Under the pieces are notes generated by a model. That model worked only from the letters and a program-made list of their open reading frames with translations, had not been told where the DNA came from and made no database searches. The translations under genes and the position numbers were made by a program. 64,000 nucleotides of DNA from Sclerodactyla briareus (lineage: Eukaryota; Echinodermata; Holothuroidea; Dendrochirotida; Sclerodactylidae), in the NCBI GenBank assembly GCA_026419785.1, contig JAODTK010005616.1, forward strand, positions 124,001 through 188,000. The letters are read 5' to 3'. Within the stretch, counting starts at the first letter, position 1, and each line of letters opens with the position of its first letter. Below are positions 1 to 64,000 of the stretch, piece after piece.

Positions 1-819
1 TAGGCCTAATGGGGTCCGCCTTATAGTCCTTGTCTCAATGGTCCCCCGTCTCATTGGTTCCCCCCATCTAGCTTAAATCCCTTCAGTCCCCTGTCTCATC
101 GTCCCCCCTGTTTATTATTTTCCGTCTCTTAGTCCCTCCCCGTGTCATTGGTCCCCCGTTCATCTTTCCATGATTCCACTCTTTATTCTACTGTTCTTTA
201 TTCCGTTATTCTTCCTTCTTTGTCTGCTCATCCGCTTCCTACACTGTGAATTTAACAAGCCTCTCCACTCTCAGTGTCAGCTAGAATACGTCCCCTCTTT
301 GGCCAGTAGGGTGTGCTGGCAGTAGTTTCATGCATCTGGTTGTAGTCCACAGAATCATTAAATTGTGTGGGTGATGGTGAGAGGCCAGGGGAAGTGACTT
401 GAGTGTTTTGAGCGGGGCCATTCTTCCTAACCCACATAATTCCGTCACTCCACTATGAAGGATGAAAATCTAACTGCTTACTACGCCATGCAGGGAATGA
501 GTATACCATTTCCCTGCCTGCCATGTCTCGATACATCATAAGATACAGAACAATTTTTTAAACATCGGAGCGGGACCTGAATAACACGGCGGACCAATGG
601 CAACAGGGATCAATGAGCACGGGGGACCAATGACATGGGGAATCAAAGTCCAAGAGGACTGGGGCTAACAGAACCTTATCCCCTCCTAGGCCTGGCTAAC
701 ACTACCTTCTCATTTACGGTACAACACCCATGGGTATTACATATTAACTTATGCTATCAATGCCAACTATTTTAAAACTTTAATATCAAAGTAAAAAGGA
801 AGACCTAAATTAGCCTAAG
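1..819. other. Intergenic, nothing recognised
   Basis: The first 250 bases are pyrimidine-rich with irregular short repeats around 'gtccccc' and 'cattggt'. Complementary 'gggggaccaatg' motifs recur near 590-640, so this may be decayed terminal or satellite sequence. No coding, RNA or complete mobile element was recognised. Confidence 0.5.
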
Positions 820-827
820 GCCACTAA

Positions 828-1551
828 CCGTGGTGGCGCCAGCAGGGGGTCCATGCCCCCCCTCGGAAGCCTGCCCCCCCATCAGGGAATTTTTTCCCCA
901 TGTCGTCGGGAGCCCGAGTGGGTACGCTAAAATGTACACCCCCCGATGAGGCTTTTTGCCCCGACAGTATATATTCCAAAATTCTTTATAGTGAAAATTC
1001 CTATAGTGAAGCGGAAAATTTTCGGCGCGCTTCGCGCGCCTCACATCTTTCTATAGTAATGCCAAGTTCCTCGCTCGAGTAATCATCTTCCTACAGACTA
1101 TACCACGCGTGGAATCTATAGATAGGATACACAAGCCTTTGGATTCTTCGAATGTCCCTAGGCACGAGATAAGTTTACATTCGTTTGGGGAGGATGCTCG
1201 TGTTCTGCCATCTATTATCATTGTTTTGGCCTCTGTGTATAGTGGTGTGCTTTCACGCGCTCTGTGCCCAGGTATTTCCTGTGCAGTTATTGGCATACCC
1301 TGACCCTATTCTACTATAAAGGGCGTCTGATTTGAGTCGGAAGCTATTGAAAGTAACATTGCTCTCCACAAGGTGTATTTCATTTTTTCGTTTTTTTTTC
1401 TTCAAGAAAAATGTTCAAAAAATGAAAACATCAAAAATGCAGGTTTTGAACTTAGGGGGTAGGGTGAGCCTCTTCGGGGATTGCGCCCCCCCCCCCCCCC
1501 CCCCGTCGGGGAACTCGGACCCCCCGTCGGGGAATCCTGGCGCCACCACTG
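828..1551. mobile_element. Non-autonomous hAT-like MITE with 8-bp TSD
   Basis: Both ends carry an inverted repeat: the left end reads ccgtggtggcgccag and the right end is the complement of cagtggtggcgccag. The 8 bases outside the left end (820-827, gccactaa) match those outside the right end (1552-1559, cccactaa) at 7 of 8 positions. An 8-bp duplication and CAGTGG-like ends are typical of hAT transposons. The 724-bp interior has no transposase. It contains a GCGCGC-type hairpin (about 1023-1039), an 18-base C run near 1487-1504, and CCCCGTCGGGGAA units repeated near the right end. It is probably mobilised in trans. The superfamily call rests on TIR and TSD only. Confidence 0.8.
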
Positions 1552-1559
1552 CCCACTAA

Positions 1560-4500
1560 GCCTGTAGTAACTGTACTTGTAAATGTAGCAGTCCCTTTAA
1601 AAAGCTAAGGGCTAACTTTTATTAGGCTTGAGTAATGAGTAGCCTAGGCCTATGTGATTTGCAACAGAGAATGAAAATGGAGAGTCCGGAGTGTGATACC
1701 TACTTGATTCACAGGGAGCGCTGATTGTTTCAGGTGTCGAGTTATTGCTAACTCCTCCTTCTGCACGCACAGTTCTGCATGTAATTAACTCAACCTTTAT
1801 ACCCTTACTGTCTGTGGCCTCTGTATGGGTATTCTCATATCAGGTACCTTGATTTTCCGGTGCTAACTCAGTATGTTACTGGTACTTGTGGGATTCGCGA
1901 AACTGCAAAGCCGCGAGCTTTCTTTTCTTTCCCGGAATAGTTGTGGGTGTTAGCAAATCAAACCCTGATCATGTGACATTTGCAATAGAGCATCAACGTG
2001 CTTTATAAATCCCCGACCGAAGATGCAGTGCCAGTACCGTTTGCCTTGTCCAGTATCGTTCCGTGTTTTCTTAAAGGCCAATGGTCATGTAAATATACAG
2101 GGCTTCTGATACCTGCCTGTTAATACATTATGAAAGCGCGAAACCTCAGCCCGAATTTAGCCAATTTGAAGTGCACCGCATTAGGGCACAATCAAGCTAT
2201 TGCAAAATTTGCCTTGTAACATACAGTGAAACAGTACTTTTTGTGAATCTTGTGACCAGACATACTATGGATGGGATCCAAATAAGTAACTAACCAACTC
2301 GTTCACACTATACTAGAGATTAGAGGAAAATCCTTTCATTAATTTATAAGTGAATAACTTTTTTTCGCCATTCATGTGAAAGTCGGTTGCCCCCCCCCCC
2401 CCCCATGAGCACCCCCCCCCCCCCCCCCCCCACTAGAATTTGATTTTCTTTCATGTGCGAACGTTCACAATCTCTTACAAGATGGTCATAGTGGCTTGGG
2501 AACGCGAAGACTACATTTTGACATATTTATCATCTGTAATCGGGGAAAATCTCACGCAGGCTCGCTAACGTGCGAATAAGGTGTCCTTTTTTCTGACGCG
2601 GTGTCCTCATAAGTCGAACTGAGCAAAAGATGGAACTGCCTACAATTTAACGATATCCTATATCCACAGGGCGATTGGTTGTTAATGGGGGGGGGGGGGG
2701 AGAATACATCAACCGATAGCAGTGACGTGTGTTGGGAGAGGGCTTCCAATGACTGTTGGTTAAAACGTTTCTGACTACTCTCTGCCATCCCCTGATTTAC
2801 TACCAAAATCAAGGAGTCGGGTTAGCTAAATGGGAAGGCAGCCGAGAGTAATCTGTTACGTGGTAAATATGAGAAACTACAAATCGAGCAAAAAATCGAC
2901 TAACGAATGGACGCAAAACTGAACTAGTTTTGTGGAATAGGGGAAAAAAATTGAATCGCCCACATTGGTACCTGGATAACATGGAGTTTACCAATAGCAG
3001 GCCTGATTTATTTACTGTACCGTCGCTTCTTTCGTTTCAACAGGTCAACTGCGTGCAAAGATTCGGAACAAAAAAAAGAGGGGAGTGGGCTAGTCGCATA
3101 CGCCTATAAGTATACACAATTAACATGGCTCCAGCGCAACTAGCTTCAACAGTTGTAGAAAGCCAAGAGGTGGCAATGTTCTCCCATGCTGCCATTAACA
3201 TGGGCGGGTAACCAGAAACCGGTGTTTGTTTCGACTAGCAAGAATGAGGGAAAATCATGAGATAACTTTCCTTGGAATAAAAAAAAATCCGGACCATAAT
3301 AGCTAATATGGAAATGGTTCTAACAAGCCTCAAATGACTCAGGAGGTGCCATTTCCTGTCTCAGGGGTCTTTCAGGCTCAAAATCTACTTGAACCGTGAT
3401 GGCGCCTCCGCTCAGATGTTGGTTCCCACAAATTATTCCCCCTAATCACCCGCACAGCCGAAATCCCTGCAACGTATAACGCCACTGAAAGGACTTTCCC
3501 GAATATTTCTCTCGAACATATTTCCAAGAAAATAATGATATTCACGGATTTGGAGAAAGACAAACGTGGCAAAGACTAGAGGGCCTGGAAGGTGAAAGCA
3601 CTACCGGTACTAACGAAGGGTCTCCCAGCATAACGTAGTAGCCGAACAAAGTGATCCTCGCAATTTTTGACCAAGGGAGCGGATCGTGATATACTAATAA
3701 GCTCCGTAGCCCCACCCCGGCATGGTTCTTTTCCTTCTGCGAGTCCCTGGTTTTTGTATGCTATATATTTAACAAATGCATCATCACTACCACCGAACAT
3801 GCCAGGGATTCCCCGAATTACCATATAGGGACCATCCAGGTGAAACCCAAACAATTCCGAGCAGAACTAATAACAATGTTTCAGAGTGCTATATTGCACC
3901 GATTGCATAACTGCTGCAAGGAAATGCAAAAATTACAATTAGGTACATGCGATACATAAATTCAGCAGGGATGAAGCGGAGTAGGATTCCCCTCAAAGTT
4001 TACGGGTGCACAATTTTTTTCCCCTCATAATGCGGTATTGAACTTCACGCTCCGCGCCTGAAATCGGTCATGAAAGTGCAATTTCCTGCTCTGGAAGGCC
4101 TAGTTCGTCAAATTCTCACTTGTTTTACACGTACGCGCCACCAAAGTGACGCTTCGCTTGGATGGCGAATACCGCAACCGAATCATTCAAGCCCCAAGCG
4201 CCCCCACGGAAAACCTGACAACGCCCCGAGGGCGACATGGCATTGTTCCCCGTGACGTATAGATCCTGAAATTTCCCCAAAAGTATATTGAATATCTCAA
4301 CAGGCAACATGCTACAACTCCCGATGTGGGTGTGGATTGGAAGTGTTGAATATGCACACATTTATTGTGGGGGGGCCCGGTACCCGAGCTAGTCAATCCC
4401 CGGCATCTGGACCCCGCGCCTCTATGGGCGGCTAGGAGGGGTCCAGATTATTCTACCCCTCACCCCCTCCCCCTCACGGAAAAATTAAGGGAATGTAAGA

Positions 4501-4589
4501 AAGTAATAAATGCCAGAATGAGACAAGGGTTAGTGAATTTAACACCCTTTTTGTGTCGGACATCATGATTGAGGGTCATTACGTCCGTG
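1560..4589. other. Non-coding, C/G homopolymers, one dispersed repeat
   Basis: No credible gene is present. The stretch holds two long C runs separated by 'atgagca' (about 2391-2430) and a G run (about 2687-2700), plus a short copy of a dispersed repeat near 3340-3440 (listed separately). Reading frames here are short and lack domain signatures or splice-compatible neighbours. Confidence 0.5.
3340..3440. repeat. Dispersed repeat, copy 1 of 3
   Basis: Shares an ordered set of short words (ccatttcctg, ggggtct, cttg, tggcgc, ccgctcagat) with 41040-41180 and 54145-54270. The copies are diverged and have no clear ends. It is probably a MITE or SINE fragment. The shared 'ggcgc...ccgctcagat' string is clearest against the 54-kb copy. 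Confidence 0.45.
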
Positions 4590-4599
4590 TCACCTATAG

Positions 4600-4774
4600 T
4601 AGCGCTTGAAGGGGGGTCAGAAAAGTTACCACAGGGATATCTGGCTTGTGGCGAAAGCGTGTGTCATAGCGGAGTCGGTTTTTTTCTTCGATGTCTGGCT
4701 CTTCTTATAATTGCGAAGCAGATCGCCAAGCGTTGGATTGTTCACCAACTAATAGGGAACGTGAGCTGGGTTTA
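4600..4774 (+). rRNA. 28S rRNA fragment (pseudogene)
   Basis: From about 4614 the sequence follows the highly conserved peptidyl-transferase region of eukaryotic large-subunit rRNA. Recognisable words are gtcagaaaagttaccacag, ggcttgtggcg, cttcgatgtc, ggctcttc, gcgaagcag, gccaagcgttggattgttc and aatagggaacgtgagctgg. The match stops after 'gggttta', where the rRNA would continue towards the sarcin-ricin loop. It has substitutions and indels (for example gggatatctgg where gggataactgg is expected) and is not part of an rDNA unit: no 18S, 5.8S or other 28S sequence was seen nearby. It is therefore a dispersed 28S-derived pseudogene or the rRNA-like part of a SINE. Identity is very likely; the exact 5' limit is uncertain. 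Confidence 0.88.
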
Positions 4775-4954
4775 AGAGCCGCTTAGAGCCTCAAATGGTC
4801 ACATTATCCATGAATCTGAATAAGACCCCTAAAAGATTGATTGCGCCGATGACTGCTCCTGGCAGGGAAGTTGTTAGAGAGTACATTCCTCCTGGTCAAC
4901 GGTTTTTCCGATACATTTTTCAATTAATACTCGTTTCACTGACCACCGGCTGTC

Positions 4955-5340
4955 CTGGGAGTGACTACTTAGATGACCCAGCAGCTAGGTTTCGAGATCA
5001 CTTCCTTTCACTGATTGACTTTTCCCTTATTCATGTATATATAATGGTTGCTGTAATGTTAAGGTTTGTATTGTAAAGGTTTGGACCTAACATACCTGAA
5101 CGAGAGTAAGTGATGAAGGTGGTAGGGTCGATGGTTGCTGTAAGGCAAGGTTAATGAATGTTCCCATAGTTTAGTGGGGGGGGGGGGGTGTTAGCTTTAC
5201 TTCATTATTGCAACATCTGTTATCTGTATACATTATCTTATTCAATGTCATACTCATTTCCCTTGGGAGTAACTTACTTAGATACCCACAAGCTCAGTTT
5301 TCTGGATCACTTCCTGTCATTCATTGACTTTTCGTTGATG
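4955..5340. repeat. Local direct duplication (about 80 bp, two copies)
   Basis: The segment about 4955-5035 (ctgggagtgactacttagat ... cacttcctttcactgattgac) recurs at about 5262-5340 (ttgggagtaacttacttaga ... cacttcctgtcattcattgac). The copies are about 300 bp apart with substitutions and indels. They lie directly after the 28S fragment. The 134-codon open frame over the second copy (5188-5592) shows no recognisable domain. Confidence 0.6.
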
Positions 5341-5344
5341 CGCG

Positions 5345-6540
5345 ATGTTGTTTTTATGTGTCATCATGCTATTGTTGATTTGGGTAATAAAGTAAGCGGC
5401 GAGCAGTGTGCGCGCATAGGCAGAGCAGTGATCATTAGGTTCTGGCGTACCGCGCGCATGGAGCTGTTAGTCTTTCCCTCCGTGTGCAATTATGCTCCAA
5501 ATGGGTTCCTGCAACATGCTGAGAAGGGGAAAATTTGCTGCGACTCCGTCCGGCGGACGGAATTTGGTTTTCTGCTGCTGTTCTGGGCGTAACAACCGTC
5601 CTATCCTAGCCCATTGACACCCCGCGCATCATATACTTTAGTGCCTGTTATCCATTTCGAACCGAGGAAGGACCGCACAAGTGATTTCTTCGAATGTGTT
5701 CCTGAGTTCCTAGCGAAATTACGACAAGGACCAATTAGCTCTAGTAAATCTCTCCAATTGAACCTCGTCGCAAGACTTTCTAGGCCGTTCGTACCACGGC
5801 CTCTAATGCCATCGATCTCTGAAAAATCTTTATATTTGCAAAAAGTAGACCTATTCAGTCGTTCTCGTCGCACTATCCATCCAGTCCTGGCACACTAGTG
5901 CCTTCTTGTCCTCAAGTGTCCATTCTTTGACGGACACTGGCAACACTTAAAAGATGTTCATTGATCAGAGTCATATAGACATGGTTGACCACTGAAGGTC
6001 CAAAGGCAGAGGGGTCACAAAGAGAACGATATGCTGTTAAGTTATAACAATTGTTAAACGATTATTCTGCATATTAGGTAGTTTTACACCGGATTTTCAT
6101 ACATGTTATCATTCACTACGGTAACATATGGGATTGTTCCAGGATTTGAAGTTGTAAAATTTGGTTGGCCGTATTGGCCCGTGGGTTCCTAGCCCATGGT
6201 CACCCAGGTTCACCACATTAATTAGTTTGTTTATCCATTGTCCACATGTGTGTAGGACAGATACAAGTTTACTTCTTCCAAATCACCACGTGTCCCGAGC
6301 GGTAGCGAGATCACGACTTGGACCATCTCTCGATCTGTCCTGTATGTTCTCATGGCAAAGAGGCATGATATGATTAACCACCTTTTCGCCATCACTTTAG
6401 AAGCATATTTATAATGAACAATCAATGACGCTACATGTCTGGTCATCAACACATTTACCAATCTAAGGGATCATGCGTACTCATTATTGGATCTACATAC
6501 AAAGTATAATAATTACAAGTATAAACTCCCTCCATCAGGT
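5345..6540. other. Intergenic, nothing recognised
   Basis: The 5.6-5.9 kb interval is open on both strands (94 and 90 codons), but neither frame resembles a known protein and there are no supporting splice sites. No repeats with clear boundaries were seen before the array at 6.54 kb. Confidence 0.45.
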
Positions 6541-6544
6541 GCGG

Positions 6545-7330
6545 TCTTTGAGCATACCAAATTTCAGCCTGATCGGACAGCCCTTCCTGGATTTTTCAAG
6601 ACTTGACTATTGACCTCAGATGGCCTTCGAACCCTGACCGACCCAAAAAAGTATCATGCACTATTTGAGGAACCCATGTACCAAAGCTGAGGTTCATTCC
6701 ATCCAGGTGAGATAGAGTTTTAATCGCATTAACAAGCTAAAATTGGCCAAATTATAAATTTTTCACATTTCGATTTTTTTTCCCTAACTGACCGTCTACA
6801 CAAAAACAATAGGGTTCCTGTACTCCCCATAAGAAAGCTGCACATCGACTTTTTCAACTTGATCGGACCATGCATTCTGGATCAATCGTTAACAGATTGT
6901 CAGACTTTGACTCTCTTGAACTCAGATGACTTTTGACCTGACCCCCAAAAGGATCGTGTACTCCCTTATGGTGAACCATCTACCTTAAGTAATGAGGCTG
7001 CATCCCTCCAGTGGAGTCGAGTTATTGTGTTAATGAGCTAAATTTGCCGAATTACATTCCTCAAAGTTTTTCAATTTTTTTCTCCAGAACCTATCCCGGC
7101 TGGTCCAACAATAATATTAAGGTTCCTGTACTCCCCATAAAGTAGCTTTTACTGAATTTCAAACCTGATCGGAACACATTCTTGACTTAATGTTTTAACA
7201 AGATTTAGTACTCTCACCCCTCCTGACCGACCTCAGATGACCTTTGACAGACCCCAAAATAATCGGGAATCTGTACTGATTATGGGAACCAATATACCAA
7301 GTATGAACTGTCATTCATCCATCCCGGGGG
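6545..7330. repeat. Tandem array, about 300-bp unit, roughly 2.7 copies
   Basis: Landmarks recur in the same order about every 290-310 bp: a 'ttcagcctgatcgga'-like word, 'gacctcagatgac' and 'gacctgaccc'-like words, a 'ccatccaggtgagatagag'-like word, 'taacaagctaaaattggcc'-like words, and 'gggttcctgtactccccata'. Units are diverged by substitutions and single-base indels. The same unit reappears at 10,545-10,980, so this is a dispersed satellite-type element. It has no coding capacity. Confidence 0.75.
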
Positions 7331-8249
7331 CGATTATACCTTTACCAAGGCTGGCCTCACACCACACGCTTGTCATTAGCATTATGGCTATGACTTCAAG
7401 TTTCATAAGATGAATCTAAAAAGGTAAATTACCATATTATCTTTGAATTAAATATCACTGAAAACAGCATTCCTCTCATTTCATACGTATTGTTTTCTTC
7501 AGGATTTCTGGACATTCTCTGTTCGCATTTTTCATTTGATAGTCTTAGCTTATTGGATTATGGGAGAACATGTTACTTCTGGTTGTTTTGAAGAATAGAC
7601 CTCTCATTCATTCCAATGATACATCACAGCCTACATGGCATCATACAGAGAATGTCAGTGCACAATGATACACTGGATAGGCCAAACTTTTTTTGTTTAA
7701 TTCTGCAAGTGATTGAAATCTCCCACTTTGAGCCTACCACTCATTCATTATTAACGGAAAATGTTCACCGTACCAGCTAGGCTGCCGGATATGTCCCCTG
7801 TTGGCAGCAACCGGCGTCAAAACGAACACAAAGTTTTTGCCCAGAGTATTGTACGTCATTGTCATGACAACAGAGTTATGAATAGATCATCACCATTATG
7901 TCCTCATAAATATTCATATATACTCATTAATTAAGTCATATATCATTTCAGATTAATAATGGATATCAATATCATTATATAGATCTGAATAAAATAATAC
8001 TATATATTCATTAATATTCAAATAGATAGAATATTCATAGTTTTAAATCAAAACAAAGCCCCTGTTCCTGTTGTTCCAACACGGATAAAGAGAGCATCAC
8101 AAGCCAGTCACACAAACCGCAACACAATTGTGTTGTGGCAAACATTCCAGATTTAGCAGTGGTGTAATGCCAAACATGGCTCGTCCTTTATCAATGAAGG
8201 CTAAACACCACCCTGTCACAATGATAAAGTCTTCTAGTGTGTTTCCACC
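7331..8249. other. AT-rich non-coding sequence
   Basis: Strongly AT-rich, especially about 7900-8050, with many 'atattcat' and 'tcattaatta' words. No gene or bounded repeat was recognised. Confidence 0.5.
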
Positions 8250-8588
8250 AGCCTACAAAATTCCACTGGGGATCGATCTTTCCAAACATTTGCATAGTAA
8301 CTCAATGGACTGTAAAAGGCAGCTGGGAGCACACGTCTGTGAACAGCGCCTAGCTGCGGAGGCTAATGATCCTGACACCGTGGCCCAAGTTCCAACTGCT
8401 GTGGATTCAGCCGACAGAGCACAGCACTGTCTGAACGCAGTCCCTTCCCTGCTCCCATCCTTGTGTGAGCGCCCCCAGCGGTTGGCAACAGGTACCATTT
8501 GGTCTTTGTATGACCCGACCAAATTTCAAACGCACGATCTCTCGGGTGAAGGCCGTACACCTCTACCAATCGGGCCAACCACTCGGTA
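8250..8588 (-). mobile_element. tRNA-derived SINE
   Basis: On the minus strand the head near 8588-8520 has RNA polymerase III promoter-like boxes: an A-box-like tggcccgattggtagagg (complement of about 8560-8577) and a degenerate B-box-like gcgtttgaaattt (complement of about 8521-8534), spaced as in a tRNA. The body includes 'cgcagctaggcgctgttc', which recurs in a related element near 63.4 kb. The A/B box layout is seen directly; family membership is inferred from the shared body. The 153-codon plus-strand frame over it is a by-product. Confidence 0.7.
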
Positions 8589-8589
8589 A

Positions 8590-8760
8590 CATGAATGCAC
8601 TACCCGTTGTTCAAGGAACTCCGAATCTATAATCTAGCTTCAAGTCGAAGCTCACAGTCAAAGATGATCTCTCCAAACATTTGCAATCGAAATCAATGGA
8701 TACACTAACTACCGCGTTGCCCATAGAACCCCAGAATCTACCTCTAGTTTCATTCTCATC
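8590..8760. repeat. Repeat flanking the SINE
   Basis: The motif near 8268-8305 (gatcgatctttccaaacatt ... ctcaatgga) recurs at about 8663-8700 (gatgatctctccaaacattt ... tcaatgga). The stretch about 8598-8645 resembles about 8704-8755. The SINE therefore lies in, or carries the tail of, a partly duplicated segment. Confidence 0.5.
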
Positions 8761-10273
8761 TCTTTTCTAGGGCTTTTCCTCAGGATCTGTCAGGTCTTCA
8801 TTCCTAGTCAGCCCTTGGAATCGTTACTCTGATTGTATCTGTTGTATTTTGCGATTAGAATGCTTCATTTGTCATTGTTATTAATAATATTTATTATTAT
8901 AACGGACAGACCATCCTGACGTGGAACAGGCTACCGATCCCTACTTTGGGGATATTCCATATTTTCTTTATTATTCTCGCTTTGAGCTAAATGATTCCAT
9001 CATACAATTTTTTCACGGTTTCTTCATATTTCAATTTGGGAAGAGGTAATGTGATTGTATACCAGTGTTTATGACTTTACTAACCACCTGTCCCCTTCTT
9101 CCTTTTTTCATCCTTGAAATTTACAAACACACACAAAAAAATGTGTGACTGGGCCTCAACGACAGACAGACAGACATGCTTCTTTACTTGATATCTACAA
9201 AGCACGGACAAGGAATGATAGACTTGCCTCATGGAGGCGCTCATAAGTTCCTCTCTAAATACATTACATGTTGCCATTTTGCAGTCATTTTGCAACTCTG
9301 ATAAAAATGGTTATTTTTGCAAGCAGGGTGAAAGGGAAAAGACGTTTCCTCTCCCAGAATTGAACCACGTAAATCATAATCACTTCAACATCGATGATTA
9401 AAAATGCCTCTTCCCACGGACATTTATGACCATATTATTACAATTGGTAGAATATGGAAGGTTTTGTATGGAACTAAGAGCCCATTCGACAATCTACCAC
9501 TTCCAAGAAACATATTGAATTGGGTTCTCAAAGAGAATGGTTGTTGTTGCTATTACCCACTAATACCCGATGGAGTGTTTGGAGACAGAGGTCAAGGTCC
9601 CTCACAGGTGATTATAGAATTCATTGTCATTCAAGAAGCTCTCCCAGTGCATCAATAATTGAATGACATGAACAACAGCCGTAGGTGATTTTTCGTGTCC
9701 AAAGGTCACCTAGGGTCAACTTGGTGATCACATTGATTTATACAAAAAAAAAATCAATATTGTCATATGCTGAACATAATTCTGGCCTCATTAGTTGCAC
9801 TTGTTTATAATGGTGAAACTATTTAACATGCTATGTGGCTCATATTCACCTACATGAACCTGATTAAATTCTGGCAATTTTCATGTTCTCATTACATTTT
9901 CTGCCCCCCATATTGGGAGTGTCAGGTGCAATACACATAGACGACAACTGCACATTGATGTTCAGCGAAAAATAATCTATCCCATTCCCTAGAATTAGTA
10001 GGTTTCCATATTTTTGGCAATCATCCTAATTATCGCTCCCCAACCCCCGGTTTTTACATGATAAACTAATACCATATGTCTTATCAATTAAATGAGAAGC
10101 CATGCCTTGATACCCTCATTTGAGGCAATGTTTTGAATTTTAACCAAGCAATTTTTTACAAAACATCTGATTTTGATTTGATTAAACAAAATATAGCCAT
10201 CTGTCCATGTCCCAATTTTAATATGAGGGGAACACTTTCCTAAAGACATTCCACAAGACTTTCATTTGCCGAA
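8761..10273. other. Non-coding, downstream of the minus-strand gene
   Basis: Contains AT-rich sequence and scattered short words only. An 84-codon plus-strand frame (9404-9658) has no recognisable domain. The part just below 10,274 should hold the 3' UTR of the minus-strand gene; I could not pick a poly(A) site with confidence. Confidence 0.4.
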
Positions 10274-10354
10274 TTATTCGTAAGGGTCTGTTTTCTTCAG
10301 AAGTCTAGCAAACCCGTCGCTCAACTCGTTCAGGGCTCTTTCCACTTCTTCAAC
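10274..10354 (-). CDS. Terminal coding exon of an unidentified gene
   Basis: Read on the minus strand, a splice acceptor (pyrimidines then cttgcag) opens at 10,354. A phase-0 frame of 26 codons follows, beginning VEEVERALNELSDGFARL and ending KKTDPYE before a TAA stop at 10,276-10,274. The 14,268-14,315 exon ends in phase 0, so the two join cleanly. The predicted peptide is charged, helical and likely to continue a coiled coil from the exons upstream. The codons show no decay, in contrast to the transposon remnants around it. I do not recognise the protein. Alternatives are a pseudogene fragment or chance, but chance is unlikely given four phase-compatible exons. RNA evidence would settle it. 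Confidence 0.7.
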   Translation of the reverse strand, partial: VEEVERALNELSDGFARLLKKTDPYE

Positions 10355-10544
10355 CTGCAAGATAAAAGTAATTTGTTAAGAAGGAGTCACCAGTCTCTGC
10401 TTCCAGTGGCTGGTCTGGACAAGTTTAGTTGACTGTTTCAATCACTAACATATTGATCAAGCTACTACCAAAGTTTGCAATCATACAAAATCCCTGTTTC
10501 GAAGACATGAATCAGCTATTATCTTGGCTTTCTTCATGGAGTGT

Positions 10545-10980
10545 AATTTTTTTTCAGACGTCAACCTCTGTTGAACTAGATGAACCTTTGACCTGACCTC
10601 AAAAACATAGGGTTTAGTACTCATTATGGAGAAGTCCACATGCCAAGTTCCGCGCGATTATCCAGTAGGGTCAAGTAATCGTGTTCACAAACCAAAAATG
10701 GCCGAATTATCTATTTTCCCACAATTGTCCTTGCCCTATTTGTACACCCAAAATGACCCCCAAACTACAACAAACAAAACAACAGGGTTCTTGTATTCCC
10801 AATAGGAACGCTTGTACACCAAATTTCAGCTTGGTCAGACCAAGCTCCTGCACTTATTGTTCACAGGTTTTTCAAACTTGACCTCTCTTGACTCTGATTA
10901 CTTCTATACCGACCCAAGAACAATAGGGAACCATTAGCCATATTAGTTTCCACCAGCAAACCCTGTGGATTTGAGTTATG
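10545..10980. repeat. Second array of the about 300-bp satellite
   Basis: Carries the same ordered landmarks as 6545-7330: 'gaacctttgacctgacctca', 'actcattatggaga', 'agtagggtcaagtaat', 'aaaaatggccgaattat', 'agggttcttgtattcccaat' and 'aaatttcagcttggtcagac'. It covers about one and a half units. It lies in the 3' flank to last intron region of the minus-strand gene (last intron 10,355-14,267). Confidence 0.7.
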
Positions 10981-11204
10981 AGTTTGTGTGCATGATCAAG
11001 CGAGTGCAGCTGTGAAGAGTGTACAATTTCCTAGCCAAATCTCGGAATGCACTAATACGTTTGTGCCAGCGTATTCTATGAACTCTGCGAGTTCTTTGTG
11101 TCAGTGCCAGTTCCCACAGGCAGACAACAGCTTGAACTGGCCACACATACCTTAAACACACTCATCTGCTGTTATTAAATACGAGCCACCGCCACCATCT
11201 AAAA

Positions 11205-11420
11205 ACTAGAGCACCAATGGTGCTGTATCTCCAACTGGCACAAATGTACAGGACAGATATCGGCCTACATTATGTGATAATGTTCAGAATCATGAGTCCA
11301 AGAAAGTGTTTCAAACAATGTCCCACCTATTCCTGGGTGGGCTGAAGGTATTACGGTCCCCTATTGCAACTCCACCTTTCCGATTTGGTCCACATCTAGA
11401 CAGAAAATATGAACATTGGG
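11205..11420. repeat. Short dispersed repeat (composite-element 5' block)
   Basis: Words 'agagcaccaatggtgct', 'gcacaaatgtac' and 'gtttcaaacaatg' recur in order at 14,705-14,825 and 31,650-31,770. A 'tttggtccacatctagacag' segment follows, resembling the 'gtttggtccttccaaatccatacagacag' tail of the composite element at 19.1 kb. This suggests a short version of that family without the internal monomers. Confidence 0.55.
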
Positions 11421-14267
11421 AATGTGGAAAGGTGAGTTATAACCGATACTCATTCATGAACCATATGGCTGGCTTCCCGAATTGATCGTCCTTCTCGGCC
11501 TCCTGACCAATTGAATCCAAATCATTTGATTGAGTTTCTCCATCTATTGTTCCACTTCACCCAGTTTGATAAATGGGGACTATGGGGACGTTGAGTACAA
11601 CCGGGGGAATGTCCAGATGCTGCCACTTTATTCAGGATATTGTTGGGAGTGCATACCAATTCGTATCATCCAAGTGATATCTGTAAAGCGCTGTGGGCAT
11701 GTCAGTGTCATGAGTAAACGCATGAGAATATACCCAGAAAATATCTATTAAAAGACAGTCTAGTTAAATGCAGCTTCCCTGAATCTTTCACGGAACGTTG
11801 ACCTGTTAAATAAAGAGTAAGATGAAAGGTGAGTAAATTTCGCATCAAGACTTGGATGAAACAGTACTTGCAATCACGCATTTCATTACGTACGGTGGCA
11901 TGTAGTGGCTAATAGCGTAACTGAGCAGTTAACGCCAACGGGGTCATGTACAAGATTTGCGTCAAAACTACACAGGTGGAAAGGACGACATCACCACCTC
12001 ACATCCCCAAATTTGGAGGTTCTAGCATGTTCCCTGTTTAAGATAGTCAATTTATTTTTGATAAATTTGAGGAATTCACGACCTCACGGAGGGAAAGATG
12101 CACGGCCGCCCTAGAAACCCTAAACAGTGAATGCTGCAGTTTTGCGCCAGGATAACTGAAAAACGAAATAATGTATTCACTTAGAAATGAATGAGGATTA
12201 TTCTTCCAGTCGTGAATGAATGTTTGTAGGTTTTACTCAGATCCAATCATTTTTGTATGGTACAAGAATTTTCGAAAGAACAATACTTTACATCAACTTT
12301 GGTAATGACAGGTTTGATCCTGTGGTTTTTCCCCCCGTGATGTCACAGGCCAATTTTGCAATATCGGATTGTGCCTTAACCATACACTTGAATCACTGGA
12401 ATATGGTCTAGGGTTCTGCGTCATAGTGTTATGAATGGAAAGTACCAAAAGTCAGTTATGTTTACATGACTTATCGATTGCTGTTTTTGGGTGTTGCAAG
12501 AAGTGTCACAGAAATGTTTTACCACTGGGGGTGAGAAACAATTACCCCCCTCAGGGCTTGATAACTCTGTAGACTGGCCATAAATATTTTTATGCCCACT
12601 CTCACAGCTAGTACCACACCTACCCACCTACCCCACCTACCAATGGCAATAGTGACTAGAAAACCACGACCCGGCCGTTGGGTCACAAGTTCGTTCTAAG
12701 GAATCTATCTAATATTTTTCACTGGAATAAGTAGACTATCGGAAGATTAAACACTATCGAGGGCCAGGCCATAGTACATGAGCTGGATACTGTCACCATG
12801 CACGGGGTATGAGGCCATGGCCCTTTGGTAGTACCTTTATGTGATGGGGGGAGGGGTGAGAGGGGTGTCATACTCACATGCACACTGCATTATATTAATT
12901 GCCTACGCCTCATTTGTCCCCGCTCTAGTGTCTTGTGCGACAAGACCTTTGGATGGTTTATCAAAGTTCTCTTGTATGACCTGACCTGAGCCTCCAGAAT
13001 TTGCATTATGATCCCCTCTGTTGGTAAGCTGATTCTTTTGTTCTCAGGTAGAACAATAGAATCGGCTTACATAAAATGGTGTACTCAGACCATGGGGAGT
13101 AATAAATTTGTGTGACTGATGCAACAATCGCCCCGAGAGAATGTGTCGTCCATTCCGAAATCCAAGTCTAATTGTTCAGTGCCTTTGCAGATGTCCCTAC
13201 CGGACTTTTGTTTTTTGTTGTACTTTTATAAAATGAATAATTTTTCAACAGAGCATCTAGAGAATGGAATTGTTCTGTTGTTGTAACACATTGCTGTGAA
13301 CTATGTACTCTCCCCCTAGTGGAGACCCTGGACGACCTTGGTCTCTTGCCCCCCTCCCCCACCCCACCCCACCCTCCATGTTGATGATACCAAGGTGCTT
13401 GGTTCAATATTGGAATAAAATTGAAACCGTATTCATTCCCCTAACCCACTCCCGTAACCGCCACCCAACTTTTTTGGCAACCTTTTTAAATATGAGTCGA
13501 TTGTACGGCCGGAAAGCCTGGAAATAGTTTCTGTTTCCATGCCAGCAGTAGCACAGCACTATTGCTCGTTCATTGTAGTGCTACAAGCCATACACCAACA
13601 ACGTGGTATTAAAACCAATCGCTCGAGCGCTCTCCTCGCCGTCAGCCGGCGATAACGATATTGTAGCCTGGGACTCGCGTAGACCTACGGTACTCAATTC
13701 CATAAATGCAGAATGGAGTGATGAACAATTTACCATACAACGATTAAATCATTAGTTTCAGCAATGATTTTATCCCGTTCACAATCAAATTCAAGGCCGT
13801 GTCTTGGCTCGGTATCCAGGCCTATCGAGACAATGGTTACGTGGTGGCATGCAGTATGTGGTCCCGACGCCTGTAATTACCCAAGCTCATTTGTTAGTTT
13901 AGCGTGTTATATTGTAATAGCGCCGATGCATAGCCCTCCAACTATTTACGTTACGGCTGAATGAACGATCGTTCTTGTGATTTTTCATTTATCGGGAGGG
14001 CGGTTGGGTAGAGGGGCGGATGACACTGCTTGTGGTAAATAGTCAAGACATTGTCTGCTTCAACCTTGTGCTGTTTTGGAAGTGTGTTTACATACACATG
14101 TCACTCCCTACAGAACCCCAAATCAATACGAGAAACAAACGAATACAAAGCAGCTGTAAAGTTATACGCTCGTAAGCGCCCATCCTGGAACTTTACAGCG
14201 CCCTGGGCCCGCTTAGCGGAATGAATAACGGTATGTGAAAATGTATTAATTATGATATCTGAATTAC
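11421..14267. other. Intron-like sequence, no recognised features
   Basis: Lies between two exons of the minus-strand gene. I see only short unsupported frames and a C-rich stretch near 13,350-13,380. The interval 14,080-14,220 contains words reminiscent of the composite-element tail but is too diverged to call. Confidence 0.4.
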
Positions 14268-14315
14268 CTCCTGCTCGTATTCTTTTTCTGTCATGTCAAT
14301 ATTATTGAGTTTCCC
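14268..14315 (-). CDS. Internal exon of the unidentified gene
   Basis: On the minus strand, a good acceptor (cttctcttttcag) precedes 48 nt coding GKLNNIDMTEKEYEQE in phase 0. A donor (GAG|gtaattc) follows. The neighbouring exons at 15,344-15,386 and 10,274-10,354 are phase-compatible. The peptide is acidic and helical. Strong splice signals on both sides of a clean 16-codon frame make this one of the better-supported coding calls in the window. Confidence 0.7.
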
Positions 14316-14524
14316 CTGAAAAGAGAAGGTAGAGAGAAATAAAAGAAACGATGTCAAAAGCTAGCCCGACGAAGGGGCTTTCGTAGTGATTTCATTGACT
14401 GGTCCTGCCTTTTTAAGGGTACCATTGTTGTCCTAACATGTTACAATATTCAACATACTCCAACCTCATACTTGGTATGGTAGTTCCCCATGATGAGAGA
14501 AGTCTCCCAAACCAATCCCTTTCC

Positions 14525-14650
14525 GGTGGAGTCAAGGTTGACATGTTCCCCGAGCCAAAAATTAGCCTAAAATCATCAAACCTTCCACATACCATCCATG
14601 TCGGTGGAGTCAAGTTAACATGTTCCGAGCCAAAATTAGCTCCAAATCAC
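14525..14650. repeat. Short tandem duplication (about 80-bp spacing)
   Basis: The words 'cggtggagtcaaggttgaca ... tgttccccgagccaaaaatt' near 14,525-14,570 recur as 'cggtggagtcaagttaaca ... tgttccgagccaaaatt' near 14,602-14,643. The copies differ mainly by single-base indels. It lies in the intron between the second and third exons of the minus-strand gene. Confidence 0.7.
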
Positions 14651-14704
14651 TACCCACAATTCACTCAATTTCACTCCCCATTCGGAACTCAAAACCTAAC
14701 CAAA

Positions 14705-14960
14705 GAGCTCCATGGTGGCTGTATCCTCAAACTGCACAAATGAACCAAGAACTTCAAATTATTTGTCATAGTTTGAGATCAATGAGTCAAGAAGGCAGTG
14801 TTCAAACAATTGCCTGATTGTCCCCTGTAACAACCCTTTGAACCTTGATCTTCATAAGACCACAGCTGTCTTAGAAGTCAATAAACATTGCTACTTTATA
14901 GTTCGGTCCCACATCCATACGAGAAAACAATTGAGAGAGACAAGGCGTGTGATCTGTCCC
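14705..14960. repeat. Short copy of the composite repeat family
   Basis: Starts with 'gagctccatggtggctgtat', then 'ctgcacaaatg' and 'gttcaaacaattg', as in the 11.2-kb and 31.65-kb copies. It then passes directly into 'tgaaccttgatcttcataag' and 'ggtcccacatccatacgag', which match the tail of the large element at 18.85-19.13 kb. It appears to be the 5' block joined to the tail with the about 150-bp monomers missing. Confidence 0.55.
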
Positions 14961-15343
14961 AAGTGTCTCGCCCGCTTGGCAATCAAGTGGTTCTCTTCTA
15001 ACCATTAGAATGAAGCAATTGATACCTAACTAACATTCGAATTGAAGATGCAGTTTTTAACAACTCTGAGTGAGAATTCCCACCCATTTGGAAATGCCAA
15101 TCGTAAAAATTTGTGTTAATCTGGTCCACCTAATTAGCATATTTTATGCTGAAATCTAGTCAGTTCATGAACATGCCATATTGATTATATGCCAAAGTCA
15201 ACCACATCATTATAGCTCGTATGCTGTATTAACCAATTTCACTTTCCATTTCTGATTTTCAATCCTATTAATTTTTTCAAGGAGGGGTGGATAGGCAAAT
15301 GCTTTCTAATTAATACTCTATTCTCCTGATGTTCAATACTTAC
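14961..15343. other. Intron-like sequence
   Basis: AT-rich sequence between exons of the minus-strand gene. No element or reading frame of note. Confidence 0.4.
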
Positions 15344-15386
15344 TTTACTGGCCTTTTCTAGGGTCTTTTTTGTATTATCCCAGAGC
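15344..15386 (-). CDS. Internal exon of the unidentified gene
   Basis: On the minus strand, an acceptor (gtctcttag) precedes 43 nt. One base completes a split codon, then 14 codons read LWDNTKKTLEKASK, and a strong donor follows (AAA|gtaagt). The exon leaves phase 0, which matches the next exon at 14,315. Its upstream phase (two bases donated by the previous exon) matches the candidate exon at 19,334-19,379. Lysine-rich and helical. Short exons are easy to mis-call singly; the support is the shared frame across the series. Confidence 0.6.
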
Positions 15387-16285
15387 CTAAGAGACTACTC
15401 TAAATTGACTTTTACTCTAATTTGGAAAATCTGGAGGCTACCCCACACTTGTCTGTCCATGCTCCACAACAACATTTGCAGTTACTGCTGCATCTGCAAT
15501 AATCTTTGCATTCTGTTTGTGTTCTTCTTAGATTTGCATTTATTCAGAACGTTGTAATATTCATATAAGCATAAATTCCGATCTAAATCACCATATAAGT
15601 GTTCACAATATTGCACATTTTAGGGTGGGGTCATCTCCTTCATGGATTTGCCTAATCTCAATTCATCTCCCTTCCACTTTTACACCCATGTCCGTCCTAA
15701 AAAAACTACATTCTCTCAGATGACCCACTAAGGCTGCAGTATGCCAAGGGAAGTTGTAAACTCCGTTTACTCAACCAGACTCCTTCAGTGGGCTACCAAG
15801 CAAATCCCCAAGGGCTATTGGTTTATAGACATCGAGGGTGCATGGTTTTATTAATTCTGACATGTCTCCAAACATGGTAATTCGAGGTCAAAACAGTAAT
15901 TGAAAATTGAGTGGACTGTTGAATGGAGTTGCATAAAACTGCATTTTTGGGGCATATGTAGTGTGGTGGGGGGAAAATTAATGGGAGGCGGGAGGGTTGC
16001 AGGCTAAGAGGAAAGTTAAAGTAACCCAGTATGGGGAAATAGGAAGTAATCAAGATTCGATTTTATGGGGTTAAGAGTGGAATTTCGGTTTTTTCAACAT
16101 TTGTAATTTGGGGTGAGGAAATCAGTGATGAATAGGGGGGGTGTTGATTGGGGAGGTTGGCAGCGCTGAATGGTGGTAACACCCCGTTAGGGGAAATAAA
16201 GAGATACAGGAGGAAATCTGAATTTGGAATTCCAAATTTGGGGGGGTTGTAGCTCCATGACCGAACTATTAGCATTGACCCGTGC
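15387..16285. other. Intron-like sequence
   Basis: No bounded repeat or gene recognised. The 15.8-16.28 kb part is purine-rich on the plus strand and open in two minus-strand frames without known motifs. Confidence 0.4.
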
Positions 16286-16289
16286 GTCC

Positions 16290-17345
16290 AAAATATGTCA
16301 GCCTTGATGACCCCTCATTGCTATGCAGATGATACCCAACGGTACACTGTCACGAACAACAATGTTGAATACATGGGACGACACGGCCAAGAAAGAAAAT
16401 ACAGACATGTAGGACTGACATTAGCCAATGGATTGCAGGCAATAAGTTGCTGCTCAACAGAAAAAAAAACCAGGCTGATCGTTTTCCAACCACCCCACGC
16501 GATCATCCGACGCCCATCATGGCAGGAAACGTCAGTGTGACCACCACCAACTATGCCATGTTGACAATAGTGAAAAACCTGGGAGTGTACATCGATAGCT
16601 CATTTACAAGAAGAGGCAGTTATACTCTGTTGAAAATCGTGCAAAATATTCTATTCCGTAACATCGGCTGGCTGCATTACAAAAAATCATCTATCGAAAA
16701 GCCTGCAAGACACCTCTCCATTCGCTTTGTAACCATCTCGAATGGATTATCGTAATTCTATCCTGCATGACTACCCTCAAAGTACATCGACCGAATACGA
16801 GGGTACAGAAAACACCCGCGCACGGTGTTACACTGGTCAAAGAAGCATGAACACATCACTCACATTCTTGTCTGATATTGACACACCCCGAGACACGCGG
16901 ACCACCAAATATGGCGAGAGGAGAAACTTCAGCAAGCTGAGCTGAACTGTGGAACAGTCTCCCAGTCTCCATTCGGCAAATGCAGCAACCATCAACACTG
17001 TCCACTACTAAGAGTCAAAACTCATCTTTTGAAACGTGCCTACTTTGAAGCTATACATGAATTCCTTATATATTCTAGACTTTCAATCTACGTTTATTTT
17101 TGTATCATCATGCATTTTTATTCTACTTTGTTGGCATTTTAACGTTTTGGTTGTACAGGGTTCTAACTTGCATGTGAATTTAGTCGGGTGAAGTTTGGAT
17201 AAACTATATTTTTGTATATTTTTAGATATATTTTAGGTGAGCACATTATTTGAAATTCCATACATTTTCTATTGTTCTCCTGTAAAGCGCTTGAGAAATT
17301 TTATTGGATTCAGGCGCATTATAAAAATTATTATGTATTATTATT
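16290..17345 (+). mobile_element. LINE 3' end (RT C-terminus and tail), decayed
   Basis: The reverse-transcriptase catalytic box is seen as HCYADDTQRY (YADD at 16,322-16,333). After it come a degenerate KTRLIVF (expected KTELIVF), KNLGVYIDSSFT (NLGV box), then fragments of the connection region and a C-terminal YGERRNFS / LWNSLP-like block in shifted frames to about 17,050. An AT-rich 3' UTR and a tail 'tgtaaagcgcttgag ... gcgcattataaaaattatta' ending in TTATTATTAT repeats (17,283-17,345) follow. Boxes and tail fit the CR1/L2/jockey group of non-LTR elements. The endonuclease and the 5' part are missing and the frame is broken several times. It sits in an intron of the minus-strand gene, in the opposite orientation. 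Confidence 0.85.
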
Positions 17346-17359
17346 ATGATTATTTGATT

Positions 17360-19215
17360 GATTTAACATGATGGGCCTAGGACCAAACATTGGACCTTAA
17401 GCCAGAAGTTCTAACAACACTGATGGACACTAACCAAGGAGCATTACCTATAAGAAAATCAATTGGAACTTGAGATGCCTTCACGTACGATGTGGTTTAA
17501 TTCTATGGATCCAAGTGGAACTTGGATCACAAGTTCCTGAGCACCCCCAAGGTTCGACTTTTAGAACATCATCGGTACAGAATGTCAGTTACGCTGTGCA
17601 CCAAACTTGAAGAGGAGAAAGCATTGACGTGATCACCATGATGGGGCTATCAGGCCCCATGGCGCCTTGGGTCCCAACCCAAATCCCTAGGCACCATGAA
17701 GGTATGGCTAATTAGCGGTCCTTCTGACGAACATTGGCACGTGAACTAGATTTTGTAGGAAATACTATATTGGCCAGTATTTCATAGATGGGCCCTAGGG
17801 CCCCAAACTGGGCCTGGGCCCTAAATTCCTGGACGACAAAAAGGGCCTCACTGAAGGACATTCAGGTAACGTTGCAGAAGACCAATTGAAGCTGTGGGGA
17901 GGAAGATGGCATTTCGACACATTGTGTGAAAATTCATAAAAGGGGCCCGAGGGCCCGAGTCAGACCTTGGAACAGAACAATCCTCAACACCCCAAAAAAG
18001 TATGTCTATCAGCCAGAATATGAACGAACATCAGCACTGTTGCAACTGAATTTTAAGGAGATACAAGATTTTGCAGTATTTCATGTATTGGGCCTGGGGC
18101 CCAAACGGGGCCCGGGACACAAAGTTCCCGATGGCTGTCTTACCAAGGACCATTACATGTCAACTTACTTAAAAGAAAATCAATTGAAGCTTGTAGGAGA
18201 GATGCATTCAAGTACCATTGTCGTAACTTCATGAAATGGGCCGACGGCCCAAGTGGGACCGTAGGTACCAAAAACTTCTGTACAACCCAAAGGTACAGCT
18301 GTCCGACCATCATTAACTGACTGAATGCGCACTGTGCCAATTAAAATTTGGGGAGGACCGCGGAAAAGGAAGAAGCATTATGAGAAATTCCACATGATGG
18401 CCCCAGGGCCCCACACGGGGCCTAGGACATAATTCCCTGGGACACTCTAAAAGCTATAGGCTATTGACCACCATTACGACTGCACATCAGCACGGTTGCC
18501 TGCACAAATTTGTAGTGGGAGATACAGATTTTATGGTATTTCATATAATGGGTCTTGGCCGAAACACCCCCGGATAGGAGCCCTCTACCCAAGGACCATC
18601 CATGTAACCTAGAAGAACATCAAATGAATTATTGTGGGAGGGAGATGCATTTCAAGTACTATGGTGTGAAATTCATTAAAATGGGCCCTTGGGACCAAGG
18701 GGGACATTGGACCAAAAAAATCCTGAACACCCCAAAGGTACGCTGTTAAGACCAATCATAATGACCCGAACATCAGGCACTGTTGCACAAAAATTTGTCG
18801 GAGGAGATCCATTTTGAAATTTTACACATAATGGCCTAATTGACCCCTTGATCTGGCTTTGACCTTGACCTTCACAAGGTCAAACATGTCCCAAGGGGCA
18901 ATGACAAAATTGTGTCAGTTTGGTCGACATCCATCACAGAATGAATGGTTTGGTGCCAAAAAGGCACATCAGCACTGCACCAAAATTTGGAGGAGATTAA
19001 TTTTAGAACTTTTACACATATGGCCTGTATACTGCCCCTTCAATGACCTTGACCTTCACAAAGCAAACATGTCCCATGGGTCAATAAAAAGTGTGTCCAA
19101 TAGTTTGGTCCTTCCAAATCCATACAGACAGACCAGACAGCCGACAGATAGATGTTTTTAGAGTGACATGCAGATTCATAGCTCCAACCCGCATAGGGGG
19201 GGATGGTGAGTAACA
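17360..19215. repeat. Composite satellite element, copy 1 (ABC higher-order monomers)
   Basis: Palindromic cores such as gggccctagggcccc recur every 138-156 bp near 17,638, 17,787, 17,935, 18,088, 18,235, 18,390, 18,546, 18,680 and 18,828. The leader before each core falls into types: A (agaagcatt...acatgatggg), B (acaagattttgcagtatttcat), C (gagatgcatttcaagtacc...) and a terminal D (attttgaaatttttacacat). From 18,390 the order is A-B-C-D. The tail holds TGACCTTGACCTTCACAA words, 'cagacagaccagacag' and 'atgcagattcatagctcca'. A second copy is at 31.6-34.35 kb. No coding capacity. The layout recalls Helitron-like elements with central tandem repeats, but that class is only inferred. Confidence 0.8.
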
Positions 19216-19333
19216 AAACACAATGGGTTTCTGTAGTCCACATAAAAAGAACGGTTAATTGCTGCCATTAATGAGGAGGGAAGGGTGGCTGAAAGGATTT
19301 CAGTAGACTGGTACCCATTCCGACACACCTCAC

Positions 19334-19379
19334 CTGTTCTGATAGCCGTACAGGAAAACGGGTATTTTTTTTTGTGCCA
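19334..19379 (-). CDS. Candidate upstream exon of the unidentified gene
   Basis: On the minus strand, 46 nt lie between a modest acceptor (tctgatgttag) and a good donor (CAG|gtgagg). In the frame that leaves two bases for the next exon, it reads AQKKIPVFLYGYQN and the split codon completes as R. That phase is exactly what the 15,344-15,386 exon requires. The acceptor's pyrimidine tract is poor and the exon contains an A9 run that could hide an indel, so this is the weakest of the four exons. The start of the gene was not found and may lie further upstream, within or beyond the NLR region. Confidence 0.4.
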
Positions 19380-20579
19380 CTAACATCAGATGTACCCAGC
19401 AATACTAAATAAATAACTTGCAATCCCCAAGATTGAGCAGAGTGGCCGTCTCCTAGATAGATGCCTCATTCTCACCAATTATATAACATCTTTATATATT
19501 AAACAAAATTCCAATAGTTTTCCAACTGCAATTCCCAGTCAGTGTAAAGTCAAGCTTGTGTTACAGGACAAGCAGATTCCCCATTTTATCTGCGCGAGGA
19601 ATAAAAAAAAAAGGTCAGAAAAAATAAAATAAAAATATCCTGGTGTTCCAGGACAAGCAGCGTCCCACATTTTACAGTCAAAAAAAAAAAGGAAGAAGAG
19701 CCAGAAGCTTTTATATTTATCCTTCAGAGCAATGATATTGTGGTGCTCTGAAATCTATAGGCATCCCCTGCACGCCATAAGGGACCATCAAAGGTTGGCA
19801 GTCTTTTAGAGAGTTATTGTTCACACAGTCCCAGTAATTTTGAGTGGCAGCACTTATTTCCCTTCCTCTGTTGGCACATAATGTTATTTACCACACAACA
19901 AACATTCTCTTTAATCCTTTGGACCCCCCCCCCTCCCCCGCCCAGCTAAACTTCGAAACCTTGTGCTCTTTTCTGAATACCCTTTGACCATAAATCCCCG
20001 ACCTGGAGCTTGTGGCAGGAGAAAATCAAAAACTTCTTCCTTAGAATGGATACAGGCCCGTTGGTGGAGCAAGGCACAAACGTGGAACAATTATCCACGG
20101 TTAGCTTTTGTCAAATCCCCAAAGTCGAAAAGATAATGACAAATCAAGAAACTGCTTGCAGATACAAGAACTACTGGATATTGATTTTTGATTTCAGTGC
20201 AAGCGGATCCAGTGGTTGTGGTCAGAAGGGGAGCAAGCACCAGTAAAACACTGCAAAAGAGAAGAGTGATGCATGATGATAAAAACAACAATTGTGTTTC
20301 TATAGCAAGTTTATCACATTTTGAGTGTTCGAAGTGCTCTACAGATATGAAATACAACCACAGAGGAAAGCAAGTGAAACCATATGATAGTAGATAAATA
20401 TTAACCCATGAGAGGAAACATTAAACAAATATATGGAAGAGATACAATAAGCTGTGGGAATGAAACAAGAAATGAGAGCCGGAAATTTTGTGGAAAGATT
20501 TAAATACGGTATAATTTTTAACATGATAAGCAACTCTGGAATAATGCCATTTCAACGCATTTCAGCGTTTTAAAATGTA
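19380..20579. other. Non-coding, with a LINE/SINE tail fragment
   Basis: A-rich runs occur near 19,602-19,690. A minus-strand LINE/SINE-type tail fragment is visible as the complement of about 20,290-20,345 ('tgtagagcacttcgaacact', then a degenerate 'gctatag'). Open frames near 20.0-20.4 kb have no known domain. Confidence 0.4.
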
Positions 20580-20992
20580 AGGACTGACAAAGGAACAAAC
20601 AAAAACTGGTGGGACACTCCACAACGTGGCTCGGGCCCAAATACTGGAAAGTCCTGCCACCAGAGCTCCAAACATGCCAAAACCATTAATTGTGTTTGTT
20701 GATTGTTCGGAGCCCATGGAAGCCTAAGGACTTTTCCGTAGTGCGTGGGACAAGGTAGGTCTCCTGGCAGATGTTCCACGCACTCACATGTAGAAGTCGG
20801 TACCCTGTGAGGTGACATGTGAAGCGCGTTGACCCCGGGAGACACGATAAGTGATTACTGAAATGGTGCGTTTGGAGCGAACAAGCCAAAATGCATGCTA
20901 TCAGACTGGTACGGGCGAGACAATTCACTAATGATCAGGGGTGATATCCGTGAATCGCTTGAGCCTGTGAAAAAGCGCTATATATGCTTCGT
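20580..20992 (+). mobile_element. Probable LINE C-terminal and tail fragment
   Basis: One frame near 20,610-20,680 gives GPKYWKVLPPELQT, resembling the 'APKLWNSLPxxIR' block at the C-terminus of many CR1/L2-type RTs. At 20,932-20,990 comes 'atgatcaggggtgatatccg', then 'gtgaaaaagcgctatatatg', closely matching the tail of the 42-43 kb LINE (atgatcaggtgtaatatctg ... gtgaaaagcgctatatagaa). The tail match is the stronger part; the coding block is degenerate. Confidence 0.5.
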
Positions 20993-23023
20993 TCTTCAAA
21001 CCCGATAAAACGTACATACAAATTCACAACTGGTCAAATGCGTTCTTTCGACAACAACACTTTTCCAATACATCGGGCTGTTTGCGGCCTATCGAAACTC
21101 CACTGTATAAATGCATGCAATGGGGTAGTGGTTACGCAGAAAGCCCTCGCTTTTCGACTTTGAGACTCTGCACTAATTTGACTGAAAGTTGCTCCATACG
21201 TAATATTTTTCATTCAATTGCATGAATTCATGTCCCTAATCCTCTCTTCTAAATTATTACATGAATCAACCTATTCATCTATGAAACATTTTGAATGACT
21301 CTTCTCGATTTCTGAATTGAGAGTATCGAACCGTCGCCATTTCGAAATACGTCGGGAAGTGGCAGTTCATCTGATAATTCCCAAGTCACCACTTAAAGTC
21401 ACCACTTGTGTACCGAAAGAATGCGTTTACTTTATCTCATATATACGGTATATACCAGTTCGAAAAGAACGCACCAATAAGCACTGTATTATTATTATAT
21501 TATTATATCCCCGGGAGTACTCTGTTTGGGGATTTGAATTAGACTATCGTACTTACTCCAAGAATAGCCAACACTTACTCGGCCAAGAATATCTATACTT
21601 ACTCCAAGAAATCTATACTTCTCCAAGAATATCTTACTTACTCCAAGCATATCTTACTACTCCAAGAATATCTATACTTACTACTCCAATACTTCAATTT
21701 TTCTCGGTAGGCAGGCATATTTGGGAGCCGATCCATTCCCGCCTTCTTGCTCCGCTCCCCCTCCCCCTCGTCCTTACCCAATGACTATCTGCCGGACCGT
21801 CGTGAGCCGTGGTAGCGTTATTTCAGTGTTGAGCTCGATATCGCCTGTGAGCTGATCTGCTGTACGAAGGTCTCTAATCATCCAGACACGGTAACGGGTA
21901 TCTAATAAGTAATAAAGAGATTGAGATACGTATATTTAATAAATTCTTGATATGAACATGAGAAAATACTTGCGATATTCCTATAAACTGCGTTCGGTAA
22001 AATTATTATGGCTCCAAATTGTAGTTAGGCGCGGAGAGTCTACAAAGGGTTATATGGATTGTTTGGTCATTCATTTTGTTTAGTTTTCAGCATTGTTTCA
22101 GTTGCAATTACATGGCTTTGCTATGACCGTTTTTTGATGATCATTCATCTCTGTATATGATAGTATGGAAACTTTCATTATGAATTTTCTTGGGCTAATT
22201 GTGGCATATTATCACAATCCCGAATCCGACATACTAAATAAACCGTAGCAACTTCAAAAAGTTTTGTAAATTTTGAATCCATCCTAATACTAGGCCCATT
22301 TTTTTTTTGTTACTAAATCCAAGTTTTAAATAAGGTACTCGGGACTTGACTCCGGACTCGGAGAGACGACTCGTCTTGGACTCAAGACTCGGATTGGCTG
22401 GACTTGACTGAAGAGGAGGGGGGGGAGCCTCGTATTAAAACACTGCAGGTGTCTTTAGTGGGAATTGCATCCCTCGTGCCCTAGCACGTGAGTCAGTCCT
22501 CTACTGACAAGCCACACTTCATTCCCAATCTGGTTCATCGTCCATTTATTTTCAATAAACTGAGAACAATGAAACAGGAGCCCTCCAAACTTTTTTTGTA
22601 TCATGACTACCTTTTTCATCACCTATACACAAAAATCCTGGTACATCGCTATTGTACTGACTGTTTAAGAACACCCCTATACCCATCAGAGTTACTGAGC
22701 AATTTTTCGTCAACCTGAAGCTTTTCTTGAGGATATTGTCCCTGTCTTCCATCTCGTCTTGTTTTTTTTTTTTCTTAACATTTGCGAACAGGTGCGATTT
22801 TTTTTTTCTAGGTAATTTTAATTGGAGATTACTTCTAGTAATTCTGTCGTGGGATGTTGTCTTCTTTTTATGAATACTAGAATACCTAACACTCAATTTT
22901 AATACGTCCTAACAACCACCTACCGATGTCTATCTGTCCGTCTGTCTATCTAATCTGTCAGTCTAGCAATTCTATCTGATTACCATCCAACCCCCAACGA
23001 CTCCCCTTCCCCTCTTCACCTAC
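20993..23023. other. Non-coding, with a short tandem repeat
   Basis: Contains the short tandem repeat at 21,555-21,690 and TCTG/TCTA simple repeat near 22,925-22,980. This is where leucine-rich repeats of the NLR-like gene could lie on the minus strand beyond the donor at 23,022-23,023, but none were recognised. Confidence 0.4.
21555..21690. repeat. Short tandem repeat, about 20-bp unit
   Basis: A variable unit close to 'ccaagaatatctatacttact' repeats about six times with indels. The 155-codon open frame spanning it (21,317-21,784) owes part of its length to the repeat and is not considered a gene. Confidence 0.75.
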
Positions 23024-24480
23024 CTTGTTTTGGCCGCATTGCGAAGTCGTTGATGGTTGAACCGTTGCACCAGACGACCTCAAAGCTGTAAGATACTGAG
23101 GTACATGTCCCATATTTTTTCCTCACCCCGCGTCGGAGAGGCGGCAGGCATGGCGTTCCGTCTGACGTCGAGCAACACAGCCTCATCGTGAGATGTGTGT
23201 CGAGGGCAGGCAGAAGTTGATCAGGATGGTCGCGACGTCTTTTTCCAGGACCACACCCGAAAGGGAACATTACTTAACTCCTTATGCGGAATTCCTCCAG
23301 GCTGGTCTGTATGAGGGCGGATTCCGGATTGACCAGGTGGACATGTACGAGCCCCGAGGAACTCCCTGCCTGGAAGAACGGTGGAAGAATTTGATCCTGG
23401 GTCCCTTCCGAACCAGACCCCCAGCTCTGGTGAAACATCCGCAGCACTCCTCCCCGACTGCTTCTGGAAGGCATCCAAATTCCACACGATAGTGCCTGTT
23501 CACCGCTTTTCAATTCAAAGAATTCGAAGAGAGGCGACCCGGGGCGGACCGACCACTCATCCTCCTCGCACCTTCCTGATTCTTCTCCGCTCAGGCTTGG
23601 AATTTAATCGCTGTCCAGGAGGTACTTCTTTATCCTGTGACCATCTTCAGATTTGGAACGTCGGGGAAGGTTGCCAGGATTGTTGGGTGAGTGAGCAAGA
23701 AGAGAGGGATCTCGCTCCATGTCCGCAAGGAGGGCTCTCTCGAGAACGACTCCCATGAGCCTGTCCACTCACTGACAACACACCGAAGGGCTTTTGCATG
23801 TACCCCGTCTCTGCAAATCCTCGTCGAACCCAGCAAAACGCATCCGAGTGACCCCTTTGAACAAGCGATGTCCTCCTGTATGGGCCCTGGTAGTTGATGA
23901 TGATTCGAGACTCCTCCAGGATCTGCTGTATATGAGCTTGACGATATCGGCCTCCTCGTAGGTTCGTGAACATCGTCGTACCCGTCGAGGATGAAGACGC
24001 CTTGATGCTCGTGAGGACAAGATCCTGTATATTCCTGCTCCGACAGCTTACAGTCCCCTTCATCGGGATGGCTAATAAGCCGGATGGCCTTGTAGAGGCT
24101 CCATTTGCCCACCTCCCTGAGACGGAGGAAGATGAGGACGTCTACATCGTATTCCTTCTCACCAGCTGGAGCCAACTGGATGCTCATGCGTCTTGCCGTA
24201 GCCGGGCTCTCCCTCGATAATGATCCGGTTTTTTTGGGGGCGGTTAAGAAAGTTCCTCGAACAGTTCCCGGTGCGAGGTGACCGTGGTCCAGACTTCGGG
24301 CTCGTGTCCCGTCTTAACCTCCTCTAGCCGTTCCAGCTGCCGACCACAAAAAACGTCTCCGTCTTGTTTTCATCACCGTGTGGAAGCAGCCGGTCGTCGA
24401 GGAGTCTAATCTCTCTCTATACCACCCTGCCTCAGACCAGCGTGAAAATCTGGGTCTTTTCCTGTCGGTGATTGAAACCA
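23024..24480 (-). pseudogene. NACHT domain of an NLR-like receptor, frameshifted
   Basis: On the minus strand the pieces follow the NACHT order. A pre-NACHT segment (ERLEEVKTGHEPEVWT, then TSHRELFEEL) precedes Walker A IIIEGEPGYGKT (complement of about 24,189-24,224). Then come DVDVLIFLRLREVGKW, Walker B VFILDGYDD (about 23,972-24,001), a TTRAHTGGHRLFKG segment where sensor 1 and its TTR sit (about 23,895-23,850), FAGFDE, and PLFLLTHPTI. A C-terminal FFHRSF-like / EFLGAR-like helix block and LVNPESALIQTSLEEF (about 23,400-23,277) follow. These are NLR signatures. The frame shifts repeatedly: one extra base at 24,188 directly after GYGKT, and again around Walker B and the TTR. A donor (AAG|gtaggt) at 23,024/23,023 could end the exon. 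Either a pseudogene or a real gene with assembly indels. Confidence 0.85.
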
Positions 24481-25814
24481 AGAGAAGCGTTCAAACGACT
24501 ACGTACATGTAATGCGAATATAAACTACACATGCGAGCATGCACATTCATAAGTTGCATACGTAATATACAGTCCATATGTACGTACGTTCATACATTCA
24601 TGCGTACGTACCCTTGGAAATACCTACATCAAAGATACAGTACACTGCATACAATTTATCTGTAGTATTCTCGGGGATAGTGGGTCTCCCTGGCCATTTT
24701 GTTTACAGTGTCCCACTGAATGAAAGTGTCACTTTTTGAGTTTTTCAAGATTTAAGCGATAGCTATTTCCTTTGATAACACATTCCACAAATATTTATTC
24801 ATGTATGTGGTCCTCATGTGCCTCCTGCCTCTTGCACCTACTTCCTTATTAGGGGGGAGGGGGCCAGCAACGACTATCTAAGCCGAGCGCCACTATAGAA
24901 TGGCGCAGAGGGGTCAAGAAAATTTTTGGATGAGAAGGGACCACCAGACGCGCCAGAAATTGCTCTTTCTTGTGCTTCGCAAGAGAGCTTCTTTGCTAAT
25001 TTCGGTATTTTTTGGATCAAAACTTCATTTACATTGTGAATAGACTTACGATAACTGATATGAAATATAAGATTATATTCGGGCTATCCTTGCTTGTGTA
25101 GTTGCCGGCACTGTATAACCTCGGGTAGGTCTTTTTATGGTCAAAATCGGCAGTGAGAGTTGTTGTCAACCGCCTACTGCAATCTGGCTACATAGCCTGG
25201 AAAATATGTTTTTTTGCTTTTTTCTGTTAATAAAAAAAATAACTTGAGACCCTTTTTTTTTGGGGGGGGGAGGCCATGCCTCCCTGCTCCCCCGCCGCCC
25301 TTCTTTGGTGCGCCACTGTCATTGCAACATTACAAGATATTGTCACTATTATTTGGGGACTTGACTTGCCACAACCCACAGGGAAGAGTAAGTGACCCAG
25401 CGATCGCTCGTTGCCACCCCAATTTTTTTAGTGTTTGTCACCATAGAGCCGATATGGCATTCCACAATAGTGCTCAACTCTGCTCTATTCACATCACGAA
25501 TCAGATCAACAAGGTTTCCACTCTTACACATAGGAATCAGTCGAGAAGACATGCCTCATCCAATAGCGCCGCAGAAAAAGTCCAAACAACGGGAATTGTC
25601 AACTCGCAATCAATCGTCCCAATTCTTCTAACCCTCTACTAAAAATTCTAAACCACTCTAACCACTTTAGCTAGAATGCCATTTCAGATGGGGACATGAA
25701 ATGGCAGCCGGGGGACAGGCTTGGATTGGTTATACCCCTGCGTCGATATCATCTGAGCACTAGTCAGAAGACTAGTGTAATCGATGTGTTAAATTGTCAC
25801 TTGGTGCTGTCTTG
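24481..25814. other. Non-coding between NACHT and the LINE
   Basis: Contains a 'gtacgtac' palindromic stretch near 24,500-24,610 and a candidate MITE at 24,898-25,318. The 142-codon plus-strand frame near 25.2-25.6 kb lacks known motifs. Confidence 0.4.
24898..25318. mobile_element. Possible hAT-like MITE
   Basis: Left end gaatggcgcag and right end complement cagtggcgcac are similar and inverted, spaced 421 bp apart. The interior has the gtcaagaaaat and G-rich ends common in the other MITEs here. The flanking 8-mers (ccactata and tcattgca) match at only 4 of 8 positions, so the boundaries are tentative. Confidence 0.4.
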
Positions 25815-26740
25815 TTGAGAGTACCTCAGGAACAGTTCTTGGACCATTGCTTTTCTCTCTATGATATTAATGAAAACTATTCGGTTGCATCACTGACATC
25901 ATAGACTCAACAGACCTGAATGAAATTGTCATCCTGGCACGCTCCAATGTTAGGCATCGATCTAAATGCTAAGTGCAGTCTATTTGGTGGACCAAATAAA
26001 AAGAGAGTTATACGAATTGAATATGTCATTGATAACACTCCTCTGAACTGGTGAAGGACATACAAATCTTGGTGTCACAATCACGAGTAATCTCTCTTGG
26101 ACAATGTATATCAACGACATTGTTTGTGAAGCCTCCAAAGTTCTCGGATTGATTCGTAGACATCTTCAAGACTGTGACATCAAAACAAGAGTTACTGCCT
26201 ATAAATCTCATGTTCGTCCCTGTTTGGAATAGCCTCCTCAGTTTGGATCCATACAAGCATGTAACATTGCAAACTGGAAATGGTTCAGCGTAAAGTAGCC
26301 CGTTTTGTTTGTAAAGCCTATCGTCGATCAACCATTGTGACAGCCCTTCTTCAGCAGCTTGGCTTGCCTACACTGCAGTAGAGAAGGCGGGATTCACGAC
26401 TCTAGATTTCTACAATTCGGTTAACAAGCTGGTGGCTCTCCCAGTACCAGACTTTGTCAAGTTGACTAATCATCACTCAAGATCTCCATTAGCTAATGGC
26501 TCTATTATAAAAACGTTCGTGTTTACACAGATGCTTCCAAAGTTGTCATTTTGGCCAAGGAAAGAACATTCCAGAATTGGAACAAACGTGCTTTCAATCC
26601 ATCCAAGGAACACAAATTCCTTAGTCCTTTCTGATTTGATAGAGATGGTTATAAAAAAAGGTCTTCAAGATTTGTGCATGTCGCCCCCTATGCAGTGATA
26701 ACACTAGTTGATGTTGCATAGTAGACAACAAGACAAGCGA
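25815..26740 (+). mobile_element. LINE RT C-terminal half, decayed, inserted in the NLR locus
   Basis: In shifting plus-strand frames the RT order is preserved. A 'VPQGTVLGPLLF'-like block (seen as VPQEQFLDHCFSLYDIN, about 25,820-25,870) is followed by a degenerate active-site region and an 'LGVTI..NLSW' block near 26,070-26,100. Next are 'INDIVCEASKVLGLIRRHLQ'-like words (26,110-26,170) and 'TRVTAYKS.VRPCLE' (26,185-26,230). A clean LVALPVPDFVKLTNHHSRSP follows (26,431-26,490), then 'FWPRTI..WN'-type words. It ends with 'aagatttgtgcatgtcgccc'. Non-LTR, jockey-like by its C-terminus. It lies between the DED-like and NACHT parts in opposite orientation, consistent with insertion into an intron of the NLR gene. 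Confidence 0.82.
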
Positions 26741-27059
26741 GAGAAGGCGATTTACCGCGTGCGTAAATCCACGATCAATATAGCCTAGGTTCCTTGATGA
26801 GCTTCAATTGCCTCCCTAGACCCATAGAATTCAAATAAACTCAAAACCAAATCTGCTGAACCCACTCAGACAGCATCAGATCTACCCAGTTAGTAGTCAA
26901 TGTTTGACATATTTTTGGAGTGCTTAATAGTTAACTGAAGTGTTCCAAAGTATTGATGCAATTGTAGTCTGTCTATCCATCTATTCATCAGCAAAATATT
27001 TAACCCTGGTACTGGGGCTCCACAGAGACCATCTTTTTGTATGCCGATGTTCCACCCTC

Positions 27060-27310
27060 TCCTTGCAACCCCCATATTTGCATTTTCTCCAGAGATCTTA
27101 TCAGTCGCCAGACACTCCGTGGATCAATGTCACCTGCCTCCTCCATCTTCGAGACCATCACGTGCCCAACGCCCTCCTCGTCCTCGTAGCAGAGGTCATC
27201 AGTGACGTCTGACTGGTAGCGAGGTCGGACACCAGTTCCCTGATGACGTCAGGAGTGAGTATATTTGCCAGTTTTTTCTTGAAGTCTCCATAGCCTGTTG
27301 GAACATATGA
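27060..27310 (-). pseudogene. Death-effector-like domain, probable N-terminus of the NLR
   Basis: On the minus strand, YGDFKKKLANILTPDVIREL (complement of about 27,290-27,230) is followed after a frame change by EDEEGVGHVMVSKMEE and then AGDIDPRSVWRLIRSLEKM to about 27,065. The pattern, a helix with 'F...L..IA..LT...V..L' then 'LF..LE..G.I.P.....L...L', fits a death-effector (death-fold) domain. DED or Death N-termini precede NACHT in many invertebrate NLRs, and here the domain lies upstream of the NACHT exon on the same strand. At least one frameshift separates its two halves. It could instead be an independent DED gene fragment. Confidence 0.6.
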
Positions 27311-27589
27311 CACGAGGTGTGATTGCAGAAGCCTTTCATTGTCGCGGTTCGAACCGTTGCCAGCAATCTAGCTCAGCATTCTATCCTCGTGAGCATGGGG
27401 GTTCTAGCAAATTGCCTTGTTGAGTTAAATTTTTGATTTGTAGTCAGGGTATATAGGAAAAATCTGTGAACTAATCCTTACCCAAATTTTAATTTCGATC
27501 AATATTTGTTAAAGGTGTTCAATGACATATCTGAAAAAATTTCACCTCAACCCCCTAGGAGGACCCGTGGCATCCTGGGGTGGGGTGGG

Positions 27590-28400
27590 GTGGGGTGGCA
27601 TAGTCACCGATCGCATGAAGAGAGCCTTTGGATGCCATGTGTGCGGTCGCCCTGGCATGAAGGGAAACTGATCATGACATTGGATCGAACATTCCTCTCT
27701 CTCGATATACCACCCAGCGCAAGGCCGGGCAGACAGGGGACCAGCCTTTGTCTTCGTTGTATCAGAGAGCGATCCGATAGCGGGGAGATGAATCTCCTGC
27801 AGTCTGAACGCAACCACAGGTTCTTCTTCGTCGGGACGTTGCTGATGGACTGAGAGGGTCGGACTTCTGTTGTTGATCAATAAACCATGTCGCCCGAGAA
27901 GCGCTGAGACCTGCGCGGTATGTGCGACGGCTTTCGCTTCTGACAGGGCCACCACTAGCCAATCATCATTTACCGCGAAGACCGTGATGCCCTCCGCCGG
28001 AAATAAGAGAGAATGGGCTGCAGACCCTCGTGAAGGTTCTTTGGGGCCGCGACCGCCCCAAGGTATGGACCAAATGGTCTCTTTGCCCAGTACGAAACCC
28101 AGGAACCGTCAGTGAATGGGCACGTGAAATACGACGTCCTTCGCGTCGATCGTCAGAATCGGGATGATGGTGCAGAGGGACTCCATCCAACAATCTTCTT
28201 AGCAGAGGGAAAGCCTTATCAACCGGGTTCGGAATTCAGGATGGGGCATTATTGGTTTCCAGGGAGACCCGCGATCGGAAAAGGGGGTAAGCGTGGTCAC
28301 CAGGCAGCGGTTCAGTGATCCGGTTTTGCAGCAATGCATCGACCTCATTCGTCCCCCAGCGTCGGGTTGCAGTGGTCTGTAGGCACCTGGGTCTTGAGGG
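27590..28400 (-). mobile_element. DIRS-like tyrosine-recombinase retrotransposon, RT/RH fragment
   Basis: On the minus strand: EVDALLQNRITEPLPGDH (N-terminal RT block, about 28,350-28,295), DAKDVVFHVPIH (complement of 28,112-28,148; DIRS RTs have DLKDAYFHVPI here), and FVLGKETIWSIPWG. The catalytic region GITVFAVNDDWLVVA (Asp pair complement of 27,962-27,967; usually YLDDWLVVA) follows, then SEAKAVAHTAQVSALLGRHG and LLINN. After the RT come 'ISPLSDR'-like and RNase-H-like words to about 27,590. The LDDWLV-type active site and neighbouring motifs are characteristic of DIRS1-like elements rather than LTR retrotransposons. The tyrosine recombinase and the terminal repeats were not found. Several frames are used and a G20 run (28,398-28,417) lies at its 5' edge. 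Confidence 0.82.
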
Positions 28401-28417
28401 GGGGGGGGGGGGGGGGG

Positions 28418-31400
28418 TCGAACTGGGGCGATTTGATGTGAACTTGAATCGATACCCCTTGGTGACCACTCCGAGACCCACACCCTCTAATCATTTCTCC
28501 CCAGCTGTTGCAAACCTGCAGAGTCTCCCCCCTCCGGAGAGGGGGTTGCCATTCCTAGTAACGATCACCTAGCCCCGCTCGGCCGCGTTACCCACGACAG
28601 CCACCGCTCTGGTATAGGCTAAACACTTATAATAAGACAAAAAGTCTGGGAAAAGAAGAAGAGCGAAGGGGTTGCCAACCGGAAACTATGTAAAAATGCA
28701 AGACACTGGATAGCAATTGGAGTAATGCACGTCGATAAGGAATTGTATAGCATGGGAAATAGATTCATTGGGTTCATCGACATGCTCTGCAACCGAATCC
28801 AGTCACGTATTTTTGACAGCAAGAATGAGAATGCGTGCAGTCTGCCACCTCTGTTGGTGGTAGTGTCTCTGTTTGATCAGCCCAGCAGCCAGCCCGCCTT
28901 ATGTGGAAATAGGTAAGACCTACCGATTGTTGCCTTGGATGGGTAATCTGGATCGGGATAATAAACTGAACATCGCAATACCAATTACCTCCTCCTTGGT
29001 AGCCTGTACATTGAGAGAGATGTCCAAATGTTCTTCAAATTCCCTTCACAAACCTGTCAAACAGGTCCTTTTGCCCATGACCGCTTGGCTGAAACGGTAT
29101 CACAGCCAGTGAAGGCATAAGTGGAGAGCAAGTAACGCCTCTGTCTCTCAGAGATCCTCAAGATCGTATATACCATTGAAAATATTCACAAAGATTGGAT
29201 GGTTTGTGCCCGGGCTGTGTGTACCAGCTTAACCATCACTTCAACATTTTTTTGCTAAAACCTGAAAAACGCAATGATTCAATTATACAGAAGGGACTTA
29301 TATGCATTCCTTGTTCTGCCGGATGCCGTTTTGGGCAACTCAAATGTCAGCAGCTGTCACTGGTTGTCCTAGCGGAGTTGAGGTGAAATTGTTTAATATT
29401 TGTTAGTAGACACTTTTATGACACATGGAGGAGTACACTTTTAGTCAGAAATTTATTCCCAGATTAGCTCAATTTCGGCTAAAATTCCCTGACTACTGAG
29501 ATATCTAATATATTGGTATTTCAGAATATATGGTATTGTGAGGTTAGCTCCTGAATTTCCGCAATCCCCCCGCCAACTGTGCTCCTTCGAGCATATGGCG
29601 GGCCTCTCATCGACGCTCCTGCCCACTGTGTGCTGTCTGAACAGGAATCCGGTGGTTTGGGGCTGCCGATGGGGCGCCCGCCGTAACTCATGGTTGGCAC
29701 ATCTCCCAGGATATCTCAGGTAGTTGGGGGGATGGGCCACAGCCGATCCTGTTTGGAAATAGTCGTTTGACGCGTGTCACCTCGTATCAGCTTCATTCAC
29801 TCATATGTGCAGGATGACGTACTGACCAATCCATGATTCTAGTTCGACTAAGTGGGCGGTGCGACGTGTTAATTGCTTAATCGAAAATTTTCTCTCATAC
29901 TGAATTATACGGGAGGAACGCCAAGCCCTGCCGAAAATTGCGCTATTGAACTGATCTATTTTTTAGACAACCTCCATCCTAGTTTTGGCACACCGGTACA
30001 TTGAATGAATGTTCTTTTTTATTTCCCATTTGAAGAATTCCGATGTTTTTTCTGACTTGCCCAGTGCCACGGTAGGAACTAGGAACAATACGTTGCGCAG
30101 TGCTAAACGGTGGGCTTTCATGTTCATTCTAAGGGTTCAGATGCGTCCATTCTTGGGATATCTCTCTTCGGTATTTAAAGGGGTTTTAGAAGTCTTCTGT
30201 AAATAGTCATACAAAATCTGTGGGGCTATTGTCTGCACGAATCTAATTCATAGTGGCTCCCATCCATAACAATACCCGTGTGCTACTGATGACTGACATC
30301 TACAGTACCTCCCCTGACTGTATGTAATGAGCAGATCTAATTTTCGGGGATTTGTCAAACAAAGTCCTGCAGACGATATGTTGGTAATATATTACCATGC
30401 ATATGATAAGAGCAAAGCTCACTCTATTTTAGAACCACTTCATATCGTCTACTTCCACAGTCTAAGCCAGGCCCAGGCCTTGTCACTTGCCCGGGGGGGC
30501 GGGGGCTGGGCAATTGGAAGTGCAGGTGGATGCGGCTGGGGGGGGGCTTATGTGTCTCCCTGGCATGTGCTCCCATGAGTGAGCAGGTGAGTCTTGGGGG
30601 GGGGAACCTATGACATCACAGGGGAACGATGCCGAGGTTGCCCATGGACTCTACGCAGTAAATGTTGAATTTTTGCTCCTTGATACAAAAGACAAAAATA
30701 CAGTAGGCATTCACTTGGAAAATTCGTCATCCATGAGGTTTTGGTTCATCAAGTGTGACTTCCTACCAAATCTAAATAAGGTGTTATTGATCCAACTGAT
30801 TATAAAATACTTCATGAATCACCTAATCGATGGAAAAAATGAAAAAATATCTTTTTAACACTGATTACACAGTCATAGTTTCATTTTGTGCTCATATACT
30901 TTACTGTTGTAATTTTTATGTAACGATGACACCACCGTCTTTCAGACCCCCATAAAAACAAATTGATCTGCAGTAGTCATATAATATCACTGAATAGCCT
31001 GTGATCATAATATTCACAGGTTAATTTAACTCAACTCTCTGTATCTCGCAGTAAACACAGAAATTATAATGAAAAGTCATTTTTGGTGTCATTTATTATG
31101 TACTACTGTAACATAAATCCTATGTAACCTGGACATTTGAACAAATCCACATTTTTCTCGATCTCTGGATTTCCAACAAGCACCAAATCGTCATTTGTAT
31201 ATTCTTGTGACTAGGGGTCACATGTGGACATTGGTTGTGTGATTAAGTGGTAAGTGCAACAAAATATAGCATATATCTGTGTACCTAAGTAACATTGAGG
31301 TGGACACCCAAATATTGGGACCACCATGCCGATAACAGCATTGATATAATTGATGGTTTTACTCCACACCCTGGATTTTCTTTGTGTATAATGGTTTCCA

Positions 31401-31570
31401 TGGTGATCTCACTATTGGATTGAGTTTCATGCCGATACTTTTCATTTGGGAATGGCATGACCACAATAATACCTATGTAACACCCTTTTAAAAATGGACA
31501 CCACTTGGTTACCTAGGTAAACCAATTTGATCGAACATAAAAGTCAAGTTTCCAATACAAGGCCATTGTC
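28418..31570. other. Intergenic, nothing recognised
   Basis: The 95-codon minus-strand frame at 29,453-29,740 and the 83-codon frame at 30,327-30,578 have no family signatures. A donor-like 'AAATAG|gtaagac' occurs at 28,908-28,920 on the plus strand without a credible exon before it. G-rich patches occur near 30,490-30,605. Confidence 0.45.
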
Positions 31571-33223
31571 TGATAATGGAAAGTTGCACTAAATCACTTA
31601 TTTCTACAAATACCTGGCTGATTCCAGATGAAATTTCATCAGTTGAAAAAGCTAGAGCACAATGGTGCTTAGCTCAACCGCACAAATGTACCAATACAAA
31701 TGTACAATTATGTGCACAAATGTTTCAAATCATGAGGCCAACCGGCAGTTTCAAACAATGCGTATTGTGTCCTTTTTCACTTTTGACATGCATGGCCCAA
31801 AGCAGTCCAATAACTATTCCATAAAAAAAAAACATGTGCTACAGGGCCCAACAGTGATACGGGGCCTTGGGTCCTAAATCCGTGCCCACCCCAAAAGTAA
31901 CAGCTATTAACCATCATTATGACTGAACCATCAGCACGTGCAACAGGATTCTATGATATACAAGATTTTGCAGTATTTCATACATATATTGGGCCCTAGG
32001 GTTCAAAATTCCCAAAGACCTGCCATGGCCCTCTACACAAGACCGTACATGTATCCCAGGCGAATTAATTGAAGCTTGTGGGAGAAGATGCATTTCAAGT
32101 ACCATTGTGTGCAATTTCATACAAAGGGCCCACATTCCCATTTAGTAGGACCTTGGATAGAAAAAAATCCCTGAACACCCCAATGGCACGGCTGTTAGAC
32201 CCTCATTATGACCGAATGTCGCACTGAGCCAACAAATTCCGTAAAGGAGAAGCATTTGCGTGATTCTACATGATGGGCCTAGGGCCCCCACTGGGGCCTT
32301 GGGACCTACATTCCTGGGGGCACCATGAAGTAGGCAGGTGGACCACCCTTATGACTGAACATGAAGCACGTCCAACCACCCACAATTCTAGAAGATACAA
32401 TATGTTTGGCAGTATCTCATATGATGTGCGCCTATGGCCCGACTGGGCTTTGAGCCCAAATTCCTGAACCCCCGCAATGGCCCTCTACACAAGACCTTTA
32501 CACTGTAAACTTGAAAGAACATCAACTTAAATTGGGGGAGGAGATGCATTTCAAAGTACCATTTGTTGTGAATTTCCTAAATGGGCCCACAAATGCCATG
32601 TGGACCTTAGACCAAACATTCTGAACAACACTCAAGATACAGGCTGGCCAACCATCACTTGACCTATGTCGCAACTGTGCACTTGAATTCGTGAGAGGAT
32701 AACATTGGCAGAATTTCCACATGACGGGCCCGCCCACCCTGGGCCTTGGGAACCTAAATCCCTGGGCCCCTGAAGGTACAACAGCTATTAGAACCATCAT
32801 TAATGGACTGAACATCAGCACTGTCAACAAAATTTGTAAGGAGATAGCAAGCAAGTGGTTTTTTTTTTGCAGATTTTCAATATAATGGGCCCTGGGGCTC
32901 AAACTTGTGCTTACACCAAATTCCTGAAACACCACCCCCCCTCTGGCCTCCACCCAACGACGCATTACATGTAACTTCGAACAATCATCAATTGAATCTT
33001 GTGGAGGAGATGCATTTCAAGGTCACTATTGTGTGAAATTTATAAGTGGCCCGTCGGCCCAGTGGGAACCTTGCTTGCAATAACAAAATTCCTGAACCCA
33101 AACAACACCCCCGCAGGTACTGCTTGTTGAATCCATCAATATAGATCTACATCAGCACGGGTGCACCACAATTTTTAGGAGGCGACACATTTTGAAATTT
33201 TTACACATCATAGCGTCTATATA

Positions 33224-34151
33224 ATAAATGGGGTAAAAAAAAGAGACATTTCCCCCAAGTTTCGCATAAAAAGAGGATAGTGGCATGGGTGTCCATCGTT
33301 TCTTCTTCTTATAACTTGTGGATGGGGAGACGAAACTCAGACAAATTCCAGCGAACTAAGAATGATGATAGGAAGCCAGAAAAACACTACTATGAACGAT
33401 TTCTTCGGCGAATATACGAAGAGCCAAAAACTCGACGAACTAGACAACTCGCCTGGCAAAGAAAGGGCGTGGGGTGGCCACCCGCTTTGTGTATTGGCCA
33501 GAAGCTTGACGTGGCATGGGGGTGGTGCATAGTCCATGTGGGGTAAGTTGAATACATGATGATAGATTTATATATCTGTAATATGAAGGGCTAGTTGCAT
33601 GGAATGCTAAAGTCATCTAGAATCAGCCCAGAGAGACCTAAATTACCTAAATATCATCTTCCATACTCGAATAAGTAATTCTCTTCATGGCTGGGAAAAT
33701 AATGAACCTCTCGGGGTAAAAAAGATTCTTTTTTTTTTTATCCCACCACATGTCTCTCTTTGGGTAAACTGGACAAAGCCTTTTCCTGGAGATTAAAATA
33801 AGAGGGTACTTTCACTAACGTATAACAATGTAGGCACACCTCAGAAGATGAGGTACAGTAATGAAAAATAACTGACCCTAACTGACAGGTTCTGAAGATG
33901 AGGCCACACTTCGGGTTGAGGGGATGAATTGAAACTTCTCAGGCCCATTTTTCTGTGTTAATTTGCTTAAAATGCAGTATTCTGGATTAAGCAACCACAA
34001 CACCAGTAACTGACCTAGGTCAACATTATACCTATCGATTGCTGGATACATTTCCATGAACAACAAATTGAAAATCAACTCCCCTTGACCTGTGAGGGGG
34101 CATCCTTTTTTACCCAACTACTACCCCCCGTCTTTTTTTTACCCCACGTTA
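33224..34151. mobile_element. TIR element inserted in composite element copy 2
   Basis: The left end contains tggggtaaaaaaaagagac (33,229 on) and the right end is the complement of tggggtaaaaaaaaagacg (ends 34,146). The composite element is continuous if this 0.93-kb segment is removed. A probable target duplication is ctatata (33,217-33,223) against ctataca (34,152-34,158), 6 of 7. There is no transposase. Reading frames on both strands lack known motifs. An internal GGGGTAAAAAA / TTTTTTATCCC inverted pair occurs near 33,713-33,747. Superfamily not assigned. Confidence 0.65.
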
Positions 34152-34217
34152 CTATACATGCCCCTTTAATGACCTTTGGACCTTGACCCTTACACCAAAT
34201 GGCAATTGAATACAACA

Positions 34218-34312
34218 GACAGACAGCAGACTATACAACAGATAAGATTGATGGATGATGGATGGATGGCTGATGGATTGATGGAAGGATAGATAGATGA
34301 ATAGATAGAACA
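34218..34312. repeat. GACA / GATG / GATA simple repeat
   Basis: An interrupted simple repeat of gaca, gatg and gata tetramers within the tail of the composite element. The equivalent part of copy 1 has 'cagacagaccagacag' and 'gacagatagatg' (19,128-19,155). Confidence 0.8.
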
Positions 34313-34359
34313 TGCAGATTCCCAATAGCTCAACCAGCAAGCTGGTTTTGAGCTAAGGA

Positions 34360-35985
34360 AAACCCTATTTTCTTTCTGCATATTTCCTGTCACAAATTTT
34401 CCTCCATAATTTTTTCACCCAAAAATCCACCGAAATTTTGTTGAAAAAACAAAAATGAGCAAGCATTTGCTAATTCTACAAGTAAAAACATAAAACAATA
34501 CAATTCTTTGGCGATTCTCACATAGTAATAATTTGTTTTGGTCTCCGATCCCCATCACATGACAAGTGATTTCTCCTATGGCTGTACCAATACCACCCAT
34601 GTGCCCCACCTGGTGGAATGCCCAATGGGAGAGCGATTTTGTGGAGCACACTCCGACACTTTCGGGGTTTGGCCGCCAGTCATATTTACATGAATGACCT
34701 TGCCTTCAACATTTGTATATGATCTTAGTTCCAACTGTTGTGAAAATGGTCATTTTATAGAAGGTAAGCGTTTTGCGTGCACTCTCTCTGGGCATATGAC
34801 AGTATAAAAGATGAAATTCCCTGAGATATATAATCGGGAGAATGGTATCGGAAAAAAAAATATACAGTGACCGATGGGCGTCGACCCTTCAGAAAAGTGG
34901 GGGGGGGGGAACATCAAATGCAAATTACCATCTCCTTGTGCCACCATTGGTTGGCGCGAAGCGCACGGCAAGAAAAATTTTAGAGCTTTTCATACCCCTC
35001 GAGGCCAGGAACGACACTTGCCAGAGAGACTCGATAGCCCCCATCTACCTGTGTGATTTGAATAAAGGACGACCATAGTAGTCCGTTGTGATGACTAAGA
35101 TGATTTACCACCCGCATTCCACCCATTGTATTTGCCTTTCTCCTTTCCAAATTTTTCCACGATTTCCCCCTAATTAGTCATCTTCACTCAGCACAAATTG
35201 GGGGAGGGGGGGGCATTCTGGCTCCCCTCAGGTTCTGAAATTTATTTGAGAACAACATTATTCGAAGCATGATATTCACAAAAACAACGCCGGGTAAAAA
35301 ACGCCATTGAAATTTATGAATGCCACTTTTGGCCACTTCGATTTAAATACGAGCAACTCGGTTTGAAACTTGGGTAATCCTTCGACGTCGGCCTACGGTG
35401 GGGTCAAGATCTTCATCTGGGGTCTGCACCTGGAAACTTAGTGGCCTTGGGACACTTTCCAACGCAATTATTAATCGGTTAGACAATAATTGCATCAGTT
35501 TAGACGATCATCATCCGATACGATTATTACTGTGACCACCGCACACCCCCTATTATAAAATGACCAGGTGGCAGCACGGTAACACACAAACAACGTTCAC
35601 CGGTTCAGTAAATTGGGGCAGAACACTTACCCAGACTAAAAGTTAGTGGATTTCAATTGCAGTTAATATGCACAACTTATATCAGTACTAATGCGCGCAA
35701 AAATTCTGCACCAAATCCTTAACCATTTTTACTTCGCCCCAATTTCTTCCATTATTTCACTTTCTTTCTCCGATTTGGGAATTTTCCGTTTCGTGTTTTT
35801 CACTTCTCAAGTTATCCTGCAGGGGACCCCCGACCCAGTCTCGTATATTATGACTGTTTTGCTTAAGTTGGTTCTGTACTCATCCGTGATATACTTAATC
35901 ATCTTACTATATTGGGCATACATTTACAATATCACCTAAGTTAGGGTTGAAAAAATGAATGAAAAATAATGTTTGTGCCAAGTTA
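34360..35985. other. Intergenic, nothing recognised
   Basis: Contains a G-rich patch with 'ggttggcgcgaagcgcacgg' (34,955-34,970), of the kind seen in other non-autonomous elements here, but no paired ends. An 82-codon hydrophobic frame at 35,691-35,939 could encode membrane helices but has no supporting context. Confidence 0.4.
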
Positions 35986-35989
35986 GCAA

Positions 35990-36270
35990 TATAACGGTGT
36001 ATCTGCTAGGATCGACTATTTCCAATCCAGGCGCAGTCCTTTTTGGTTGTGACCCCCAACTTTTTTGAAGTCCTCTGTACTATGTTTTTCACTCTTGACA
36101 AACCTGGACTCTCAACTTTCTGCCAGGAAGATTACCCCCTTGATCTATTACGCCAAGCCAATGTGATGCCATTGCCAGCTGTTTGAGCACCTCAGTGAAC
36201 AATTTGGGTCTCATGCATTCGAGGCGACTGCAGAATAATGAATTCGAAAGGAGAAAAAAGTGCTGATGGG
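35990..36270 (-). mobile_element. Possible LINE RT C-terminal fragment
   Basis: On the minus strand the words LSRVKNIVQRTSKKVG and then SILAD resemble the 'L.KIVK.ASKIIG ... SILADPSHPL' segment near the C-terminus of some LINE RTs. Preceding words (LKQLAMASHWLG) do not clearly match. Weak, and shown only because the order is right. Confidence 0.3.
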
Positions 36271-38168
36271 CTGGCCTAGGCGTACGGGACCCTTCTGATT
36301 TTTTGCAAAACATGATTTTCCTAAACGACAGAAAAGCTGCCCGAGCGAAGCACGGGAAATTGCATGTTTTTCGGAAGTTTTATTAAAAAATCCAGGCCAG
36401 TCAGCAGACATTTTGGGCCATTTCCTTCACCTTTGCTTTTTCTATCCAGATTTTCCCCGAATTATTGTCAAATTTGTGAAATGTGATTTCTGTTGCAGAA
36501 AGAAGAAAACTTAGAATCCGTCACTGAGTCTAGCTATATGTTTCACTCTGTCGGCAGCAGTGACGTAGACATTTCTGACTAGACGATGGGCTAACATTTA
36601 TTGGCCCTGTAGAGGGGTCTCAGGCAGTCAGGGTTCCCTCCCCTTTGAAAAGTGTTGGCTTTAGGTGCAATTCCATGCTCTAAATGGATTTTTTTTTTTG
36701 TGCGAAAATGTGCTGTCCACCAGATCAGTAAGTTCGCTTGGTTTGGGGTCCAGGTGAAAAAGGCCTGGAAGTCAGACAGGTTAGCCCATTCTATAGAACC
36801 CAGCTTTTTTTTTTGCTTTGTCCTCGTTAGGCTCGACCCGTTCACTTTTCACGGAGATTTTTGGCTGGAATATCACAAAGTTGTTCGAATTTTGTTGCAA
36901 TCAGAAGGTAAACACACAGAAGTCGAAAGGTGCGATTTCGCGGTTTTCCTGTTAGTAGTCTATGATTTAAAAAAAATGTTCTCATTTTTGCTAGAATATT
37001 ATCCATTCCTTGTCCTGTTCGTTTACATAACATATTCATTCCATATATAGCGCATTACCATGTAAGGAATATTCGACGCGCTCCACAATTTTGTTTTGCT
37101 GTCTCGTTTCGGATTAAAAAACATGGTCCCGGACGTTTTCGTGGAAATTGAGTGCACGATAAATTGTTTCCAATTGGAGTGCATCGTCTTAGCGCGATGC
37201 CTTCAGCTGGCTAAATGCGATGTCTGGAGCATTCCGTAAGATATAGTCCAGGTTTCTGGTGGAAAACTTGCATAAAAGCGTCATACGACCAAATTTGCCT
37301 CAAATGCTCGCTCATGACCTATAGAAGCAACATTACGGTCGTCTGCGCGCGCAGCGCGCGGAATTTCGGACAATCAGGTTTCGGAATCAAGGCCACTGAT
37401 GTCTTTGTGGGCTGGCTTTTCAATATTTTTTCAACCCACACAGCCACTTAACGGAAACTCTGTAACAGACATGTACTTTCGTCTTCATCGCGGGAACAAA
37501 AGGGGGGGGGGGACATTTTGAATATATGTCCCCCCCCCTCTCGAAAATGGGAGGGGGTAAAATGGCTGTCCCGGGAGCGGTGGGAATGGTTACACCTCTG
37601 CCTCATAGATCTTATCAATATATTAGGAAAGGTTGAGAAGATATAAATTCACCAGTGCTCTACATGATTACAGTCCATACGGCCCTTTGTTCCTCGTTAC
37701 CTCCCTTGGATCCTTGAACTTGTAGAAATCGAATCAACTGGAACTAATCTTACCGGGCATAGTGATCCCCCATTTTATCCTCTTCAAACCTATTCAGATG
37801 GAGAGGAAGCTCCTCCAGAGATGACAAGGACTCGTCTTCCTCCACCCGTCTCCCATTGGTTCATCACAGTTTGTTTCTCTGCCATCTTGAACCTGGTCAC
37901 GAACCTCCAAGTAGGCGACTGTGAACAATCAGAGAAATGCTTCATTTTTTTATTAATTATTTAATTTAGTTTTTTGAATTATATCATATTTGGGCAATGA
38001 TGGAACTACGCCTACTTCACTTCAGCTTTTCAATTTAGCTACACTAAGACCCCCCTCCCTCTCTCCCCTCTCCTCCCCCTACTAACATCTTATTTTTACA
38101 TGTCCAGGCTTTTGGCACTGTCTGCTTTTTACCCTACTTTTGTTTTTTCAAAACAATGCCATCGGGAC
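36271..38168. other. Non-coding, G/C-rich patch near 37.5 kb
   Basis: Holds a hairpin-like gcgcgcgcagcgcgcgg (37,345-37,361) and an inverted G/C patch (37,502-37,550, G run, ...ggacattttgaatatatgtcc, C run) that looks like a MITE end or hairpin. The 132-codon plus-strand frame at 36,652-37,050 is also open on the opposite strand and has no known motif. Confidence 0.45.
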
Positions 38169-39376
38169 TAGGGTTTGGCGCGGTATAACCGGTATCGTTA
38201 TTATTACTGGTACTCGCAGCACTGGTACCCGCAGTACCGAAGGGTCAAAGGCACAGTTACTATTAACGGTACGGCGGAATTAACCGGTAATTGGCTACCA
38301 ATGCGGTATAGTTGAAATTATCCGAATCCAGTGCTGTCAATATACTTGATTTTTTGCCCTCCATGCCGCCGCGTACGTCGCAACTTTAGCTGCAACCTGT
38401 TAAAATGATAAAACTGCCCCACGTGTGTGTTGTGCTAGCTTTGTATCTGCATTATTTGCGGAATATCCCAGCCGATGGGGGCATCGCAGCTTCACCGTAA
38501 CGTAACATTCAAAGCTGTATTTTATGCTAGCTCACTCGCGCAATGCTGTGCACTTCTTTTGAACATAGCCCTGCTTGGAACACGTGGTCATCACCAACTT
38601 ACTTTGCTTGAGCATCCAATTGCTCCAATTCCCCACGCGCGCTACACAACGATACCACCAAGTCCATGGACCGACGGCAATGATCGCTCCACACACCTTA
38701 ACTCAATAGGATTTTTCCCCTTTTCACCATTGACTACGTGGTTAAGGAGTGGATTTATTTACGGTCGTCGATCACGATACTCTGCAATTAATTTGCGTGG
38801 CCTACAGTCTATGAATGAACGAACGTGATTATTAGACAATTGGAGATGAAACCATCATACATAAAGGTTTAGCATGGATGTGGGTGGTTTTTTTTTACGA
38901 CTATTTAGATCGTGTGCCTTGCTGCGTTTCCTGCCTTGCTGAATCATCACAATTACGTTTGGGCTTACTCAGCCTGGTAATTGCTCTACGAGTAGCGATC
39001 TTTTTTTCAGCGAGCCTGAGCTTAAGGATGTAATATGGAAGAATACGATTGTACATATTTCTGCCTGCGTACTAGTACTACCAGCCCAACAGTGGTCACA
39101 TGCTGTGCTGTTTGCCATACTTACGTTTGTCATGATTCTTTTCAGACACTAAACGAAACATATGAACATCAATTTGATACACTAAATAATCTTTCTGAGG
39201 GCAATCTTTTACATTAAAAATAAAGGATACTGTATGCCCCATACAGTGTGCGCAAGTATGCAGTCGTAAACGAACTCTGACAGTATTTTGGCACATGAAT
39301 ACCGGTACCAGCCTAATACAGGTGGGCCAGGGCATCGGTAGTACCGGTCCAAAAAATATAGGTACCGCGCAACCCT
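38169..39376. mobile_element. Non-autonomous hAT-like element, copy 1 (complete)
   Basis: The left end reads tagggtttggcgcggtataa and the right end is the complement of tagggttgcgcggtacctat, giving inverted ends of about 20 bp. The 1.2-kb interior is non-coding and rich in GGTACC/GGTATC words near both ends. About 800 bp from the left end onwards match a second copy at 49,215-49,990. TAGGGTTG...GGTA ends with internal CCGGTA repeats are common in hAT-type MITEs. The 8-mers flanking the ends match at only 4 of 8, so no target duplication is claimed. Confidence 0.75.
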
Positions 39377-40219
39377 ACTCTGGCCATATCGGTACAGCTA
39401 ATCATGGTTTTCTGATTTCACAATTTTTGTATGGCATAATTAATACCCACTACCCTATCCTGACACCCAACCTTCAATTGTCCAGTCAAAGTTCACAAGA
39501 TTCAGCCATATGAATGGTTGGAAATCACACGTCCTTTATAACGTCACAGCGTTATGCACTAAATATGCCTCATATTTTCCTACTCGTGGGGAATGAGATA
39601 TTCCTTTCTAATGAAACCGGATGCGGAGGCCACTGGTAGTCGCAGAATGCAAGCACTCTGCTTGTTCAATAGTTAGAAGACTGTATTACTTTAAAGGCAC
39701 TGTACGTGCAAGAAAGTTCCCACACAGGTTTACGGGGCATAGATTGCCGATTCAGTGATCTCACAATCTCATGGGCGGCGATCCGTGAGGGTGTGGGGGG
39801 GGGAGGGACTGTCCCCCCCCCCAATATTTTTCGTGGGGGGACATAATTTCAAATGTCCCCCAATATTTGGCGGACTGGTGAAAAAAATTGTATAATCAGA
39901 GCATAAGTACAGTACGGCCATAACAATAAAGTCTAACTTATATTGCTTATTAGATTGTTGACCTGTGTTTTTTTTTTTTTTTTTTCCCTGGGGGTTAAGA
40001 AGGCCGAAGAAAAAAGTCTCGCTGCGCGCTCTGTATCCTGTCCTTTTCCTCTAACGTATAATACATAGCCCATGTACATAACTTCCAGTCTACTTCTGAT
40101 CCTTGTTGTTCAGACTGGCTTTTAATCATAGATGAAAGGCAGATGTAACGAAACCCAGGGCCTGGTGGATCGTGCCACATCAGTATGGAAAGTTTACGTG
40201 ATTTGATTGATTTTTGATT
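39377..40219. other. Non-coding, one MITE-like end
   Basis: At 39,774-39,870 a 'gggcggcgatccgtgagggt'-type segment with G and C runs and 'ccccccaatattttt' resembles 52,436-52,530 (ggggcggcgatcatggaggg ... ccccccccaatatttcgg). This is a shared transposon end without a visible partner. Confidence 0.45.
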
Positions 40220-40712
40220 TGATTGGATTGCACGGGTTCATGGAAGCCCATTTGACTCATTGTGGAACCCTAACCGAATTTTGATCGTGGATGAGCACCG
40301 CGACAACCCGCCTTCTCTTCTCGACAAGTGCTTATATGATATCGAGGCAGGAGTGACCACCATCCCTGCTCCCGGGACGCAATTTTACGTCCCTCCGACG
40401 GACGATCATGACCTCGCAGGACCCTGACCACTTTCCTCAGAACCTTGAGGAGGCGGAGATTTTTCGACGCGACTGCTCAGTCAGCGACCGCCGTACTATT
40501 TGCAAGTGCACCAGAACAAACCCCCGTAATTACCAAGCCCACTGCTCCACAGCAGGACCAGGAACCAAGACCAGGAACACGCCATTCGAACTGCAAATAC
40601 ATGCCACTTCTGGAAAAACGCCGTGTTTTTTATTTCTGCTCGGCTGGAATTCGAACCCGGGACCTTGTTGCATGCAAAGCGACCTGATACCGCTCTACCA
40701 TCTCCCGCCCGC
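40220..40712 (-). mobile_element. tRNA-Ala-like SINE
   Basis: On the minus strand the head has an A box tggtagagcgg (complement of 40,690-40,700), an anticodon-loop-like ctttgcatgcaac, and a B box gggttcgaattcc (complement of 40,647-40,659). The layout is close to a tRNA-Ala(UGC). The acceptor stem does not pair and the sequence continues into a body of about 430 bp with a hairpin (gggacgcaattttacgtccc, 40,374-40,393). It is therefore a SINE and not a working tRNA. Protein-like frames on the plus strand over this region (for example GIRTRDLVACKAT) are translated SINE. Confidence 0.75.
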
Positions 40713-41039
40713 TTGACGTATGGCACATACAGGCGCGAAGCGGGAGAACGTGGTTGAGACGGAGAAATTGGGACGAACAATTTGAACGCAAACAAATCTG
40801 GAAAAAACGACCAAATTTACTGCTGACTGGCTAAATTCCTTTTCTTCCAATGGCCCGAAATTAACACATTCTCTTCTCCATGACGTGGATTTCAAGCAAC
40901 TTTCAATCTGCGGGCCGCAGCCTCCTACCCAATTGGAAGGTCCTCGATGGAATCTCTAAAATGGGCTATGGTAGGAATGGAGACCACGATTGAAGAAATG
41001 TACGGATCAACATCGATCGCTTTGGAATTATTGTCAATT
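40713..41039. other. Intergenic, nothing recognised
   Basis: No repeat ends or coding motifs. Short open frames only. Confidence 0.4.
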
Positions 41040-41240
41040 TCAGAGATTGCTTACTGCCATAATTCACGGGAAGTGCCGCTCCTGCAATCTGGTGGGGGCT
41101 GGAGGGGGGGGGGGGGGTCTGTAGACTATTTCTTGTATGCTACACGTCAACTGCTGGTGGCGCGAACTGTAGTGGATAAGCATAAAAATCTTAACTTTGA
41201 GAGCGGTTCTCGGATGTACATTTCAGAAATGTATTGTAAG
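41040..41240. repeat. Dispersed repeat, copy 2 of 3
   Basis: Shares 'gattgcttactgccata', 'cctgcaatct', 'ggggtctgt', 'ttcttgta', 'acgtcaac' and 'ggtggcgc' in order with 54,145-54,270. A G14-15 run near 41,103-41,117 replaces a shorter run in the other copy. Confidence 0.6.
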
Positions 41241-41329
41241 TTTTAGGGGTGTTGCTATACTTCCATAATACATGGAAGTACCGTTTCCAGCAAACTGGAG
41301 ATTCGTATAGCTCAAAATTTTCTTGTACC

Positions 41330-41650
41330 TACGCCTCCCCCAATGAAAATGATGTCGATCCCTGGAATCCAATGAAGAGTTTGGGTGTAATTATTCAGAG
41401 GACCCTGGGCGTGCCCAAGTTCCTCAGGGGCCCGGGCCAATGAGGCGCAAATAAAGCTTTTGGGAATCATCATAAGGAAATAACTAACAAGTCCAAAACA
41501 AACTCGTGCGTCTGTACAAATCATCAATGAGACCGCATCTATAGTACTATATTCAGGCATGGAGAGTTGGAGACCCCTCCGTGCAGAAAGATATTACCAA
41601 TATGAGAGGTACATTTTGGAAGATCCCAGGGTGACCGATGGAGCTATGGT
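41330..41650 (+). mobile_element. LINE A, RT fragment (5' part)
   Basis: SLGVIIQRTL (41,378-41,407), 'NKAFG ... KEITNKSKT' (41,450-41,500) and a SVRPHLEYC-like segment (seen as RPHL around 41,530 and SWRP near 41,565) follow the C-terminal order of an RT whose usual form is 'LGVIIQ.D...KQC....A.ANK.LG.IKRT...KSK......LYKSLVRPHLEY..QAW.P'. The continuation (LMRTG, RKCFF, QPWN) is found at 43.1-43.5 kb, beyond an intervening second LINE. Frame broken. Confidence 0.72.
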
Positions 41651-41699
41651 ACTGGAATGTGAGTCGGGAAGAACAGCAAGAGGTGTGTGCTATTAAGGG

Positions 41700-43062
41700 T
41701 TTTTTTTAAGCTTCTTCTTGCTGAGAGGGTGTAGTCATTGATGCATCAATTGCCTATCAGAGGAAACGTGGTGTTGATGATGCTGTACTTGTTACCTTCA
41801 TAAGATTTTTGCCAGCATCTTGACAACTATACTTTTGTTAGGTCCGTTTTCGTTAATTTCTCTAGTGCGTTCCACACCATCAGGCCTTACATCTTAGTAC
41901 ATAAGTTGTTGAACATGCGAGTGACTGCTATTGATTAAATGGATCCCACTACCTTTGTGACCGACCCCAGGTTGTCAGAATAGGATGTACAAATCCGCCG
42001 AATGACTCTCATACTGGGGCCCTCAAGGTGTGTGTTATCCCAGTCCTATTCTGCTATATACACGAAAATGATTGCGAACCTCAAACAATCAATGTTCACA
42101 TGACACATATAGCTGACGCCACTGTACTTACTGGTTTCCCTCCATTGGTGAGATAGTACTGTTTTTTATGATGCAGTGCAACATTTTACTAATTGGTGCA
42201 AAGCCAACGGGCTAACTCTAAACATTGGAAAGACTAAAGAGTGGTTTTTGACTTCCACAGAGGTAATCACGCTCACACCCTATCCAATTCATGGGGAAGT
42301 TGTTGATAGGGTGAAAATTACAAGTAGCTTGGACATATACGACAACAAAACAACTGGAATTGCAATCTAAGGAAGTGAAATGAAAGACTCCCAACGCCTG
42401 TACTTCTCAGGAAATTGCAGGAATGTAAAACTGGACGATCTAATGCAGCTTTTTACCATCCGTTATCAAAGTGTTCTTACCTTTTACCTCCATTTGCTTT
42501 TTTGGCAGCATGTCACCCGAACATAAGTTGGATCTGTATCGTGTATCAAGTCAGCTGACGGTGTAGCGGCCTACCTCTGCCACTCTCATGATTGTATGAG
42601 CCAAAATCTAGCAAAGAAGCTCACCAAACTTATGAGTGATCCCCACACGCTTTTCGTGCCCTTCTAAATTTACAACAGTCAGGCATCCGACTCCGGTCCC
42701 CGTCACCAAATACATCCAGATTCCGCCGAACCTTTCTCCCGTATTCCATACATCACTTCAACACCACTGCCACACGCTAGCCAATTTTTTCGGTATATTT
42801 GCTTTATATGTCTTCGTACGTTTTCAGTGTTCTTATATTGTTCCATATTCTTTACTGTATGTTTTTCTACATATGTTGTACTGTCGGCGGAAAGCAATTT
42901 TCCGTTTTCTTTGAAATGGACACTAAGTTTAACTATCTATCTATCTATATAGTACGGGAGGACATCAATAATGATCAGGTGTAATATCTGTACAGCGTTG
43001 ATTCATTCCTTGACGTGGTGAAAAGCGCTATATAGAAGTATCAGATATTATTATTATTATTA
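41700..43062 (+). mobile_element. LINE B, RT and 3' tail, inserted in LINE A
   Basis: The RT blocks appear in order: 'DDAVLVT' (41,780), 'FVDFSSAF'-like, 'VVRIGCTKSAE', 'GAPQGCVISPVLF'-like (42,020-42,055, broken), IADATVLTG (where FADDTVLTG is expected, about 42,110), HFTNWCKANGLTLNIGKTKE (clean, 42,179-42,238), 'VDRVK', then a degenerate C-terminus with 'LAKKLTKLMSDPHTLF'. The tail 'gtgaaaagcgctatatagaa' ends in TTATTATTATTATTA at 43,048-43,062. It is CR1/Rex/L2-like. The FADD box is damaged (IADA), so this copy is dead. The tail matches the fragment at 20.93-20.99 kb. Confidence 0.82.
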
Positions 43063-43084
43063 CCGCGCAGAGCATTGGAATGAT

Positions 43085-43560
43085 TTTTTTTTTTTTTTCT
43101 GGATTTAGCCTCGCATATGAAGAACGGTTGATGAGAACAGGTTATAACACAGGCAAGGAGATGTGAAGGGCTGATCTCATTGACGTTGGCAAAGTAATAA
43201 GGGACTGGATGAATTCCCTCATGGTGATGTGAGTTAAGTGGAGAGGTAAGGGATCACACAGCTATGGTTCAGAAAGAGGACACAGCTTAAAATTGTACAA
43301 GGAACACTCAAACTGTGGCATCAGGAAATGTTTCTTCGTTCAAGTTATACAACCATGGAACGTCTTCCTGAGAGGTAGTTTCTTGCAGAACCTTGTTGGC
43401 ATTCAAAAAAGCATTGATCCCATCATGAAACAGCAGGATGGCTTTAATATAGCCCAGAGACTGGCTTCCTCCCCAATACCCATTGGCTGCCCACTCGCTG
43501 CTGAGGCTGAGCTACCGGATGGCTTCGAGTCCCGGTGGATCAAGGAAAGGTAATCCGCAC
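43085..43560 (+). mobile_element. LINE A, RT C-terminus (3' part)
   Basis: EERLMRTGYNTGKEM (43,120-43,165), GHSLKLYKEHSNCGIRKCFF (43,279-43,338), IQPWN (43,350-43,364) and LVGIQKSID correspond to the extreme C-terminus of the LINE seen at 41.33-41.65 kb. The usual form is 'SYEERL..LGL.TLE.RR.RGDLIE...I' then 'R...FF..RV...WN.LP..VV.A.S...FK'. LINE B lies exactly between the two halves. A possible target duplication (tggaatg at 41,653-41,659 and 43,076-43,082) is short and not adjacent to the tail, so it is only suggestive. Confidence 0.75.
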
Positions 43561-44195
43561 GGAACGTCCATCGAAATCACAGGGCACTCACCCAATTTCT
43601 GTTCTTGGAGAAGATGGTGATCAGAGAGGGGAAGGGGGGGGAGGAAGATCGCGAATTTCCACTAATTTCTAAAAAGCTGTCAGCCGCTACAAATGTTATA
43701 GGATCGAGACGGAGAACCTTTCCACGAATTCCGCCCAGGCCAATACTACTAATTTTTTTTTTTTTTTTCTACTAGGTTACTACTACGATAATGGGGTATT
43801 GGATTGCGTGCCCATCTGCCTTCTCCAGTCTCCCACTGCTCTTGGGAATGGATCCAATACATCATTCTCACCCTGTCTTTGATGATTTTTTCTCCCTCTT
43901 TGTGTTTTCCCTAAATTGGTTTTTAGCGAGCATGATGCTTTCCCATAGATTTAGAGAGGAAAGAACAGACGAAGGACTTCGTACATTTCAAACCAACGTC
44001 AGGGTCTATGTATTTGTGCAGTTAGGGCGTATTAAATTTTTATCAATTAGCGTCCAAATTCATGAGTCATATTCACATGTTTTTGTAAAAATGGCAGGGT
44101 TCATGTGTCGGCTTTTGACAGACACTCATGATTCTACAATGAAACAAAATACCCTTGCTGAATTTCCTGTTTTTTCTGCCTTGCCTTCCAACCTC
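43561..44195. other. Intergenic, nothing recognised
   Basis: Includes a T-run near 43,750-43,769. A 135-codon open frame (43,791-44,198) has a hydrophobic N-terminal part but no recognisable family or splice partners. Confidence 0.4.
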
Positions 44196-44199
44196 TAAA

Positions 44200-44485
44200 A
44201 ATGTATTTTTACATAGAGCGACCAATTCATGGATCCTAGATACGCGCTAACGACGCACCGTCCCAATAGCCAATATCACGCACACTGGCCAGACGTCAGT
44301 GGGTGTAAATCTCTGTCCAAACTCACCCTTTTATGTATCAGTTCCTTTCAGTTCACATAACAGCTGAAAGTTTTTCATCAATATTTTGTAACTGTGCATC
44401 AATTTTTGCAACACGCGCAGTACAAAAGTGAGTATCCGGATTAAAAGTCTAGGCTAGCCTTCATTGTGCACAATACGTTAGGCCA
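44200..44485. repeat. Direct repeat 5' of the APE+RT LINE
   Basis: Matches 47,870-48,195 in order: 'aattcatggatcc', 'caatagccaatatcacgcac', 'cagtgggtgtaaatct', 'ttttatgtatcagttccttt', 'cagttcacataac', 'gtgagtatccg', 'ttaaaagtctaggcta' and 'ttaggcca'. Copies differ by substitutions and many small indels. The repeat lies immediately upstream of the untranslated leader of the LINE. Confidence 0.8.
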
Positions 44486-44849
44486 TAGTGTGTACAAGGT
44501 AAATCTCCTACGCTTCTCTCTAATAACCCAAGGTTTATTGCTCTGTCAACGATTTGATACTCAAATATTTTGGATTACCTATTCATACTATTTCCAGGTC
44601 GCGAGCTATTTCATTCGAGCACATTTTTTGAATCCAACTTATCGGTCACATCGACGAACCTATACTATAGCCTACCACGTAGTTTGTATATGCAGGAATG
44701 GATCACTATTATTTATCTGGCAACGGCAACTATTTATTTGCAACGAATTGTCCGACATCTCAAGAACTCGACGAGACATTATTAGAATAACCAGGGGAGC
44801 TTGATCATCTTGTTGGATCGTTCTATCATTATGGAATGCGGAACACCGG

Positions 44850-47710
44850 ACACAATTTGAAAATTGGCACTCTAAACTGTCGTGGAATAACCAAAGAAGA
44901 AAACAACTTGAACGATTGAAGACCTCTGGAATCAACCTCCGCACCGCCAGCCAAAGAACAAAACTAAAGACCAGACACATTCAGATAATACGCATGCAAG
45001 GTCAACCCATCCATTCATATACTTTTCAAAGGTTCCTGTAGTAATTCCTATCACGGAGTAGGGTTTCTTTGTTAAGCAAGGAATGATTTACTTTCAAACA
45101 ATCAATCGCCTGCTCTAGTGACAGTTTATAGAACTTTTCAAAATAAAGTCCACCCTTTACATATTTAAAGGCATTTCCCCACCCGGTGTTAACTCACAGA
45201 ATCCTGAAGAACAGAACATTTCTATCACCATCTAGAAAACTAGTGATACAATAAACAACTGAATTAAGATATTGGTGATTTTACCTAAAGTCGGCGTCAT
45301 CCAACCCCTCCATCCAAAACACATCGAAACTATACCACAGGTAAAAACCAATACAAATGGAGAATTTGTTACCCGCTCTCATGTGCGAACCAATCCTCTA
45401 CTATGTAATACTTTCTACAGACACAACTTGAAGCATATCAACACTATACGAGTAATTCATACCTAATAACCACAGAATCCTACAGAAGTCAAATGACTAT
45501 ATCCTAGCCCATTAAACTTCAAATCTTTTACCACCGCGCTCGAGCATACAATATGGCCTCCATATCAACACTGTTCACAAAATCATTATAAGTGTTCACC
45601 CTAAACAGCCTCACGAGAAGGAAATTTATCCAGTCAATCAGGGTGTTAGAAGTAGTATTCAAGTCATCTTAATTCAAACCATGACTACAATGAAAGTGTA
45701 AACAAGGCTCTGAATGAAGCAATTTTTCTGAGTCCCCTCAAGCTAACTGAATACACTCTCATCAATTTGCCTAGAAAAATGCTGAAAAATAAACCTCACC
45801 CACAGGAAACGTCGTTTCATAATACTGAACTGAAATAGCAGACTATCAAAAAACATAAAGATCTCAGACTTCAAATCGACAACTGTAAAGACTACATAAG
45901 AAGAGAGAGTTAAAACTAAAAGGAATAAAATAATCAAAAAAGCAATGTCACTAGTCAAGCCACATGAACAAAAACTAATTGACGACATTACTGAAATTGG
46001 AACATAAGGATGCCTCTCATCGCTTCTTTAAGGCAATACAAAGTAGTGCAACAAAACAGTAAGAAGGATCCAATTTCAATTAGAATTGATGATTGACAGC
46101 GTTGGAGATACAGATGCAAAACTTAAAGAAAATCAATCAAGCCAACTTTTAAAACACTTTCAACTGGTAACACCCAGAACAAAACCCACGTGTCCCAGGA
46201 AAACTAAGCAACCATTTGATGAAGATGAACTTTAAACGAGCGGATTTTGCAGCATAATTAAGAATAACAATCCCCCTGTTGTGACCAATCACAGCTGAAC
46301 ATCTCAATATGCCCCCCTGCACCCATAAATACATAGCTGATGTACTGAATAACATAGCCGAAAACGGAGAAATACCATAGAAATTTGACAAGGAATCTAA
46401 CCCCATTTCAAAACGCAGGAAAAACTAAGGCCCACAAAAATTTAAGACCTTGATCTTACTACTTGTCAACCCTGAGGAAAATCCGCATTTGTATTACACG
46501 GAGACTCCGCCCCCTCATTGATGAACATATACGTTCCCGTCACCCAAACAGCCTATACCTCAGTGAGGCTGCAGAGCCTCGTGTTCGCGTCAAATTTTTA
46601 GTCTGAAAAAGCCTTAACTTCAATAGGATATAACATCAACCTTCTATTGCTTGACATAAGCAAGGCTTTCATACCATTCCAAGAGGCACACTAATAATGA
46701 TTGGCAACAGATCCTCGAGAGCGACGAACTCTATCTCCTTTCAACTATTACGGAACAATGTTTCATACAGGTTCCAAATTAACGGCAAACTAGGAAATCC
46801 TGTCAGCACGAACATCGCGTCCCCCCAGGGTGACAGTGCGAGGGGCCTTATTCTTTATACCATACCTGGCCAACTCTTTAAAATCGGATGAAAATGACAT
46901 TGATGCGTTACCAAACCATCTCAGTTAGTTTGATCATGACTACAAAGCGCAAATAGTAATACGACAACTTTTCACCGTGGACCACCATACGCTGATGATA
47001 TCTCTTGGCCGACCTGGAGAACATATATTACAGGACATCGAAGAGCGAGTGACTGGAACTGACAAGAAGAAATCTAAAATAAACGCACGAAAACTGGAAA
47101 TTCTCATCACCAATAAATGGCAATGAACTGGAAGAAAATGTAAAATATGTAGAAGTTTGTTAGAAACAGAGAAATAACAACAAAAAGAAATTTGGTATCC
47201 AACAATGCTTTCACCACTCTATCAACAATTTTCAAGAGCAGACGAATAATAGCAAGCATCAAACTCCGGAGTTTCGATGCCCTTTAACAGAGGATTTTCT
47301 GTATAATTGTGACAACTGTGGGGTACAACGAAAATCTTTATTACAAAATTGACACTTTCCAAAGAAGAATACTCCGCAATGTTCTCACAATCAGATGGAC
47401 CAATAACAATTGGCTACCAAACGACGAACTCTATGATGTGACCAATCAAATCCCTTGGTCTTCCGTTGTAGCCTAGACTTTGAGATTTTTTGTCACGTCG
47501 CGAGACTCCAAGAGAAGCTCAGCGAAGATCGCTCTGAGAGAATTGAGACATACTACTAAGCCAGGTGGAAGACCTGTGACTACTTTTGCTCGGAAAAATC
47601 AAATCGCTATTCCAGGACATCAACATTAACATTTCGATGAAGCAATACACCTTGCGCAAGATGCGTGATACGTGGCGGAGATTGATCACTGACCATGGTC
47701 GATAGACGAG
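44850..47710 (+). mobile_element. LINE with APE endonuclease and RT, decayed, nearly full length
   Basis: The plus-strand frames follow a complete pol ORF. The apurinic-endonuclease start is KIGTLNCRGI (44,860-44,889). Then come 'GVGFFVKQGM', NTNGEF and LLCNTFYRHNLKHINT (45,355-45,455), and DYILA (45,495-45,509, part of the catalytic 'IDYIL' block). RT follows: HKYIADVLNNIAENGEIP (46,322-46,378), 'PISK' and 'KFKTLILL' words, 'LLLDISKAF'-like, FQINGKLGNP (46,770-46,800), 'PQGDSARG' and PPYADDISW (YADD at 46,988-46,999). The C-terminus runs through 'RRLRFFGHV'-like words to about 47,690. Stops and frameshifts are scattered throughout. The R1/jockey-like lineage is inferred. No tail repeat was seen; the element is bracketed by direct repeats. 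Confidence 0.82.
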
Positions 47711-47869
47711 AGATACTCAACCTACTCTAACTACTACCTACTACTATCTGGTGTAAACAACCACTGACGGAACGCCGAATCATGAATACAAGGTGTGTAT
47801 CCTGCGTAATGTGAAACCAACATTTCACTGAGCCTAAATTTTTGGAAGCCGACGTTGCCTTTTCTGAAC

Positions 47870-48195
47870 CTCCGTGAGCGTCGCAATTCAGGATCCGAGA
47901 TTACCGCTACGACGTAACGTCAACAATAGCCATTTCATCACGCACAGCCGGCCGCAGGACTTCAGTGGGTGTAAATCTCATGTTACAAACTCAATGGACT
48001 TACTCGTTTTCGAACTTTTCACACACTTTTTTATGTATCAGTTCCTTCCAGTTCACATAACGCTGAACTGTTTTCATCATCAATGTTTGTACCTGTGCTC
48101 AATTTGCAAACAGCGCAGTAACAAAAAGTGAGTATCCGACATTAAAAAAAGTCTAGGCTAAGCTCTTCAGTGTGCAACAAAAACGGTAGGCCCAC
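47870..48195. repeat. Direct repeat 3' of the APE+RT LINE
   Basis: Second copy of the segment at 44,200-44,485 (see words listed there), slightly longer because of small insertions. It starts about 160 bp after the end of the RT frame. Similarity ends at 'taggccca' (48,187-48,194). Confidence 0.8.
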
Positions 48196-49214
48196 AGGCT
48201 ATCACGCGCTGACCAGGGCCTTAGCCAGGAAGTGGCAGTAGGGGGTCTCACCTGTGACTGATTGCTGAGAAGACTATCCATCCTGGCGCCCGCGGCGCCA
48301 GCGCGACCAACCCCCCCCACGAGGTGGGGTCATGGCCCGCCTTCGGCCCCTGGGCCCCAGCCTTTTTCACTGTTTTTTTTGTTGACACAATTGGGGTAAA
48401 ATGCATCTCAGGAGGTGTGAAAACATCAGCCCGCCTGATCTTTTTGGCAATTACAAACATAAATGGCTATGAAACACTAGTTTCCAAAGTGTAACGTCCA
48501 TGGTAGTATAAGTATATCATCACAGTCACTTTTATCACCGCTTTGCTCTGAATGCACGCGCCATGCAGCGGTACTTTCCTCCAAACTCACACGATGACTC
48601 ATGCTGCTAAACTATAATATAACTCAATTGGCAAAAACTTTTCCAGCATGGCTTGTGTCGCCACCGCATTTGAAAAAATACACTAATAATCGAACCAACA
48701 GCAAGATGTTTTCACCGATACGGGTAACGGACTACGTGTACTCAAGCTGTATGGCGAGACGATGTATTCAGAATATTGGGACTAGGAAAATGAGCGAAAT
48801 GTTTTTTCAATACTGGTATGTACTGGTACATGAATTATACATTTATTTCAGGCAGCCGAAAAACACACGAATATAATTATGCCTTCGTATAAAACCTAAG
48901 AGTGGACTACGGTTAGGATGAACGTTATATTTGTGTTTTGTTGCAGCACTTGAGCTTTCGTTTTGTGTGGTGGTAACAGCGTCACCTGACTGGATCACAT
49001 ATAATATTGGACATTGCCCTATAACTAGCATTCATGAACCAAAATCTTTGTTTGGGTGGTTTCAGACCCTCAGGGCTCGCATTAGCGTATCGCATTGCAT
49101 TGCTGCCTTAGTGAGGCTGTTGCGACACCTTTGGGTTTTTTTGTTTTTTTGTTTTTTCGATCTAAAAGTCTACAAGTTCAGGCTGCTTTTTATACAATCT
49201 GCAAAACAGTGGAT
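48196..49214. other. Intergenic, MITE-like start
   Basis: 'ccagggccttagccaggaag' (48,211-48,231) resembles the CAGGGCCGTAGCCAGG ends of many hAT MITEs. The palindromic ctggcgcccgcggcgccag (48,282-48,300) and C runs follow, but no matching right end was found. Otherwise featureless. Confidence 0.4.
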
Positions 49215-49990
49215 TAGGGTTGCGCGGTATACCGTTATCGTTATTAACAGTACTCGCAGCACCGTACTCGCAGTAGGCCTACTGCTGGTAAAATGCACCG
49301 TTACTATTACCGGTACTGACCGGAAATTACCGCTACTGTATCCCGGTACATTGAAATACCAAATCCATTGCTGACTAGTTTGTATTTTTTGCCAATCCCA
49401 GCCGCCGCCGCTTACAACGCACTTATCGCATCTGTTAAACTGTCCCACGTGTGTTGCAGCTGTGTATTTGCATCATTTGCCGACTATCCAACCGCTGCGG
49501 ACCACGCAGCTTCACAGTAACGTGTATGCAAAGCTGTATGTTGCTGGCTCACCTCGGCCCGTGTGTGCAGACTTTCAAACATAGGCCCTGTTTTGAACAC
49601 GTGGCACCACCTATGCTGTTCAACAAGCATCCCAGTGTGCTCCCACGTCCCACTGCGTGCTACACAACTATACCAGGTCTACGGACCGACGGCAACAAAC
49701 CTATCGCACACACCCAACTTCGATAGGATTTCCCGTTGGCTATGTGATTTATTTACGATCGTCGATAAGCGATACTACAATATAATTTGCGTTAGCCTAC
49801 AATTCTATGAATGAACGAAAGTGAATAATTAGACAATTGGTGGATAAAACAATCATACATGGAAGTTTGGCATTGATTTGGTAGCGTTTACGACTATTTT
49901 TAGATCGTGCCTCGCTTCGGTCTTCTTGCTAAAATAATCACGAGTTCCGTTATAGTAATCGTAGCGACCTGTTTCGGCCGGCGGGGCTGG
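49215..49990. mobile_element. Non-autonomous hAT-like element, copy 2 (3' truncated)
   Basis: Starts with tagggttgcgcggtatac and aligns over about 780 bp to 38,169-39,020, including 'cccacgtgtgttgca', 'acgcagcttcacagtaacgt', 'gaacacgtgg', 'gaccgacggcaa', 'tttatttacgatcgtcgat' and 'tatgaatgaacgaa'. The right terminal inverted repeat of copy 1 was not found, so the 3' end is lost or too diverged. Same orientation as copy 1. Confidence 0.75.
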
Positions 49991-52620
49991 CTTACATACA
50001 TTACATACATGAAAGAATGTAAGATAAGTTTGAACATGCACAGGTCAAAATTTATGGACGGTAAAATGAAAAGTTTTGGCAGACCAACAGGAGATGTTTT
50101 GTTCATACAAAAACAAAAATGATATCGCGATATTATTCACACAGTAGGCTAGCGCACAACGTTCGTTGCCTGGGCTTGTACTGACTGTGGTGACGCTAGC
50201 GATAACGTTCCGCCGACCTCGTATGGTGATATTCTCACTCCGATTTAGAAATTTATTAGTCTTGCAAGGCAATATGGCCAATTTATAATTGGTTTCAGCG
50301 ATTAACGATTCGGTTTAAATTAGGCCTAGGCTAGGCAAGGCTATGTTCGTTCTCCAAGTTTATTTACGTTCAATTGGGAGGCTGGACAGGGCCATTATAT
50401 AGGCCGTCTCAAAAGCCGTCTCATCCGGAATCGGCCGTCCTTCATTTTGATTTCGCCGTCTCAAAGACGGCGAGACGCATCGCTAAGGCACTGGCGCTGA
50501 CGTAATGCCGAATCCATGAATGTGTTTAATAGTTTGAAGTCAATGTAACAGTTAATGCTGAATATGGGTTTCTATCTTCAATATATCCGAACAGCAAAAC
50601 TGGGAGCAGAATCCATCAAGAATTTTGACAGAAAATTCGTTTGGTTTGGTATGTATGAAAGTGTGCACTAAATGATTGAATTCATTCGTACATGGCACTA
50701 TATTGTCTTGTTCCTGGCAATTTTCTTCCGAGCCCCGTTTGGTATGTCCACTGATGAAGAATTATGAGCGTGTTTTGAAAATTCTAGCGCATCTATCTTA
50801 TGTATACGCGTATATTGGAAAAAAAAAAAAAAAACACCCAGTTAAAGCGAGAGAGCCTAGAATCGCAACGAAACCCGACCCACCACAATACTTATCCCCC
50901 CACACCTATACTAGGCCTATCCTAAGGGTAAGTGCAGAGGCCTAGCCTAGGCCTAGGCTAGGCGGTTTCAACGAGAAAAAAATCAATTGTGTTTTCATGG
51001 TCAGTCAGTCCAATACAATGAGATTACTTACAGTCTGAGCGTAGCTTCGTGGGTGAAAGTATGACATGAAATAAAGGCTGAACTGGAACTTTTATTGAAA
51101 TGATGATACCGCCTAACGTTCCACTTCGTTTCCGGTTTTGCGCGTGAGAATTCGGCCACAGAATGCTAAACGCTTCACCGGGGTATGAAGGAAACAAAAT
51201 TCTGCTCCTAAGGCTCATGTCGTCCACTGCTCATGCCTGCAGTGCAAGTGTTGGCATCGTACTATTCTACAAAGACGCAACCACACGTAGAAAGAGGTTG
51301 GAGGGGGGGGGGGGGGAGTTCAGAGAAAAGTGGTATTAATCAATTTCTGTGTGGGAAAAATATGTTAAGTATGGAGGCTCATAAAAGTTGAGGGTCACGA
51401 CCCTCGACGCCTCCCCACTGCTCCAGTGACCGTGTCCTTGCTATCCTGGCCCGTCAGTCTTTGTGGAGGACTATTTTCGCCTGGGGCATTCATTTAATGT
51501 TCACGTTCTTCGGTTATCGTCGAGATAAACTTTTTGAGGTTTGACCGGCGATAACGATGGGAACTCGGAAACAGGGCTGGGAGGGACATTGCATTGGCAC
51601 ACTTCACCGCACCCTCACTTTCCAATATAGACAGGATATCAGATGCGCAAGACAGCTAGGTTGTCGCACCACGCTGCTTGAGGATTCTCCAGAAAAAGCT
51701 TTCTTCACACTGAGTCGGTAGCCTTTCATGAGTCGATATAGGCAACAAAGAAGCTTCTAACAAACTCGTGCATAATCCGCTCAAACGGAGCACATCAAAG
51801 AACCTTAATATAACAGATATATGCGATTTACAGTGGGGCTTCTAGAAGTGGAACCAGACTGTCGGGACTCTGAGGCTCTAGCACCTATCACGAATGCTCT
51901 CCAATGACTACAAGTGATCCCATCAAAGACTTTGCCAAGCACCAGGCCCGTAGTCAAGGGGGTGGGAAAAGGGGGACACCCCCTTTTTTAATATTTCGCA
52001 CCGGCCCACAAATATTTTAGTCCGTTTATGCGTAGTGCTCTGGCTATACCGTGACGGCCTGCCAGACACCGAAGAAGTAGAACCTAAATAGTTTTATGAC
52101 AATTAGACAGTCTCGAGCATCACTATTCCCTTTCCAGGCTGAAACAACGAGTCTGCGTTTCCACGGTATGACACAAGACCTTCAAACCGAGCAATACATA
52201 AGCTACCATGCAACCGAATTTGAGAGCGGTCTGGCCACTAATCCAGAGGGTCTCCGGATGTATGTCACAACCCCTAGGACCCCCCCCCCCCATTCCAACC
52301 CCCTCCACCCATTCCAACTACTCCATTCCCCCAATAGTGGGCATATATCACGAACAACAGGCGGTTTGGGCACCGCAGATGCAAATGAATGCACCAACCA
52401 TCTGGATTCCCGCAACTTCGGGATCAGCCTTGACAGGGGCGGCGATCATGGAGGGGGGGGGGGGGGACGGGGGGACGGCGTCCCCCCCCAATATTTCGGT
52501 TGGGGGGACGCAATGCATTTTGTCCCCCCCCCCCCAGTATTTGAGCCCGACTGCTTTTTCGCTGACACTGTATCCGACAAATCCAGCAGTAACCGTGTTT
52601 AAACAGATGCATGATGACAC
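49991..52620. other. Non-coding, several MITE-like fragments
   Basis: Contains 'gccgtctcaaaagccgtctc' short repeats (50,402-50,470), an A15 run (50,820), 'aggcctagcctaggcctagg' palindromic words (50,938-50,960), a G14 run (51,303-51,316), and MITE-like ends at 51,945-52,015 and 52,436-52,530. The 168- and 172-codon frames at 52.1-52.7 kb read through homopolymers and are not considered genes. Confidence 0.45.
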
Positions 52621-52624
52621 CCAG

Positions 52625-52800
52625 AAGAAAATTCAATGGGATCCCATTAAATCCCAGACAGACAGACAGAAAATTTATCCCATAGCTTCAACGGGACCCC
52701 AACGGGAATGTTCCAAAATCCATTAAATACCGTTTACTCAAATGGGATTTTAACGGGATCTTATGGGATTCAATGGGATCCCATGGTTCCCATTGAATGA
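52625..52800. repeat. GGGAT / ATCCC short repeat cluster
   Basis: The words aatgggatcccatt, aacgggat, aatgggatttt, atgggattcaatgggatccc and their complements recur about every 15-20 bp. A 'gacagacagacag' run (52,658-52,670) is embedded. Many of the words are self-complementary, so the segment can fold. Function unknown. Confidence 0.65.
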
Positions 52801-53094
52801 TCAAGTTGAGTGAATTATTCTGCTCCATTTTCGAAATTATTGCGCGCTACGCCGCGGGGGTATGTCTGCGCCGGTTAGTGTAAGACATGATGGGCCTTAT
52901 GAAGACAGATGATGTTCCTTAACAGAAAATGCCTGCAATTCACCCTGGGTTGTGATTACTTATTAATGAAATCTATCCCCATCGTTGCATAAGACCGGCT
53001 TTACCAGCTTTGGTGTGTTGCCCCTTCATTGGACGTTGTCGATTTCCTGCTACGGGAAGTTATTAAACAAACGAAACAACATACAAATCGCTAC

Positions 53095-53760
53095 CTGAGG
53101 AGAAAGGGGCTGAGGCGACAGCGGTTAGGTCTACCACATGGCGGAATCTGGTTTTTTTTTTTAGTTCATGGGTACGGGTGCGAACACTTGTGAAAGTTGT
53201 GTGCACGGTGCACATACTATCACTATGGGGCACGGCGGTGCGGCATCGAAAATGCATGCGGCCAGGAACGCCACCAATTGCGTTATCAAAAAGACATGAT
53301 TCAAAATTCAAGTGAGAGAAGGCTAAGTCCAAATATTGCCTGAATTTCGATGGAAGCCCCCAAGTGTAAATTTTGTTGGTATTAAGGGAAGAAGGTTGAG
53401 GCGATGGGGTAAGTCTACCACATGGCGGGACTGTGAATTTTTTTGGCATATATGTGTTGTTGCTTTTCGCAAATTATAAAATAGAGTATTCAGCAATCAA
53501 TTCAGGGGTGCGACCCATTGTGTTGAAAGAATTGGGTGCTGAACGGGCAACACTAGAGGGGGAGGACACACAGTGCGGGTGGGGGGGGTGGGAACTCCTG
53601 AAATAGCCGTCGAAGATTCGGCAATGTGAACGCCATAAATTCGTTCAAAGGCACGATTCAAAATTCAGGTGGAGATAAGTCTAGATCCAAAGATTTCTGA
53701 CGACTTTTCGATGGAATATCCAAAAGTGCAAAATTTTCGCGCGCGCTCCGCGCGCAGTTG
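53095..53760. repeat. Two-unit tandem duplication ending in a GCGCGC hairpin
   Basis: Unit 1 (about 53,098-53,390) and unit 2 (about 53,391-53,735) share 'ggtctaccacatggcgg', 'gaacgcca', 'cgattcaaaattca' and 'aaagtgcaaaatttt'-like words in the same order. Unit 2 carries an extra AT-rich segment and ends in 'cgcgcgcgctccgcgcgcag' (53,739-53,758). A related hairpin, ctcgcgcttcgcgcg, is at 53,959-53,973. Non-coding. Confidence 0.65.
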
Positions 53761-54144
53761 CAGTTTTACTTCTGTGTTATACTCAATTTGGCCACTGTCT
53801 AGTTCCAATTGGAATTGTCCCTCCCACGCGCCTGTGGTCCGCAAAGAAGACAAAATGTGGGCCGTTATCTTTGAATAAAAAAATCAGGCTAAGTGATAGG
53901 CCAGAGAGTCCGGGGTCTTGCAGTGCAATGTCGTTGATCAAATTAGATTCGGCAAAATCTCGCGCTTCGCGCGAAAGAGTTGGTTGTTGCCTTTGCCCAT
54001 TTCCATTGCTGCTCTAATGACCGTATACCTCACTTGCATCGTATTTAGATATCACAGCCCACCCCAACCATTAAACCTTGAAATTGATCTCTGAGGCGAT
54101 GATTTTTGGAGAACCTTCCCTAAAATAACAAAATTGTTTATCAA

Positions 54145-54270
54145 TTTCAGGAATGCTGCTTACTGTCCATAGGCAGGGGATGCCGTTTCCTGCAATCTAG
54201 GGGGGTCTGTCAAACGGAACATTTTCTTGTACGTTACGCGCCAACCTATGGTGGCGCTCCGCTCAGATAG
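54145..54270. repeat. Dispersed repeat, copy 3 of 3
   Basis: Best match to 41,040-41,180; also 'ggtggcgctccgctcagata' matches the end of the 3.34-3.44 kb copy. This copy preserves both halves and so links the other two. Confidence 0.6.
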
Positions 54271-54910
54271 TAATCATCTTGTCCGTCCCCCCAATCGCCA
54301 ACACAAATCGCCGCCCTTGCTTGTACACAATTAGTCCCCAAATTACCCAGCCAGCATGAACTCACATCGGATATATTTGGTCAGGTTATTGATATGAAGT
54401 GTCTTGACAGTTAAGCACCGCGCTATTAAGGCTGGGATACCAAGATACAGAGCCTCCGAATCCTCCTGTATCCGACTGTAAAGCATGGACTTCTGCGGAC
54501 ACGACGCAGTGCCTTCAGCTTCAGGACAGGTCATGTCCTCAAACATTCAACTCCCCTAAAACGTTGTCCCCAGTGGTCTCCCCAGGACACTCCAAGGTAT
54601 AGATACACGCCGCTTATCTTGAGAGAGGGCAGAACACGTATTGTCTCGCGGTTGCCACATTACAGTATACCTACGTGGGCGCACAGAGACGGGTTTTTTT
54701 GCGCTCAGAGACGGACTTTTGTTTTTCCTCGCGTGGAGGGGAGGGGGTTGTGCCACAACCCCACATCCGCTGATATTCCCATGGGATGAGGACTAAGTCA
54801 TCATTACTCAGTCGAAGCAAACATTGCGACTACAGCTAGATGAACACCCACAGTGTCCACCACCGGACTGCGACGTCGTAGGGTTTTCTCCTCCCCTAGA
54901 ATCGAGAAAC

Positions 54911-54984
54911 CCGAAGGCGTTGCCGAGGGCGTTGCCGAGGGCGTTGCCGAGGGCGTTGCCGAGGGCGTTGCCGAGGGCGTTGCC
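54911..54984. repeat. 12-bp tandem repeat, six copies
   Basis: The unit ccgagggcgttg is repeated six times (the first copy has one change), ending in 'cc'. The copies are otherwise identical, which is unusual in a region where most repeats are highly diverged. The unit length is a multiple of three and one frame is open, but no surrounding coding context was found. Confidence 0.9.
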
Positions 54985-57900
54985 CTGAACCCTTCATATG
55001 ATACGCCACGTTACCGTCGGCCTGCAGTATAAATGAATCCCCACGACAAACACGCTTCCGATAGTTAGGATGATGAAACTGGTGTGAGAAATGCGCGTCC
55101 TGCCAGGCCTCACTTTCCCTGGCTATAGATTAGGATTCGGGGAAGGGAATGGGTCGAAGGGAGCGAACCCTATAGGGATCATAACTTACATTAATTCGCC
55201 ATTTATGAGAACCCCCCCCCCCTCCCCATGTGCCCATTCTCACCCTCTTCAATGCAAGTCCACAAACACGCCCAGGAGAAATTGAAGAAGATGAAAGTTG
55301 TCACACAAGGAACAGTCACGGTCAAGTTGGCATATCGTTGTTTGTACTATGCTGCGGTTGTATTTCCCCTATTAGGCGGTTTTAACTTGCGGGGTTAGCG
55401 ACCCTCATGGGGTCTTTTTTCAAGTTACTGGCGGATTAGGGGGAGGTGGGGACATTTCTAGTTTGATAAATGATGGGTAATTGGGGGTTGTGGGTGTTTA
55501 GTAGGCTATATTGCATAAAACTGCATCAACTGCTATCTGAAAATGTCAAGATGTCCCAAGATACTGATACCAAGTGACAAATTATCAAATTGCACCAAAT
55601 TGGCGACCCAAATGCAAAAAAAAAATCCCGAAAGGAAGAGGGACACCCCTCCTCACAGACCCCTCCCTCATCATGTCAGTTATCTAGCTCTAAAACACGT
55701 CCCAACCACAAAGATCGGGCTAATACCGCGGATGGACCAGAGAGCTAGCTAGCTAGGTACGAGATGGAGAATTGAGGAGATCAAGCTCATCTGGAACGGC
55801 GACGGAGAGTAAAACACGTTATACAACGATATGTTATGACCAGGGCTATGTGTCAGGTCCGATACGAGGAAAAAGTGGGGTACCCAGGGGGGGGCAGAAC
55901 CCCCCCCATGACCCAAGTGATCAAGAGTTTTTACACAAAAACTGCCTTTTTTTGGGGGGGGAGGGGGAATTCAGTAGAGGTTTGCAGCTGTTACTTAGCA
56001 GATATTGCAGCAGAATGTGCTAGTCCCATAACTTATTGGCCCATTAGGGATGGGTGGGGTCATTTAGAGAGCACACTTCTCTTGGTTCGACCTCAACCCC
56101 CCCCCCCTCCTCCTCCAGACAAATTCTCGGTACGCGCGCTGACGAGAACGTGCCTTAAGTCCTGTACGTGATGAGCAACGAAAGAAGTGGGCGTAGTTTT
56201 CCGAAGAGGACATGAGATAAGAACGAATATACAAAAACTGAGGTCAACCTGTGGAGAAATTCGTGTCGCTCGCTCCCCGAAGTGGGAACCGGACTATTGA
56301 CACGAAAATATGAGCAAAATACAGTGGTAACCGCCGGTGTAATACCGCACGCGTGATGAAAATGGTTGTAACCGCATACAGGCAAAGAATCAACTCGGGC
56401 CATGTACCGCGGAAGTCACTTCGACCTGACCTCGAGAACACTGCGAGAGTCACTTCAAACGACCAAAAAAGTGTTCAGCTTTAATATAGGAATTTTTTTC
56501 AATGAAACAAAGGTTGAAAATATAGGTATACTGTCGGTGCACATAGGCCTGTCAGGTGTCACATTTTGAACTCCTAGCTCGGAAATTAGTGGAAATGTAC
56601 TCGGAACAGAATTCTCCAGGCTCCGAAAACATGCTGGTATGTACGAACAAATGAAACTGAGCGCTGCAATGCTCAGAAGTCCCGCAGGAGAGAAGAAATC
56701 CTTTTTCTCTCCAAAAGGGTCCTAGTTTGATTGTTCGGTTATTTCTAGGGCCGGATTAAAACGATTTCAAAACCTGGTAACAGTATTCAGGTATTGCTTG
56801 GTTGTGGTTCACTCTATCAAATTGTTGGTTGGAACTTGGAAGTGAGAAGAAGGAAAAAAACGTTTAATTTGAAAAAGGTCCCAGCTATTTGTGCATTCTT
56901 CAACGTTAAAATACTCTTGCATGTAATTTTTCGCGACACATTGTCGTGAACCGTTAGCATAAGGTAACGTAATAAGGGGGGCGTGTCACGCGTAATACCG
57001 AGGGGTGAGTCCACGATGGAACAGCCGTTCTTGTAGTATCGTGACTCACCGAAGGAAGGCCTCACGGTAAAGGTTGATGAATTTGGGCATCGAAGATGTC
57101 AGATCTGGTTGTAAACCACCAAAGGAAACGCTTCAAAAGCACAAATTAAGCACCATTAGGGCTGAAACTGAAATTCCCATTGTACATCATAATTCCGATA
57201 ATGTTTAGATTTTTAGGAGAAATTCATTTCCAATTATAAACAGCCGCTAGAACCGAAAACATTCAAACTGGGTATGATAGTCCTCAGATGACCCACCAGA
57301 CAGGAACTTTGAACAGATTTCACGAGGTGCAAGGGAAGGAAAAAAGTTGCGATCGCAAAGAAGATTCCCTCCAGTAGCTTCAGTGGAGACTCGGGTATTT
57401 AATGCGAAGTGGACTAAGGTGGTCCTAGATTTTGACCTAGTATAACCACCCAAAATAGGCCCACTCCCCGGCCTCGAATGCGTCGAATCCTTCGCCAAGC
57501 GATCGATCAAAACATTCCGGACGGTTCACATGTTTTGAAAAATCGTTGACCTTTATTGACCTATGTTGACCTTCGCTGACTTAAAGCAATATATGATCGT
57601 AAACCAATGTGGGTCAGTAGCTATAGGCCTAGTATCGAATATTAATCCATCACGACTAGTTCGAAGGTCGAGTCATCTGGTTTCGACAAGCAAACTGTGT
57701 CACATGCCTCCGACGTGGCACACACACACGAGCCTGAACATTATATTGCCACGGTCTAACGTACCACATTACGCGGACATGATTGAACACGCGCGACACC
57801 ATAATGCGTGAAAGTAAAAAAATGTGGAATTAGAAGTAGTACCTTCATTCATTGCGTTGTTTCAGGGAGGCCCGTCAGCAATGCAACTGGGACGGATGTT

Positions 57901-58280
57901 CAATTATGCTGTAATGTGTTTACGTTGGTCATGATACCCGCACGTACAAAACGAAAGCGGATTTCAGTATAACCGTCCCCAAGTTAAGCTAGGTGAATTG
58001 CGGGCTCGATGAAGTCATGTCGCTGTAGAGCAGAATCATGGACTTTGGCAGGCAAATACAAGCGAACGGAGTAGGCCTATTGATAACACAAAGCGTGGCT
58101 ATATTTTCAAGTGACGCTCCCTGTTGGATATGAAAACCCAAATAAACAAGTTGTAGCACTGCAAGGGGTAATTTAGTTCACGGAAGGTTGAATATTGGCA
58201 TAGGGCCATGCGGACTGTTTTTGCCTTCATTCAAATGTTATTATACGTTGTATTAGCTCCGAATATCTGAATAAAATATA
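54985..58280. other. Intergenic, nothing recognised beyond G/C runs
   Basis: C and G runs occur near 55,211, 55,889-55,910, 55,953 and 56,098. A paired G/C segment at 55,876-55,912 (ggggtacccagggggggg ... aacccccccca) looks like a MITE end. TTGACC words repeat near 57,545-57,580. No gene-like frames. Confidence 0.45.
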
Positions 58281-58562
58281 ATATAATATTTGAGAATTGA
58301 TATAGCGCAACTTACACAGGGTTGTATCAAGTGCGCTTCACAAAATTTCCCTGGTCATTGCACCAACCTGTTGGTCCCAATACCTCGTTTAGTAGAGGCT
58401 GCACCGAAGTGCGCTTCGATACAGGTTGCATCTCACAGGTACCCATTTAGCACCTGGGTGGCGAGAAGCAATCGGGAGAAGCACATTGATCAAGGGCACA
58501 ACGTGGCACTCGAACACACACTCTGGGGTTTAAGCTAAACGCATTAACCGACTGAACAACCA
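58281..58562 (-). mobile_element. tRNA-derived SINE
   Basis: On the minus strand the head at 58,562 has an A-box-like agtcggttaatgcg (complement of 58,541-58,554) and a B box tgttcgagtgcc (complement of 58,505-58,516). The body includes 'acctgggtggcgagaagcaa' (plus strand 58,452-58,473) and the 3' end is 'gcgctatatcaattctcaaa', similar to LINE tails in this window. Body words of this kind (cacctgggtgg...aagggcacaacgtgg on the plus strand) are frequent in marine-invertebrate SINEs. The A/B boxes are seen; the family comparison is from memory. Confidence 0.72.
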
Positions 58563-58922
58563 TTATGATGCATATATATCGATGCAGTATATAAGCCACG
58601 TTAGTTTATATTCCGCTGTTCTGGTCTGAATAAAGTCCTGAGGACATCTTGGACGCTCGATAGTGGAAGATATGATAACGCCATCCACCATGGGCGACCG
58701 AGAACGGGGCACACATTCACGCAAAAGACCAACATTCGCCGCATGCACGTAGTCGGTACGCAGTCCCATAAATTGCTTATGTAATGAAAAATCAGGCAAC
58801 TTGTTTGTCCCCTGATTGGGAATTAATTCAACTGTACACTACGCTATCAAGCTTCGAAGGAAATGGAGTGATCGAGCCTCGAAGTTCGCGACGGTTGTTG
58901 TATGGCTTGCTTCCAATAGAGC

Positions 58923-59408
58923 CGGTGGTTCCCAACTTTCAAGGCGGGGACCCCATTCAATGTAGCGCCATCCGAGGCGACCCAAGTTGGGTCTCCCCCC
59001 AGTTTGAGTCCCACGTGTAACTTAGTACTGAGGACAGTACTGTCGTTGATGTTGCTATAATATATATTATAGTGATTATACAAGAAGCAGAAAGCCAAGC
59101 GACAATTGAACAAAAACACCAGATTCACTCAGGAAAAAACGCTAGAACGGCCTTATAGCCACCCCAATATGTTTTTCAGGTGTGTGGAAAAAAAAACACA
59201 AAAAGAAAAAAAAACAAAAAAGGGTTGGTGTTTGAAAAAAAAAAAAAAAAAAACAAAAAAAAAAATTTGTATGATCGACTGGGAACGGTTTCGAATTCGG
59301 GTGTGAATTTTGGGTACCCCAGATTTTTATATACCTGCGAGGCTGCGACCCCACTAGAATTGCTTCACGACCCCAGTGGGGTCACGACCCAGGTTTGGGA
59401 AACCATGC
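58923..59408. mobile_element. hAT-like MITE with 8-bp TSD
   Basis: The left end reads cggtggttcccaactttc and the right end is the complement of gcatggtttcccaaacctg. CAGTGGTTCCCAAACTTT is a typical hAT terminal repeat. The flanking 8-mers aatagagc (58,915-58,922) and actagagc (59,409-59,416) match at 7 of 8. The 486-bp interior is non-coding, with a long A-rich stretch (59,189-59,265) and a palindromic 'gaccccagtggggtc' near the right end. Confidence 0.82.
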
Positions 59409-61414
59409 ACTAGAGCATCGCGCCAATGAAGTAGGCCTACCAGCGCAGTTGTCTTAGTCGTGCAAAATTGGCGATTCCCCTTTGTAGAATTGGCAGAAAC
59501 GGAAGCTCAAAACAGTAAAAAACAATCCCAGCTGCTGGTTATTCACTACATGCTTGTAACCTTCTACGGACGTTTGTGATGTATTACACGGATACGAGTT
59601 GAACTTGATGAGTCATTACTTTCAGGGTTTCTGGGGGAAGGGGGGGAACAGTACACGAAGGCAACACCCGGACTGTTAAGAGCTATGAAATACCGAGGGG
59701 TGGACGGAATTGTTGCATGAAATGAATAATTAGGTTACTCATAAATTGCAATCAATGCAATGGCGTATCCGGATCATTTGCAGTTCAATACGATTTCGAA
59801 AACTCGAAATCGCAAGAAAGGGGTCTTCCCCAGTTTTGAAAAGGGAATGGAATAGGAATGTGAGCGACTTCCTGGCACACGTGTGTTGGTATATCCCTGG
59901 TATTTAAATCTCGGAATTCACCGAATCAGCTATCAATCAATATATGCCTATGTGCCAGAAAGAGCATGGCCCAAGAGCCGATCCCCGAAGAAACCCTTCT
60001 TTGCCTTCTCAAACCAAGAGAAGGCCCATTAATGCAACTGTTGATATCGTATTCTTTATCATCTTCTGAAGACCTCTTGAATCCAACCTGAGAATAGTCT
60101 CGATCCCATATAAAACTGCAATCTGGGCAAAGGAAGTTCACGAGGAAGCACCCTATCAAAGAGCCATGCAGGTGCTGCGATTCTAATATCATTGATTTGG
60201 AGAGGAAGGGGGGGGGCGGTTGACTATGACGTGACCATCCAAGCGGTGCATGCTGTGTGTAGCATTGCCTGGCGCGGAGGCACACTATAGCATATATTGA
60301 GAAAACTATAAGAACCCATTAGCTCACCGAGGAGGAGACCTTCCTAGAGCAAAGGCGTTAACAGGTCTCAGATGCACAGTTTCATTTTAGGTCATTACAT
60401 TGACATTTCTTTTGGAGGAGGGGGCGGGGGGGGGAATTGCGACATGTCTGCCGAAAGTTATCTAAAAGCTCTTGAAATAATATAAGTTGCATGCATTATG
60501 TCCAAACTATCCCGGGTGACGTGGCGGCCATTTTGTATTTCCAAATTTGCCAAATTTTTCCAGGGCGAAAACATTTTGTGGCGGCAACGTCTCACAGACT
60601 GATCACCCTTTTCTCCAGAATAGAAATGATTTGGAGGCTGAATTTTGAGAATAGTTTTTGAAGTTCCGACAGTTTTTTTTGTAGATGGGGTACGAACGTT
60701 AGCCTTCATTCAATATCAGGCTTCATGTTCTCGAATACTTTTAAAGGGCTGAATGGAACTTATTTAATTAGGCTCATTGATCATTTCTAATACGGTACAA
60801 TTCAGAGAAGTTAACATTCGTTCATCAAAAATGAATCTTTGTTGAAGCAAAAGGTACTGGTAGGCCATACACACTTCGTGCGTTAGGCCTGTTATTCAGT
60901 CAAAGTGGCTGCTGGTAGGAGTCTATCGTATAGTCCGCGTGAAAATGAAACCGCCATTCGATATTGTTGCAGAAAGACCGATGAGCGTTATACAATGGCA
61001 CATGTGGACATACCAACTTCCGAGTCGTATGCAAACCTCCTATAATAAACACAAAAATTAGCTGCATGTAGAAGACCACGGTTAGTTCGCGTTTTTAAAG
61101 CTATGAAGATATCCGTCATTCCGGAAGCACCGGTATTTTGTGGAGACCGTTTTTCAGTACTGTTCCGGCGTTTTTCCGCTGGTCTGCTGCCAGAGGGGCG
61201 AACGGGCCGGAAATGGGAGGGGAGGGAGGGGGGGGGGGTAGGACACTCTCGGATGAGGCTGTTTGGAGACCGTCCGTTTGTCAGTTAACGAGAGTCACGA
61301 CCCACTCCCTCCCATGTCACGAAGGTTAACTCGGGAGGACAAAAGACAAGAACGGCTATCTCGTGGGGCAAATATGCTCGGGAAAAAATAGACTACTGAA
61401 ACGCTTTATCAGGT
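59409..61414. other. Intergenic, nothing recognised
   Basis: The 119-codon minus-strand frame at 59,926-60,285 is the best open frame here but shows no known motif. G runs occur near 59,640, 60,208 and 60,428. Confidence 0.4.
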
Positions 61415-61458
61415 TAACACACCACACAAAACACACAAACACACGCACACACACACAC
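61415..61458. repeat. CA-rich microsatellite
   Basis: Interrupted (CA)n: acaccacacaaaacacac ... cacacacacac. Not in a gene. Confidence 0.9.
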
Positions 61459-63000
61459 TTAGTACGACCCCTGGAAGGTGCCCATAAGACTCTGGTCTGC
61501 AGTAAAGGCGACCAAATGGAAGGAATGAGGAGCCCCACAGTACAGCGTGCTTTTTCTTTGAACGTTATCGTATTATCTAATGATGGAGTGCGTGGAAGTC
61601 AATTCGTCAAAACAATAGTTTGATGGAGATTACTGGTATCCTTAACGGTACTTCTTCCTTGATATTCGAGCAAACGGCCGGTGGGACTGTGTGTGTAGGA
61701 AATTTTAATTAGATGGGTCTATACGTGCACACGAACGCCAAACCCGATTATGGTTGCCACTACTCGGCGAGATAGTGGACTTACTATACGCGTATCCCAT
61801 CGCAGAGTTCTGCAGGCCTATACTCGAAATAGACACGGTATCGCACCGGACAAGCCTACAATATATGCTGGTCGTACTTATTCGACAAATTGGCCCGTTT
61901 TCTTTGGAGTATTCCGTTAATCATATTTTAGTATAGGCCGCAGGTTGTCAACCCTTGCAGAGGAGGGCCAAGTGGAATGTATGATGAAGGAACGAGGGGC
62001 CCGCATAAACCCTCTTCTTTGCTTGAAGTCCTTTAAAAGGCAGCAAAATGTGATCACGCGGCTAGCACAATGATTTAATTTTCTTCCTAGTAAAACAGAT
62101 GAATGAGAGTTCGGCAAAAATGATGGTTGAGCAGAAATATTTTTCGGCGAGCAAGCTTTTTTTTCAAATAGCTTGTTTCGGTGTATGGACTCAGTTAATC
62201 CTAACTGTCCTTCGATTCATCAAAACTTGCTGGAATGTTTTGTTTGTGATGCTATTTTGAAGGGTTTCTTGAATATGCATCCTCTTTTTGACATTATGGT
62301 ACGGCTCGGAATGAAAAATTTGTCCAAGGGTGGTTTCTGAGATTAGCAAAACTAAGCAGCCCTAACTCTCCCCTTGGGCGAAAAATGCGGTTTAATGGCC
62401 TTTTAGATGCATAATGGTGCAATGGGTGTCTGCAATGTTTTTTAGGCCTAAAATCGCAACAGAATGGCTTAAAATTTGGCGGAAAAGCTCTCTTTGTTTT
62501 ACAAAAAATCAACCCTTTGTAACGGGCACACTGTAGAGCATCTCTGGAGGGCGAGCAAACACGCGGCGGGCGGACTGGGGGCCCGCGGGCCCTTAGGTGG
62601 AAAACCATGATATATTCCTATACATGAATTTAAATTAAGGGAAGTCACAGATTTAGAGAATCTAATATAAATAACGTGTTACATTATTAGTACCCTGGTA
62701 TAACTGTATCATCTACAAAGTATTTTTCCCTTAAAAAATGAAAAAAACACTGTAACAATTTACTCAAGAAAAGAGATAATGATCTCGATAAAAATCCATA
62801 TGTCACTTTAAAGAGGGGAAGAAGTTGTAGGCGTGATTTTCCCGTTGAAACTTGGGAACCTTGAAGTATAGGAAAAACCCCCCCCCCCCCCTCCCCCAAC
62901 CTAAGAAAAAAGTTCACAACTGTCTTGTGATATTCATGGATCATGATGCATGGCCAAGTCCATTTTTTATTCTCGGCGAAAGGTAGAGAATCTAAATAGT
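61459..63000. other. Intergenic, nothing recognised
   Basis: Contains a C14 run near 62,878-62,891 and a G-rich palindrome gggggcccgcgggccc (62,577-62,592). The 104-codon minus-strand frame at 62.3-62.6 kb has no known motif. Confidence 0.4.
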
Positions 63001-63103
63001 CGTGTGTGTGTGTGGGGTGTGTGGGTGTGTGTTTGGGTGTGTGTGCGTTTGTGGTGCGCTGTGTGTGGTTGTGTGTGTGATGTGTGTGTGTGTGTGTGTG
63101 TGC
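63001..63103. repeat. GT microsatellite
   Basis: Interrupted (GT)n of about 100 bases with a clean run at about 63,080-63,101. Open frames across it are translated simple repeat. Confidence 0.95.
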
Positions 63104-63199
63104 TTGCTTCTCAGAGAAGGCATGGGGTTATTCCTAGGCAGGGAGAGAGAATCAAATCTGCTGCCAGGTAGCCGAGTATTCAGGAAAGTTCGGTTTGGC

Positions 63200-63480
63200 G
63201 CGAACTCTAGCTACCGTTCATCGCGCCAGTTAATTTGGCTGATGGTGCGTCACCCGGCCACTCAGGTGAAGATCGAGTACCTGGTGTTCGCACGGGGGAG
63301 GAAGGAGGAAAAACGCTGTCGGGCCAGCACTAGCCCGTCGTCCGGCGGACATTAAAGTCAAAATGGGCTAGGGAGAGGTGTCGGATCATAAGCACCCGCA
63401 GCTAGGCGCGATGTTACAACCGTAGCCCAACTTTCCTTTCTCTTTAGAATGCGTACATGATCCCTTTGTTTTGGTCATGC
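63200..63480 (+). mobile_element. SINE-body fragment related to the 8.25-8.59 kb SINE
   Basis: The words 'gtgtcggatcataagcaccc' and 'gcagctaggcgcgatgtt' match 'gtgtcaggatcattagcctc' and 'gcagctaggcgctgttc' on the minus strand of the 8.3-kb SINE. Weaker similarity extends on the 3' side. No tRNA-like head with convincing boxes was found upstream, so this copy is probably truncated. Confidence 0.55.
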
Positions 63481-64000
63481 AGAAGAAGAGTTGCAGATTG
63501 GGGATCAGGGCGAATTTCCAGCAGTCACCGGACGTTTTTCCCTAGGTGCGCTGTCACGAACAGTTGCAATGCGACAGGTCTGGTTTCACCGCTAGGTTCC
63601 GCTATAATGCAGTGAAGTTTCTTGGGGTACTGGGAATTGCACAGGATATTTACAGTCTAGGTAGGTCAGCGTTAGCAGCTACGTGAGCTCGAGATTCGCT
63701 ATCTGGATTCCGAGAAAGTGATCGTCCGTTCGGGAGGATGTAAGAAGCAGGTTGGAACCCCTGACACGATATCATCGAAGCAGTAGTCAGATAAGATGCG
63801 AGTTATCTACGGTGCTCTTCCATGATCAATCCGGCCATGGTTCCTTGATGAGAATAACTTGGCTCCCTGACACCCGTTGAAATGCAAATCAAATGGATTT
63901 TTTTCCCCGTCAGGACGGATTCATTTGGGGGGGGGGGGGGGGGGGGGGGGTGGGGGTTGTGAAAAACAATTAATATCTTCTAATTGAACCTTGGGCATTC
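63481..64000. other. Non-coding, with a 24-base G run
   Basis: No gene recognised. The segment ends in a 24-base G run (63,927-63,950), then t and five more G. Such a run could also mark an assembly or sequencing weak point. Confidence 0.5.

Follow-up and report, generated by a model that had tools for sequence, protein, structure and literature searches.

The window, a 64,000-nucleotide stretch of the Sclerodactyla briareus genome (contig JAODTK010005616.1), contains a decayed LINE that almost certainly lies nested within one copy of an older, ~345-bp inverted-repeat element, with a second copy of that element nearby. The arrangement is ordinary nested mobile DNA that merely resembles a LINE with long terminal repeats. 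Two separate repeat families are present and their boundaries can be placed, the LINE interrupts one copy of the small element (copy A) beside an uninterrupted neighbour (copy B), and the same arrangement is absent from the other loci examined. Among the three explanations offered by an earlier sequence-only reading, insertion into a pre-existing repeat is the one borne out, in that the LINE splits copy A and copy B is its neighbour. That reading overlooked the independent, multicopy nature of the repeat, the degenerate (CTA)n tail that the LINE has in common with most of its relatives, and the ~37 bp past this tail (47751-47787), which are the missing 3' end of copy A. The features are collected in Table 1.

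Table 1. Coordinates of the nested elements in the window, with the basis for each.
Feature	Position	Strand	Basis
Copy A of the small, MITE-like inverted-repeat element, left piece	44225..44498	+	73-78% identity to eight genomic copies
Putative target-site duplication, left copy GTGTGTACAAG, 11 bp	44488..44498	+	Sequence, alignment, shared changes
Decayed LINE, 5'-truncated by ~70 bp, endonuclease-like and RT-like regions, (CTA)n tail	44499..~47749	+	Both boundaries, coding remnants
LINE 5' untranslated leader, truncated	44499..44850	+	Other LINE copies match from 44499 onward
Reverse transcriptase and C-terminal remnants, frameshifted	46754..47631	+	tblastn with sister-copy peptides
LINE 3' end, degenerate (CTA)n tail	47712..47749	+	Most of 30 aligned tails (29 other loci) share this end and its CTA runs
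Putative target-site duplication, right copy GTGTAAACAAC	47751..47761	+	Sequence, alignment, shared changes
Copy A, right end, terminating CGAATCATGAAT	47751..47787	+	Alignment to eight intact copies; blastn
Small element, copy B, uninterrupted, degenerate 3' terminal repeat	47886..~48234	+	77-82% identity to eight other copies

The two alike segments of ~300 bp in the same orientation, which had first drawn attention to the region, are real. Segments 44216-44484 and 47876-48192 align on the same strand at 72.2% identity over 324 columns (E 7e-36), with ungapped cores of 41 bases at 90% and 22 bases at 95%. Both are copies of a separate multicopy element of ~345 bp with terminal inverted repeats of ~13 bp (ATTCATGGATYCG). 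A search of the genome (319 Mb, 3171 contigs) with the upstream segment as query yielded 49 matching pieces, with 40 places scored of 155 candidates, the window included. Twenty-five of the 39 other places were examined, with flanks of 1500 bp for seven and ~500 bp for the rest; L005 and L072 among them, whose flanks are shared, may represent a single locus that was duplicated. Alignment of seven copies with 120-bp flanks revealed common ends, ATTCATGGATCCG... and ...CGAATCCATGAAT, that are mutually inverted repeats, outside which the sequence is dissimilar. Both ends are clean in 18 of the 25 copies, 16 of them 332-351 bp long; the two longer ones are an abutting head-to-tail dimer (L086) and a copy with an internal partial duplication (L079). 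At L004, a second copy, at 67%, is located upstream.

Copy A begins at the small-element 5' end ATTCATGGATCC and lacks ~29 bp internally relative to copy B, and its left piece, 44225-44498, reaches roughly 30 bp short of the element end. The remainder is found on the far side of the LINE, where the stretch 47751-47787 (GTGTAAACAACCACTGACGGAACGCCGAATCATGAAT) adjoins the LINE tail, aligns with the final 22-37 bp of the small element and resumes the element where the left piece ends. Against each of eight intact copies selected among the 25, its alignment score exceeds all 500 shuffles. When 3157 stretches of 40 bases in the window were scanned as a control, a single one scored higher; it lies at 50481 and is another element end of the same type. 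The shortness of this right piece is a point against nesting: blastn detects it at E 0.008-0.009 with three of nine queries, the other six giving nothing at E <= 0.01. The same shortness lets the left piece of copy A and the uninterrupted copy B pass for terminal repeats of the LINE. Copy B starts after a gap of 98 bp from the end of copy A. A further small-element 3' end of 28 bp, 96% identical to that of L002, lies at 50494-50521 of the window; the family interior does not adjoin it, and several element types may therefore have these ends.

A refinement of this reading would derive copies A and B from a local tandem duplication, not from separate insertions, with the LINE then entering one of them. 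The abutting dimer at L086 points to occasional tandem duplication of the small element, as does the partial internal duplication at L079, and the motif GAGCG.C precedes both window copies. Beyond that motif, however, the sequences preceding the two copies (for copy B, the spacer) are alike only at shuffle level, with a score of 21 against a shuffle mean of 21 and with 505 of 1000 shuffles scoring at least as well. With the window spacer bearing no sign of the event, local duplication is possible but somewhat improbable.

The insertion sites of the small element have a character of their own. Among the 18 clean copies, no target-site duplication of 2-10 bp was found, identity between the flanks of the same copy being about that of mismatched pairs, and T occupies position -1 in 13 of the 18 and position +1 in 12 of the 18 (L002-L008, L071-L088). 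These properties could mark the small element as a distinct inverted-repeat transposon, characterized by T-T insertion, no target duplication, truly terminal inverted repeats and ready formation of head-to-tail dimers, in which case the A/B pair would be one of its products, later hit by the LINE. We consider this proposal unlikely.

The limits of the LINE were drawn from its best-scoring loci; the 3' search scored 40 of 812 candidate places and the 5' search 40 of 58. Some of these loci depend on each other: the flanks of L058 and L059 are identical, and L046 and L021 overlap. The 3' matches end at window positions 47736-47752 in 22 of the 29 other loci, mostly after a CTA run; they end earlier in L017, L019, L023 and L029 and later in L021 (at 47755) and in L027 and L028 (at 47767). 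The alignment of L027 and L028 to 47767, 17 bp beyond the boundary, is a second point against nesting, although the small element gives no match at E 1e-3 in either locus. The 30 tails from the 29 other loci are mostly CTA runs, weak in L017, L019, L025, L029 and L030. The earlier remark that the tail has no oligo(A) or ATT repeat is thus literally correct, but it passed over a simple tail, the degenerate (CTA)n. Beyond the tail, the sequence varies by locus, with the exception of five of the 29 (L020, L023, L026, L031 and L037), whose 3' flanks have pieces of another repeat family in common; the 3' flanks of L011 and L027 show weaker matches. The presence of that family in five flanks suggests that the LINE may often insert into or next to this particular repeat.

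At the 5' end, 28 of the 29 other loci were anchored and 27 were compared with L040. A further ~70 bp of leader (GGAAGACAACAGTGGCGTG...) is present in 24 of these 27 copies, with L050 (borderline), L055 and L065 under the threshold. In the window this leader was not found (score 15 against a shuffle maximum of 29), which indicates that the LINE has lost a little of its 5' end and lies immediately against the repeat. Individual copies show rearrangements. The 5' leader at L044 contains repeated GTGTTGTCAGCATC units, and at L012 (G000:C1986) several LINE 3' ends form a head-to-tail series, the sequence running into more LINE past the tail. At L021/L046 (G000:C2045), the 3' part of the LINE (from 46269) lies beside its own 5' leader in inverted orientation, an arrangement that twin priming would yield.

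Target-site duplication by the LINE was testable in 22 of the 30 3' loci; the remainder are the window's own locus (L009) and six others whose 5' end lies outside the locus, together with L027, which has two matches. Nine of the 22 copies score as high as the best 3% of mismatched pairs; in eight a repeat of 10-16 bp lies beside the tail, and one (L012) is less clean. No clear duplication is seen in the other 13. Examples are ACGCTCAGCACT in L017 and AACGGCAACGGCAACG in L030. In the window, alignment to intact copies of the small element pairs GTGTGTACAAG (44488-44498) with GTGTAAACAAC (47751-47761), and eight of the 11 bases match in what is probably a true target-site duplication. At position 4 both flanks carry T against C in all 25 other copies, and at position 10 they carry A against C in 24 of 24, one further copy having a gap; two base changes common to both flanks fit a duplicated stretch of one copy. 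Like the 13 copies with no clear duplication, strict scoring speaks against nesting: it prefers another match between the window flanks, the 8-mer TACAAGGT, whose score of 16 is reached by ~6% of mismatched pairs. Given this preference, the 11-bp duplication is likely, not proven.

A history consistent with nesting would start from two same-strand copies of the ~345-bp non-autonomous inverted-repeat element, about 100 bp apart. Target-primed reverse transcription of a LINE RNA would then have set a slightly 5'-truncated LINE with a (CTA)n tail within the 3' part of the upstream copy and created a target duplication of ~11 bp. The upstream repeat would thereby have been split into a left piece of ~270 bp and a right piece of ~37 bp. 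The proposed order of events finds a parallel in the sequence identities, which are 83-88% between the LINE 3' part and its relatives and 73-78% between copy A and other small-element copies; these relative ages agree with entry of the LINE into an older element.

Outside the window, the two families were sought at each other's loci. The small-element query was run against loci L009-L068, of which L009 and L039 are the window's own and positive, and it found no close copy at any of the 29 5' loci or the 29 3' loci. Weak, distant relatives lie at L015 (65-67%, 390 bp away) and L030 (71%, 185 bp away), both on the 5' side of the LINE. In the reverse direction, none of the 25 small-element loci has the LINE at E 1e-3. 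The sequence-only reading had called for such a survey, with LINE and repeat searched separately, and its LTR-like explanation fails on the result. A LINE whose ~300-bp segments were part of the mobile unit and copied along with it, in an LTR-like or pseudo-LTR arrangement, would fit the sight of one LINE bracketed by two alike same-strand segments; yet those segments differ by 28%, the right piece of copy A places the LINE inside the repeat, and no other examined LINE locus has a close copy of the repeat, leaving this explanation with next to no probability. A head-to-tail pair of LINEs, with the downstream copy reduced to its 5' leader, is just as improbable: the repeat does lie directly upstream of the LINE leader, and tandem LINE 3' ends exist at L012, but the LINE's own leader, as seen in 24 of 27 copies, differs from the repeat, the downstream segment continues as small element right up to its distal end and not as LINE sequence, and no LINE copy among the 29 loci starts with the repeat.

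The coding sequence of the LINE is decayed. Six translations of the window LINE (three frames of two spans) gave no match in Pfam. In tblastn searches, sister-copy peptides hit two parts of the window LINE, 44877-45225 in the endonuclease region (E 1e-9) and 46754-47631 in the RT and C-terminal part, in multiple frames and with stops present. RVT_1 is recognized in one of five sister-copy peptides (1.6e-5, below the Pfam gathering cut-off) and DUF6451 in two of five (1e-5 and 1.8e-4, below the Pfam cut-offs). The rows for YjhX_toxin (0.086) and Dehydratase_LU (0.38) among the sister-peptide Pfam results were dismissed as chance-level. The two endonuclease-side peptides match no endonuclease family in Pfam, so that the label "APE" is our own reading of the endonuclease region. 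The LINE described earlier between the two segments is confirmed in weak form, as a decayed element, and its description as nearly complete holds for its length (~3.25 kb, with ~70 bp of leader gone) and not for its coding capacity. The length is ~3.3 kb in the two copies of the family with both ends seen, and no intact reading frame was seen in the copies inspected. The family is LINE-like in its common 3' end, simple tail, variable 5' truncation and target-site duplication (nine of 22 copies).

Two other features of the window lie apart from these elements. A fragment of eukaryotic 28S rRNA at 4636-4784 (Rfam RF02543, 88 bits) is the sole Rfam match in the window at the gathering threshold. 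Another related repeat pair, at 38165-38480 and 49211-49500, has 70% identity over 327 columns.

These results remove a candidate "LINE with terminal repeats" and illustrate how a split short repeat with an intact copy close by can imitate LTRs. A useful check in similar cases is to seek the lost far end of the split repeat directly beyond the LINE tail. The analysis also yields, as a by-product, two decayed repeat families, of which the small one, with its T-T insertion, lack of target duplication and dimer, is mildly unusual.

Penelope-like elements with pseudo-LTRs and HeT-A are terminal-repeat arrangements of non-LTR-type elements, and the arrangement in the window resembles them superficially, as a reverse-transcriptase element amid direct repeats. 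It differs in that its repeats belong to a separate element and in its absence from every other locus examined. Miniature inverted-repeat transposable elements (MITEs) are short, multicopy and bounded by terminal inverted repeats, and the small element has all three features. Unlike MITEs, it shows no fixed-length target-site duplication in its 18 clean copies.

Helentron-associated elements (HINEs, including DINE-1) offer a second comparison for the small element. They are reported to prefer insertion between T and T and to have a 3' inverted repeat ~38-60 bp inside the element end (PMC4067079). The small element is similar in being mostly T-flanked on both sides, as a preference and not an absolute rule, with no target duplication, but its inverted repeats lie at the very ends and are not subterminal (PMC4067079).

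The anatomy of the LINE appears to resemble that of the RTE clade, whose members are expected to have a length of about 3.2-3.9 kb, one large endonuclease and RT frame, and a very short, repeat-rich 3' untranslated region. Length and tail fit this profile, but no intact frame was seen. RTE elements are described with a size and a short repeat tail like those found here (PMC1291365) and with simple repeats immediately after the stop codon (PMC2887409). The tail unit here is CTA, whereas RTE elements have an A-rich tetramer or pentamer; the likeness extends to a length of ~3.3 kb, RT-like and endonuclease-like regions, frequent 5' truncation and a minimal 3' untranslated region that finishes in simple repeats of a short unit (PMC1291365, PMC2887409).
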